A stretch of DNA of 64,000 nt. It comes from Owenia fusiformis. Taxonomy: Eukaryota; Annelida; Polychaeta; Sabellida; Oweniidae. Shown piece after piece: positions 1 through 64,000 of this stretch (within the stretch, counting starts at the first letter, position 1; every line of letters starts with the position of its first letter). The notes under the pieces were generated by a model. It worked only from the letters and a program-made list of their open reading frames with translations, searched no databases and had not been told where the DNA came from. The DNA lies in assembly GCA_903813345.2 (NCBI GenBank), contig CAIIXF020000010.1, positions 21,463,181 through 21,527,180 on the forward strand, read 5' to 3'. Made by a program: the position numbers and the translations under genes.

Positions 1-3000
1 CATGATCTATATACTCCGTTTGTATATAAACATTAAATTGATTAAATTTGCATACACTATCAAACTGAAACGATGGATATAGGTATGAAAATGTCATACT
101 TTACTGAGCAAATTCAATAAACAACTTGTAAGATTATTTGGCATCTTTATGCATCATAACTAAATTTCCCCAAGACGTTACATTAATCTAGCCGTTCACC
201 CTTTGAACGGTATATGCAATTTAGGGACACATTACCTCATTTGTTTCGCTTTGATCAGCTGCGATGAAATGTATTTGTGTAAAACGATTATCCTATATGA
301 GGTTCAGGATATTGGGATTATGCCGAGGCCAATATAATATATTTGCCCGAGGGCCGTAGTCGTAGATATGTAATATTGGCCAAGGAATTCTGGTTCACAT
401 TGTTCAATTGTCCACAGTGCAGAAAATTTCAAACCAATCGTTGAAATATTTTAGAATATACAGATCCAGTTTCGTGCCTGCTGACGAAAATATAATTTTT
501 TACAAACCTGCTTTATTTACTTTAAGTCCAAGTATGGGATAAAAAGCATACCTTCCCAAGCTCTTACAACTGTCAGAAAGCCTGTACATTCAAAGGGATT
601 TCAAACACCAATGAATTGTACAAATATTGGTGTTTATATTGTCCTTTTATTTGTAACAAATCTCTAGGACACCTCGTAGTATATTCTTTGAGATGCAAAC
701 AATAATATTGCCCCCGTTGATTTAATCAAAAAGGGTATATGACAGTAAACGGTAAGGGATATTAATGGAATTGGGTGCTCGATTTACGGTTCAAATAAAC
801 GAATGGAAAACACATCCTATATTTCGAGAGGATAAGAAACTAAATATAGCGTGGGAAATAATCCCTTGTATTTCAATTAGGGATCATTAGCTTACTAAAT
901 GTAATTATAACATGTAAGTCATTTGGCTGTGTCGATCCACTAGGGAAATTCAATTAGGTTAATGTAATCTCTCTGATCATGTACCAATTGTCAAGTAATT
1001 TAGCCAATGTAATCTATAAATTATATATGCGAAAGGAAATCACTGCTGTTAAAATCAGATCAGAACTGCGTTTATAGAATTTAAAAGTACAACACGGTAC
1101 AGTTTCAAATTCAAATCGTATTTGAGGACAAACATGATTTATTTAGTGGGAGCGATGTAACGTCTATGTTATGTTCCAATACACTTACCCCCTCTTGTAA
1201 AGGTAGTTTGTCCTCATCTGCTAGTAAACATGCATTGCACATGTGTACGTTTTGGGGGTTTAGAGAATATTTAAATTAACATAACACAAAAGATAAATCA
1301 TTCAACGATATACATTAGACATGATGGTTTATGTAAATGTGTCCTCCGTTAGAATCAGATATGACAGCCATTATATACTAATTCAGTTTTCCAAGAACTA
1401 GACTAGAAAAGGCCAGCTGATGCTAGTTATTTAGAACGGCACATCTCAGGGTACAACTCATAATTATCAAGATAGATACAAAATATGACAGCATTATGTA
1501 TTGCTAATTCGATAAATAACACACGCTGGTAGTTTGCATTGTTTACGAATATTTAATTGATTTCCGAAATGTCAGACAATAAAACATAGTCAGCCCATAA
1601 CGATCTACTCAATGTTTAAGTAAATTTACACACATGGGTCAATGGACGTTTTGTTATATTGAACGAATCCTCTATGACTATTTATTATTTACCATAAGAG
1701 TGGCCACATGCCGTTTGGGTCGATGATCAATCGTAGCCACAAGCAGGTTTTATCTACCCGTGGTTTTGTTCTAATTAGGAAGGACTTCAATAATATTGAC
1801 TACTTTCCTGGTAAGTATGATTTACTTCAATTCATACCCTTGACTAACTGCTCGTGGAGGAACAACTTGAAGAGCTTGATACACAACTATCCGAGTTTTC
1901 TGGGAATGCCCGTGAGTATATATTGTAAGCCGCTTGTATTTTGTTAGACAAGCTATGCATTTTGTATTTTGGAAATTTCATTAAAAAAACGTTGAATAGC
2001 AGGTGATTTAGTTTAACGTTCATAACTGTAGTCTTTTATTGATTTTATTTGTTAATATAATCTAACTTAGATCAAAGAATGCATACTAGTATATCATTGT
2101 CATTCCTGAATTCTACGAAAATAAATGTTTTCACATTCTACGATTTCTTGAGATAAGATAATCTGAAAATAAATTATTACAAGGCCTAATTTGTTAAGTT
2201 CAATTAAATACTAAATGCATTTATTTGCTTCATTTGCCTGCTTTCTTTAAAGACTTTCATTCTTTTACAATGTTCATTTTGTGATATAAGGAGATAAAGT
2301 GAAGTATTACCATCTTAAATAGGATAATTTCCCAGGATTCCTCGCCGATCTCCTAGCGAGTGAGTGGTCGGTTTTGACACACCCTTCAACATGATTCTCC
2401 AGCCAACAGGGTGAAAATTTCATGATTTCCATGTGATAACAGCGCGATGGTTTGATTTCAATGTCATGATTAAAAAAATTAAATCACCATTATTCACTTC
2501 TGAATTTCTTCCACGAGCTTTGGTCTTTAACAAAAGTATCTAAACCAACCTAGAAGTGATCAATTAGTATAGATTGCTTTAATAAATGAATGTAGTTGAA
2601 CAGTATTTGCAAAGACAATGACGTCAACAAATTTTTGGTCGTTGCCTTGAACGCACTGGACGAACGATCGACCAGGGATCGGGAACGAATCTTAGTTGCC
2701 AATCGTTCACCCTTGTCCCTTCAATTCAGATAACAAATCTAGGTATGAAGTTTGATCTCCGAAATACTGTTAAGTAACACCCATTTGATATTTTGTGTAA
2801 CTGTCACAATGACACTTAAATGCTAAAGCTTTCAATCCCCAATGTGGTAATTACTACCAGGTTTATTGTTTTGTCAAGTTGTCTAAAGCAGTCATGGGAG
2901 ATACTATCTAATCAGTTATATTGTAATAGCAAACATATCGTGACAACACTACAAATGTGTTGCAACAAAAAAGGAAAATGAAAGCTGCATACAGAATGAA

Positions 3001-6000
3001 TGATGGGGCATAGGGTTTGATGGTATTTTATATACGTTAGATTATTATTTTGGATATTGGGGGATTTTTCCTTCTGGTCAGTTGGACTCCTTTTTTATTT
3101 TTATTCATTCTTCAGGTCTTTCCCTTTTTGACTTGCAATTCGAAGTACTATTTCTTGGATGGTCATTTTCGGTTTTGTATTTTTTAATTTTAACGTGATA
3201 TGTAACTATTCATATATCGATTAGATTTGTCTGCAGTTGATGGGCATACCAATGTGTAAAATACACCAGGCGAATCATGCTTGATCATAACGTCATCAAA
3301 ATATAGTCAAAGAATTGCTGACGTCATTGTGACAGTCAATCGTCTTTTGTGCTACACTGCTTTTGGATAGTTTGCCAAGTGTTCATTCTTTAAAAACAAT
3401 AGAAAAAGAGTGCAATAGAAAAAGAATGCACTCTTGTTACAACTGTATATTTTTAAAAATAAACTACAGTTCATCCTGTTGTGTTACCTTTTGCTACCTA
3501 AGTGGAGTTTACATGTAAGTACATATATTTCACGGACAGTCGATATAAGGAGAATATATATGGAGAATATCTTTTGAAAGGGGTGTGACAAGAATAATTT
3601 TCAGAAGTACGTCAGTTTAAACATTTAAAGCTTGACAGGGTCAGCTAGACATAACTCAACTTGTTAGTATGCTTATCACGCATAGCATACGATTGATTGC
3701 TTCTTACATCATTGTGTGAAATGTGCCTCTTGACAACAATAAATTTCCCAGATTCAACAGTAAGACTCTAGAGACTTTTAGAATTCATGTGAAATATTGG
3801 TGTGTTAGTAGCCATAGATTAAGGTTATTCTACCATTGTAAACTATTGCTGTGCTGGTAGATTAATGTTATTCCACCCATTGCAAAGTATTGCTATGCTG
3901 TTAGATAAATGTTATTGTATCCATTGTAAAATAATGCTGTGCTGGTAGATTAATGCTGTTCTACCCATTGCAAAGTATTTCTACGGTGTTAGATAAATGT
4001 TATTGTTTCCATTGTAAAATATTGCTGTGCTGGTAGATTAATGCTGTTCTACGTACCCATTGCAAATATACAGCCGTTATTGTTCTTGGACTGTTATTCT
4101 ATCCACTTAAATATATTGCTCTGCTGGTAGGTTAGTGTTATTTTATTCATTTTGTTGTCTCTAGATTAAGCAACGATCTTGGATTTTCATGATTGTCGAA
4201 TAATATATACTGTGGACATACTGTTTAGTGCTCGCAATATTTAAGGCACGTAAAAAGGTAAAGGGGGTATTAATGACATTATATTAATGCCTCTATGTTT
4301 CTAATAATGATTAAAATATCTTTGATGGATACTTTACAATATCGCTTGCTTAAGCCAGACTGATTAATTACTTGTCAAAATCAACATTTGATGAATGTAA
4401 ACTACAGACTAATATCCAGAGGAAAAATATCAACAATTCACTATATATTGATATACAATATTGTATTGGGTTTAAAACATGACTTCAAAGTTATGGGTTA
4501 ACCTCTAAAAAGTAAAGCACTGGGAACGAGCAAGCATTATCCTTGCTAGTAACATTCCAGAGAACTTAAAGGAAATGTGCCCCCTAACAGATTCTTCAGA
4601 TGCTATCCTTCATATTGAATTAAATGAAAAGCCTATTGAATCAAAGGTTACATAGGGTCATACGTGAATAGTCAATACAATTGATTGTATACGAGAGTCT
4701 TTATGGGAAGAAGTGGAAACATAATATCTCATCAATTAGGCCATCTTATTATTCGCAAGTCTAGCTTGCAATGCAATTATGCTTATGGTGATTGAATTAT
4801 TAAAGATTCAATTGAGTAATCGCTTGTATAACTTCTAAACCAACCAAATTTCAAAGCTCACAACAACAATTCCATGTGATAAACATAAAGAAATTTGAAG
4901 ACCATTGTATGACAATATATGAGAGTGGTAAAGCATGTTGGATGCTTCAGATCTCAGGATCTTGAAAGTAAGACCGAATTAGTATTGCAATCATGTCTCG
5001 ACGCAGTCATCTCATCGATGTAATTAGGTGATAACATGAGTTTAGAGACACTAGTAAAATCTGTATGTTCAGTCTCAATGTTCTCACTTTATTTACATCC
5101 GATCAAGTCATTTTGATTCTTATAAAAAAAACTGAAAAATAATAAGAAGAATGCACTGTTGACTGGATCACGAAAGGGTCATGGGTCATGTTGTTACATT
5201 GGTGTCAGCGATGGGATATGGATTTGAGTTTTACAAAATCAAAAGATCAGGATTTGTTGTTGGATCAAAATCATGGTCATGATCATAGTTCAAATCTCCG
5301 GGGAAAGATCAATCTATTTACTCGTTTGAGGATCGGTTGTAATATCAGGGTTGATCTAGTATCATGACATGTTTTTTTCTTTTTGTTCAATAGGTTGATC
5401 TCCTAAAAAGTGCTGTATTTTCACAAGGTCAAACAATCTGCTAATGAAAAGAAATCGTGCCAACAACTAGTAAAACAGATATCAATTTTAAAGCTCCTTT
5501 AAATAGAAAACCAATTTATAGGGACAATAAACCTATCATTTTCGAGGAGGACTGCGCATGACTGTTGATGATAAATAAATGGTTGGACAGTCACTTCTGA
5601 TTGTTTCGGGATACGGCTCCTGTACAACACAGTGTATATAATTTCTTTGGAAGATAGCTTGACACCTATTATTGAACATTTTGTTATATTTTATACTTTG
5701 ATTACATATTCTTGATCAGTTATTCCCCTCATACTTTTGCCGATTTTCTTTGAAATTATTATGTGTTAATAACGTTGGTAGTTTAGTTTAGCCGTTAACC
5801 ATTCCTTATTTCAACAACATTTTCATTAATTTTCGAATGCCAAAATGACTTACTTTGACAATTCATCTTGATCAGACTAAGCTGTGTTCACTTTTCAGTT
5901 TCAGTATCAATAACCCCCTCCTACAAGCTGGTTACAACGACATTTACTGGCACAATTGCAAAATGTAAACCTACGGAATCATTATCCAATGGAAAATTGT

Positions 6001-7084
6001 CAACAGCGTTACAATTTATTTTGGTACGTTTCACTGTTCCCAAGCCAGAGTCACTATCATCAAACTAATTTCTATAAACATTCCCTCGGAGGTATTGTCC
6101 CTTACAAAGAGACACCGCAGTTATTTAATATTAACCAAGATAGATGAGCATTTCCAAACTCACAATTATGCTGCTATTTTTTGTCTTCTGTATCATGACA
6201 TCGTGACCTTCTGTTAGTTCCTGTTAGTTGAAAAGCAGAAATATGTGATTATTGCAGAATGTGTTTGCGGGGCCGCATTGCAATTTAGGTAGTATTCTGA
6301 GCAACCTGACCCTACACCTTATATTATAATACTAGTATCAGATACATACTATTACATTTTTTATTTTTCGATGGTGTCTTATGAAACATTGTTTACGTGT
6401 ATCTTGTATACGATATCTAATATTGAATATGAAATCTGTAGTAATAACATGGATACGAATAATTTCGGGATGTCTTAAAGGCAATGAATGTTGATGTGAG
6501 AGAAGCAAAGATGATAACGTGGCAGTTTCCATTAGTCAATGTATAATTCCCGATAGATGATTCCGAATATATGAATAGGGCTCAACGCTGCTAATACAGA
6601 AGCTATTTTTCGGAAATTACACATTAAGCATGTAGAAAATAAATCAAATGTGATTGAACTGGAAATGAATCTCAGGAAGATGCTGTACTAAAAAACTACT
6701 CTTCTCATATCTCGCATTAGGTGTTTATGAAGAACCCACTTTGCAGATATAATTTGGTTTATCATTTATGGATATGTTGATTGTTTTCACACCTGTTTTT
6801 TCTCAGTCAGAGGTTCATTGAATAATCGTTAGATATTTGTAAGGTACTTTCAAAATGTATTATACAATCCAAACAGACAAATATAGTATCTTATGGATTT
6901 GTAAGCGTCAGATAGTAGAGTGCGAACTACTCAAGGTTCTCATCGTATTATGTCCAATGTTGTTTCATGTCCGCAGTCAAAGCTTGTTTTCATGGACTAA
7001 CGATTCAGTTGCTATATTCCAGCTGCATTTTTTATTATATAAAGTTACGTATGCGTCGCCAAATTATTTCTCTAAAACACGAGC
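1..7084. other. Non-coding region upstream of the HCN gene
   Basis: I see no gene here. Open frames are all shorter than about 80 codons and none resembles a family I know. The base composition is uniformly AT-rich, as in the rest of the window. A small inverted repeat (GGCCAATAT against its complement) lies near 327-382, and an 88-bp higher-order repeat at 3805-4140 is listed separately. Whether this is intergenic DNA or an upstream 5' UTR intron of the HCN gene cannot be decided from sequence alone. Confidence 0.6.
3805..4140. repeat. Tandem repeat, 44-bp unit in an 88-bp higher-order pattern
   Basis: The phrase CTGTGCTGGTAGATTAATG recurs at about 3849, 3937 and 4025, that is every 88 bp. 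Between these, a related but distinct 44-bp half-unit (TGCTATGCTGTTAGATAAATG and relatives) alternates with it. Both halves share CCATTGTAAA or CCATTGCAAA-like blocks. The array therefore grew as a dimer rather than by single-unit copying. It has no coding potential. Confidence 0.8.
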
Positions 7085-8430
7085 TTTCAAGGTGTTCCAA
7101 ATTCTCTACGAATCATGCATCGAGCAATTCCAAATTCTCTCACACACACGAATCTTAGCACCGAGCAATTTCAAGGTGTTCCTAATTCTCTCCCACACAC
7201 GAATTTTAGCACCGAGCAATTGCAAGGTATTCCAAATTCTCTCCCACACACGAATCTTAGCACCGAGCAATTTCAAGGTGTTCAAAATTCTCTAACACAC
7301 ACGAGTCTTGCACCGAGCAATTGCAAGGTGTTCAAAATTCTCTCTCACACACGAAACTTTGCACCGAGCAATTGCAAGGTGTTCAAAATTCTCTCACACA
7401 ACACACGAGTCTTGCACCGAGCAATTGCAAGGTGTTCCAAATTCTCTCCCACACAGGAATCTTAGCACCGAGCAATTGCAAGGTATTTCAAATTCTCTTC
7501 CACACACGAATCTAAGCACCGAGCAATTGCAAGGTGTTCCAAATTCTCTCCCACACACGAATCCTAGCACCGAGCAATTGCAAGGTGTTCCAAATTCTCT
7601 CCTACACACGAATCTTAGCACCGAGCAATTGCAAGGTGTTCCAAATTCTCTCCCACACACGAATCCTAGCACCGAGCAATTTCAAGGTGTTCAAAATTCT
7701 CTCACACACACGAGTCTTGCACCGAGCAATTGCAAGGTGTTCAAAATTCTCTCTCACACACGAGACTTTGCACCGAGCAATTGCAAGGTGTTCAAAACTC
7801 TCTCATACACACGAGTCTTGCACCGAGCAATTGCAAGGTGTTCCAAATTCTCTCCCACACACGAATCTTAGCACCGAGCAATTGCAAGGTGTTCCAAATT
7901 CTCTCCCACACACGAATTTTAGCACCGAGCAATTGTAAGGTGTTCAAAATTCTCTCACACACACGAGTCTTGCACCGAGCAATTCCAATGTGTTCAAAAT
8001 TCTCTCTCACACACGAGACTTTGCACTGAGCAATTGCTAGGTGTTCCAAATTCTCTCCCACACACGAATCTTAGCACTGAGCAATTTCAAGGTGTTCAAA
8101 ATTCTCTCTCACACACGAGTCTTGCACCGAGCAATTGCAAGGTGTTCCAAATCCTCTCACACACACGAGTCTTGCACCGAGCAATTTCAAAGTGTTCAAA
8201 ATTCTCTCACACACACGAGTCTTGCACCGAGCAATTGCAAGGTGTTCAAAATTCTCTCTCACACACGAGACTTTGCACCGAGCAATTGCTAGGTGTTCCA
8301 AATTCTCTCCCACACACGAATCTTAGCACTGAGCAATTTCAAGGTGTTTAAAATTCTCTCTCACACAGGAGTCTTGCATCGAGCAAGGTGTTCCAAATTC
8401 TCTCGCATACACAATTTTTGCACCGAGGTG
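7085..8430. repeat. Minisatellite array, 50-51-bp unit, about 26 copies
   Basis: About 26 head-to-tail copies of a unit containing GCACCGAGCAATTGCAAGG, then GTTCCAAATTCTCTCCCACA or a close variant. The period is 51 bp for the variant ending CGAATCTTA and 50 bp for the variant ending CGAGTCTT. Both strands have long open frames because 51 is a multiple of three, but these are artefacts. The predicted peptides are the same repeat read in every frame, and none starts from a gene-like context. In the 3' half a five-unit block of about 252 bp is itself repeated. Confidence 0.95.
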
Positions 8431-9845
8431 TTCCAGCTCTCTTTCAAACACTCAAATTGCGTTTAGAATTGTGTTCCATTCTCTAAAATGCGAGTCCTTC
8501 TTTAGCAACCTTGTCTTCTGGTTCTTAATGGTGGAGGATCGTAATATTGTAATTTACCGCGTTAGATTATTTTGATTCACAATGCTTCGAATATTGAATG
8601 GGTCGTTTCTGCTTTTCAATACTCGTTTGTCTATCTGTTTTATTGATATTTACGTTTTTTGCATTTTGGCCGCTTTGCTTACATATTATTTTGTTTTTCA
8701 AAGTTCCCGTGTTGCATACATTTCTCTTCTCTTTAAAAAAACATATGATATTCACCAATTTCCTCTCAAACATGCATATAACAAATCTGAAACTATGTTT
8801 GAATATTTTCTCATTATCTTCCAGCTTTGCATCACTCCAGGGCTCACCACCAACTCCCTTTATATTTAGTCTAACATTAACCTTATCTCTTTCATTAACT
8901 TAAGAACAAGGAAAATGAGGTATTAGGGTGACTTGACTTTATATTTGACGACAGGCACTTTCTGGAATACATAAATATATATTTTGCTTGATGTACAAGA
9001 AATTTGCGTTTTGATAGTTTTGCTGATCTAATGGGACCTATGAATACCTCTGAGATCAATTAGGCAGGTCTATATGTTGCTCACCATCAAATGTCACATT
9101 CTTCTGGAAACAGGAACATAGATCATTAATTAGGCATCGTTCAGCAGGAACGATAAATCGTGGAGTGGAAAATAAGTCAAAATGTCTTATGTGCTTCTGA
9201 TAGGAACAAGTATAAACTGCACGCAGGAATGTTATCAAATCCAGCTGCAGTGAACTAAAATATGAATCTTCAACGTCATTGACGTAAACATCAAGAGTTG
9301 TATAACGTCAAGAGTTTTGAATTTTCTTTAATTTTAATTTGTAACTGTATTGTTTTGATAAGTCAATTAGAATTCAAATTCCTTATGAAGGCTTCGACTG
9401 ATTATGCTTTGTAAATTCTTGCTTCATTTCCATCCGTATATGTGTAATAAGATACCGTTACATTGACAGACAGCATGATTTATAATACTTTATTTGTTCT
9501 CATTAGCAGTGTATTTCTGTTTAGGTAGGACCAGTTGGTACCATCCATATTGATGCTATGAGAACCACTAGGCCAAAAAAGAAAAGCAGTTAAACATGTT
9601 AAACATTACAACGAAACGTCAACTACTATATTCAATAAGTTCTCATTACACATATAATTACATCGTTTCTTGAAATGGAAACGTCAAAAAGCATTACGGT
9701 TCTTCCTAAGACATGTAAAAGTGTTCATTGTAGCATTATTTAAAGATAAACACTGAAACGATTTTGAACCTTATTGGGGTACAAAATGAGTAATAGTAGT
9801 AGGTTGTCAGACTTCACCCAAGCGGAGACAATATGATCTCCCATT

Positions 9846-9905
9846 TTACACATTATGATAAACCATGACATCTCATTTCTTCTCAGCCCTGGAATGCCAT
9901 GATAT
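9846..9905 (+). repeat. Dispersed repeat fragment, copy 1
   Basis: Contains ATGATAAACCATGACATCTC followed by ATTTCTTCTCAGCCC. The same block occurs in direct orientation at about 10186-10300 and in inverted orientation at about 14695-14775. It is probably a fragment of an interspersed element whose full form is not in this window. Confidence 0.6.
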
Positions 9906-10185
9906 AATGAACCCGGGATAATGAGCTAGATTTTGTGATCCAGGAGAGCCCAAAATTGAGGATTTTTGAGACCTTTCCTCCCAGCTCATATTAAATCTAA
10001 TTTGAGTCATAAGACTTGTGTAGAGTGCCTGTTCTAATATCTGCTGTTAAATACAATGCCTATTGTGTAATGTATTTACATTAAGGTAAATGATAACATG
10101 ATAATTATTACACTTAATGACAGTTATACCTTTTCCCATCTGATGTGCTTAGATCACAGAATATGCATCATAATATCAGAGCACA

Positions 10186-10320
10186 TCATGATAAACCATG
10201 ACATCTCATTTCTTCTCAGCCCCGAGATGTCTGAGGTGAAACAGAAAGATGGTATGATTATCAGAATGATCAGAGCATGTTTCAGGTGAAGTAGAAAGAT
10301 GCTATGAGTATCAGTATGCA
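10186..10320 (+). repeat. Dispersed repeat fragment, copy 2
   Basis: This is the second direct copy of the block at 9846. It continues with an internally duplicated phrase, GGTGAAACAGAAAGATGGTA and GGTGAAGTAGAAAGATGCTA, each followed by a TATCAG-containing stretch. The inverted copy near 14695 matches through this second part as well, so the repeat is at least about 100 bp long. Confidence 0.6.
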
Positions 10321-10334
10321 TTTTACAGAAAAAC

Positions 10335-10510
10335 GGATGTCAGGCTCGTAGCCAGCTTTTGCCACGGACGGGGTGGGTATATTTCCGGGGGGGGCTACAT
10401 TTGACAACTTTGGCCCCAAACCACTTGAACAGTGCCCAGAATGATGAAAACTGCATGATCATGATTTTTTAAAGAACTCCCGACCCCCTTGCTACGGGTC
10501 TGGAATGTAA
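10335..10510. repeat. Probable fragment of an interspersed repeat (GGCTCGTAGCCAGC...)
   Basis: Starts GGCTCGTAGCCAGC, has a poly-G tract (GGGGGGGG around 10388), and ends near CCCCCTTGCTACGGGTCTGG. G-runs and 'tagccag' or 'ctacgggtctg' phrases like these are familiar to me from repeat families of marine invertebrates. I cannot name the family. Confidence 0.4.
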
Positions 10511-12328
10511 GTTGGGTTGGAACTGAAAAGGGAATTTGGATTCGATATGACGTACCTCACGTTGAATCTTATCGAGTATCTGGACCAGAATATCAATTAT
10601 AAATGAGTTTTGGTTTAGTTTGGCATGCGATTTATCAAAAACATCTTGATAATGCTGCCTGGCTTTTATCTTTTTGCATATTTCGATGTACCTGCTACGA
10701 AAGGAATCTCATCGATATGTTTTTATATTTCTTATGTTAGTCTTCTGCATATTGGAAATAAATCTTCCTTTGTTCTGGAAAAAAGTAATTTTCGCATTTC
10801 AAAAACAGACTCTAGATTTGTAATTGACTGTATCTGGAAAAGTTCGACTTTTTATTACTAATGTCTTTTATTACCCTTATTGAAAACAAAATATAAAATA
10901 CATGGATAAGAGCCAATTGTGATTTGGCATTACATACAGATTTATTTGGAATTTTCGTTTTTTATTTACTTTTTTTTCAGAGAAAAGATATGTTAAATCA
11001 ATTTACAATAGAGTTACAAAGAACACTTACATTTCACATATATTGTTTGATTACACTCGATCAGTTTTTAGATATTTTGGCGTTTTCAATGGGAAAATTC
11101 GATAGCTTATCGTTTGTTAATTTAAGTTCCATGATTTTCCACTTATCACCCCTGCCTACTCGTTTGTCAATAATATAGTGTCCCTGTACATAACTGCTTA
11201 TAAAACCTTTGGAAATAATAATATTGTCTTCAAGTAAAAGTAGCCACAGAAAACATAAAAATATCATAATTATTCACAACAAACATTTTGACGTGTTCAC
11301 TGTTTATGAATGCATGTGTAAACATAAGATGTCTTTCCTTGGATCTGACGTACTCGCTTACCGGTTTGATTTTCAATCTTGATACCTTGTCAATCCAAGA
11401 TGTGGATCTGGCATATTGATGGGTCTGATATAGAGAGGCCTATTATATGTATGACTGGACACAACAATATCTGCTCTTCAAGGGTGAACGCCTCTAATAA
11501 GCTATATGAACTTGAAGAAATCAGAGATCGAGCTTCTCAGCAAAGATAATTCTAATATGTTTGATAATCCGGTTTAATATTGAGTGATGAACTCTACACA
11601 CTTGATGCTTGGTTGATCAACTATTTAATTAGATTTTATGAACAGCAGACATTATTGCGAATCTTATCCCCTTGTATTTTCTGTGTTCCAGATATAGCCG
11701 GTCCTATATGGCCATGTGAAATGACGTTCAAGGCTCTTATGGTAGATATCGCGATTCGCTAACTAGTGAGGCAGATACGCAGTTTCAAACCGGACATAAA
11801 AAGACAAGATTCCAAAATGAGATTTTGCTTCAAGCTACTATATCGTTAGACTTACTTTGATATTGTTCTTGACGGAAATGATTTTAATGTTAAAGAAGCA
11901 GCTCGAACGTACACCTTTCAGTGTTCTTGAATTATTGGAGTTTAATGAAACACAACAATGAAATACGACAAAGATGCACAATGGTTTGATTATAGACGGC
12001 AAGCTCTGTACATGAATCAATAAGGCGTTCAATTTAGCACTGGACTTGCCGCAGAAGTAAACTAAACCAACTAAGTGGATTGCTTTTAGAATTTGGAACC
12101 GATTTAGAGACGTTTATCTCATTACTGCTGACTTGACAGAAAATAAGCAATTATGCTCCAACGGCAAGTTATAAGTTAGCATTAACGTGTCTTCGGAAGG
12201 ATGTTTGTGGCGGGTCTATTTAGCAAGTGTTAGAAATTTGGGACATTATTAACATTGACACAAGTTAGAAGCGAAATATGTGGACGGATTAACATATTAT
12301 ACCAGGTAAATTACTACTAATTACAATT

Positions 12329-12457
12329 TTTCGGATGCCGGCTATCGGATTTAATCTACTATGTTATGGGCAACGCATACCTGTCACTATTCCATTCATA
12401 TTTAAATGAGTTGGTTATAAAATAGTAGGTTAATCCGGTAGTCGACAGCCGAAAGCG
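12329..12457. repeat. Imperfect hairpin, about 40-bp arms
   Basis: The left arm, TCGGATGCCGGCTATCGGAT and following TTAATCTACTA, is complementary to the right arm, TAGTAGGTTAATCCGGTAGTC and following GACAGCCGAA, with a few mismatches. About 45 bp separate the arms. It could be a small MITE or a decayed inverted duplication. No target-site duplication is evident. Confidence 0.65.
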
Positions 12458-14615
12458 AATACAAGCTTAGATTAACAAGTATGATATGTATTTTGATATG
12501 ATGTGATTAGAAATCACGATGTTTCATTGACGTAAACATCGTTTGGCTTAATTTGCAATCTAGTACAGTAGGTTCAAAACTAAATGTGTTTATAATATAA
12601 TTTTTCACCGTACATTGGTTTATCAGTTATAATATCGAACACAATTTCGCTTTCAAATACACTTGACATTGGCATTAAATAGGCAACGCATCGATTGTCT
12701 CTCATTTGATCATGCGTTATTGTACTTTACTGGTAAGGGGCATCTCTTTATGTGTTCAGTACAACGACGAGAGGCAGTTACAAGTTCTGATCAACAATGT
12801 CACGGTACGCTAACAAGGTAATGTACACTGAACGCAAATCCTTCATTAATTAATGATGTAACTTTATTGGTTTCCTGCACGCAGTCATTTCTTTACGTCT
12901 GTAACATCATGGCCTCATTATTGTATCTTCCGTGTCTGTAACTTTGTAGTCGCATTATCGTATCAGGGTGACCATGTAGAAGTAATTATTGACTCGTGTT
13001 TATCGTCCGGGTTACCAAGCATTTATATGGTGTTCTAATTTGGCATATTAGTCAGACAACTATGTCCGGACCAGGAGGTCTTAATACAATTTAGGACAAT
13101 TTTTATTTTTGGTATGATATTCTCTTTTAACACCATCTCTTTTGAATCAAAATTGGATACATTGTCTTCATTCTAAGAAAACTATCTGTCGGGAACTGGG
13201 ATTCCTGCATCAACTACGATAGAATAAAAGGTGGGAGGGGATAGCCTAGGATAAGGAGAGTTTGTATAATAAAAATGACACAATATGCTCAATATAATAC
13301 AATACTGTTTTTATGATACAAAATTGTCAATATGATACAATATACACTGTTCAGATACACACAATAATCAACAGTAAATGATGATATTAGAGTCGAATAT
13401 ATATTTAATCTAAAAGCTAAAATGATTCGATAATTGACAACAGTAATATCACATGGTATATGATATGATTTAATGAACGTGTGTGGGCGAACTAACATTT
13501 CAACAGGTGAGCATTAGGGCCATTGAAGCCTACGCAACGTCGGATCATTTTTTCATCGTATAAAATAAATGGAATAGAGTAATTTTTTAATAGTATGAAT
13601 TGGAACAACCGCGTTTATTCTTTAGGTCATAGGAGATCAAGACAAGGTCTATTAGATTTCTTAGCGATGCAACTATTTGTAATGATATTGCCCTCGTCAT
13701 AAATAGGTGAAGTACTCAAATTGATTTTCAATTTGTAGAAGAGTAAATCAATCGTTTCCTCCTTAAATGTAGTAAGAGAATGGTGTTAGATGTCGTTATC
13801 TCATTGAATGAGCTATAACTATATACGTTTTATGCTGTTAGATGACACAACTAAAAATATCATTCTGTTCAAAAGTGAAGATAAAAATAGAAATTGTTAC
13901 TCTGGAAGTAATATTTACAGCGGATAGCTCTAATAATAATCCCAAATTGAATTTCAGAAGAGATTTGATAAAGAGAGGAAAAACTTAAAAGGACGTCTAT
14001 TTTAATGAAATATCCCCCTGGCAAAATCGTGGCAAAAGAGTGCCTCTTACATTAATGTTAAGTGTTTTTTCTTAATCAGCTGATCTGTTTATGTTACAAG
14101 GGCGATAACTCAATGACATGTATTAGGCATCCCGGGTCAGTCCTCTTGAGCTATACTAATCTCTGAAAAGAATATCACGGCACACGGACTGTACCGTTAC
14201 ATAATTAAACTGGTTCATTTACAAGAAAACATCCCCTACTCCATAATGAATGTCGATATGGTGATTATCAAATGATAAATGATTTGGTTTGCGGCTTGAA
14301 GATTCTTTGTCTACATTTGGGAAATTGCTAGTTATTTGACATATCTGTTATCAATTACATACCTAGATTACTTTGTTCTAAAACACCTCACTAAATATAA
14401 GGTGATGGTCGAAATAGTAACAAATCACATAGCGATACATCTCTTGTAAAAACTACTCTATAAAAAATTTAACTCTTAACAAAAATAAAGGATACAATAA
14501 TAAACGAGTCAATAAAAAAATATTTATATCATAAACATTTCTAGATAGCCAGGTGCAACATTCATCTAATCAAATAACATTATTTGATATTATAAATAGG
14601 GTATATATTTAGCAT

Positions 14616-14646
14616 CTGAGACTAACATAAACGTTTGTTAGTCTCA
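14616..14646. repeat. Short hairpin with CTGAGACTAACA arms
   Basis: CTGAGACTAAC pairs with GTTAGTCTCAG, with only a few bases between. A hairpin with the same arm sequence occurs at 39858-39885, 25 kb away, with a different loop. This suggests a repeated small element rather than a chance palindrome. Confidence 0.7.
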
Positions 14647-14694
14647 GGTAGCATTTCCCAATTCCCACAGTCTTTTATTTGTCGTATATAGGTA

Positions 14695-14775
14695 GCATTC
14701 TGATACTCATAGCATCTTTCTGTTTCACCTCTCATGGCTGGGAAAAAATGAGATATCATGGTTTATCATCTTATT
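14695..14775 (-). repeat. Dispersed repeat fragment, inverted copy 3
   Basis: This is the reverse complement of the block at 10186-10300. It contains TGATACTCATAGCATCTTTC, then TGTTTCACCTC, then AATGAGATATCATGGTTTAT. It is the third copy of this repeat in the window. Confidence 0.6.
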
Positions 14776-17552
14776 CAGTTATTATCGCAGATTCTAAATC
14801 TTTATTTAATTAATAGATGGCGAAATGTACGTTTTAAGTCTCGGGTCCTCGTCAGGTTTTTGGGATCACTCGCTCTTTTTAAACTTTTTTCTATTACTAA
14901 TATCTTTTGGCTTGCGCTTGACCAATTAATGTCACAGCTGGATCGACAGTTTCCATTATTGGCCCTCATATATCAAGATCTTCGACTCCGGTTTATTAGC
15001 TTGTAAATTAATAGTATCTATTCAGCGGTAAGATATCTACGTCTCCGCTAAGAAATTCTACTTCACGAATGAAACAAATTGCTTAATTACAAGGGACTGG
15101 TTGATCTATTAATGCTAAAAATTCAGATAGATAATAAATGGACTATTTGCATTATTAAGATTAATCTGGACATCGAACAGTGCATTTCATGGAAATCTCG
15201 TGTAAGATAAACTTTTGATGAATGTTCTTTAAGTGTAACATTTTATACGTGATTGCATGTAATCTTGCCACGTACTACAGTATATACACTTGCTTTTGAG
15301 AGCCCATGTCATTAATAACAAAATGTCTGCTTGTATTCGCGAATGCAAGGTTTAGCACGTTCTCAATGACAAGAATCGATTTTAGTTGTTTGGTGGTTAT
15401 GATTGCGTAATCATCATGGTACTGCTAGTGGTGAGCTATCTTTGGGGTGAAATGTAACAGTATATTTTGGGAAAGAAGCGTTTTTGGGCGCAGTGTATGC
15501 AAACCATGATTCCTGAAGAAAAATGCACATGTACGTGACATGTTTTGAGGATGAAATGTTTATAAAGTAAATAAATTGTGATGAAAATTTAATCGAGGTA
15601 AAACTTTGAGATGATAACTTTTCTTTGGTAAATGTCATGATATTGAAAAGAAAGAAGAAAATCCTATACCCTCCCACGTGGCTTATATTTCCAATTTCTT
15701 TGAAGCTTGGCATTGATAAATCATTTGTGACTCTCTAATCGTTTGACATTTTGCTATAAATCAGAACGATGTTATTTTATATTAGCGCATAAACTAAAGT
15801 TTAGTATAGCTTGACAAATAGAAGTTTCGCCCAAGAGCCGTAAGTGATTTGTGATCTTATGTCCCCTTTATAACCTCGCTGATATAGACATCGACTCTAA
15901 TTTAGATATAAAGATGTTACTAGCGTCCATGTCTCCAGTAAGAGCGAGTACTTCCTTCAGAATGCAACTTAGAATCAGCCGTTGATAAGGAGTGGACACT
16001 ACAGATAATGGACTTATCATAAAGTCTTATTTGTGATCTGACAACCCTTTCGAATAACATAATCGGACACGAGTAGAGTAGCGAGAACCAACCATTATGG
16101 ATAAAAGGCCTCGTTCTTTAAAAAAGAAAGTCCGACAAAGCTCACGACTGGACGGTTTTTGCCTTCCAAAAGGACAGACCGCATTACATTCACGACTATT
16201 TTGGATAAATGGTACATACTTGCTTCTCCAAAAGGACTTTAAACTCACTACTATTTTGAAAAAAGTTTGGTCCAATAAAGAATACTCACATTTACTCGAT
16301 CTATGCATTTCATTAAGACCAATTACACTACATACATTACATAGTTCCGAATGTCAAAATAGGTCATCGGAGTTGATTTCATTTACGAAATCAGACATGC
16401 CTGATAAATCAAGCAGATACTAATCAGAACGAATGATAGGATGACATGCATCTGAATTGCAAGAATTTTATCACATCAAAGAAAACCATCAACTTTACTG
16501 TAAATGCAATTCGAGGTCAAACAATATGACACAAAGGGGAATGTGTAACGAAAACTTCCGCCACACATATGTTTATAAAATCGATAAAATACCAAAAAGT
16601 TGTTCTTCATAGAACACTTCTTTTCAATTAGTATTAACATTTTAAAGGAAACACATACATTTTATGCCATCAATTTCGCTTAGCTTGTACATGTCATTGT
16701 ATTATTATATTATACACTTTTTCATCGTATATGATTTTTGATATGTTTGAAAACAAAGAACTACATGGTTTCATACTTACAAAACAAATTTTCAACCTCC
16801 GATCATGATCGAAGTTATATTGTTTAGTCTGGACTATATTGATATTAAAGAAGAAAACGCCGAGCGGATATCTAGGATATCCCTTTGATTCCTTTGACAA
16901 TGTTTACCCCTCGTAGATTCAAAGAGAGTCGGATAAAAAAACTTCGTAGTACAGCGTATATTTAATAAAAATCTCAATATTTACTATAGTATCTATTTTG
17001 CTGTATACAAAGACTTATGTGTAAATATTGAATTATCTTTGCTGAATATGTGACCAAAAGAGAGCCCAATCCAACAATTACATATCTGAAATCAGAGTTT
17101 ATTTCTCAGTAAACAATAAATGGTGCCATCTTTACGTTATTTTTCTCATTCAAACAATCAAGGAATATTGATAAAATGCGTCTTCCATGCACAAAATCAG
17201 AGAAATTGAATCTTGTGTTTATTTTGTTTAAAATTTACACTAGAGAACAGAGAAAATGTACTATTTAAAAAATGTTTGTAGTCATCACGACCCGGTTAGC
17301 GATCTTAGAAAGACAAATTCAATACTTCTTAAGTTTGCATGCTAAAATACTATCATGGGGAAGATTTTTACTTCCTATTAATAAAGATCTCAAGATTGGA
17401 TTCCCAGGGGCATCGTGATTTTTTACGTCTGTTGTCTGGATAATATTACGGGGAATGAATAGTTTTTTTTCAGCATAAGTGTGCATTTTTTATATGGAAA
17501 GGGACTTATGATGATTTTCACAAGCGATCAATTCTCGATAGGCAGTGATAAT

Positions 17553-17619
17553 ACTAATGACCTCATTTCAGCTTGGGCCAAGATTTCATAATGTTACCCG
17601 GCTGAAATGAGGTTATTGG
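17553..17619. repeat. Hairpin with about 18-bp arms
   Basis: CTAATGACCTCATTTCAGC at the left pairs with GCTGAAATGAGGTTATTGG at the right, with about 30 bp between. Only one mismatch is visible within the arms. Function is unknown, and it may be a MITE relic. Confidence 0.6.
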
Positions 17620-18509
17620 TATATTGGTTAGGTCAAATGACCATTTCAAATTAATGTATTGTACATTTAAACCGGGTTCTCATTTTAAAACGATGTCCAA
17701 CAGGAAGTGACGTCGTTGACTTTTAATTTGCATATGTGAGATAAATCAACAATGTTTGTATTTAATATTGACATATTTATTATCCCTTTGACAATTATAA
17801 TAATGAAAGCAGGTCGCATGTACTTATACCTATGTGGTGATTTTTGCTTTTCTCTCATATGTACTTTTCTAGCATGACATGCTCAAAATATAGAAATCGT
17901 TCTGATTCGAATAATTTGAAATGATGTGAGAAATATTTTGTTTTTTGAGAGTGTTGAGTTACCATGGTTTTATAGTGGCAGTTGATTAACCAGGTATCGT
18001 GTATGTATAGTATTTTAGAGACAAGGCGCTGCAGCTCTATGCTATGTTTGTTTCGTTGTATAAACCAAAGCTTACCTAAATCGATCTGCACTGCACCTTA
18101 AGTTGCATTAATCAATTGTATTCATTATACTGTTATACAACTCATCCATTTATGGGGAGTAGGCACTATGTTGTCTAAATGGTATTTTGATATGTCTGTT
18201 GGAGACGTACATTTACTAATTAAAACATACATGATACCATTACTTACCTAATGACTATACTATGGCAGAAAAAATAAAATATAGAACACATACACCTATC
18301 CTTTATAGCGTTAATTGGTCTCGCTTGCAGTTTATTATGTCACCACCAAAAAGTCGTGACAATGTTATGGTGGTCTCCACTTTTTTAAGACGGCGATCGG
18401 CGAGTTGGGGTTGTCGATCGGAGGATAGCGGTTGGCGGTGGGAGTTTGGGTCTGTGATCCATTCTTACAACTTCCAATACCTTAACAAACAATGTTTAGA
18501 CTGACTTCA

Positions 18510-18985
18510 GTTTTTCCAAAATCATCTACAAATTTTCGGAAGTTCAAATCTGACATTAAATTTAAAATTTGACCTTCAATGACTTAATTTCTCAAGGTCA
18601 AAAAAGGTTAAAAAGATCAAAAAGATATTTTTACAACTTGCGTCAAATTGATCAATTTTCTTTTTGAAAATCAAGTTATTAGAAGTTCAAATCTGACTTT
18701 AGATTTGAGATTTCATTTTCAATGACCTTCTCAAGGTAAAAAATGTCAAAAGGTATTTTTTAACTTGCTTCAAATTGACCAATTTGTTTTCAAAATCATC
18801 TACAAGTTCTCAAAGGTTCAAATCTGACTTGAGATTTGACCTTCAATGGCCTTTTCAATTTCAAAAAATATTTGACCTTCAATGACCTTCTCAGACTCAA
18901 AAAGGCTTTTCTTCAACTTGCTTCAAATTGACCATTTTTCAGAATCATCTGCAAGTTCTCAGAAATTCAAATCTGACCTAGGATT
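18510..18985 (+). repeat. Degenerate tandem repeat, about 4 copies of roughly 145 bp
   Basis: The phrase AGTTCAAATCTGAC recurs at about 18541, 18685, 18817 and 18964. Around it are AATCATCTACAAGTTCTC-like and GACCTTCAATGACCTTCTCA-like blocks, plus AAGGTCAAAAA runs. The copies are diverged and vary in length. No coding capacity is seen. Confidence 0.75.
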
Positions 18986-21310
18986 GAACTCACAATATTG
19001 CGTGTGGGCAACTTGGTGGTGACATTTTGTCATATAATGCCTTGTAATACCTTTGCTTCGATATATATAATTCGCCTTTTTGTAATAGCTACGCCCCTGC
19101 CTGATCTGTAATAACAAGAGATCATTTTTAAAAAAATGAAGGCTCGTGTGAAGGAGATGTTTGCAGTGTTGCAATGAATTGTATTGATAAATAGGAATGC
19201 TTACTTTTAACGCGATTGTATTTTACCGAACTGCAAAAGTAGAAAAATCCGAACATTTTGAACTGATTAAGAGCTTTAAATTGTGAAGGTCTGAGTACCT
19301 GGACCTCTTAGAAAACATCCGAACATTTCTAAAAGTGAAGATGGGTCAATTTGATTCTCGTTCTCCGAAGATATTAATACAAAAGTTAATTGTTCGGAGT
19401 TTTTTTAATGCTGTAAATTGTTCACAATTCTAAATCAAGAAGTCGCTCGTATTTCTGTCGTATCATGTTGCCGAAAATCAGTGCGCAGAATTCATGGTGT
19501 TGTTGTAAAATGTGCATATTGTCGTTTGAAACCCTCTCTAACGCAATTTTATTATAAACTAACACCTTAGGATTAAACTTTTGCTCGAGGAATTAACTAA
19601 TTTTCATCAACAAATATTAACCCATCGGGTTTTCTACTAGTAAACTAACCGAAACTAACGTTTAAACCTCAGTCCATTGTCGTTATCACTTACTACTATA
19701 TCCAAGTGAGATATGGCTCTTGCCTCAGCACGAGCCAATAATACTAGGAGATTCTCTAGTTGACACCGATACGGGGTAGGGTATTTGGAATATTCATTGA
19801 ATGTCTTTGGCATAAGGAAAATATCCCATGATATAAAATAACTTGCACCTTGTTTCAGCCTTATTTTGCCTCTGATAAATATTAATGAGCACTCGATTTC
19901 GGTTCTTATTCAAAACCCATCACTTTTATGAGTAGTTGCGTGTAATACGACTTATTTACCTATTTAGGTAATAGCAAAATGAAATTATAACCTTAGTATT
20001 TTTTCAACTATCGAAAAATGTTGTATCGGAGAAATGAAAGAAAAATTACACGTGACTTTGATGGCAACTTCGAAATTTGGGAACCTCCCTTGGACGCCAT
20101 CACGGAGAATTGGCAGCCATTATTCAATTCAATATTCCGTTGCCTGGCGCTGGACAATTATAATATGGTTATAATATTTCTAGAAGATTCATCTTCGGAC
20201 CTAGTATCTAATCTATAGATCTTTGACAGTGCTTATTTTCAACATATGGGAACTATTGTTACCAAATTGTTCAATGCACACTGGCGACAAAATATCTTGG
20301 AATTTTTGTTTCCAATCCTCTTTGCGCCTCTTTGAATACAAAACTAGAACAATGTACAGTGTATTAATATAAAATAGAGGCGTTTCATAAGGAAGAGATT
20401 TCGCATGTGTGAAAACTGAATCGCCTCTTGCGGCAAATATAGGACGAGACCAAAGGAGGATTGGCTCCCAGAGTTCCATCTCGATATTCTGCCACATTTG
20501 TTGTCATGACCTTGACCTTATTATCAAAAGGAGTCATGTTGTGATTACAAAATTACACACAAGAAGTGATCAAAGGTATTAGTTTAAGTCTTTTGGATCG
20601 TTGATTATGAATTTATAGTCATTTATGATATCAGAAATATATATTTCGATGTATATCGTCTATCAAGATCAAGGAATTGGAACCCTGGGGACCAATCCTC
20701 TTTGTCGAGGCCATTGGTTCGATGGAAATTTCCTAATTACGAGCTACAAAACTTAACAAATTAGCAATAAATTAAACTGATTCTGTTCCAAGAAAAATAG
20801 TATTTCGGTTAAACAAAGCTAGGAAAAAGTTATTAGATATTGCTTATAATTTAGCCTTCTGACGTATGCGTAATTACATGATTATGCTGTTATCATAAAC
20901 TTATTTCACATGCACGCGATTGAAATATATAGTCAAGATGACATTTAGGGTCAATGCATGATCATATAACATAATATTTTATATAACTGTTTTTGTTAAC
21001 ATTTTTTGTTTTTTAGTGCAATGGTTTTTTGTTCCTTTCTACCAATTCCTGATCGAATGAAATAAAATGTCTTTCCGAACCTTGTTGGAACAAAATAGCA
21101 TATACAACATTTTCTTAGATCTCTCAATATTATAGTTATACAAATGACACTTTGGTTGATTTAACAAAAAGTATGCAAAACCTTAAAACCAAACACCCCA
21201 AAATAGATAAAAATTACCTTTTAGTTCATTAACAAGATACTTTTTTGAAATCAACCAAACTTTCCTTTGTACAATTACAATATTGAGAGACCTAAACACG
21301 TTATGTTTAT

Positions 21311-21617
21311 CACTGGGGAGTATCGTGATGCAACAACACCATGTTGTTGCATCAAGATGGCCAGACTTCCGGTGATAGATTTTCGTACGATATTTTGTTT
21401 CCCAAATTAAACCCATTTCTAGGACGAGTTGGTCAACAACCATACACGTGCAGTTAGCGCACGATCTATATTTAAAGAAACTGTCATTAGTATACATGTA
21501 CCATCACCAAGAAGCAATAAGTTCACGGTTTTAGTTCCTCACTATTGATGCAACAACACCAAACCGAAGATGCAACAACACTCCTCTAGATTTGAGCAAT
21601 GATGCAGCAACACCAAT
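21311..21617 (+). repeat. Left terminal inverted repeat of the 2.8-kb element
   Basis: Matches the reverse complement of 23821-24106 along its length. Shared blocks include AAGATGGCCAGACTTCCGG, GATAGATTTTCGTACGAT and CCTCACTATTGATGCAAC. It carries five copies of the ATGCA(A/G)CAACAC motif on either strand. Confidence 0.85.
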
Positions 21618-22626
21618 TAATAGTATAATTTCAGAAGACCATAAATCTCGAGAGGAACAGATTTTTAAATGCTACTATTGCAATACCGTTACCAATTAGC
21701 CTACCCATATTTGCGTTCTTCTCAAGGCATTCAAAATACACGTCCTGCGGGCGAAGATCCTTTATATGTATTTTCAAAAATATATACTTTTACATATTAT
21801 AATGTACTGGACGTTATTCTATAACATAGTTCAATCGCCTTTAACATGGCAAGCTTTAGTAACCCAATCTATTTTCATAAACCTCTGTTCCATAGCTTGA
21901 TGACCCCGACTCCAGTTAGTATCATTCAAAATGGTGGACAAACATCTTTCGTTCTCGGTAAACATGATGAGCTATTGGATATTATCATGATATTATCTGT
22001 CATCCATCTGTGGAACAGTGATAAACTAGTAGATGTACGTTACCACTGTTTATCAAATTATAACTAAAACAGTTTAACTGTGACATTCGTGAGCTTATGT
22101 TGATGGGATGATTGCTTCATCTATGATATAATATGACATGATTCTTTATTTCCTACAATTTGGAGAGCCAACGTGTAAAAACGTCTAATTGACTTTATTA
22201 GAGAGGCCGTTTAGTTACACGTTTGATGGAAATCTTGCACGACGCACATGTAGAATTATTGCTCTCTTTGGATTCCTTCTCTCCGACTGAGTAAAAAGGT
22301 AAACAAAAGTGATAAGATTTAGGGCCCAAAAAGGTAAATTGATAGGGGTACAGTTATCCCAGATATCCCGGGCCCTCGGGAAATATCATATTGTCTCTCG
22401 AAATAAAACCAATATTGAATCACTCTCAGTAAATAACTTTTATATAATAGCATTGTATAACTGCAATATCATTAAACCAACACTCATCCTATACAACTCT
22501 TGAGAACGATGTACAACTCCTGGATAGCGTAAACTCCTGAGCAGCGTATACAACTCTTCAACTTGATATATGACATCATACTTTGGGTGGGATAACAAAG
22601 GATATACAATATACAAGTGTAGACCC

Positions 22627-23030
22627 CTCTTGAGGTCAACTGGCAAAATTGTATACCGATATTGTAAACCTTGAAAGTACTGTTGATCAAGACCAGAGGT
22701 CGAGGACACTTTTGCCAGTTGACCGAAAAGAGAGGTTAACAATTGTTCTGTTAGTCCTTATTTTTTCAAAATTAAAAAAATTTCAACATTAAAAAACAAT
22801 TTTTCAAAAATAGGGGTCAACAGTACCTAGTAGTGGTCAACAGTTTACAATTGTTGACCTCCCCAGGGGCCAACCGGTAAAATTGTATACCGAGACTGTA
22901 AACCGAAAAATACTGTTGACAAAGACCGAAGGTCGAGGTCAACAGTAGTTTCAAGGTTTACAGTCGAGGTATATGATTTTGACGGTTGATCTAATGGAGA
23001 GGTCTACAATTGTTTTGTTAGTCCGAGTAA
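22627..23030 (+). repeat. Two diverged direct copies of a roughly 150-bp block inside the 2.8-kb element
   Basis: Copy one (about 22627-22760) and copy two (about 22858-23030) share AAAATTGTATACCGA, TACTGTTGA and GACCGAAGGTCGAGG-like blocks, and both end ACAATTGTTxTGTTAGTCC. Short inverted motifs (GGTCAACAG and CTGTTGACC) are scattered between them. At 23366-23482 a further 50-bp pair repeats the phrase CCAATCAGAAT(C/T)GAGTATTTC. Confidence 0.7.
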
Positions 23031-23820
23031 ACTAATAATACACATATAGACGACGATCATCAATCGGCATGGCTTCATTTCACAACCTTTTCTCCGAACC
23101 ACGTTAGCAATATTTTTTTAGAAAATATGGAGACAGTGCAAGAAGGTTAACTCTATATTTGGCACATCACGGCGTACTCGTTAGTGAATTACTGTTAATT
23201 TTAAGTTTCTATTTGTATTTTTGCTATACTTGTCGCCTAGTAAACTCATTTTCATCAACATTTACAAAATGTCCGTCTTCCATGTGTTTTTGTGACGTCA
23301 TGAAACTTTTTTTCAGAAGTAGCGGTCAACAGTACCTAGTAGCGGTCAACAGTACATAATTTTGACCGCTAATCACCCAATCAGAATCGAGTATTTCAGT
23401 TGAGGTACTAACAATACATTTTGTTGCCCGCTCATCAACCAATCAGAATTGAGTATTTCAATTGAGGTACTAACAACACAAAATGACTGATATCTGTTGT
23501 CTTTCCAAAATTATATTAGTTATTTGTAAGCAATTTCCATACGGTAAATCAAGGGCATTTAATTTAGAAAATGTAGAATCTTTATTTTTCAGATACAATA
23601 TCAATGAGATTGCCTCTCGGGGATTCTGTACTTTATTTAGTTTGCCTTGTATATCCTTTTAACTTTGATATAGACAAAGAAACCAAACAAAATACGTTTC
23701 GTTCATGGACCACTGACTCACGCGTTTTATTCATGTCCCGACCTACACCTGTAAACAGAACATAAAACAGTTTCTCTTGTTGTTCAATGATACATTATAT
23801 TGGCGTTTTTGCATCAGCAC

Positions 23821-24106
23821 ATTGGTGTTGTTGCATCATCGATAAGAAACAGAGTGGTGTTGTTGCATCAATAGTGAGGAATTAAAACCACGAATTTATC
23901 GCTTCTTAATGATGCTACATGTATACCAATGACAGTTTTTTAAAATATAGATCATGTGCTAACTGCATGTGTATGATTATTGAGCAACTCGTCCTAGAAA
24001 TGGGTGTAAATTGGGAAAACAAAACATCGTACGAAAATCTATCACCGGAAGTCTGGCCATCTTGATGCAACAACACGGTGTTGTTGCATCACGATACCCC
24101 CCAGTG
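23821..24106 (-). repeat. Right terminal inverted repeat of the 2.8-kb element
   Basis: This is the inverted copy of 21311-21617 and ends CCCCCCAGTG at 24106, followed by the candidate duplication TTTAT. It is slightly shorter than the left arm because of small deletions near the inner end. Confidence 0.85.
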
Positions 24107-24353
24107 TTTATGTCGTTTTGTTACAATGAGGTTCAGATAGATGTTTCATTTCATTTCGAACATATGATACCAAGAACGAAAGAAGTGTCTGATGTGTTTT
24201 CTAAAACAATAGAGAGAAAAGTATATATATATATAATTCAAATTATAATGTTACCATCCAAAAGATGACCAATAAATTGATCGACGATGTGTAAAATTTT
24301 CAGAATGTTTTGAACGCGTGTTCAAAAAGCTCACCATTTCGATACCACTCCTT

Positions 24354-24380
24354 TGACGTCATTTGACTATGATGACGTAA
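24354..24380. promoter_or_regulatory. Two CRE-like sites upstream of the first coding exon
   Basis: A perfect cAMP-response-element palindrome TGACGTCA is at 24354-24361, and a half-variant TGACGTAA is at 24373-24380, about 310-330 bp upstream of the candidate start codon. CREB/ATF proteins bind such sites. The same 8-mer also occurs elsewhere in the window without any gene nearby, so this is weak evidence for a promoter. Confidence 0.3.
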
Positions 24381-24601
24381 CGATACCCTCAGATAGAAAT
24401 GATTATGAATATTAATATGTTAAAGTTTGTGATAGTTCTATCACCATAGATTCGGAATGTTACTATGGAGCCGACTTTTGAATATATTATATCGCAATTT
24501 CAGGTATTCCCAGGTATATATTGAGGTTTTTATCGTGTGGTTTACAAAAAGAAATGTTTACTGAGTCAAGTAGCATCTTATCTTTGTTTTGGTTTTTACA
24601 G

Positions 24602-24686
24602 GATGTACCAGGACTATGGATGAAGAAAATCTTATCAGAAGGTAGCAAGATTCCAATCCACAACGTTGGTTTATAAGCTATATAGA
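24602..24686 (+). other. Candidate 5' UTR with possible 3' splice site and short upstream ORFs
   Basis: A pyrimidine-rich stretch ending TTTTTACAG at 24601 looks like a 3' splice site, so the coding exon may begin at 24602 with one or more non-coding exons upstream. The HCN frame has a stop at 24621-24623, and the first in-frame ATG after it is at 24687. Three short upstream ORFs fit in this leader: 24603-24623 (6 codons), 24616-24645 (9 codons) and 24620-24676 (18 codons). If transcribed, they could lower translation from the main start. Confidence 0.4.
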
Positions 24687-25981
24687 ATGACGTCGAATTC
24701 ACCAAAGGGGGTCGATCTGGAAGCAGTACGAGCGTTATTGAGGAGAGGAGTTAGTGAACATAAAACACACGAACGCCGAAGGGATAGCGGAAAGAGAAAA
24801 GGTAACGGCATGTTAGGCAACACAGCAGCGATTGATATGCCGCTATCACAGTTTCCATGTTTAGAAAGACCTCCCGACATTGATATGCCAATAGCAGAAA
24901 TGGAAGTTGAAGAATTTGAAAAAAAGGTTCAGGATAATACAGAATCAATTAAACGTGCAATGGATAAAGTAAACGCAGGTTTGAGACAGAGGTCATCTTC
25001 ATTGGGCACAGACGATTATGACACTCATTTCGAGTTGAAAGGAAAATCGAAACGAGGTAATAAGGGTTTCAAAAGAGCTCAGTCAGTGAAATCGCGGATG
25101 CTTTCCAATCAATCGGCTGATCATAATTGCAACAATGGGCCTGTTAGCGGCAGCGCGTCATCGACTTCTCAACCGTCTGAGCCTCCTACTAATACAAACA
25201 ATAACGGATTGCCGAGTGATAGCACAACTGGGGTAGATAATCAGGGGACTAGGCAGAATGCCGGGGCGCCTCCAGAGGAAGAGAGCGCTAATAATACCCA
25301 AAGCCAACACCAGGAAAGTATAGCTAACGATACTTCTACTGCCAGTCAAAACGGAACTGTTCCCGGATTATCGAGTATTATAAGAAAAGCAATGGGAGCG
25401 GGTGGAAGCAGTTCGGGTGCTGCGGCTCGACCATCTTCTTTCATCAGTCAGAGGTTTGGGTCTATCAAGAGCCGCAAGCTACCCAGCTTTAAACTACAAA
25501 GGGTGCCTTCATTACCGGATTATCAGACTGCAACCAATACTAGGATTAACACACCCAGGACACTGAATGGACAAGATAGTCAACTTAACCCGACTATCAC
25601 TATAACAGTGGAATCGGACGATGAGTCAATCATGTCCGATTATATAAACCCAAATCAAAACTACAAAGACCCTAATATGATATCCCCAGTCGATATGTCT
25701 GGGAGTAAAAAGGATGGAATTCAGTTCATTGGGGACGAGGCATCCCTCTATGGGACCCCAAAAGAGGAATTACCTATCCAAGACGATGAAAGCAGTGCTA
25801 GTGACATCAAAGTTCACTCAGGGGGAAGTTTTCTTAGGGATCAAATAATATCGTTTTTCCAACCTTCTGTTGACAACAAGTTAGCCATGAAACTTTTTGG
25901 CAATAGAAGTGCGTTGATGCGTGAGAAACAACGACAGACAGCGGCTGGTAACTGGGTCATTCACCCATGCAGTAATTTCAG
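24687..25981 (+). CDS. HCN channel, coding exon 1: N-terminal tail and HCN N-terminal domain
   Basis: Encodes residues 1-431 plus two bases of codon 432 (Arg) of a hyperpolarization-activated cation channel, a plasma-membrane protein carrying Na+/K+ pacemaker current. The ATG at 24687 is the first in-frame ATG after the stop at 24621 and has A at -3. Residues 1 to about 375 are hydrophilic, rich in Ser, Asn and Gln, with basic patches and phosphorylation-type motifs (RQRSSS, KRAQS, LQRVPS). A charged, possibly coiled segment lies near residues 65-95. Residues 379-432 are the conserved HCN domain, starting GGSFLRDQIISFF and including LAMKLFGNRSALMREKQRQT and AAGNWVIHPCSNFR. The exon ends AG, followed by the donor GTAAGT (phase 2). 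The long N-terminal tail is variable in this family and I recognise nothing specific in it. Confidence 0.93.
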
Positions 25982-26038
25982 GTAAGTTCAGTGAAAAATA
26001 CGTCATCTCATCCCATCACCAATAACTGGAGACGAACT

Positions 26039-26066
26039 AGAAACGATAACGGTCATTATCGTTTCT
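26039..26066. repeat. Perfect 11-bp hairpin just inside intron 1
   Basis: AGAAACGATAA and TTATCGTTTCT are perfectly complementary around a 6-base loop, 58 bp downstream of the exon 1 donor. In the pre-mRNA it would form a stable stem close to the splice site. No terminator role is implied in a eukaryotic gene. Confidence 0.7.
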
Positions 26067-29000
26067 TATTCGTGAGATAGTGTAGTTTGCTGATGGTGAC
26101 CAAACAATCCACTAGCCCTCCGGCTGTAAATGTGAGCGACCCTAACTATTGATTCTAAGGGTAGAAGTAACATGTATTGTAACATTATTATGTGAATCTA
26201 CATAGTAGATCACGTTAACCTAACCATCCGTATATCAGTCTTGCTACTGTACCTTATCACTGTGTACGCAAACGCCAAGGAATAATATCCGAAAACTACC
26301 CCAACATATTCCATTAGCCGACACGCCAGCTAATGACAGTTATTGTTATCTATACGGCGATAAAACGACAAGTTTAATGGTGAATGTCAGATCTCATTTA
26401 TATTTGGAGGGGGTTATCTACTTTCTCACTATATAACTCACTTCCTGTAGACAGCGAAAAACACCCTGGTGTCCCATTTATAAGTCTATCATAGAACAAT
26501 TTTGATTTGATTTTTCCCTGTCACACAAACAACCAGCTACATTTGGAAAGGGGAAGCGATGGTCCGTGTATAATATTTTTAAAACTCAAATACCGGATTT
26601 ATTTCATATAAAACGATAAACATCAACATTAAATGAAGATGGATCGAAAATTCTGAGGCAGGGGCAAATAGCATCTCGACTGTACACATACACCCTCCAA
26701 AATTGATTCCCGATAGTTCCCTTGTTGCTACTTGTGTCGATACCTCACTCCCTATATAAACTAAACAGTTTTTTGCTGCTAAATTTGCATCCAACATTCT
26801 TAATGATTGTTCTCCTTCCAGTCATTATGGGTAAAATCGACCATTCTGGGAAAGAAAACATGAAAGATGAATGCATTGTGGCACCCTCGTGACAAACAAC
26901 AAGAACACAAATTGATTGCATTCCTATGAATTATTATAAGTATTTGATAAATTACCCCACAGTAGATGGGTAACATACACAAAGATATAAGTACCCAGGT
27001 GAATTAGATATCAAGTTCTTGACGTCAGAGTATTTTATTGCAGCCAAGAGACAAGAGTCGAAATGAAGTACCTAAATGTTGCAATATGATATGTATGGGA
27101 TGGACATGCTAAAAGTATATACATCACATATTATATCTATGTACACCGTTTTTATGAAATGTCTTTGGTATGGACACAAAAAGACATACAGGCCCATGGT
27201 ACTGTCTCAAATGATTTTAAATACACCAATAATCACTATTTAGACTTACATGTACATTGTAATTGTGTAATTATGTGTAATTGCTTTGGTACAGTATGCG
27301 TACTCAATTGCACTACCGAATCGTTTTAACAAACAAAAGAAATGAATATATAAAAATCTAATATATACCTCGCCTTCATTTTATGTTATCCAATACGCAC
27401 CGGGGAATTCTAAGGCTACATCTGGGTATATCTTATCGCTGTTCTTTACTGGGGCGTTTTATGGATTTATGTTTATCTTACAAATTGGTGTAATCGCTTT
27501 TCTGGGATCTACCGATATACATGTTACCCTATACCTGTATTTAGATGGTAGAACTGTAAATTCTAGTAGTGTTCACTGATTTGATATCTCGGCATATCGA
27601 TATAGAGAGGTCGATCGGTTAAAATAAACCCTATGCACGTCACTCCCCCTCTCTCTCTCTTTTGTTGTTAAATACTTAAAAGAAATATACGTTTATGTTC
27701 AACACAAAATCTGAACATAATCTTGGAGATAATCTTCTTCCTCGTCATGGGATGTCTGTGCATTCGTGTTTAAAGATGACCAAACCAAGATCTGATCTGA
27801 TTCTTTTCGCTCTTGTGATCTCTTGCCAACCATGCAAAGGCCGATTGCTCCTTGCTGTTGAAAGGGCGAGAGCTGTTAAAATCTTTAACGATAAACCTGA
27901 ATCCACATCTCCAAGGATGACATCTCAAGCACCATAATGTTTGTGTTAAAGTTTGACTATATTATATTTAAAAAACAAGATTCTTCGGGGAAATGTCAAA
28001 CAAACAAAATTCATGTCGAATCGTATTCATATTGAATCGTATTCAATCATTTTCAAGTAACTCTCTCTGTGATAATTAGCTGGTTTCTCATCGGGGTTGA
28101 ATATGGGATTTATCCTCATACAATGTAAATATCGATATGTGTTGGATACGCTCACTTTTAATCAGTAATATTATGTATGTCACTGTCTCTTGGAACAAAA
28201 ACCATATATCAAATTAATCTCTCTTGGTGAATAACCTACAATAAGACGATATTGTAATCAACAAGAATTTACTATCCTTGCTATTCACTCTTGTCTTCAT
28301 AGACCTAATAGATAAACGTATATGACTCCATGATGAGATATTCTTTACAATGATCAGTGACTCACTCAATTTCAAGAACTCTTCAATCTTATTGAGCTTT
28401 AGAATTCATTTAGATCCAAAAGATGAGTCTGCCAAGGGATTTATTGAAAGACGGGCGTTATATAAGCTCGGGGTGGGAACGTCTTATCTTGTTGAAGTGT
28501 CCGGGTATTGACATTTTACCAAGAAACATCAAGAATATCCACATTAATTTATTTTACTGAAATATATCTGCTCAATCTCAGACACAATATGCCACCCAAT
28601 TCAATGTAATGGCCTGTATGTTTGTTGGAAGCCTGTTCTGATCCATTGCGAAGAGTTTATGAAATCAACATTATAGAGAAGACACTGATCTCAATTGAGC
28701 GACACAACTTAATTGAATTATATTCTTTATTTGTATTTTCCATTTTTCAATGGAAATACGAAATATCTACATGTATGTCCATATGATTGCAAAGTACCAA
28801 AACAGATTGCCAAACACAATTAAGTCAATCTGAAACGCCAATAATCACGAATGGATTACCAAAAGCAGGTCAAATATATAAGAATTGAATCAAAATTAAA
28901 TACAATGCCATGGTTAGTTAAACTAAACCTAACTAGGGGTCAAATGGTGTATTGATCTAACCGGAATGTCATTTAGTGATTACTTGATGGAGATTTCCTA

Positions 29001-29329
29001 AAGGAAGAAAGGGGATGTTCTTCATAAACGACCATATTGTGAACACACTGAGGCCATATTGAGAACATGGTGGATGAAATGAAGCGAGAATTGAGCATAG
29101 GACGTCAAATGTGGCGTTTAAGTGCAAATAGCCTCCCATGTTGTCATTGAACGTCGAGACGTTACTAGAACTCCAGTTTATATCTAAAATCAGGGATCCA
29201 TCCAGCCCGACTAAACACAAACTACCTGTGGCCCGAGAGTGCATGTAGTATTTCTATGTCAGTCGTCTAGTCTTTTTCATCCTACATGTATATATAATGT
29301 ATAGGCTAGTATGAGTAGGCTAGGGGGGC

Positions 29330-29600
29330 AAACTTCTGGTCTGAGAAAACAACTTCCGCTAAAATTTTGGGCCCCTAAAACCAAAAAGTGGGCCCAAATT
29401 TTGATAATTTGAGGCCCATTTTCTTCAAAATTTGGCCTAAAGTTAGCAAATGAGGCCTTAGAAGGCCCATTTATGACAAAAAGGCCCTTTTTGGGGGGCT
29501 TTAAAGCCTTTTTTGGCTCAAAATGTTTTGTAGGCCCAATTTGTTTTTTTTCTGGGCCCACCCAAGGTCCCTGCCCCCCCCAGATCCGCCAGTGACATAT
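29330..29600. repeat. GGCCC-rich low-complexity segment
   Basis: GGCCCA(T/A)TTTT-like phrases recur irregularly every 20-40 bp, and the segment ends in a C-run followed by CAGATCCGCCAGTGAC. The 94-codon open frame on the minus strand here consists of these repeats and is Lys/Pro/Gly-rich, so I do not call it a gene. The end resembles the edge of an interspersed repeat. Confidence 0.5.
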
Positions 29601-30814
29601 GCAAATAACTCAGTACACTAGGACACTTTAAAAACTCAGCACACTACCGACGTTAATTATACCATTTCGATAAATCTCTAAAATTGCATTAATACACCGA
29701 TCATTGGACGCGTTTTAAGTGGTTTTCTACTTACTGATGTGTGCCTGTCACACTCTAGATCCTTTCAAGACACTCTCTGGGATTTCAGTGGAATATATAT
29801 ATGTAATATTTATTGGAGCACTGGTTGGTGAAAGGGCTAAAGCTCAAGACTAAATTATTTAGATGAAAAATAAGGATCTCGTGCTAAATCCTTTTCACAC
29901 ATGTTGGAACAGAGAGTAAAACAATTCAACTGGTAAGATTTTGTGCGATCTTCCGGTCTGAAGACTGACACATGGACAAAAAAAGAAAATCAAGCCCTAG
30001 TATTTCAGATAACACATGGCCATGCATGCCCAGCTATGGATGAAGGTTATATTATACGGAAGCTTATACTAAACCTTTTAATGTATCCCTTTTATGTGGA
30101 AGATGTGCCGAGTTTAATTGTATGCTCAATGACATGACAGAACATGGGGCGAGTGTTTAGGCAAGCACACGATTTTTCATGTATGCCTTTATTTTCAACT
30201 GTATCATTTCGACAAAAGCAAACTTGTTTAAAGATTGCTATTTAATGCAATATTCCCTGAGACCCATCGCAAATGTAAATCAGTCCTTGCTTGAATTTAC
30301 ATGTACATTAGAATGAATTTGCTTCAAGCTCGGAAATTGTCCTGTAAATAAGTCCAATTTGTTTTCCATTCTGGTAAATCTCGGCTGAATAGAGCGATGT
30401 GTGAAAATTGAATCGATAGCTTTGATTGAAATGCTAGAATACTCCCTGGTGTGTTTTTACATAATATTTGCAACATATGCCACATTCTTTTGGAATGGAA
30501 CATTTGATTCTGGAAAGGGGAGTTAATAGTTTACCGGTCTTGACTCTGACGCTCGGGGCGGCGGGTCTCTGGCCCCTATTCCCCAAAGTGGGACATGGAT
30601 TTGATTGATGCAAAATCCTTAACAAGCTTATAACAAATACATTGTTTAGTGATCAAGCCCAGGGTACTATATTATTTAAAGATAAGTTCCCGAATAGAAT
30701 CTTTATTTGATTAACTCATTTTATCTTTTACCCAATCCATGTACCGAGCCTATCAGGATATACATTGAAATACCGTTGCACTGTACATCGCAAGGGGGTT
30801 TTATTTGTCCACTT

Positions 30815-31166
30815 ACATTCATCACTGGTGATCCACTCGACTACGCTGGTTTACAAAATGTCAGATCGTCGATGGTACGATTTTTCTTTTTTCCTTATTA
30901 CTTCACGCGTTGTAGGCAGAATCCCTTCGACATTTTTTCACACAAACGTGTATCGTATCATGTGTTTTAGAGAATGCACAATGACATGTTTGCGAAAGAA
31001 AATAGCTCAGAAGACAACAGAATCGTCGATTTAATTCCTTACTTAAGTTACAGAAACGGTATAGGTTAAAAGTTCAGATCTTAACTGTTTTTCGTTCCGA
31101 CATTTTGTTACCGAAACGAACCGTTTCGGTAACCAGCGTAATCGAGTGGATCACCAGTGATTCATA
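30815..31166. repeat. Inverted repeat, about 60-70-bp arms, with a nested palindrome
   Basis: The left arm (30815-30874) contains ATCACTGGTGATCCACTCGA then CTACGCTGGTTTAC. The right arm (about 31094-31166) carries the inverted copy with few mismatches. Inside the right arm is a perfect 12-bp palindrome, GTTACCGAAACG and its complement, at 31107-31133. The left arm lacks this palindrome, so it was either inserted or deleted in one arm. It may be a decayed foldback element. Confidence 0.7.
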
Positions 31167-32651
31167 AGATTTAACCCCGTTTTTTACATTCATACTCTTT
31201 GGGCCTGTCGAAAGATAAGGCGCGTGTGGGATTACAGTTAGATTTTTTCTTGTACATCTCAATTTCAAATCTGCAATCACAAAATGTTATATACCAGGTT
31301 AATAAAAGGAAAGGAAAAATAATGAAACCCCTTATTTTGCCATAAGGATAACGATTAACTTTGACAGTTGATGATTTTTCATTTCTTGAATATAATTTAT
31401 ATCTCATATTTATAAGTTCATAAAAACTAATAAAGGACCAATATCCTAGATGCGAGTAGAAATAATCTTGATTTACAGCATTACAAATTCAAAATTCAGT
31501 CAAGCTCATGTCATATTTGGAATCTACATGTTAAATTACATCTAGAAATGTGGTTTTGAAAAGAGTTTATCAACTTTGAAAATTTAATTTTCTTTGAAAA
31601 TGTGACTTCTAGGTCGGGGAGATTCCCCATAGACCCCATGTTGTAAAACCACAAAAAGTGAAATATCTTTTCTTGTTGGGCAGATAATATTTTCTTTTAC
31701 TGGACACATTTTAATTTGTATAACTATCACATACATAAGGGTAATATGAAAAGTGAACCACTAAAACTGATGAATATTTAAGTTTAACGGAATTTTGTAA
31801 TACCCTGCCATGTTATTTCCCCCGAATCAGCCACCTGGTGGCGAAACTGGTAACTACCTACTCGCATCTGAGTAATTCAATTCCATTCGACATCAAATTG
31901 CCTATTATGTATAACTTCATGTCGAGCATTTTATTAAACTCTCCACTGTGTCTCGAGAGCATTGCGACCTAATGGGACAAATCGCCAATCCCAAAAGTTT
32001 ATAGATTTTGCTTTGGTGCTATCATCACTTACCAAGTTATTTATATAATGTTAGCTTAATCGAGCTACTTTACCGAGTCAATGTACTGCTCATTTAAAGC
32101 TTTGAGGCTTTGGCACAGTAAACAATAGTCCTATAACCTTAAGAACAAACGACCCAAATTAGAACCAGATTCAAACATATCAACTGCTAATTAATCCATA
32201 GAACTGTTGGATTAAATATTTATATTTTGAGAACACGTCCCTCTAAATAACGTCTACCGTTTTACATACGGTACTCTATTGTTATTGTTCAATGAATCCT
32301 CCTTCTATGTATGACGAATTCAAGGTAGTGTTTCACTGACAAGAGAATATCGTTGCATAATCGATTGTAGTTATGTTGGTAAATATTTGCTCTGGTGTAG
32401 TGCTTGTCTTTTTATAGCTTATGACGTACCATATAGTGAATTTCAAAAGTCAATTCGTTATTTCACAGTGACGTGCAAGTTGCAATAGTTTGGAAGCAAA
32501 TATGCCAATCTAATGACAACTCAGCAGAAAGTCTTCCGTCAATTTTACTTTGTAATAATGTACGCATGAAGTGAAATTTATGATGTGCTTGGTACTCTCG
32601 GGATTTGTGTGATTTCTGCACGACGTCATTTTTATAGTCATTAATGTACCG

Positions 32652-32747
32652 ACGTTTGGACCAGTTCTCTTGACTTCATTTACACGTTTGGACCAGTTTT
32701 CTTGACTTCATTTACACGTTTGGACCAGTTTTCTTGACTTCATTTAC
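32652..32747 (+). repeat. Tandem triplication of a 32-bp unit
   Basis: Three consecutive copies of ACGTTTGGACCAGTT(T/C)TCTT followed by GACTTCATTTAC. Only one base differs, in the first copy. Near-identity means a recent expansion. The array lies in intron 1. Confidence 0.9.
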
Positions 32748-34094
32748 TGCCTAAATATAATTCTTTGATGTAGCAAATACCCAATATAGCAGAACAAATA
32801 CAAAAAAGAAAATCGCTATGATATCCCCTTATATAGTTGACATTCAATTTGACATCGAACACTCATAAAATACCATAAATGATGCATTTACGATTATTAA
32901 GATCGTATATGAAGTCAGATGGCGACCAACCAGTTCGTTTCATGATATCCCACGATTGGACCCAATTCGTGATAATCCAACATTCAGTCAGAAATGCCAT
33001 TCATGAATTAAAAATCAAAGCAATTGATTTATTTCAATTTGGCGCAATGTGTAGACGAGGAAATCTGGCACCACACGCACCTACTACATTGATCTACACA
33101 ACTCTTGTCGATTCTCTTATCTCGCAATGATGTACAATATGCTAGTCAATACCAACCATGAATTTGATTATGAACTGTCTACCATGGTACCTACCACGAA
33201 TTTGATTTTGATCATAAAACAGTAAACGGTACGGTGCCACTGAACGAATTTGATTACGACCTTAGTATATACGACACATACCACTTTGATTATGACCTAA
33301 ATAAGGTGCTTACCATGAATATGGTTATAACAGTATCTGATTATACCCTCATTTTATAATAGTAGCCCGGACAGCCACATGGGAATAATACTTTATCTCC
33401 TCTGGCTATCCGTACTCAAAAACAATCTATGGCTAATTTTGAAGCAAATTCCAATTAAAAAATTACACTTTTTATAAAATTTCGAAGTAAATTACACAAA
33501 CTGTTCCTTGTCAAATCTGTTCATTTATAATTGCCGCAATGTCTACTGTACAGTATACATACACTGTAAAATGGGGATATACCTTTGTAGAGTCACTTTC
33601 AGATGGCATTCCATCCGATTGAATTTGATGTTAAAAGCGTAATTTCATTAAATGAATATGTTTCGACATTTAGATCTTTAACAAGTGCTTGTTTAACCTC
33701 CTTAAAGCCCCTTGGGCCAAATATATAATGCTCATACTCATTCTTAGGGTCTCAAGGGGCTCCTAGAATGACATAAACCTTAAGGATCACGGACTATTGC
33801 ACAGTCAGTATGTGCATCCTAAATGCTGCTCTCATTACAATCTCTCGGTGGACGAGAATCAATAGTGCATGATACCCAAAAATGACACCCTTTTTTATTC
33901 CCTCATTACATACTTGCCACCTGTCTGATGATGCCCTTAACGCATACCTACCACCCAATTGAGTATGCCCCTAGTACATACCTATCAATAATATCCCATA
34001 CTTTAATTTCCAAGATCTTGCTTACTTTTCTTAAACTGGTTCTATGGGAGAATGCAAATAAAGGATCGCATTACATTTAAAATAATTCGAGGTG

Positions 34095-34599
34095 ATCTAT
34101 CAGTTTCAAAGTGAAATGGTCTCACTTTGGTCTAACTGTCAAATTGACATGGTCTCTCTTTGGTCTAACTGCCAAAGTGGCGTGGTCTCAATGTGGTCTA
34201 ACTGCCAAAGTGACATGGTCACTCTGTGGTCTAACTGTCAAAGTGACATGGTCTCTCTGTGGTCTTACTGTCAAAGTGACATGGTCTCTCCTTGGTCTAA
34301 CTGTCAAAGTGACATGGTCTCTCTGTGGTCTTACTGTCAAAGTGACATGGTCTCTCTTTGGTCTAACTGTCAAAGTGACATGGTCTCTCTGTGATCTAAC
34401 TGTCAAAGTGACATGATCTCTCTTTGGTCTAACTGCCAAATTGACATGGTCTCAATGTGGTCTAACTGTCAAAGTGACATAGTCTCTCTTTGGTCTAACT
34501 GTTGAAGTGACATGGTCTCAATGTGGTCTAACTGTCAAAGTGACATGGTCTCAATGTGGTCTAACTGTCAAAGTGACATGGTCTCTCTGTGGTCTAATT
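34095..34599. repeat. Minisatellite, 33-bp unit, about 15 copies
   Basis: The unit is GGTCTAACTGTCAAAGTGAC followed by ATGGTCTCTCTGT, repeated head to tail with variants (TTT or CAATGT in place of CTGT). The period is 33 bp, so all frames stay open on both strands for about 100 codons. The resulting peptides are simple 11-residue repeats and are artefacts of the period. Intron 1. Confidence 0.95.
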
Positions 34600-34864
34600 T
34601 TAAGAGTCTGCATCTTTTAGATTTAGATCTGTCCAAGTATTTTAGTTGATAAATTCTTGATTTATGGTTGAATGGAGAAATAAATGTAAAGATCTCCGGA
34701 GAATTAAACCTTGTCTCTTTAATTTATTTGACGTTTACGTTACCCAATAACATCTCAACAATTAGAATATATATCTATAAGCACTTGGGACAAATATAAG
34801 AGGCCGTTTACCGATCGTCATGTAGGCTAAAACTCTCTACCAACTATAGCTCGGGGATTTTTCT

Positions 34865-35035
34865 CAAATCCAATTGCAACAATATTGAAGTATATTGCAA
34901 CAATGACAAAGCCCATTGCTACAATAAAAACCCCAAAACTTGCAACAATAAAAACTCACATTGCAAGAATTACAAATACCATTGCAACAATAACAAACCA
35001 AATTGCAAATATACCAAAGCCTATTGCAATAATAT
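34865..35035. repeat. Degenerate tandem repeat with ATTGCAACAAT core
   Basis: ATTGCAACAAT or close variants (ATTGCTACAAT, CTTGCAACAAT, ATTGCAAGAAT, ATTGCAATAAT) recur about every 20-27 bp some seven to eight times, with ACAAA-type spacers. The open frames here are repeat artefacts. Confidence 0.75.
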
Positions 35036-38000
35036 GCTGGGAAAAGGGAAGAATGAGAATCATTCATTTTGAAAAAGGGTCAACATGATACCATTATTCA
35101 GCTAAGAATTGCTTCCGCCTTTTCTTAAACAACTTGGCATCTTCGTTGTTACGCGATGAATAATGTGATATCGGGGTGTTAAACTAGAACCTAGAATCAA
35201 TGGGGTTTCACATAGACACCCATTCAAAAGGTTTCCATTGGTTTGCGCTAGTTTCGATTAATCAACGTTAATTGTACGCACCTCTTATTTCAATCGGGAT
35301 TGTCAACCGCACGATCATCATTGTCATCAAAGGAGAGTTAAATTATTTTTTCAGAGGTTGCGTACATGTACATATTATGTCATCTTTCTTTTTGTCACGG
35401 GAGAATAAAAAATCTTGTTAGCTGATTTTAATCAATATAAATGACAGCACATTTTCGCAGTTTCTCAATTTTGGTAAAATGTATACTGTAGTTGACGTCA
35501 AAATGGGCCTATTAAAGAATAGGCCCTTCGTACCTACTAATCAATGGATTACACAATTGAGTTGATGATCTGTAGATATACGATGATACAGCTGTGTTTT
35601 TCAGTTTCTTAAATACAACTTTTCAGTTTTGGCACTGAAATTCATTCGAAATCCACTTCAAATGTCATTACCTATTACAAAACAAAATTCCGTTTTTGTT
35701 CTAATACAGACTTAAATTGTGATGGGGTTTCCTTGTATGAGTTAACTCTTCTGATCCCTGTTTCACTTGGCTATAATTGAATGAATTGTCTAATACCATC
35801 ACTCCCAACAATGACATTAGACGTCTGTATTCACTCCTCTTGATAGGGTTTGAACCCAATTTCCCCATTTTAGCTTAATTCTTAAAATTCTTATATCTAA
35901 AATGAAAGAATGAATATCTTATCAATTGATTTCAACGAATCTATCCTTAGCCTTCCTATTTGTAAAAATATACATATGAATGGTTATTTTCGACTCGTCG
36001 TTGAAATCAAAAGGAAATGAGAACATACTCGCAAGTGAATGCGAATGTCGATCTAAAAACGGAGGAAAACTAGGATTTTGAATGAAACTGCCACATTGAT
36101 AAATAACTCGACTAGTCTGTGGTCCATTTGCAAACGGATTATATTAATCCTTCGTTTAGTAAATGAGTTGATAGAAGAGCACTCTAATATCAAATGTCTT
36201 AGAAAAGCTCATTTTACATTCGTCTTGTGTCCATCAACTGATTTGAGAGCATTAATGAGTTCTTTTTTTGGGCTTTAAAGACACGTGGGTGATACATCAT
36301 TTGGGGAAGTGATGTACTCTCTAAGTCTGTCTGATTGACCTGTCAATGTGGTAGAATTTAGAGACACTTTCATCTGGTTGGAATAAAAGAAATAGTCCGT
36401 TATTGTGAACATTGAATCTCAAGTCAATTGGATTGAGTGAACTTCTTGAGGGGGGATTCTGGCTATACATGGTCATAGAGAACGCAGCATGCTCATCATG
36501 AAGACAATCATCTGGCAGCTATTTTATGTGAAATTTATAAATATGTTTTTGACATTTGTCTTGTGATCTGTTCTTATCATCCTCTCATTCGGTCCATGAC
36601 AATACAAATTAGATATTGGTCAATACATTAACAATTTTCCACACGTTATTTTAGTTTTTTTTATCGTCAGCCATTACGTCCAAGAGTGGCTAACGCTTCT
36701 CCTTGAATCTTAGTTGATATCATTTTTATGAAAACAATTTGGTAATCTTACATTTTATTTGTAAATACGTGACATTACGACGTTATAAATCGTCTTTTAT
36801 AGCGTAATTGGAATATTGATACACTGAAACATGAGTTTACTGGTATCTCATCCAAAACAACTGAGATATTTGGAATATGCAGCGTGAGTTAATATTGCAA
36901 CAGAGTATTTATTACAAATCAAACATTTTTGAAGTATGATAACTAAGTATAAAACAAGGCAAAGCTTTATTTGTTTTATTCATTATAATATCCTTTGACG
37001 TGTTATTTGGAATTTTTCGGTCGATTCTTGGAGCGTTTACGGTGTCAGGTCTATTCAATAATTTTCATTGTCTTAAGGATGTATTTTTATTTATTCATGT
37101 CTCACGCACTAAAACAGATACTGTATACATAATATGACATTAAAACAATACATAGAAATTAAAATATTAATCATTTGGTCAAAAGTAATGGCCAAATTGA
37201 TCAACGTGTAACATAAATGACCGCCCGATCATTCAACACTAACGATTTAAGCCCAGGTACTACTGTCCCCTCACTTGTTTTTACAGGGACTTAAACTGCA
37301 CAGTCTCTTATACAAACCAGAAAAACTATGAAGATTTTGTCAAGCTTGTTACTGACCTGCCTTATTTACAAAAATACACATCTGTATGAACTCTTGATTT
37401 AGATAGACGACTATGCTACTACTATGCGTATCTTCATCACTTGGGGTCAACTGGAAACGAGTTTTTCCTCGTTTCAGCATGACGGCAATTCCGTGAAAAA
37501 AACGAGAAAACAAAAAAATCTGCTACTAAAATTATGACCATGCTGAAAATACGACAAACTGTTTTCATTTCAAGCTGATCCCAATTGTTTCTACACAATC
37601 GCTATGCTACCAAGGAGATAACTAATCCCAAGAGTACCATAATCATACACGTTCACGTATATAGTTCGTTTAGCGAGACCCTCCTATAACAACGAAGAAC
37701 AATGCATGCATGTGCTGTATCCTGTACCATGATCTTCATCATCAAACCTGTTACGCAAATTATGTAAAAATATTCTTTCAACATAACACAAATTTTGTTA
37801 CTTTACTGTATCAATAATATCAGAGCAATCGACAATTTACTGTTTATTTTGCCATGGTATCAAAACTGCTTGTGGGTCTAGGAAAATACTTAACATATAG
37901 ACGATTCACAGAACCAAGACCCCCAAGGGAATCCCTGGTTAACACCACCGTTCCAGGCGCGTGGACATGATATAAAAATACTGCCAAGTGCGCCATGCTT

Positions 38001-39857
38001 TGGTGAACACGTATATAGGCGGGATGAGATAACACTGATTAACTACCCATTTCGGAACATAGTAAAAGGTATAATATATCACATTTCGAACACGTAAATC
38101 AGTTGTTTCAACAACCGACAGATTACTTGACGTAAGTAGTCTTTACACTCCAAAATAAATTTTCGAGAAAAACGAGACGTTTTTGAAATTGGAATGGATC
38201 GGAATTCAAGGTTTTTAACAGAAATATCCAATTTACGACTTAAAATCAGATAAGGTATGAAATAAGAACTTTGCACAATTGGCGTGCCATTGGCTATACC
38301 AAAATATTTTGCATTTTTAGCATTCTTTGTTATTTATTCGGCAAAACAGTTTTAATTAAAGTGTTAGAAGGTTTACAGATAGCGCATTCACTGTTAATGA
38401 AGTTTCATGTTGATTTAGTCTCGTTCCCAAGAACAACCATATACACTATTGGTTACACTGTACAGGTGAATCATGAGGAAGAAAACATAAGTGCCACACA
38501 TGGTCAATGGATATGATTTGTTTTTAAGGGAGCTATAAATCGAGAACCCCATCGTTTGTGTTGTCAAAACAGTGGTTCTTGTTTATGTTTTCACTGTCCT
38601 TGTTTTCATTCCACAGGTTTTAAAACATCGATAATGAGATGTGAGCGATTCCTTGGCCTTAACATCAGGTGCAATGTTTGAGTCTAATTAAGCGCATCTT
38701 TAAGAGGTTTGACATGTATGCCAATGGATAATTAGTTTGCCACCAATCTTTGTTGTGATATAATGAATAGATTTTCTGTGCAATGGAAAAATAGCTCTTT
38801 CATTATCTACATGAATAGATCATTTACTCTCAAAAGAGTTCTTAAAAGTTTGGAAACCCTTGCAATTGGACTAATGTATTGAATTGCAACTCATTGTATC
38901 TTACCGTATCGTATCAAATTGAATATCAATGTATGTGTATCACGTATTTGTGTATGAGTGTCGTATTAAAGCTAACAAACGCTTCTAAAAATACCCTCCC
39001 AGCACATGAGTCTACTCGTTGAGCCTCGAACATCTGAGTTGAGAAAATGAGGATTTCAGCAAGGATGTATCGACTTTACACGGGGAGTTGATCGAGTCTC
39101 AACAAATAGATTCACGTCCGATAGTCATTGCTAAAAACCATTCACAATAGTAAGACTAGGGTTCCTTAAACAGGACATTTGGCCTTTTTGGAACTTTTTG
39201 GCTCTATATATCCTATTTTATTTCAAATGACGATGTTTGGTAGTAAAATAACAACTTCTCCCAAAATTGCCGCCATTTTAAACTAATATACAGAAAAAAT
39301 GGACTGCCTCTAACATTGACTGCCTGATACAGTCCAATGAGGATGACCTCTTTTACAAGTAACATAAGGAAAACACCAGTGATACTATGTCTTCAAATAG
39401 GTACAGGGTTGATACTCGATCAATGACACAAAAACTTGTTTAAAGTAGATCTTTTTTCTTGATCTCTCAGTTCTCGATTTGCAACTAAACGAGTAGCACA
39501 TACTTGCCACAACATACAGCTAGAAGAGCTCTTCAAACTTTCGCCGTGCTTGTAATGAGGCTTTCGGGTACAAGTAGGGTCAAACGATTTGCTATAACAT
39601 TTTCCAAGACCACTCGAATGGTATGATAACATTCAATTAGAAGTACATAGATTTATCAACAACATCAATTGCATACTCTTAAGCTGTCATCAGGGGCAAC
39701 AACTTGCCATTTCTTGTTATTTAGCACATGTAAAGGCATGAAATGTAAACACTATTTTTTGAATCATGCACCATCATGAAGTCAGTGTTCCAAATATTTG
39801 ATTTATTGGAGCAACAAAGGATATAATTTGTTGATAGTTACTTTCTTTACAATTTAC

Positions 39858-39885
39858 CTGAGACTAAATTTTATGTTAGTCTCAG
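39858..39885. repeat. Short hairpin, second copy of the CTGAGACTAA type
   Basis: CTGAGACTAA pairs with TTAGTCTCAG across an 8-base loop. The arms are the same as in the hairpin at 14616-14646. Confidence 0.65.
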
Positions 39886-40365
39886 AATTTACTCACAGTT
39901 GCATTCTGCGTCATGCCTAATTTTGATAGTTCTGATTTAATTTGATTTTACTTTGAATTTGACGGTAATATGAAAGCAGTTTGAAGACGTGGACGTCCGT
40001 CGCTTCGATTATAACTAATTTTGACCTTTCTGAATCTTATTTCCATACATTTGATTAGATTTTACATTTTCTCTTTAGATAATAATTAAGATTGTAAAAG
40101 CAAAAACCTACCATGTCTTTTTACACACATTTTACACACTCTATTTTTGCTACCCTTTGACCTTTGTAAATGATTCTCAAAATAGTTTATATCTGCTTTA
40201 ACTCATCTTCCAACATCACAAAAAAAAGTTGATGTCTACTTGAATTCCAAAGAGAATGAAAAATGCGAATGATATAAGATAATTCTCCTTACGAAGTGTC
40301 TTCTGCTTGCAAAAAACAAATGAAAAATGTGTATGTGTAAATGAATTGGCACTTATGTACTTTTT

Positions 40366-41135
40366 CATTGAGAATACAGATCACTGCTATACTGAGCCCT
40401 CAGTGCCATAAAAAAGATATACATAGCCAAGTCAAGAAGACTTTTGCATTCTATCCATCCACATTTTCAGTGACAGCTTTCGGTTATATGTCATAAAACT
40501 AGAGATGCTAGCTCACAATCACAAATTTCACTGAGAATAAGGATCACCCGCTATACTGAACCTCACTACCATAAGAGAAAAAAATACGACTTGGCCAAGT
40601 CGAAGGCATCTCCATCTTATTACTGGTGACGGCTTTTGTGAATGGATGTTGACCCTTTGAAATGCCTATGGACTTGGAGACTGGATTTTATCTATCCCAC
40701 ATCATTTGAGACTGAATGCTCTATCTTGTATGAGTACTTGTATCTACAACTATTTTTGATGTTATGAGTATTGATTTTCAATTCTAATTTTTCTTCAACA
40801 TGTATTGTAATGACTTCAGTATGAATGAAATGTCCCTTGGTGTTCTGGTCTGCGATTGTGATATCGGTTCTTGAATGGTTGGGGGAAAGGGGGTATTAGA
40901 CATTGTTTCTTTTCACGTTAGATCATGGTTTTGTGATATGTGGGGTTTGTTTTTCTTGACTGGTATGCACTTAAAGTTTGCTTTTTCTTGCTAAGTTCCA
41001 TTACAACTTTTGGTCCTTTCCCTTTGGCACTTGTGCTTATTATTTAGCATTCTGTTCATCCACATTTTCAGTGACAGCTTTCGGTTATATGTCATAAAAC
41101 TAGAGATACATACTAGCTCACAATCACATTCAGTT
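40366..41135 (+). repeat. Diverged direct repeats, about 75-170 bp, three partial copies
   Basis: The block CATTTTCAGTGACAGCTTTC then GGTTATATGTCATAAAACTAGAGAT and TAGCTCACAATCACA is at about 40462-40530 and again at 41061-41128, nearly identical. A neighbouring block, TTGAGAATACAGATCACTGC...CCATAAAAAAGATATAC...GCCAAGTC, at 40371 recurs at about 40532 in diverged form. This is a segmental duplication within intron 1. Confidence 0.75.
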
Positions 41136-43136
41136 ATAACCAGATCCTGATGTATTTTAAAACGTCAGAACACCTCAGTGGTGTTAGACTGGAAGATTTC
41201 AGGCATGATTTCATATTTAGGCAAGGTGCACCTGTATTAGGGTCGTTGATTTTATATCGCCTACCTGAACAAATTGGAAGGCTTGCCATGGTGTAATTCA
41301 CTAACGACGGGTTAAGAAGATACGGCGGGAATGTGGGTAAGTTTCGGTGTGGGATACAATGTTTTAACAACATCTTGACATACCAACTGATACCCTTTAA
41401 TGAAAAAATGTTATTCGTCCGAACGAAACTTGATCATTGTACAGACTCTTTAAAATTGCAGATAGCAGGACTAATACGTCTCATGGGATCAATCCAGATG
41501 ACTGATGAGTTTATAACACTGTGTATACTAAAATGAATGACTTATCTCTTCTTCTTCATTAAACTTTCCTATGAGTTTTATGCATTAGGTCTAAACACAC
41601 ACATCGCTGATGTAGAGTGTCAGAAGTGAGTCCAAATACTGACTTCCCTCGTGTTGTTCTACACCTACCGGTGTCTACACTCGTTAGGTTCTCAACGGAA
41701 TCGTACAAATCGGTGTAAATATGTTGTTTACCAAAATCCACAAAATATGTTCAAAGCAACAGTTTTGATTGACTCAACCTTATTTGTTTTTCAAAAAGTA
41801 GTTTCGTAACATCATAGATATCTTTGTATTGTTTCAGAAAATATCGATTTTACCTTTTATGTATTTATGTTTTTGCATAGGACCTTTTCTTTGACCATGT
41901 ACTCCCAAAACGTATTGCAAGGGAATTAGTTATAGAAATCCAAGCCAAATGTGAATTATATAGAAATAGATTTGCTGTACCTCTCTACCGCTGGGGCATC
42001 TTGAAATAAACCTTACTTAGATAAATAGGAACAAATGAGACACATGGATAACTCCTCAAAACTCCACAAAGCTGTGGAATAGTCTCCAACAGTAAATGCA
42101 TAAATATTTTGGATGAGGACTTTGAAGGGCATGGTTTTGCTGGAAAACACCTGATTTTAGTCCAAAATACAACAAACATCATGAGTCAAAAGCTTCTCGC
42201 AGGTTGTTGATAAATGCCTAAGATGAAGCTCAATCACCGTGACCTTGACCTAGCAAGGGACTACCAAATGATGACAGATTATATGTTTTCTAATTAAAAG
42301 GGCATCAAGTCTACGCAGCTTAGTGATCTACAAAACATGTTTTAAGAAAATAATTCACCGGGGTCCTATACTCAACTCCTGCTCCATATGTTTCATTTCA
42401 TCGTGTTAGTTTTAGAACATTTCCTGATTATCCCTCTAGTCTTAACGAGGTTTATTAAACCATTAGTATGTTTGGGTGGTACAGGTCGAAGCCCGGGTAA
42501 TATTATCGCTGTGTTTTATATCTCAAGTGTGATGCAGAAATACAGTCTGTTAACCAGCTGATCTTCAAAGAGGTAACTCTGATAAGTTAACATCCGAGTG
42601 CCCTTGAAATGAGTTCATGATGAAGAGAATGTTTATCATTTGAATACCAATTATATTTATTAACATTCGTATAACTCAGATTAATTGTTAGTAAACCAAC
42701 TTGCAATGCACATAGCTGCACTATAGCTCATATACATGGGCAATTGGGCACTTTACAAAAATTAGCAAATGTTTTAGCATATAACAATTTCAAGAATTTC
42801 TATTGGTGAGAAGTATTTGATATGATTCAAAGACATAGTTCAGGAAGCGTTTCAAGACTCGAAATTTTCAAAAAGTTCAGTGAGTTCTGACGTAATAGTT
42901 CCCGTGCAATGAAAAAAGCTGTTAACTACGCAAGTGGTTGGGGTTATTTTTTCTGACCAGTGCATGGGAAACCCCCATTCATTAAAACATTTAATTGGAA
43001 ACATATTCCACAACGACGGAGTATCATTTCGACTAGGATAAATATTCAACCAATATTTTGATAAAATAGAAAGCTTATCATTCGTTCTTCCAAATGTGCA
43101 TATGCTTAGTTAACAAACTGACTAATGTAGGTAAAG

Positions 43137-43549
43137 TTGTTGAATCATCGGTGATTATTGTTGAACCATTGGTCATTACTGTTGAATCCTTGGTCATTAT
43201 TGTTGAATCCTTGGTCATTATTGTTGAATCCTTGGTCATTATTTTTGAACCATTGGTCATTATTGTTGAATCCTTGGTCATTATTGTTGAATCCTTGGTC
43301 ATTATTTTTGAATCCTTGGTCATTATTGTCGGATCCTGGATCATTATTGTTGAATCATCGGTGATTATTGTTGAACCATTGGTCATTACTGTTGAACCAT
43401 TGGTCATTACTGTTGAATCCTTGGTCATTATTGTTGAATCCTTGGTCATTATTGTTGAATCCTTGGTCATTATTTTTGAATCCTTTGTCATTATTGTTGG
43501 ATCCTAGGTCATTATTGTTGAATCCTTGGTTATTATTGTTGAATCCATG
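43137..43549. repeat. Minisatellite, 21-bp unit, about 19 copies
   Basis: The unit is GTTGAATCCTTGGTCATTAT plus T, with variants (GAACCATTGGTC, GAATCATCGGTG, GGATCCTGGATC). Variant order repeats in blocks: the ATCATCGGTG / ACCATTGGTC pair occurs at both 43142 and 43352, which suggests a 210-bp higher-order unit. Both strands are open for 137 codons because the period is 21. This is not a gene. Confidence 0.95.
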
Positions 43550-43858
43550 CCCCTGCTTTGGTGCACGAAAGGTTCCGATTAAGTCTTATAGAGTCGCACG
43601 AAGTCCTTTGGGACGGGTATTTGCTCTATGATGCCCCACGCAGTCTCATTGCGAAATCACATGGAATCTCATTAATAATGCATAATCTGGAACCATACTT
43701 ACAAATACAAACATGTTCACCATTTTATAATAGCATGTTCATTCGCCCGGAACGATGGCCGTGCCCCATATATTATCTTCCTAAGTGACCAAGTCATGGT
43801 ATGCGGTAGGGCTACTCAGAGATGTATTGCCTTATTTACAATGAATTAACCTCATATA

Positions 43859-44487
43859 CAGGGTGTCAAAAAACAACGGCACCCCCCTCTACAGCAAAAA
43901 GTCCTGAATATTCCATATCGAGTCCTACCTCATTTGAATGACAATTTGATTCTGGAGTTACTCCTCAAATTTCATTTAATAAAACTTTATATTAAAAAAG
44001 CTACATTGTTTCAAAGTTTGCTACTTCGGTACTTTGTTTGCTGCTCTGTTACTGGTTAAAGGTCAAATCTTCAGAACATGGAATATGAAACAATTTGTTC
44101 AGATTTCAACTGCACTGAACATATGGGCTCAGTTCTGAAAAACAGGGTATCGGGACTGATGGACTAAAAGCCTATTGAAAAAAGATACAGTAAGGATGTA
44201 TTTCTCAAGAATTTGAGGAAAGTGCTCAGAGGATTATGCAATGCTACACCTTTATGTAAATTTTTATTGAAATCATATCCGTCCAGATAAGCTGCTGTTT
44301 GAGCAGCAACTGATGGTCATACCAACTACTAAGAATCAGCTGTAAATCTGTAAAATGATATGATATAATGCTGAAATTTCTCAGATAACTCCAGAATTAA
44401 ATTGTCTTTAAAATGAGATTTGACACACCATGTAACATTAAGTACTTTTCGCTGTAGAGGGGGGTGCCGTTGTTTTTTGACACCCTG
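43859..44487. mobile_element. Tc1/mariner-type non-autonomous element (MITE), 629 bp, TA duplication
   Basis: The ends are CAGGGTGTCAAAAAACAACG and its exact complement, followed by GCACCCCCCTCTACAGC on both sides. TA flanks each end (43857-43858 and 44488-44489). The inverted repeat continues with mismatches for about 145 bp in total (shared inner blocks such as TTCTGGAGTTA and AAATTTCA). No transposase frame remains. A TA duplication with CAGGGTGT-type tips fits the IS630/Tc1/mariner superfamily. Confidence 0.88.
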
Positions 44488-44742
44488 TATACAGTACATC
44501 GGTTTACTTAGTATAATTCGAGCCTCGTGACCAAAAAGCCTCATTTGTATACTTATTATACTTATTGTATACGAGTAATTCGTACCCAATGTATAATTAG
44601 AGCCTCGACGTTTAATTAATAGAAATTGAGTTAACCACGGTTCCAGTAGAAGCTAAGCATTATTCTTATAGTTGCAGCTGAATTGACGACATTTCTTAAC
44701 ACAATATGTACTTCCGATCCCGAACTACATCCTGAACTTTTA

Positions 44743-45541
44743 CCCTACTATCACACCAAACTAGCTCTCACTACGTTCTCGAAAACGGGCTTCAACTGTG
44801 AACGAACGGACTGGACGTACTTAGAACCGTTTGGGTCTATTTACATACTTCATCGAACGTACTCCTAAGGGTAGGTCCCCTTGAACTTAGAACATGCTCA
44901 AAATGTTCTCTTGGTCGTCACGTTCTACAATTAGAACGAGTGAAAACCTACTAACGACGAGCTGGGCGTACTACGAACGGAACCGTCGTACTTCAATCCT
45001 ACTAGGGACGTTCTTACAACGAGTTGAACTGTCTGAGGACGTATTGAGAACGAGGTAGAACTAATTGCAAACGGGTTAAAACTGATTAAGAACGTATTTG
45101 TCAACGAGTTAGCAAAAAATATAGCTCTCACACCAAGCTAGTTGCCACTGCGTTCTTCAAAACTGGTTTTAAACTGTGTGCGAACGGAATGAACGTAGCT
45201 TCAACGTTCTACTGTCTGTTTACGAACTTTTTGAACTTTCCCGGACGGGGAATGTGATTTAGAATTTTGAATCGATTCAAAATTCGATGGCGACCATACC
45301 GTTCTGTAATCAGGTTATGGTGACCTTCTAGACTTAGGGACGCGTTGTGCGACGTTGCACACCGACGTGGTGCGACCTGAACGAACTGTGAATGAGATGG
45401 ACATATTGAAGACTGTTTATGAACGAAGTAGCTAATTATTTTAGACATATTTCCCGACCACAGCCAGATTGAGCCCATTTTACGACGTTTTCGTAGGACT
45501 GGCAAGAACGGGGTAAGAACTTGTTTGGTGTGATAGGGGGG
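44743..45541 (+). mobile_element. Composite inverted-repeat element, copy 1 (about 800 bp)
   Basis: Starts CCCTACTATCACACCAAACT and ends TTGTTTGGTGTGATAGGGGG, so the ends are inverted copies of each other. A second, inner copy of the end motif (CTCTCACACCAAGCTAGTTG) occurs at about 45125, splitting the element into two units. GAACG/CGTTC motifs are scattered through both. A full inverted copy lies at 53336-54129. A 98-codon open frame on the minus strand shares a stretch with copy 2, but the differences are mostly amino-acid-changing, so I do not call it a gene. Intron 1. Confidence 0.85.
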
Positions 45542-46789
45542 TTAACAACTTAAAGAACATATTTCATTGGTTTACATAAATTCAAAAATCAAATCTTTTA
45601 CATCGGGTCACCCAGTTTTGAAGTGTCCGATTCAGATAAAATATACCCCTCCCCTAAATATAGTTCGAGTGTGCAGACTTTGGAAGCCAGGAAGTATTTT
45701 AGAATATATTATCAAAGTATGATATGTTCTGTATTCCTGAAGTTAATATAAACCACTGGTCAACCATACTAGCTAGACAAAGTAGCTGACGGAGTCTCTC
45801 TCTTAACAGTCTGTCGAACAATTTACTAACTTGACGGCAATCATTGCGCACACACTTGTGTTTGGTATGGAATGGGACAATAATTCCTGGCTTTGCACTT
45901 GTTATATCTTGTTCAATGTCTGGACTCACGACGTCACGTCGACCTACCCTCGCATTTGAATTAACGATTGGGATTGGAAAAATGTGAAACGTGGTGGGTT
46001 GAAAGGAAAATCGTTATAGATACGATTAACTCTGACGTTGTGATATATGACTCCAATATTTCAAGGGCAATTATAGCACTCTCTGTCAATGACACCTTCT
46101 CTAAACATTATGATTTTATCGTCAAACAAAACACATTGATGTTTAAATTCGTACTAATCAAAGAAAATTCTAAAGTATTATCCGGAAATCAATTACATTT
46201 TCTCAATATGTGAAATCGAATTTCCTCTTTATGGACTACTAATAGCTTACATAGCTATTTTACCTAGGGCAAGGAAGGCCCTTGCTAATTAATGTAGTTA
46301 GATGTCCCTCCCTGGCAATCCTGCAACTTGCAAATATGAAACACTTTTTCTTTCCAGAATCAAGGTACATCGAGAATAATTATATTGTTAATGTTTATCC
46401 CCAAAAAAAGAACTTGAGATTATAAGTTGTAGTTGGATTTTGAACAAATGCATTATTACCCACACATGTATCAACTTGGTGTCTCATAAGCCGGCATCGG
46501 CTAGAAGCAATGTTTTTTTAAAAAAAAGTGTTTTAAATGTATTTTAATATTATTGCTTGTGACACAAAAATAAACTATATTAAACAAACTTAAACAATTA
46601 TAAACCATTTCAGTAAATTAGGAGTCTAGCACGATGAAGTATAATCAAATTGTTTTTGATACTATCGCTTTTATCATATCTCATCGTATGATCGTAATCA
46701 GATTTAGCGCAAGTGAAAGTGCGATTGTTTGACAGTTCTCTCGGAGTATTCATTGGATGACAGAATCACTCACACAATGTTCAACTCTA

Positions 46790-47137
46790 GTTACTTTGAC
46801 GTTCCGTTTTGGATTTGGAATTTGACTTGTAAATGAAGTTGCAATTCGTATATTTAACCCCTCGCTTGTTACATTGACGAAAGTCCGTTATATTACCAAT
46901 GCATGTTACTTTGACGACTTACGCCAATTTAACAAAAGTGATGACCTAAATGCATGAATTACAACTTTAAATTTATTTAAAAATCAAATTCCAAACCGAG
47001 AGCAGTTCTAAATTGTCTAACTTTGTATCAAATGATAATTTGCAACATGACAATACGTAAGTTTAAATCGAGAAAACAAAAAACTCGTATCCAGGAAGTT
47101 CATCCCTTTTGTTACATTGACGTTCCGTCAAAGTAAC
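46790..47137. mobile_element. Small TA-flanked MITE (348 bp) with repeated GTTAC(A/T)TTGACG motif
   Basis: The tips are GTTACTTTGACG (46790-46801) and its complement CGTCAAAGTAAC (47126-47137), flanked by TA on both sides. The same 12-mer, with A or T at one position, occurs internally at 46868, 46905 and 47111. The element has no coding capacity. The TA duplication suggests mobilisation by a Tc1/mariner-type transposase. The internal copies could be transposase-binding sites or tandem growth of the tip. Confidence 0.7.
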
Positions 47138-47683
47138 TAGTGTCAGTGTCACAGAGCACATAGAATTGTCATTTTTGGCATATGCATATCCGTCAAGAGA
47201 GGGGAATCTCCGTAATATCGAATCACTGACTAGTCAATAACCTAATGAGACCCCGATGTCGCTCACCATTGATAGCTTCTTAGGAAGCCTAATTTATTTC
47301 AAAGTTGTATCGATCAATTTTTATTGATACAGATGTACCCCGGAGACCCACAGCATCATATTAGATCATTTATGTTGCATTCAATAATTTGAAGAGTTCT
47401 AAGATATATTAATCAAGGAATTGTGTTGTATTTAGATATATTCAGTGTTATAAGTAGTTCTTAATGTACAGGATAATCTTATAATATAAATGGATACCCA
47501 ATGGTTAGCAGTAGCAATTCTACCCTCTGAAAAAAAATCAGTATAAAACTAACCAGTCGCCACCAAGTTTTTCACAATTCTGTCCTAGATGATTGAAGAG
47601 AAACAAGATCAAAGGGTCTAGATCAAAGAACGATAGAGGGAAGACGAACTCAAGCTCTCCCAAAGGGCAATGAATTGGTGTAC

Positions 47684-47705
47684 GATATATATATATATAT
47701 ATATC
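47684..47705. repeat. (AT)n microsatellite
   Basis: About ten uninterrupted AT dinucleotides in intron 1. Confidence 0.9.
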
Positions 47706-49607
47706 TCAAATCAATATAAAACTTACGTCGTTACTCTAGGACTTCTTAACAGAATTGAAATACGATTCAAAATTATTTTTTATCTTCTAACTTGTTCTAA
47801 TTCTATGTGACGTATATTTAATGGCACACTGGCGTAACTCGGTATTAAAAGAAGATCGCGCCTGAAAATGAAATGACTTTTCAGTTTTTTACGTATACCT
47901 ATAATTAGTGTATGGTGTTTAAACTGCTTTTCGGTACATTAAATATTCCATAAATACCAAATAAAACGAACAATGTACCAAACCTTTACCCAATCTATCG
48001 AAGTTTTTTGATATTTATACATGTATTTGTGTGATGCACCGAATCAATTTGTTTTCTATAACGCACGTATAATTCAATTAATTATGTGTACATTCCGGTA
48101 TTTAAATTATTTATATTCGGTAAATACTGAATGCCACATTCGAAGAATTTCGTTATTTTTCGATACTTAACGAAACTTTCAGTCACGTGATATATTTGAA
48201 CGATGTAGAATAGCTGCGCGACCATTTTGCAAATCTCAAGGTCACGTGACAAAGTATCGAACAACAACGAAAGATATCGAATATTACTTTATTGCATTCG
48301 GTAAATAGCAAATTAGCTTTCGGTAAATGCATTAACTATGTCATAGAAAAATAAACCATTTGGTAAATATAGGCAAACTTATTTCAGGAGGGTTCAAACA
48401 GAAATTCAATATTGTGCATATAATGTCTCTTAAGGAATACCATAACAATTTACGCGAAAAACATGTCATTTAGCGAATAAAATATGCAATTTAATGCACA
48501 TAAGTGGCTATTTTGAAAACTCAATTTGCTGTAACAAACATATAAACGTTTTTACCTAATGGAAAAATGATTTAGCGAATATAAATATTTCATATATCGA
48601 ATATATTTGAATTTAATGAATAAAGAAGCAAAAATAATGCCATATTAGTGTTATCGATTTGAATTTCGGATTCATTTAAATGTTATTCAGAGTTTCCTGA
48701 GTCTTTGATCTTATTTAGGTGAAAAACGGGTCATCGTTTTGTGTAATGTTCGCTCATTCTGATTTATAAGCGCGTATCTTGACCATTTTAGCAATATGCA
48801 GAAAAAATAGCGAAAGAGTAGTAGCATTGCATACCACAATAAAGTATATTAGCTAAGTCTGATGTGTTCGTTTGGAATGCCAAATTACTTTTTCTCTGAG
48901 TAAATATTATGGAATCAACATTCACTAAACACAAGCTCTACATTTCACAGCTAACATGATTATATTTGTGTTACTCTGTCCACACTACGTGAGATTCCGT
49001 TATTAACCAAATTACAACACACAACACATCGTTATTTACTTCTTTATTTAGATATTTGTGATTATGTTATCTCTGTTCACAACTACTATCCGCAACAGCA
49101 TCAAGTTGAACATTTAATTTGGAAGATCATATTTTGATGACCAATATTAGCCTGAAAACAATGAAGAACATGGGAAAATAACATGAAATGTTTTCAACGT
49201 CATTACATATCGCCGTTCCCCTTTCAGAAGGTTCTGCCATAGTGCAAATGAAACGTTTGATATCGTGAAAATGCATGAGAATTGGAATGTCTACTTTTTA
49301 AAAGATAAGTCCGAAATTTTGAAAATGTGTCGAGTGGGATCCCAAACAATGATCTCAAACAAAGAAGAGTTGGTATTAGTATTCCGATGACTAATAAGAA
49401 AACATTATTTACACAAAAATGTTGTATTTATGGTAAAATTGTCAGGGTTAAAAATATGACTCTCTTAGATCATTTACCATACCATACCTGATTCTTTGTT
49501 AACCAAAATATGCCTGATAGATCCCTTAATAGCTGAAGGGAACAAAGTATGATCCTTTGAACCTATGATTCAATCACTGATTAATAATGAAACTATTTTC
49601 TTTTCAG

Positions 49608-49771
49608 GTTTTACTGGGATCTGTTTATGCTAATCCTGCTTATCGCAAACTTGATAATCCTGCCTGTAGCCATTTCTTTCTTCAACGATGATCTCAGTCC
49701 GAGGTGGATTGTGTTCAACAGTGTATCCGATACAGTATTCTTACTAGATCTAGTCATCAATTTTAGGACAG
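49608..49771 (+). CDS. HCN channel, exon 2: S1 and S2
   Basis: 164 bp. It follows a good acceptor (TTTCTTTTCAG) and ends at the donor GTATGT. The split Arg codon from exon 1 is completed by the first G. It encodes residues 433-486 plus one base. The first part, [20 protein letters not shown] then AISFF, is transmembrane helix S1. NDDLSPRW is the S1-S2 loop. [20 protein letters not shown] is S2, which includes the acidic residue found in voltage-sensor S2 helices. The match to the HCN family is close and continuous with exon 1 (HPCSNFR-FYWDL in one phase), which confirms the 23.6-kb intron. Confidence 0.95.
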
Positions 49772-50265
49772 GTATGTGTTGATTATATGACTATAACCAT
49801 TGGTCTAGTTCTGATTATAGCATTCCACATGTATGTATTGTTGGGCAGGTGAAATATCAATTATTAACTGGTCAAATATTTAACAGCCTTTATTGAAAAC
49901 AAATGCAAGGGGATATCTGAATTAAACATTAGTTTGATGAAGTTGACTGGGATTGGGGTTTAGGGTTAATAAAATCATTACAGTATTTATTATTTTTATC
50001 AAAATACTGACTATTGATTATAAAATATATCTCGTTGTTTTTTCATTGCTTATATATTTTGCAACCACCACTATTGTCCCTATTCGAAATTGGACGCTTC
50101 ACACAACACAAGTGAGCTCGAGAAAAGGATGTCAATGACTAAAGTGTTTGCTTCATTATTTTGAAAAAATTTAAATCACAATTTAAAAAACTTAGAGCGT
50201 ATTGAAATCGAGCAAATCAATGGTAAATCAATTAAATCAATTGTAACGATTCCAAATGGTGTATA

Positions 50266-51370
50266 CGAGGGGTGATCAATAAGTAATGGACGCTTTTTTA
50301 CACAGATGCTTTTTATAGACCAATCCCTTCGATTTTCTTACCAGTGATACATCATTCAATTATCTATCAACTCTGAAGATTTGAAGACAGTATATACATT
50401 ACATGTTGATATATCTTTATTTCCGTAAAGGAGGTACAGGTACCCCGGGACCGACATTTACGTCACATATTCTGAAGCTATTTTATAGATTGTTTAACAT
50501 GCAATGCAGTTGAATGCAGGCTGAACAAAACAAACCATTATGGTCATGAATTAACCCATTTTGTTATGCCATAGTATAGTAATAATGTAATAATTTTGAA
50601 TATTTTATCATCACTATGTGATATTCATGCCACATTCATTCCACAGGGCCCTCTAAATAGTTTCCATCAAGTGCTACATGTACACAATTCCTCATCCTCT
50701 TAACTCAAGATTGTGAGACAAGGCTGAATCCATTCTCTGTCATGGTAGCAAGATGCAGTTGCACGGGTTGTTTTATTTCATCAATGTCAATAAACCTGCG
50801 TCCTTTCTCTATAGAAATAAGTAGTATAGAAATAAACAAGTCACATATGAGCAAATCTAGACAATATGGTGCATTGGCCAAGGGCTCAATTTTGAGGTCC
50901 AGGGATATTGTTTTCTGAACATTTTGAGATCTGTGGGCAGGTGCATTGTCCATATGGAGTAGGGTATTCCCTTCTCTCACCACCCCTTTCTTCCACTGAA
51001 TCCTTTCTCAAATTGACCTGCAAACCCCTTCCATACAACACTCTGACATTACAATACTTTCTGTTTATGTGTTACCAGTCAGCAACATTTTTTAAACAAC
51101 ACAACACTTGTTGCATATAAAACGTTCAAATCTAACTGAAATTTACCAAACTGGCTAAAATCTGAATATGTGACGTAAATGTCGGTCCCGGGGTACCTGT
51201 ACCTCCTTCACGGAAATAAGGATATATCAATATGTATTATATATCTTGTCTTCAAATCTTCAGAATTGATAGATAATTGAATGATGTATTACTGGTAGGA
51301 AAATCAAAGGGATTGGTCTATAAAAAGTATCTGTGTAAAAAAGCGTCCATAACTTATTGATCACCCCTCG
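50266..51370 (-). mobile_element. Degenerate mariner-type transposon with about 190-bp inverted repeats
   Basis: The left tip is CGAGGGGTGATCAATAAGTA and the right tip is its inverted copy, with TA next to each tip (50264-50265 and 51371-51372). The inverted repeats run about 50266-50465 and 51172-51370 and match at nearly every position. CGAGGGGTGxTCAATAAGT-type tips and a TA duplication are classic for mariner. The interior holds a fragment of transposase on the minus strand. Total length is 1,105 bp, too short for an intact transposase plus such long ends, so it is internally deleted. Confidence 0.9.
50705..50983 (-). pseudogene. Mariner-type transposase remnant (C-terminal part)
   Basis: A 92-codon open frame on the minus strand inside the 1.1-kb inverted-repeat element. 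It contains LLHMDNAPAHRS, matching the mariner block around the second catalytic Asp (HDNA), and later APYCLDLLICDLF, a decayed form of the PYSPDLxPxD block with the third Asp. I count 35 residues between the two Asp residues, where mariner usually has 34, so either an indel or a variant subfamily is present. IEKGRRF and the following DIDEI are also family-like. An intact transposase is about 345 residues. The N-terminal DNA-binding part and first catalytic Asp are missing, so it is non-functional. Confidence 0.85.
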
Positions 51371-53335
51371 TATGTTGATTAGACGAAAAATAAAGCTATT
51401 AATTATTGGGTCGCGACTATAAATTACTGCCTCGAGCTTTTAGCGGCTTCCAAAGGTTTTCAGGAGAACCCCAAAGTCTGACAAATTGCCAAGAAAATGT
51501 ACTTGAATAAATTACTTATGATGATTGAATGATATGTACATCTTAAAGTTTAATCTCAGATTGGCCTCATGGATTTCCGAAATGTAACTTGACCTATATA
51601 CGTGTGAAACTGGGGTACTTTGTACATCATTTGAATTTGACAAGTTACAATTGGCGGTTTTCTAAAGACTCTTTGGTTGAGTTACTATCGTGTGCGATTG
51701 TTTGGCCCTGCATCTCAGTTCCTTGCCTTTAGATCATCATTTTATCGTCATTCTGTTACCGTCTCATCGGACACCCATTGCTATGTTTTGCTTATAGGGG
51801 TCTTATATTCAATAAACATGGCTATGTTTACCTCAGTAATATGTGTGTTTCATCAGTTTATATGTAAGGCTTACTCTGATCAATGCTGGGTTCATGGTGT
51901 ATCCTCTTAACTGTTTCTTCCCATTCTTGACTGCATTAACAACATGTTCATTGATTGTATGACTTTTGACGTATAATGCAATGCACTGTATCGATTTAGT
52001 TTGTGTGTCAGGCCAACCTTGCTCCATTGATTCTCAAAGTGATTGACATTTTGATCGATAGTTCTGGAGAATGTCAAGCAAAATTGGGATTTATGAAACA
52101 TCTTTCAGCAAAATGATGATGTCAACTGCCAAGCCAAGCGATCTAAGAATTGTCATTAACTGCAAATAAACATCATTAGGTTCACCTCTCTCAGGGTCAT
52201 TCATTCCAATTATAACTGCATAAAACTGATCAGCAAGAACCATCAACTGCAGCAATTCTGATAAATGAATACGATTTCCTGTAACCCAAACTCGGAAAAC
52301 ATAAAATGCGGACACTTAATTGAATGCAAGTAAACTAATTAGGGATATCGTCTTGTCTAATCACCATTAATGAACACTCGTGTATTTCTTCTAATACAGT
52401 TTGGTTGCATTGTGGCAGTTGTGAGAAGCTTATTAACTATTGAACAACTTTGATGTCTCGTGAAAGCTTTATCGTCAGTCCATCTTGGGTTATTAACTTT
52501 CTATAAAATAGTGCAAATTGATGGAAATGAGATCGATATATCGAGACTATTCAACTTTGTGTCGTGTTGCGTTTTTCTTGGAAAGCCTTCTTCCGTCTCA
52601 ATACAGAAGAATCCATTGCATATTGAGGTTCTTTCCCTGATCCCACACGCCGGGAGAAACTAGAATTACGTGGGATGTCATTAGCTTGCATGGGAGCGCA
52701 CGATTTATCCGAACCCAACTCGAAGATCTGTGTTTTGAGCTCATGCAATGCAGCATGACAGAAGACGAAGCTTTGATTTTATAATATATAGTCCTATTTA
52801 CCAGCAAACAATACAGTTCAATATCAAAACTCCTACATCCATACTCTAATGCAAAGCAACTCCTACTATTATTTCCGAAGGTAATTTTATTCCACTCAGA
52901 GCATATTTCAGTATTCTTGAAATAGAAGGATTCGGGGGAGTATCATAATTTCAATCAAGGGATGGAGGATTAGCGCTATCTTTAATGTTCGAGAAACCAA
53001 GAGAGAACTTCAACTGTCGTTTGATCTTAAATATCAATCATAGTGATGACAAGAAACTTATAACGGATGTCATATATTAATAATCTGCGTTTGAACTTCC
53101 TATAGAAACTTTTAGCAAGCTCCTCTCTCATCTTTGCGTAATTTAAGTAATGAGCTCGGGATTCTTCATGATGTGGTACTTTTTCATGATTACATAACAT
53201 TGCGTCACTATCTACTCGAAGCAGGCAAGCTTATATGCATTTGATATACTCGACATCTGATGAGCTGCTTATCAAATGCATTTTTTATCCAATGCGCTTT
53301 TCATATAAATTAATGTAGTTCTAATGTAAATCTAA

Positions 53336-54129
53336 CCCCCCTATCACACCAAACTAGTTCTTACCCGTTCTTGCCAGTCCTACGAAAACGTCGTAAAACG
53401 GCTGGCTGTGGTCGTGAAATATGTCTAAAATAATTAGCTACTTCGTTCATACACAGTCTTCAATACGTCCATCGCATTCGCAGTTCGTTCAGGTCGCACT
53501 TCGTCGGTGTGCAACGTCGTATAACGCGTCCCTTAATCTAGAAGGTCATCATGACCTGATTACAGAACGGTATGGTCGCCATCGAATTTTGAATCGATTC
53601 TAAATTCTAAATCACATTCCCCGTCCGAGAAAGTCCATGAAGTCCGTAAACAGACCGTAGAACGTTGTACCTACATTCATTCCGTTCGCACACAGTTTAA
53701 AACCAGTTTTGAAGAACGCAGTGGCAACTTGTTTGGTGTGATAGCTACATTTTTGCTAACTCGTTCATAAGCAGTCTTAAATACGTTCTTAATCAGTTTA
53801 AACCCGTTTGCAATTAGTTGTACCTCGTTCTAAATACATCCTCAGACAGTTCAACTCGTTGTAAAAACGTCCTTAGTAGAATCGAAGTACGACGATTCCG
53901 CTCGTAGTACGTCCAGCTCGTCGTTAGTAGGTTGTCACTCGTTCTAATTGTAGAACGTATCGACCACGAGAACAATTTGAGCAAGTTCTAGAGGACCTAC
54001 CCGTTCGAGTACGTTCGATGAAGTTTGTAAACAGACCCTAAACGGTTCTAAGTACGTCCAGTCCGTTCGTACACAGTCGAAGCCCGTTTTCGAGAACGTA
54101 GTGAAAACTAGTTTGGTGTGATAGTAGGG
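53336..54129 (-). mobile_element. Composite inverted-repeat element, copy 2 (inverted relative to copy 1)
   Basis: This is the reverse complement of 44743-45541 over its full length, including the inner end motif (here TTGTTTGGTGTGATAGCTAC near 53728). The tips are CCCCCCTATCACACCAAACT and AGTTTGGTGTGATAGTAGGG. Because both copies share the same two-unit structure, the composite moved or was copied as one piece. TAA and TTA flank the two ends, so a target duplication is not clear. Intron 2. Confidence 0.85.
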
Positions 54130-54139
54130 TTATGTACTT

Positions 54140-55020
54140 TAAGATGAACGTATAACCTAGTATTTGATATGGCTAATGTTTCCCTTGTGCTATCTGATAT
54201 GATATATGGCTCTAATGCTGCCATTGTGCTGTCCGATATTTTGGGGTTAAAGTTGTCCCTATACGATCTGGTGGGGCCCTGTAATATTGCCCCTGGGCTG
54301 TCTGTAACGATGGGTTTAATGTTGCCATTAGTAACTGGTACATAGCAGGATTGGAGTGCTTTGTTACGAAGCATTGTGACAAAATAGCTTCGTAACGAAG
54401 GAGATGGTGCCTGTGAAACACCTCTAGAAATCCTGCATTACGAAGTTTTGGTTATCATTGCTGTTGGGCATTCTGATATATTTGGGTCAATGTATCCCAT
54501 GTCTCATTGGTTTAATGGGACTAGTGTTGTTCCAGTGCTTTCTTTTACAATTTGGCTAACATTGATCCTGACCTTGATGCTCCTTATACCTCTCTGATAT
54601 GTCTGGACAAATGTTACCCTTGCTCTATCTGATATATCTGGGCTTATGGTATCCTTGTGTCATCTGATGTTATGTGGTTAATGTTGCTCCTGTGCTCTCA
54701 AATATGATTTGGCTAAAATTGGTCGTTGCTCCTGTGCTATCTGATACGATGTGGCTTATATTGCTCATGTGCTCTCAAATACGATTTGGCTAATGTTGCT
54801 CCTATGCTATCTTCTATGACAGGTCTCACGTATCCTTTATTCTCTCTGATAATGGTTTTGTTAATGTTGCCCTTGTACTTTCCGATGTGATTGGATTAAT
54901 TATATTCTTGAACTATCTGATATGATGGGCTAATGCTGTCCTTCAGGTCTCTTATATAATTGGGCTGATGCTGGTCCCATAGTCTGAAAGAAGGGATTTG
55001 TTTCCCATGTGTCATTTGAT
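54140..55020 (+). repeat. Degenerate tandem repeat in intron 2
   Basis: Loose copies of a unit of about 35-50 bp with the core TGCTCCTGTGCTATCTGATA then TGAT(T/G)TGGCTAATGT recur up to about 50 bp before exon 3. Variants include CCCTTGTGCTATCTGATAT and GCTCATGTGCTCTCAAATAC. Copies are too diverged to count reliably. The array runs almost up to the exon 3 acceptor. Confidence 0.65.
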
Positions 55021-55075
55021 ATGACTGAGTTGATATACTGTAGACTTGACTTATGCTATTTTCCTTTATTTCCAG

Positions 55076-55243
55076 GTGTCATAGCCAACGATTTTGCAGA
55101 TGAAATTATATTGGAACCAAAAAGAATAGCAATACACTATTTGAAGACTTGGTTTGTCCTCGATTTGGTTAGCTCATTGCCGCTCGACTATATTCTACTC
55201 ATATTCTCTCCTGATAATAATTACAATCAACTAGTCCACGCAG
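55076..55243 (+). CDS. HCN channel, exon 3: S2-S3 loop and S3
   Basis: 168 bp between the acceptor TTTCCAG and the donor GTGAGC. It opens by completing a split Gly codon (phase 1) and ends again with one base of a Gly codon. Residues 488-542: VIANDFADEIILEPKRIAIH is the S2-S3 region, where mammalian HCN has a comparable IILDPKxIxxxYLK stretch. YLKTWFVLDLVSSLPLDYIL then LIF is helix S3, with the conserved Asp residues of WFVLDLVSSLPLDY. SPDNNYNQLVHAG begins the S3-S4 linker. The open frame runs on both sides into the introns, but protein similarity stops exactly at the splice sites. Confidence 0.95.
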
Positions 55244-56173
55244 GTGAGCTCTTTTTTAAGATATACATTCATAATTATTTAATCAATCTCACAAAAGTAT
55301 CTTATGTATACATATTACATATATGTTTGATCTGTGTTTGTAGCCCTTTAGTTCATTGTCAAGGTACACTATACTTGAAGATTTATATCGAGTTGTTACA
55401 TTACGATACATCTTGCGAAGATTTACCATTCCATTATGATAGTGAAGGATATATGCAAACGGAAGCCGGGAAATGGGAGCTATGATTCAAGAGCTCCAGC
55501 GCGGCACGCAGTTCAGCGAGACAAACCAGCGTCTGATTAATAAAATACACCTCATCCTCAAACCCTTCAACAACTTCAGCAACCCCATTTGTCCTCGAAC
55601 AACCCATCCTCAACAACAGCAACTGCGCAACATACCCAATTTTTTAAACAACTGCTCAAATTCAACATCCTCGAACTCTTAACCAACTCTTCAACATTTT
55701 CAAACTCTTAGACATCTGCGCTGCATTCTCAAATCCAAAACAACCGCGCAACATCTTAAACTCTTTTACAACTGCTCAAGATCAACATTCTCAAACCCTT
55801 AAAGAACTGTTCAATATTCCCAAACAAATGCGCAACACTCAAACCCTGGCGCAACTGCGAAACATCCTCAAACCCTGATCAACTGTGGAACTTCTTCATT
55901 CCTTAAACAACTTATTGCGCAATATATAAACACGGTGAACTAGCGCCTAACTATGTGAACTAACTGCACCAACTTTTGCCTCCACAAAGTCAGTGGTTGG
56001 GGTAATGGCGATGATTCTATTCGCTTTGATTGGCTAATGGCTAAATGCTTTCTTGACACATCATCATATTAATGTGCTTATGTCTTCTTAACTTATGTGC
56101 AAATACTAATATTTTGATAAATGGTTTTATTGTCCAAAGAGAGCGTTTCATAAGATTGTCATATTATTGGTAG
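55244..56173 (+). other. HCN intron 3 with degenerate minisatellite
   Basis: Runs from GTGAGC to the acceptor TTGGTAG of S4 exon a. If S4 exon b is used, the intron extends to 56979. From about 55475 to 55930 it contains a degenerate repeat of roughly 24-30 bp with the core AACTGCGCAACATCCTCAAA or variants such as CAACTCTTCAACATTTTCAA, about 15 loose copies. Open frames in that part are repeat-derived. Confidence 0.75.
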
Positions 56174-56280
56174 GTTCCATACTCAGAGCAACCAAACTTC
56201 ACAAACTTATAAGAGTCATTCCCCTTACAAGATTGCTGCGTCTATCTCGTCTTGTACGATACTACATTCACTGGCAGGAG
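56174..56280 (+). CDS. HCN channel, alternative exon 4a: variant S4 voltage sensor
   Basis: 107 bp, completing the split Gly codon and encoding 35 further residues, ending in phase 0. It carries SILRATKLHKLIRVIPLTR followed by [16 protein letters not shown]. Basic residues occur every third position, as in S4 of voltage-gated channels. Compared with exon 4b it has three more residues at the N-terminal (S3-S4 linker) side. It has Pro where 4b and mammalian HCN have the Ser that interrupts the basic series, and Gln where the family has the first Glu of WEE at the start of the S4-S5 linker. Splice sites are weaker than those of 4b: the acceptor ATTATTGGTAG is poor in pyrimidines and the donor is GTCGGC. 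The open frame and conserved C-terminal half argue that it is a functional alternative exon, not a relic. Inclusion together with 4b would shift the frame. Confidence 0.88.
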
Positions 56281-56979
56281 GTCGGCATGTCTTTTTATTA
56301 TGCAAATTTGGAGCAAATATGCTAAAAAGGCTTATCAAAGACTCGAACCAACTCTGAAACTGCCTCAATGATGAGACATTTACTTGTTTGTGTATCGTAG
56401 AAAATCATTGTAATCTTGCATAACGTCTCCGATCACCCAGCATCAGTATGATCACCTATTTTGTCAGTCAGTGGACTTCCATATCCAATACAATGTACAG
56501 GAGCCCGATGCAAGATTAAAATATATTTTCGATACAGTTGATTCTCTTCTAAATTGCATTGGTCTCGAAATGATTTTCACTGACATCTTTATGTTGAACT
56601 CAGTTCTTAAAAGTACAATGGAAATACTAAATTAGTTACAATGGATGCAATAATATACATATTTGTTCCAAACGTCACCAATGGCTCTGGCTATATGTTG
56701 CTTGCGATGTTGTTTTTGGCAACACTTTGATTTTCTCTAGATATGATCATTCTCTTTCAAGGACTATCAATTCATCTAATAGATCATTACACTCAATATC
56801 AAAAGTCAAATAAGCCTGTTTCAATCGAGATAATGCTGGCCTCCAAATGCCTGACTAACTTTGGATTTAAGACATTGCGTTAAAACATCAAGCTCTCATT
56901 TTTATGATTAATTGATGGTCCGGGTTTTGATGTGTTTTATCTTTCTATTTTTGATTTGAATCTATATCTCTGTCCATAG

Positions 56980-57077
56980 GTCGTGCTCTGAGAGTATTTC
57001 GATTGGTCAAACTGCTCAGTTTGCTGCGTTTGCTCAGGTTGTCGCGTCTAGTGCGATACGTGTCACAATGGGAGGAG
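56980..57077 (+). CDS. HCN channel, alternative exon 4b: canonical S4 voltage sensor
   Basis: 98 bp, completing the same split Gly codon and encoding 32 residues, ending in phase 0. It begins [16 protein letters not shown] and continues [16 protein letters not shown]. The pattern of basic residues every third position, interrupted by a single Ser, is the same as in mammalian HCN S4, and YVSQWEE matches invertebrate Ih channels as I remember them. The acceptor (ATCTCTGTCCATAG) and donor (GTAAGC) are both good. It lies 699 bp downstream of exon 4a. I take it as the default voltage-sensor exon. Confidence 0.95.
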
Positions 57078-60000
57078 GTAAGCGGGGTTAGGACCTTTCT
57101 GTTTTTCGCATTCACACTCTCCTACTGACAGCACACCCCTGTCACAACCACTGGAGAGTGCATACACAGCTCCTTGCAGTTTCATGATCTACCCATACTC
57201 AGAGCTTTGAGTGTTGTGAACACATTATATCCTATATCTAGTATACCCGCTGGTCACTTCTGACCTCCTTCTTTACCCTACATAGATGGAACATTCCCTT
57301 TTAATATGTCATCGTTCTCCCTGGCCTTGTCAACAATATTTAACCATGTTATATCAAAGTAAGGTTGCTAAAACATCTAGATAAGGCTCCTTATTCACAA
57401 CGTCGTAAAATATTGTTGATATGCTTTATTCACTGGTTTAAACTCACATTCACATATTTTTAAGCATTGAATGCCGTGTGCTATGGGAGAATGTCATGAT
57501 TTTGTACAAGCATGTATAACTGCCTTTCATATTGTTGTACGTACCATTTGGGCTCATCTGCTTGATGTTCAAAATATGAATATGGTGTTCCATCAAAAAC
57601 AGGTCTATTCTTGTCTAAACTGTTCAACTATCATAATGTCAACATTGATGTCGTTGGCTGTCTATATGTGTAACATGAAACTGCAACGGGGCCTTATCCA
57701 CACATAAGCACGCTTTTAGTATAGTATGCCAAGTCAAGAAACCAATGCCAAAAATTATTAAACTAATGCTTAGCTAATGAATAGTCATAGCATTTTGGAG
57801 AACTCATTAATGTAAGTATAAAACTAAAATATAGACATTACTAGTGCGGCATGCGTATGTTTAATCATTTATGATTATTTAACCTATTTAGTACTTCTAT
57901 TTATACAATTCCTAAATTAATAAATATATATTAATGAAATATCTAACAATGTATATAATGTGCAATATTAAATAGATGATATAACAGAAAATACCTTTTA
58001 CAATTCTATTGCTTTATCTATTGATTCTCTCATTGATTGCTTTACCAAACTATGCTAATTTTATTTGAAATATTTTAGTTAAAATGATAAAATAAAAGCA
58101 TTTAAATCCTTTTAAATTCCCATATTTTATCCTTTTTATTAATATAAGTGTTGATAACTTTATATCGGTATAATAACCTTATCCCGGTTTCTACTCCTAC
58201 TAACCGTTTTATACCCTTGGTTACCTACTATCCCTTCTAACCAACCCTTATAACCGTGATTTGCTTTCTGGAAAAGGGTATGCTTTTCACTGTTTCTAAT
58301 ATAAGAACCTTAAAATTCGCCGTGCGGTTGCCGTAGTAAATGTGACTGCAAAAGCATCTGACCGCAGAAATTCTAATTTTCTTTTAGACAAACCTCAATC
58401 TTGACATGTTTTTTCTTTCTTGACCTTACTTTGTTCTGAAGAACTGAACCACATGCAACTCATCATATATTTTGCTTTTTGCCATGTTTTTATTGTGCAG
58501 CAAATACACATGAAATGCATTATTGCGCAACCGAATACCATTTTGCATTATATTCAATTTTGCAAATCATCTGTTTTTATTTCTTAGTTTTTACATTATA
58601 GTGTGGAAAACAAAAAATAGGAATTTTGGGAATGTGTGCAGGAAGCATTTTCTTACACTTTGAAAACTCAGGCAATGCTCGTATGTGTAAACTGGGAAGT
58701 TGCATACCCTTTTCTTGGAACCTTATGTAACCGTGTTAGTACCTTCAACTACCTACTCTACCCCAAATAACTGTAATACCCTTGACTATCCAGTGACGAA
58801 AGTTTAGACCAGGTTTGTTTCACCTCTTTCTAATCGCTAATTTCAACTGCATGTAACACATTCCAAAACGCATTTGTTAGCCAAACTTCTAAAATATCTA
58901 GACAACAGTTAATGAACGACAATGATTATGCCGACAACGTGGCTTTGGCAGGAGATTGGAATGTGTTAAAAGGCAGAACGCTTGTAGAGCATTGTCATTT
59001 CACTAAAGTCATGTAATCGACCTTGATTCTTGATGACTTACAAATCAGGACCATATATGCACGGCAAGTTCAGAAACATACGCTTTCTAGTGATCTAAAG
59101 CCTACTAACACTTGCACAACATTACAAATACACACACAAATCACTCCTTGTTAATATTCTCATCCGAAATGTACGCGATATATTTTTGCATATTGGACTG
59201 AATTATAACAAAGTGTGCACACCCAATACTACACCAACTCTAAATGTACATTCTCTGCCATTGCCAGTTATATACGTCAAGTTTTCGTAGCGGTATTAAC
59301 AATTACCTTTCGTTCACAAGAAGGCTATTAGTGACATATGAAACTAATAGCAAGCACTATAAGGCAGAAAATGTAAATTTGGCGTTTATTTTTTAAATGT
59401 CAAAATCATATATGTAAAGTTTAGACGTTAAACTTAAAAGTTTAGATGTTAACGCGCATATTAATATGGAATTTTGTTATAGTTGGCCTTAAACATGCGC
59501 ACGCACAATCAGGTACTTCATACTGAGTAGGTTAGATAGAAGTGGATGCTATAAGCGAGAATATGCATCGTATCCAGAGGAAATCATAACAAAACATCAT
59601 TGCTTTACTATCTTTGTAAAATGTCCTTGATAATATTACTGTTATGTTACTATTACTTCACAAAAAAGGACACGATCATAAGAAGTTAAAGCTTTGAGGT
59701 TTCTGGTAATAAAGGAGTTATCACACCACTTATCAGATTACTTTTTCTTTTTGCCTTTGCAATATGATATTTTATTCCATGTATCTTTGCACCTCTGATT
59801 TATTTCATACACAGTGAAGTGTGGTCGTGGAAAGGCACATGGAATAGAGACATTGCCTAAAGAAATGTGTACCAATTTTATCCTGCTTTTAAATATTAAA
59901 TTTTGTTACGTTATTTGAGTTTGTTCACTTTGCAGATGTTATAGCACGTGGCCTTATTTCATTATTTGCCAAGTAGATAGTTATATAGACTTCAACCATT

Positions 60001-60798
60001 CTTAACAATACCTTCACCTCCGTATTGTGACTGCATTTTCTATACTTGAAACTGGTAGGGTCCATTTTGTCAATTTCCCTGCGATTTTAACTAAATAAGC
60101 TGTATTTGTTAACATGCATTTGCAGGACATGACTGCTTATAGATTATGTGACTTCGTTTTGCCTATTTGATTTGCCTATTTGTTTTAGCTGTACAATATA
60201 GAAGCATGCGATTTTGTATCGTTCATTCAGTGATTATTTCGTGACAGATGTTTATAAATCATTTTGAAAAAGTGTTATTTTATCATATATTTTTTATTCA
60301 TGATCATGTATATTAGATGCAATTTGGAGAATGTATGTAATGCTGGCTGATAACCCCACCCCGTCCAATATATGTACATTATATTTTAGAAAACCCCTGA
60401 TTTCAATTATTAAGAGAGCCGTATAAGGAAACATTTGTTGGTTCCTTCATGCAGTTTACGCTTTGCGGCAGTATTGCATTGAAGCGTTACACACACATTA
60501 CATCATAACTCATGGTGCAAATCAGCGATATATTATTGCTAACATATCAGCGATACATTATTGCTATTATACAATAACATATTATCGGTAACATAGCTCT
60601 AGTTTCATTAACTTAACAATCTACTCAAATATATAATATCATTTTACACTGTATATTCTAATCGAAATAAACAGGAGAGAATAAAGTGTCAAACCTTTAC
60701 CATCTATGATTGCTAAGTTTATGAAATAAAGGGTTGAACGTGACTTGGAACCTTAAGGTGATCAATTATGTTGACAATGCTTTATCTTATCTTTCCAG
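57078..60798 (+). other. HCN intron between the S4 and S5 exons
   Basis: 3.7 kb of AT-rich sequence without a supportable gene or a third S4 or S5 copy. Loose TAACC/ACCCTT-rich stretches occur around 58150-58260 and 58725-58795. Around 60515-60595 the phrase ATATCAGCGATACATTATTGCT is partly duplicated. The intron ends in the acceptor ATCTTTCCAG. Confidence 0.8.
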
Positions 60799-60945
60799 TT
60801 TATCAATTTTGGTATGTTTATGCGAATCTTCAATGTGGTATGTTTGATACTGCTACTTGCCCACTGGGCGGGGTGTCTGCAGTTTTTTGTGCCGATGCTA
60901 CAAGGTTTTCAACCAGATTCATGGGTTGCAATAAATGAACTACAG
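60799..60945 (+). CDS. HCN channel, alternative exon 5a: S4-S5 linker, S5 and start of pore region
   Basis: 147 bp, 49 codons, phase 0 at both ends, between TTATCTTTCCAG and the donor GTAACT. The translation starts [12 protein letters not shown] (S4-S5 linker into S5), followed by [20 protein letters not shown] (S5 and the conserved HWxGCLQ motif) and [17 protein letters not shown] (start of the turret and pore loop). It keeps the Arg of FMRIF that corresponds to the conserved S4-S5 linker Arg of mammalian HCN channels. It is the first of two tandem versions of this exon, 746 bp upstream of 5b. The pore helix and selectivity filter must lie in exons beyond this window. Confidence 0.93.
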
Positions 60946-61691
60946 GTAACTGAAAAAACAATGTCACCTGGGTTCCCTCTTCCTGTTGCCAGCTGTCACG
61001 ACAGCGTGCTCGACTTCTACCATTGCAGCACAGCTTATATCAGTAACATGTTCCTATGCAGTTCACTCACACACACGTGTACCAGTTACCAATCAGAATA
61101 TTTTTCACAGACTGTCTATTTGGTTGTCTGTTCTAGTAGAAACCAATCAAATTGGAAAATTTACATGGCATCAGATACACAGACGTGAGAGTAAACAAAG
61201 CTTAGCTTTAAACATCTTGCATTTGTGTACATAGAGTTATTTCTAATGAGTGTTGTATTATGCATGGCTAGTTCAACATAGATGCAAGGGGTTTCAACGT
61301 AGCTGCATGAACAAGTGATATTCTCGAGACTACTGATATGATAAAATGTATTTCAACCAGAGAATATCCAAAGAACGCCAAAAAACGTAACAAAATGAAT
61401 TTTCGGGTAAGGGTCAATTATGTGAAACATTGCTGTGCTGGTGATGTTACAGAAAACGAGTTCGCTCAGCAATCATTCGTGGTGTATGGTGAAGTAAATG
61501 TTCACGACCTACAAAAAATCTTTGCACAAAATCTGAACTACATATAATCAGTACAATTCATGTACTGACTAATGTAGCACCGATTTGGTAATTTACGTTT
61601 TTGCAAAGGTGTTTTGTATATCAATATTGTAGATGCCTTTGTTTCGGAGTAGAAGCATGTCTGTACTGTATGTGCCTTTACATCTTTACAG

Positions 61692-61841
61692 TTTCTCAAC
61701 TACGCAGGCATGTTTATGGGATTTTTCAACTTAATATTACTGATGTTACTCCTGGGGCATTGGAACGGTTGCTTGCAGTACCTCGTGCCTATGATCCAAG
61801 ACTTCCCCTCCAACTCATGGGTTGCCATTAATGAATTAGAG
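61692..61841 (+). CDS. HCN channel, alternative exon 5b: variant S4-S5 linker, S5 and start of pore region
   Basis: 150 bp, 50 codons, phase 0 at both ends, between CATCTTTACAG and the donor GTACGG. The translation starts [13 protein letters not shown], followed by [20 protein letters not shown] and [17 protein letters not shown]. It is one residue longer than 5a in the linker and has Gly where 5a and the family have Arg (FMG-FF against FMR-IF). In the pore-entry part (QDFPSNSW) it is closer to other HCN proteins than 5a is. Use of both 5a and 5b in one mRNA would keep the frame but duplicate S5, so a one-or-other choice is expected. Confidence 0.92.
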
Positions 61842-64000
61842 GTACGGTATCAACTGTTAGGACTACCAGAATATCACCCCACTGCTGTGCTCGTTGTGCC
61901 AAATCATTAGCCACGTTTCATTGACATAATTGAACTTGATTTTGGTTGTGCCATCTCTGCAGGTCTATACAGGGATCTTACAATTTCTACTTCATTATTT
62001 ATGGACACTATGAACAATTAGTGATCCATTAATGTAGCAATTGAATTCTTTCAGGAATGAAATTGCAAACATGGCAAAATTGATCATTAAATAGACTATT
62101 GCTCAAGGCCAGACGGTAGTAGTTGCCTTTGTATAGACTGTGTATGAGGTACACACGATTATAGATACCTTGTATGTACATGCTCAGTATAACCACTAGT
62201 TGAGAATAATTCCCTAGATAAAAATAGTTAATATAATAGATACAGCTGAATTATTTGAGTCTTGTAAATTTAATTGTAAAAAACGACTGAAATTAATAAA
62301 TGTATATTTACCTCTCACAGAGCCACAGAAGAGAATTTAAGTTTGTCACTTACTTACCAACTTGAAGGTACATTATGCCATATGTTGGTCGTTTACATTT
62401 TCCTCATTTTTATAATAACTTACACTTAATTTTTATTCACTGGACATTTTCGTATAATTTATATCGAGCTACAATTGAAGGTATTTTGCATGTACCCATG
62501 TGCTAACTTTTCCAATTCTCCAGTTTATATACATATATATTTTGATGTATATCAATATTTGCATTAGATTTCTTTTTTCTTTCTTACTGTTTTCACAAGA
62601 TTCATCCTGAAAAGAAGACTACCATCTTAATAATCCGATTATATTCACCTTGCATTTCGAAGCATTGAAGAAGGTTCATTGAATTATTTTCCCATTTGAC
62701 TTTACAGACATATACTTGCAATAAAGTATGCCATCTAAATAAATGAAAACATTGTACATAAGATCAGTATGTTTAATAGTGTCTGAAAATACTGTATATA
62801 TACAAAAACATTTCTGGTTCATTGACATTTTCAATTTTACAATAAATGATGTCATCTAAGTATATGATAACATTTATCATCAGATCACTTAGTTTTATAT
62901 AATCTGAATGAACTGTGTATGTACCATATAAACCTATGGCATTTTGAGAAGTTTCGAAGATTCATTTATTTCTTATATCTATTTTCAATTTTTCCCCTGT
63001 TGACTTCAAAGATGCATACGGGCAATAAGTGATAATATCATCTAAGTAAAGAATTTGAAACTGGTCGATGTTATCATGCTTCAGATTTCAAACTGTCATA
63101 TTCACACATATAGATTCCTGTTATTGTCCAGAAACGAACATTAAGGACATTAATTCAAAAACTTGTTAAATTAGAATATTGAATTCTATTCACAGTATCA
63201 TCTCAAATTTAAACGCTAGTTACATTAAAAGTGATTCAAATCCTTGATTACTAGATTTTTTGATTTTCTAAATCGTAAGTTTTAGCATGTGTTAGCATGT
63301 CTTCACGCAAATGCCACCTAGAAGTAAGAAAATAAGGGGTCTCAATACTCACATATACACTTTTCATTCCCTAGTAGAGAGAGGGCAGGGAGAGTCGTGA
63401 TGATTTCAGACTGCAGAAAGAAATTCAAGTTGCTTTGTAATGAAAATTAATAATAGTACGTAATATAACTCTGATTCTAATAACAATAGGCAATTGAACA
63501 TGCAAGAACATTTTCTATTGAAGCATGCTGTCTTATGAAAGAGTATAAATGTTGTTAACATAAATAGCGGTTTGGCACCGTCCCTTGCACGATAAAAAAG
63601 TTATTTCACAAAACTAAAATTAATATAACCCCTATTATTGTAGTAACGCTATAGACATTATTCTTATTCTTGTTGCTATATGTTGATAAATATAATTTCC
63701 AAATTAATGTTGTAAGTGTAGAGATCAGTGATTATTTTCGACTTGAGTAGAGAAAATGCCAGAGATGGTTCTTACATGTTTTATCATTGTCAGCAAACAG
63801 TTGTTGACAATGAAATGTTATGCAACTATATATAGTTGTATTAAAAGTATAATGATAGTGTTTGCTTTATTATAATGTATATACAAGATAAATAGCGTCC
63901 AAACTGTACTGTACTTCATTGAATACAACAAATGCTCTAAGTGATATTTACGTATGCACCCTGCTCTGTTATAACTTTGAAAGCGAAATTCTTTCATTAA
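61842..64000 (+). other. HCN intron after exon 5b (continues past the window)
   Basis: No pore-helix or S6 exon and no third S5 copy is visible in these 2.2 kb. The intron continues beyond the window. A diverged repeat at about 62630-63090 is listed separately. Confidence 0.8.
62630..63090 (+). repeat. Degenerate repeat, about three copies of 120-190 bp
   Basis: The phrase (G/A)(C/T)CATCTAA(A/G)TA followed by AAACATT or ATAACATT recurs at about 62729, 62849 and 63038. Each copy is preceded by TTCATTGA...TTTTCAATTT-like and TGACTT(T/C)A(A/C)AGA-like blocks. The copies are strongly diverged. It lies in the last intron of the window. Confidence 0.55.

What the first reader, a model, noticed from the sequence alone, without database searches (positions are those of the whole stretch)
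60799..61841. A second pair of alternative exons, for S5 and the pore entrance, directly after the S4 pair
Exons 5a (147 bp) and 5b (150 bp) both encode the S4-S5 linker, S5 and HWxGCLQ, with good splice sites and phase 0 ends. With two S4 exons this allows four combinations of voltage sensor and coupling/pore-entry module. I do not recall two consecutive duplicated cassettes covering S4 and S5 in an HCN gene. That is a statement about my knowledge, not a search result.
Basis: partly seen in the sequence, partly recalled or inferred. Interest (0 to 1): 0.85.

Follow-up and report, generated by a model that had tools for sequence, protein, structure and literature searches.

The report
Swappable S5 exons in pacemaker channel
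One pacemaker (HCN) channel gene of an unnamed animal carries two alternative versions of the exon linking its voltage sensor to its pore, directly after two alternative voltage-sensor exons, and the versions differ at residues known in mammals to hold the channel shut.

Summary
Confirmed: exons 5a (60799-60945, 147 bp) and 5b (61692-61841, 150 bp) lie in tandem in one HCN gene, both phase 0-0, with good splice sites, 31 of 49 aligned residues identical and dS too high to compute. They follow the S4 pair 4a/4b. Searches found two S4 and two S5 exons in this gene but one S1-S2, S3 and pore exon. By phase, any 4x-5y join stays in frame. Both or neither S4 exon gives early stops; both or neither S5 exon stays in frame, so S5 exclusivity, if real, needs RNA-level control, not identified here.

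Most likely function: exon choice tunes how firmly the gate is held shut. 5a keeps the arginine of the closed-state salt bridge (HCN1 R297-D401); 5b has glycine. 4b keeps the glutamate at HCN2 E324; 4a has glutamine. Against this, 5b may keep the third coupling residue (Tyr331) where 5a has Phe.

A second HCN-like gene (C7) has two pore exons, 37 bases apart, with Asp or Asn at the bridge position.

No transcripts were available. Drosophila Ih splicing also varies here: a new variant of a known kind.

The parts
25848..25981 (+). HCN N-terminal (Ion_trans_N) coding stretch up to its donor; the exon start was not determined
   Evidence: PF08412 match E 1.1e-19 at C10:21489028-21489159; donor CAG|GTAAGT at 25982
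49608..49771 (+). S1-S2 exon, one match in this gene
   Evidence: the genome search lists this copy and the C7 paralog
55076..55243 (+). S3 exon, one match in this gene, ends in phase 1
56174..56280 (+). S4 exon 4a (107 bp): [36 protein letters not shown] with the G completed by exon 3; Pro at HCN1 S264, Gln at HCN2 E324 (positions by my count)
56980..57077 (+). S4 exon 4b (98 bp), the conventional HCN version, ends WEE
60799..60945 (+). S5 exon 5a (147 bp, phase 0-0); keeps the Arg of RIFN (HCN1 R297 / HCN2 R339)
61692..61841 (+). S5 exon 5b (150 bp, phase 0-0); Gly in place of that Arg
59820..59853 (+). candidate intron element complementary to the 3' splice region of 5b; unproven
   Evidence: 5 of 100 shuffles reach the score and five intron pairs were tried
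61657..61690 (+). 3' splice region of 5b, partner of the candidate element; unproven

Best explanation
5a and 5b are two old, functional, tandem alternative exons of one HCN channel gene; normally one of them is joined between an S4 exon (4a or 4b) and the single pore exon. Their choice changes how firmly the channel is held shut while the voltage sensor is up. 5a supplies the arginine of the salt bridge (S4-S5 linker/S5 to end of S6) that stabilises the closed gate; 5b supplies glycine. 4b supplies the coupling glutamate after S4; 4a supplies glutamine, and a proline in mid-S4. Shown: the exons, their frames, selection on both, and the residue differences. Inferred from mammalian and sea urchin HCN mutants: 4b-5a would close tightly, 5b forms would leave a leak at rest, and 4a-5b would be the most weakly coupled. 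Also inferred: exclusion of 5a and 5b by an RNA-level mechanism not found here.
For: Same borders and phase, splice sites, selection. Genome-wide: two S5 exons in this gene, one in the C7 gene; one S1-S2, S3 and pore match in this gene. The S4/S5 exon border falls after the same EE in the C7 gene. The two joins scanned of four (4b-5a, 4a-5b) both pass the Ion_trans_N, Ion_trans and cNMP_binding cut-offs. Residues: HCN1 R297 aligns with R in 5a and G in 5b; D401 with D in exon 6. HCN2 numbers are HCN1 plus 42, as fixed by R339/R297 and D443/D401, which puts E324 at the first E of WEE and at Q in 4a (my count). Published roles, read as passages: E324, Y331, R339 and the R339-D443 bridge (PMC3439648; PMC3406610; PMC9085832); R339E minimum open probability 43.3% (PMC11050684); R297-D401 stabilises the closed state (PMC11189445).
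Against: No transcript shows either exon in use. Double inclusion or skipping of the S5 exons stays in frame. At the third published coupling residue, HCN2 Y331 (HCN1 Y289), one printed alignment places a tyrosine of 5b (FLNYAG), where 5a has phenylalanine (FINFG), so on that residue 5b would be the conventional form; the linker here is 4-5 residues shorter and the placement uncertain. The functional data seen are for Arg to Glu or unspecified changes in other channels, not Arg to Gly here. HCN channels are reported to gate fairly normally without the S4-S5 linker (PMC11050684). The best RNA pairing is not significant once the five intron pairs tried are counted. 4a has a low donor score and the poorest acceptor of nine.
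Confidence: 0.64

Rival explanations
1. Both S5 exons are real alternatives, but the difference mainly tunes something else, such as the outer pore (HWAG versus HWNG, LQGFQPD versus LQDFPSN), trafficking, or S5 packing, and the Arg-Gly change is incidental or offset by the Tyr-Phe change nearby.
For: 18 of the 49 aligned residues differ, spread over linker, S5 and the outer stretch. Over 39 residues both exons share 23 with human HCN1. 5b may keep the Tyr of HCN2 Y331 while 5a has Phe.
Against: The arginine reported to lock the closed gate is among the differences, and the neighbouring S4 pair differs at another residue of the same published set.
Confidence: 0.25
2. One S5 exon (or 4a) is a relic that is no longer spliced in, kept open by chance or by very rare use.
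For: No RNA data. 4a has donor GTCGGC (score 5.8) and 10 of 18 pyrimidines before its acceptor, the fewest of nine acceptors.
Against: Both S5 exons keep intact frames, good splice sites and a codon-position pattern of purifying selection at a synonymous distance too high to compute. A low donor score does not disqualify 4a: the donor taken for the first CNBD exon scores 5.1.
Confidence: 0.07
3. The exons are not exclusive: some transcripts carry both or neither S5 exon, giving a subunit with an altered topology, perhaps dominant negative.
For: 5a+5b and the skip form both stay in frame. The 746-base intron between them is long enough to splice (general knowledge).
Against: A second S5 in tandem, or none, would upset the topology of the pore; I recall no HCN channel of this kind.
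Confidence: 0.04

Closest known systems
Drosophila Ih (DmIH) splice variants
   Same: One invertebrate HCN gene whose transcripts differ around S4: N-termini and the lengths of the S3-S4 and S4-S5 loops (PMC4382183 passage); S1-S3 common to all (PMC3344876 passage). 4a also adds three residues on the S3-S4 side.
   Different: The passages read do not mention duplicated S5 exons or a change at the closed-state arginine. The primary paper (Gisselmann 2005) is not held.
Spiny lobster PIIH splice variants
   Same: Its title says channel properties are modified by alternative splicing (seen only in reference lists).
   Different: Which exons vary could not be read; it may well include similar pairs.
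Mammalian HCN1-HCN4
   Same: Domain set, S4 charge pattern, CIGYG filter and closed-state Arg-Asp pair in the 4b-5a form.
   Different: Mammals have four HCN genes (PMC5323408 passage). Between WEE and RIFN human HCN1 has four residues more than 5b and five more than 5a (my count).
Mutually exclusive voltage-sensor exons in Nav and Cav channel genes
   Same: Tandem duplicated exons around S3-S5 tune gating (recalled).
   Different: Those are four-domain channels opened by depolarisation (recalled).
Sea urchin SpHCN2
   Same: GFG filter (PMC5356907 passage), as in exon 6b of the C7 gene.
   Different: Concerns the second gene, not this finding; orthology not tested.

Membership tests
HCN channel family | Ion_trans_N, Ion_trans and cNMP_binding domains in one protein | tested here: met
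   Two of the four joins were scanned; all three domains pass the cut-off in both
HCN channel family | CIGYG selectivity filter and HCN-like S6/C-linker start | tested here: met
   Exon 6 in L001
HCN channel family | Closest solved relatives are HCN channels rather than CNG, EAG or plant channels | tested here: met
   Best HCN chain E 1.2e-49, best CNG chain E 1.1e-9 for the 5a+pore query
HCN channel family | Opens on hyperpolarisation and is modulated by cyclic nucleotides | not testable with these tools
   Needs expression
Mutually exclusive exon pair | Tandem homologous exons with equal phase and borders | tested here: met
Mutually exclusive exon pair | Both copies under purifying selection | tested here: met
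   Codon-position pattern; 0 of 2000 simulations
Mutually exclusive exon pair | A built-in block to double inclusion (frame, short intron, or RNA pairing) | tested here: inconclusive
   S4 pair: frame block yes. S5 pair: frame no, short intron no (746 bases), RNA pairing 5 of 100 shuffles with five intron pairs tried
Mutually exclusive exon pair | Exactly one copy per transcript | not testable with these tools
   No RNA data held

The most novel reading that the evidence does not exclude
In this animal both HCN-type genes found put the closed-state lock of the channel under exon choice, each from the opposite side: the C10 gene swaps the arginine (5a Arg, 5b Gly) while its aspartate is constant, and the C7 gene swaps the aspartate (pore exon 6a Asp, 6b Asn) while its arginine is constant. 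With the S4 pair, the C10 gene would give a graded series from tightly shut pacemaker channels to near-constant leak channels.
Probability: 0.27. Interest if true: 0.75.

Novelty: new variant of a known kind. Interest (0 to 1): 0.55.

Why it matters
How the HCN voltage sensor holds the gate shut is still debated. Natural exon pairs that swap residues singled out by mutagenesis would be a natural experiment on coupling strength, and would show how an animal with few HCN genes can make channels ranging from pacemaker to leak. The prediction is specific (minimum open probability lowest for 4b-5a, highest for 4a-5b) and can be tested in oocytes.

Tried and rejected
A splicing-factor switch by TGCATG: two sites lie in the 5a-5b intron (61261, 61304), but about 8% of 746-base stretches of the gene have two or more, so this is not evidence.

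A looping RNA structure: the best complementarity between introns 4b-5a and 5a-5b (59820-59853 with 61657-61690) covers the 5b acceptor and is reached by 5 of 100 shuffles. The best matches of the other four intron pairs were reached by 70, 97, 27 and 12 of 100. Duplex energy is -30.3 against 5b, -13.8 against the 5a acceptor, and -26.5 against a nearby stretch of the same intron. In the tile scan another tile of the 5a-5b intron scored -29.3, while the best tile near the 5b acceptor scored -24.9. Kept only as a lead.

Recent duplication or assembly copy: rejected, since nucleotide identity is 0.667 over the aligned S5 codons and 0.475 over the S4 codons, and dS could not be computed.

Which S5 exon is ancestral: undecided, both share 23 of 39 residues with human HCN1 and 24 of 39 with each other.

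Structure prediction was not run. A published S5 exon pair in an HCN gene was looked for in the listings (20 of 48, 20 of 21 and 20 of 117 papers listed; the others listed in full) and in passages of some of those papers, without success; most subscription papers are missing.

On re-reading the calls before this submission I added the Tyr331 counter-evidence and lowered best explanation from 0.68 to 0.64 and novel case from 0.30 to 0.27; two rivals rose (0.22 to 0.25, 0.06 to 0.07).

Full report
What is there. The window ends inside an HCN channel gene on the + strand that runs at least 5.5 kb past it (CNBD matches at C10:21528897 and C10:21532563-21532700; L001). The N-terminal HCN domain, S1-S2, S3, two S4 exons, two S5 exons, and outside the window the CIGYG pore exon, C-linker and CNBD follow in order.

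Is it more than chance. 5a and 5b find each other first after themselves in the 498 Mb genome (E 1.1e-14 and 7.1e-15); the next match is the S5 exon of a second HCN-like gene on C7. On 49 aligned codons 31 residues agree; changes by codon position are 15, 7, 27; none of 2000 random placements of as many changes keeps as many residues; dN is 0.205 and dS could not be computed. Donors CAG|GTAACT and GAG|GTACGG score 8.7 and 9.1 with recalled donor frequencies, reached by under 0.7% of GT dinucleotides in the 72 kb; pyrimidines before the acceptors are 15 and 13 of 18. The S4 exons agree at 17 of 33 residues, with 0 of 2000. 4a has donor score 5.8 and 10 of 18 pyrimidines, a level that 41.5% of AGs reach; the donor taken for the first CNBD exon scores lower still, 5.1.

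Copy number. Queries with S1-S2, S3 and pore exons list one copy in this gene. Queries with 4a, 4b, 5a and 5b list two copies each in this gene. So only S4 and S5 appear doubled, in the order 4a-4b-5a-5b, which fits two separate exon duplications better than one block copy (inference). G000 searches score only the best candidates, so a diverged third copy is not excluded.

Frames. Exon 3 ends in phase 1, S4 exons run from phase 1 to phase 0, S5 exons are phase 0-0. By phase, every 4x-5y join is open. 4a+4b before 5a, or exon 3 straight to 5a, meets stop codons; 5a+5b, or 4b straight to exon 6, stays open. The S4 pair is therefore policed by frame, the S5 pair is not.

What the choice changes. 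HCN1 R297 aligns with the arginine of 5a and with glycine of 5b. Its partner D401 aligns with the aspartate of the single exon 6. Papers read in passages say this pair stabilises the closed gate (PMC11189445; HCN2 R339-D443 in PMC9085832, and PMC3439648), that mutations at HCN2 E324, Y331 and R339 raise minimum open probability (PMC3439648; PMC3406610 for Y331 and R339), and that R339E channels have a minimum open probability of 43.3% (PMC11050684). HCN2 numbers equal HCN1 numbers plus 42 at both ends of the salt bridge, so E324 is the first E of WEE; 4a has glutamine there (my count) and proline at HCN1 S264, a mid-S4 residue used for cross-bridging in the activated state (PMC11189445). So 4b-5a looks most like a standard HCN channel and 5b forms should leak at rest.

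What speaks against that. One alignment puts a tyrosine of 5b on HCN1 Y289 (HCN2 Y331), where 5a has phenylalanine, so at that residue 5b would be the conventional form; the linker is 4-5 residues shorter here and the placement is uncertain. No isoform has been expressed, the mutants reported are not Arg to Gly, and PMC11050684 says HCN gating survives loss of the linker.

The second gene. The C7 gene has, in the searches made, one S4 exon and one S5 exon with the arginine (ILDIDASVIRIFN), but two pore/S6 exons: 6a C7:9974790-9974566 (GYG) and 6b 9974528-9974304 (GFG), 225 bp each, 37 of 75 residues alike, above all 2000 simulations (maximum 35), with 37 bases between them. An intron of 37 bases is very probably too short to splice (general knowledge), so these should exclude each other. 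6a keeps the aspartate, 6b has asparagine. Two genes thus vary opposite partners of one salt bridge. With two cases this may be coincidence, since both exon pairs differ at many other places; the C7 exons have low donor scores (5.2 and 5.5), and the C7 S3 match includes a TAG that may be its acceptor and was not resolved.

How exclusion might work for 5a/5b. The intron between them is 746 bases, so not too short. The best intron pairing covers the 5b acceptor but is not significant once five intron pairs are counted, and another stretch of the same intron pairs about as well. No mechanism is shown.

Known or new. Drosophila Ih has variants in N-termini and in the S3-S4 and S4-S5 loops (PMC4382183) and potentially at least 12 isoforms sharing S1-S3 (PMC3344876). 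Lobster PIIH splicing changes channel properties (title only). The papers with details are not held. The listings showed me no report of duplicated S5 exons in an HCN gene; this is weak evidence. I file it as a new variant of a known kind.

Noticed in passing
L002 / G000:C7:9974790-9974566 and 9974528-9974304 (minus strand): The second HCN-like gene has two tandem pore/S6 exons, one GYG with Asp and one GFG with Asn at the closed-state Asp position, separated by only 37 bases, which should force a choice between them.
   Followed up: partly
56174-56280: S4 exon 4a has a low-scoring donor (GTCGGC), the poorest acceptor of nine, a proline at the HCN1 S264 position and three extra residues at its start; it may be the regulated member of the S4 pair.
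   Followed up: partly
59768-59853 and 61657-61690: An intron stretch (59820-59853) can pair with a nearby stretch of its own intron (-26.5) or with the 5b acceptor region (-30.3), which could act as a competing switch; statistics are weak.
   Followed up: partly
61261 and 61304: Two TGCATG motifs in the 5a-5b intron; not enriched beyond the gene's background.
   Followed up: yes
G000:C10:21151475-21152095: Two cNMP-binding domains in one open frame of 380 aa about 310 kb before the window start, the arrangement of a PKA regulatory subunit (recalled).
   Followed up: no
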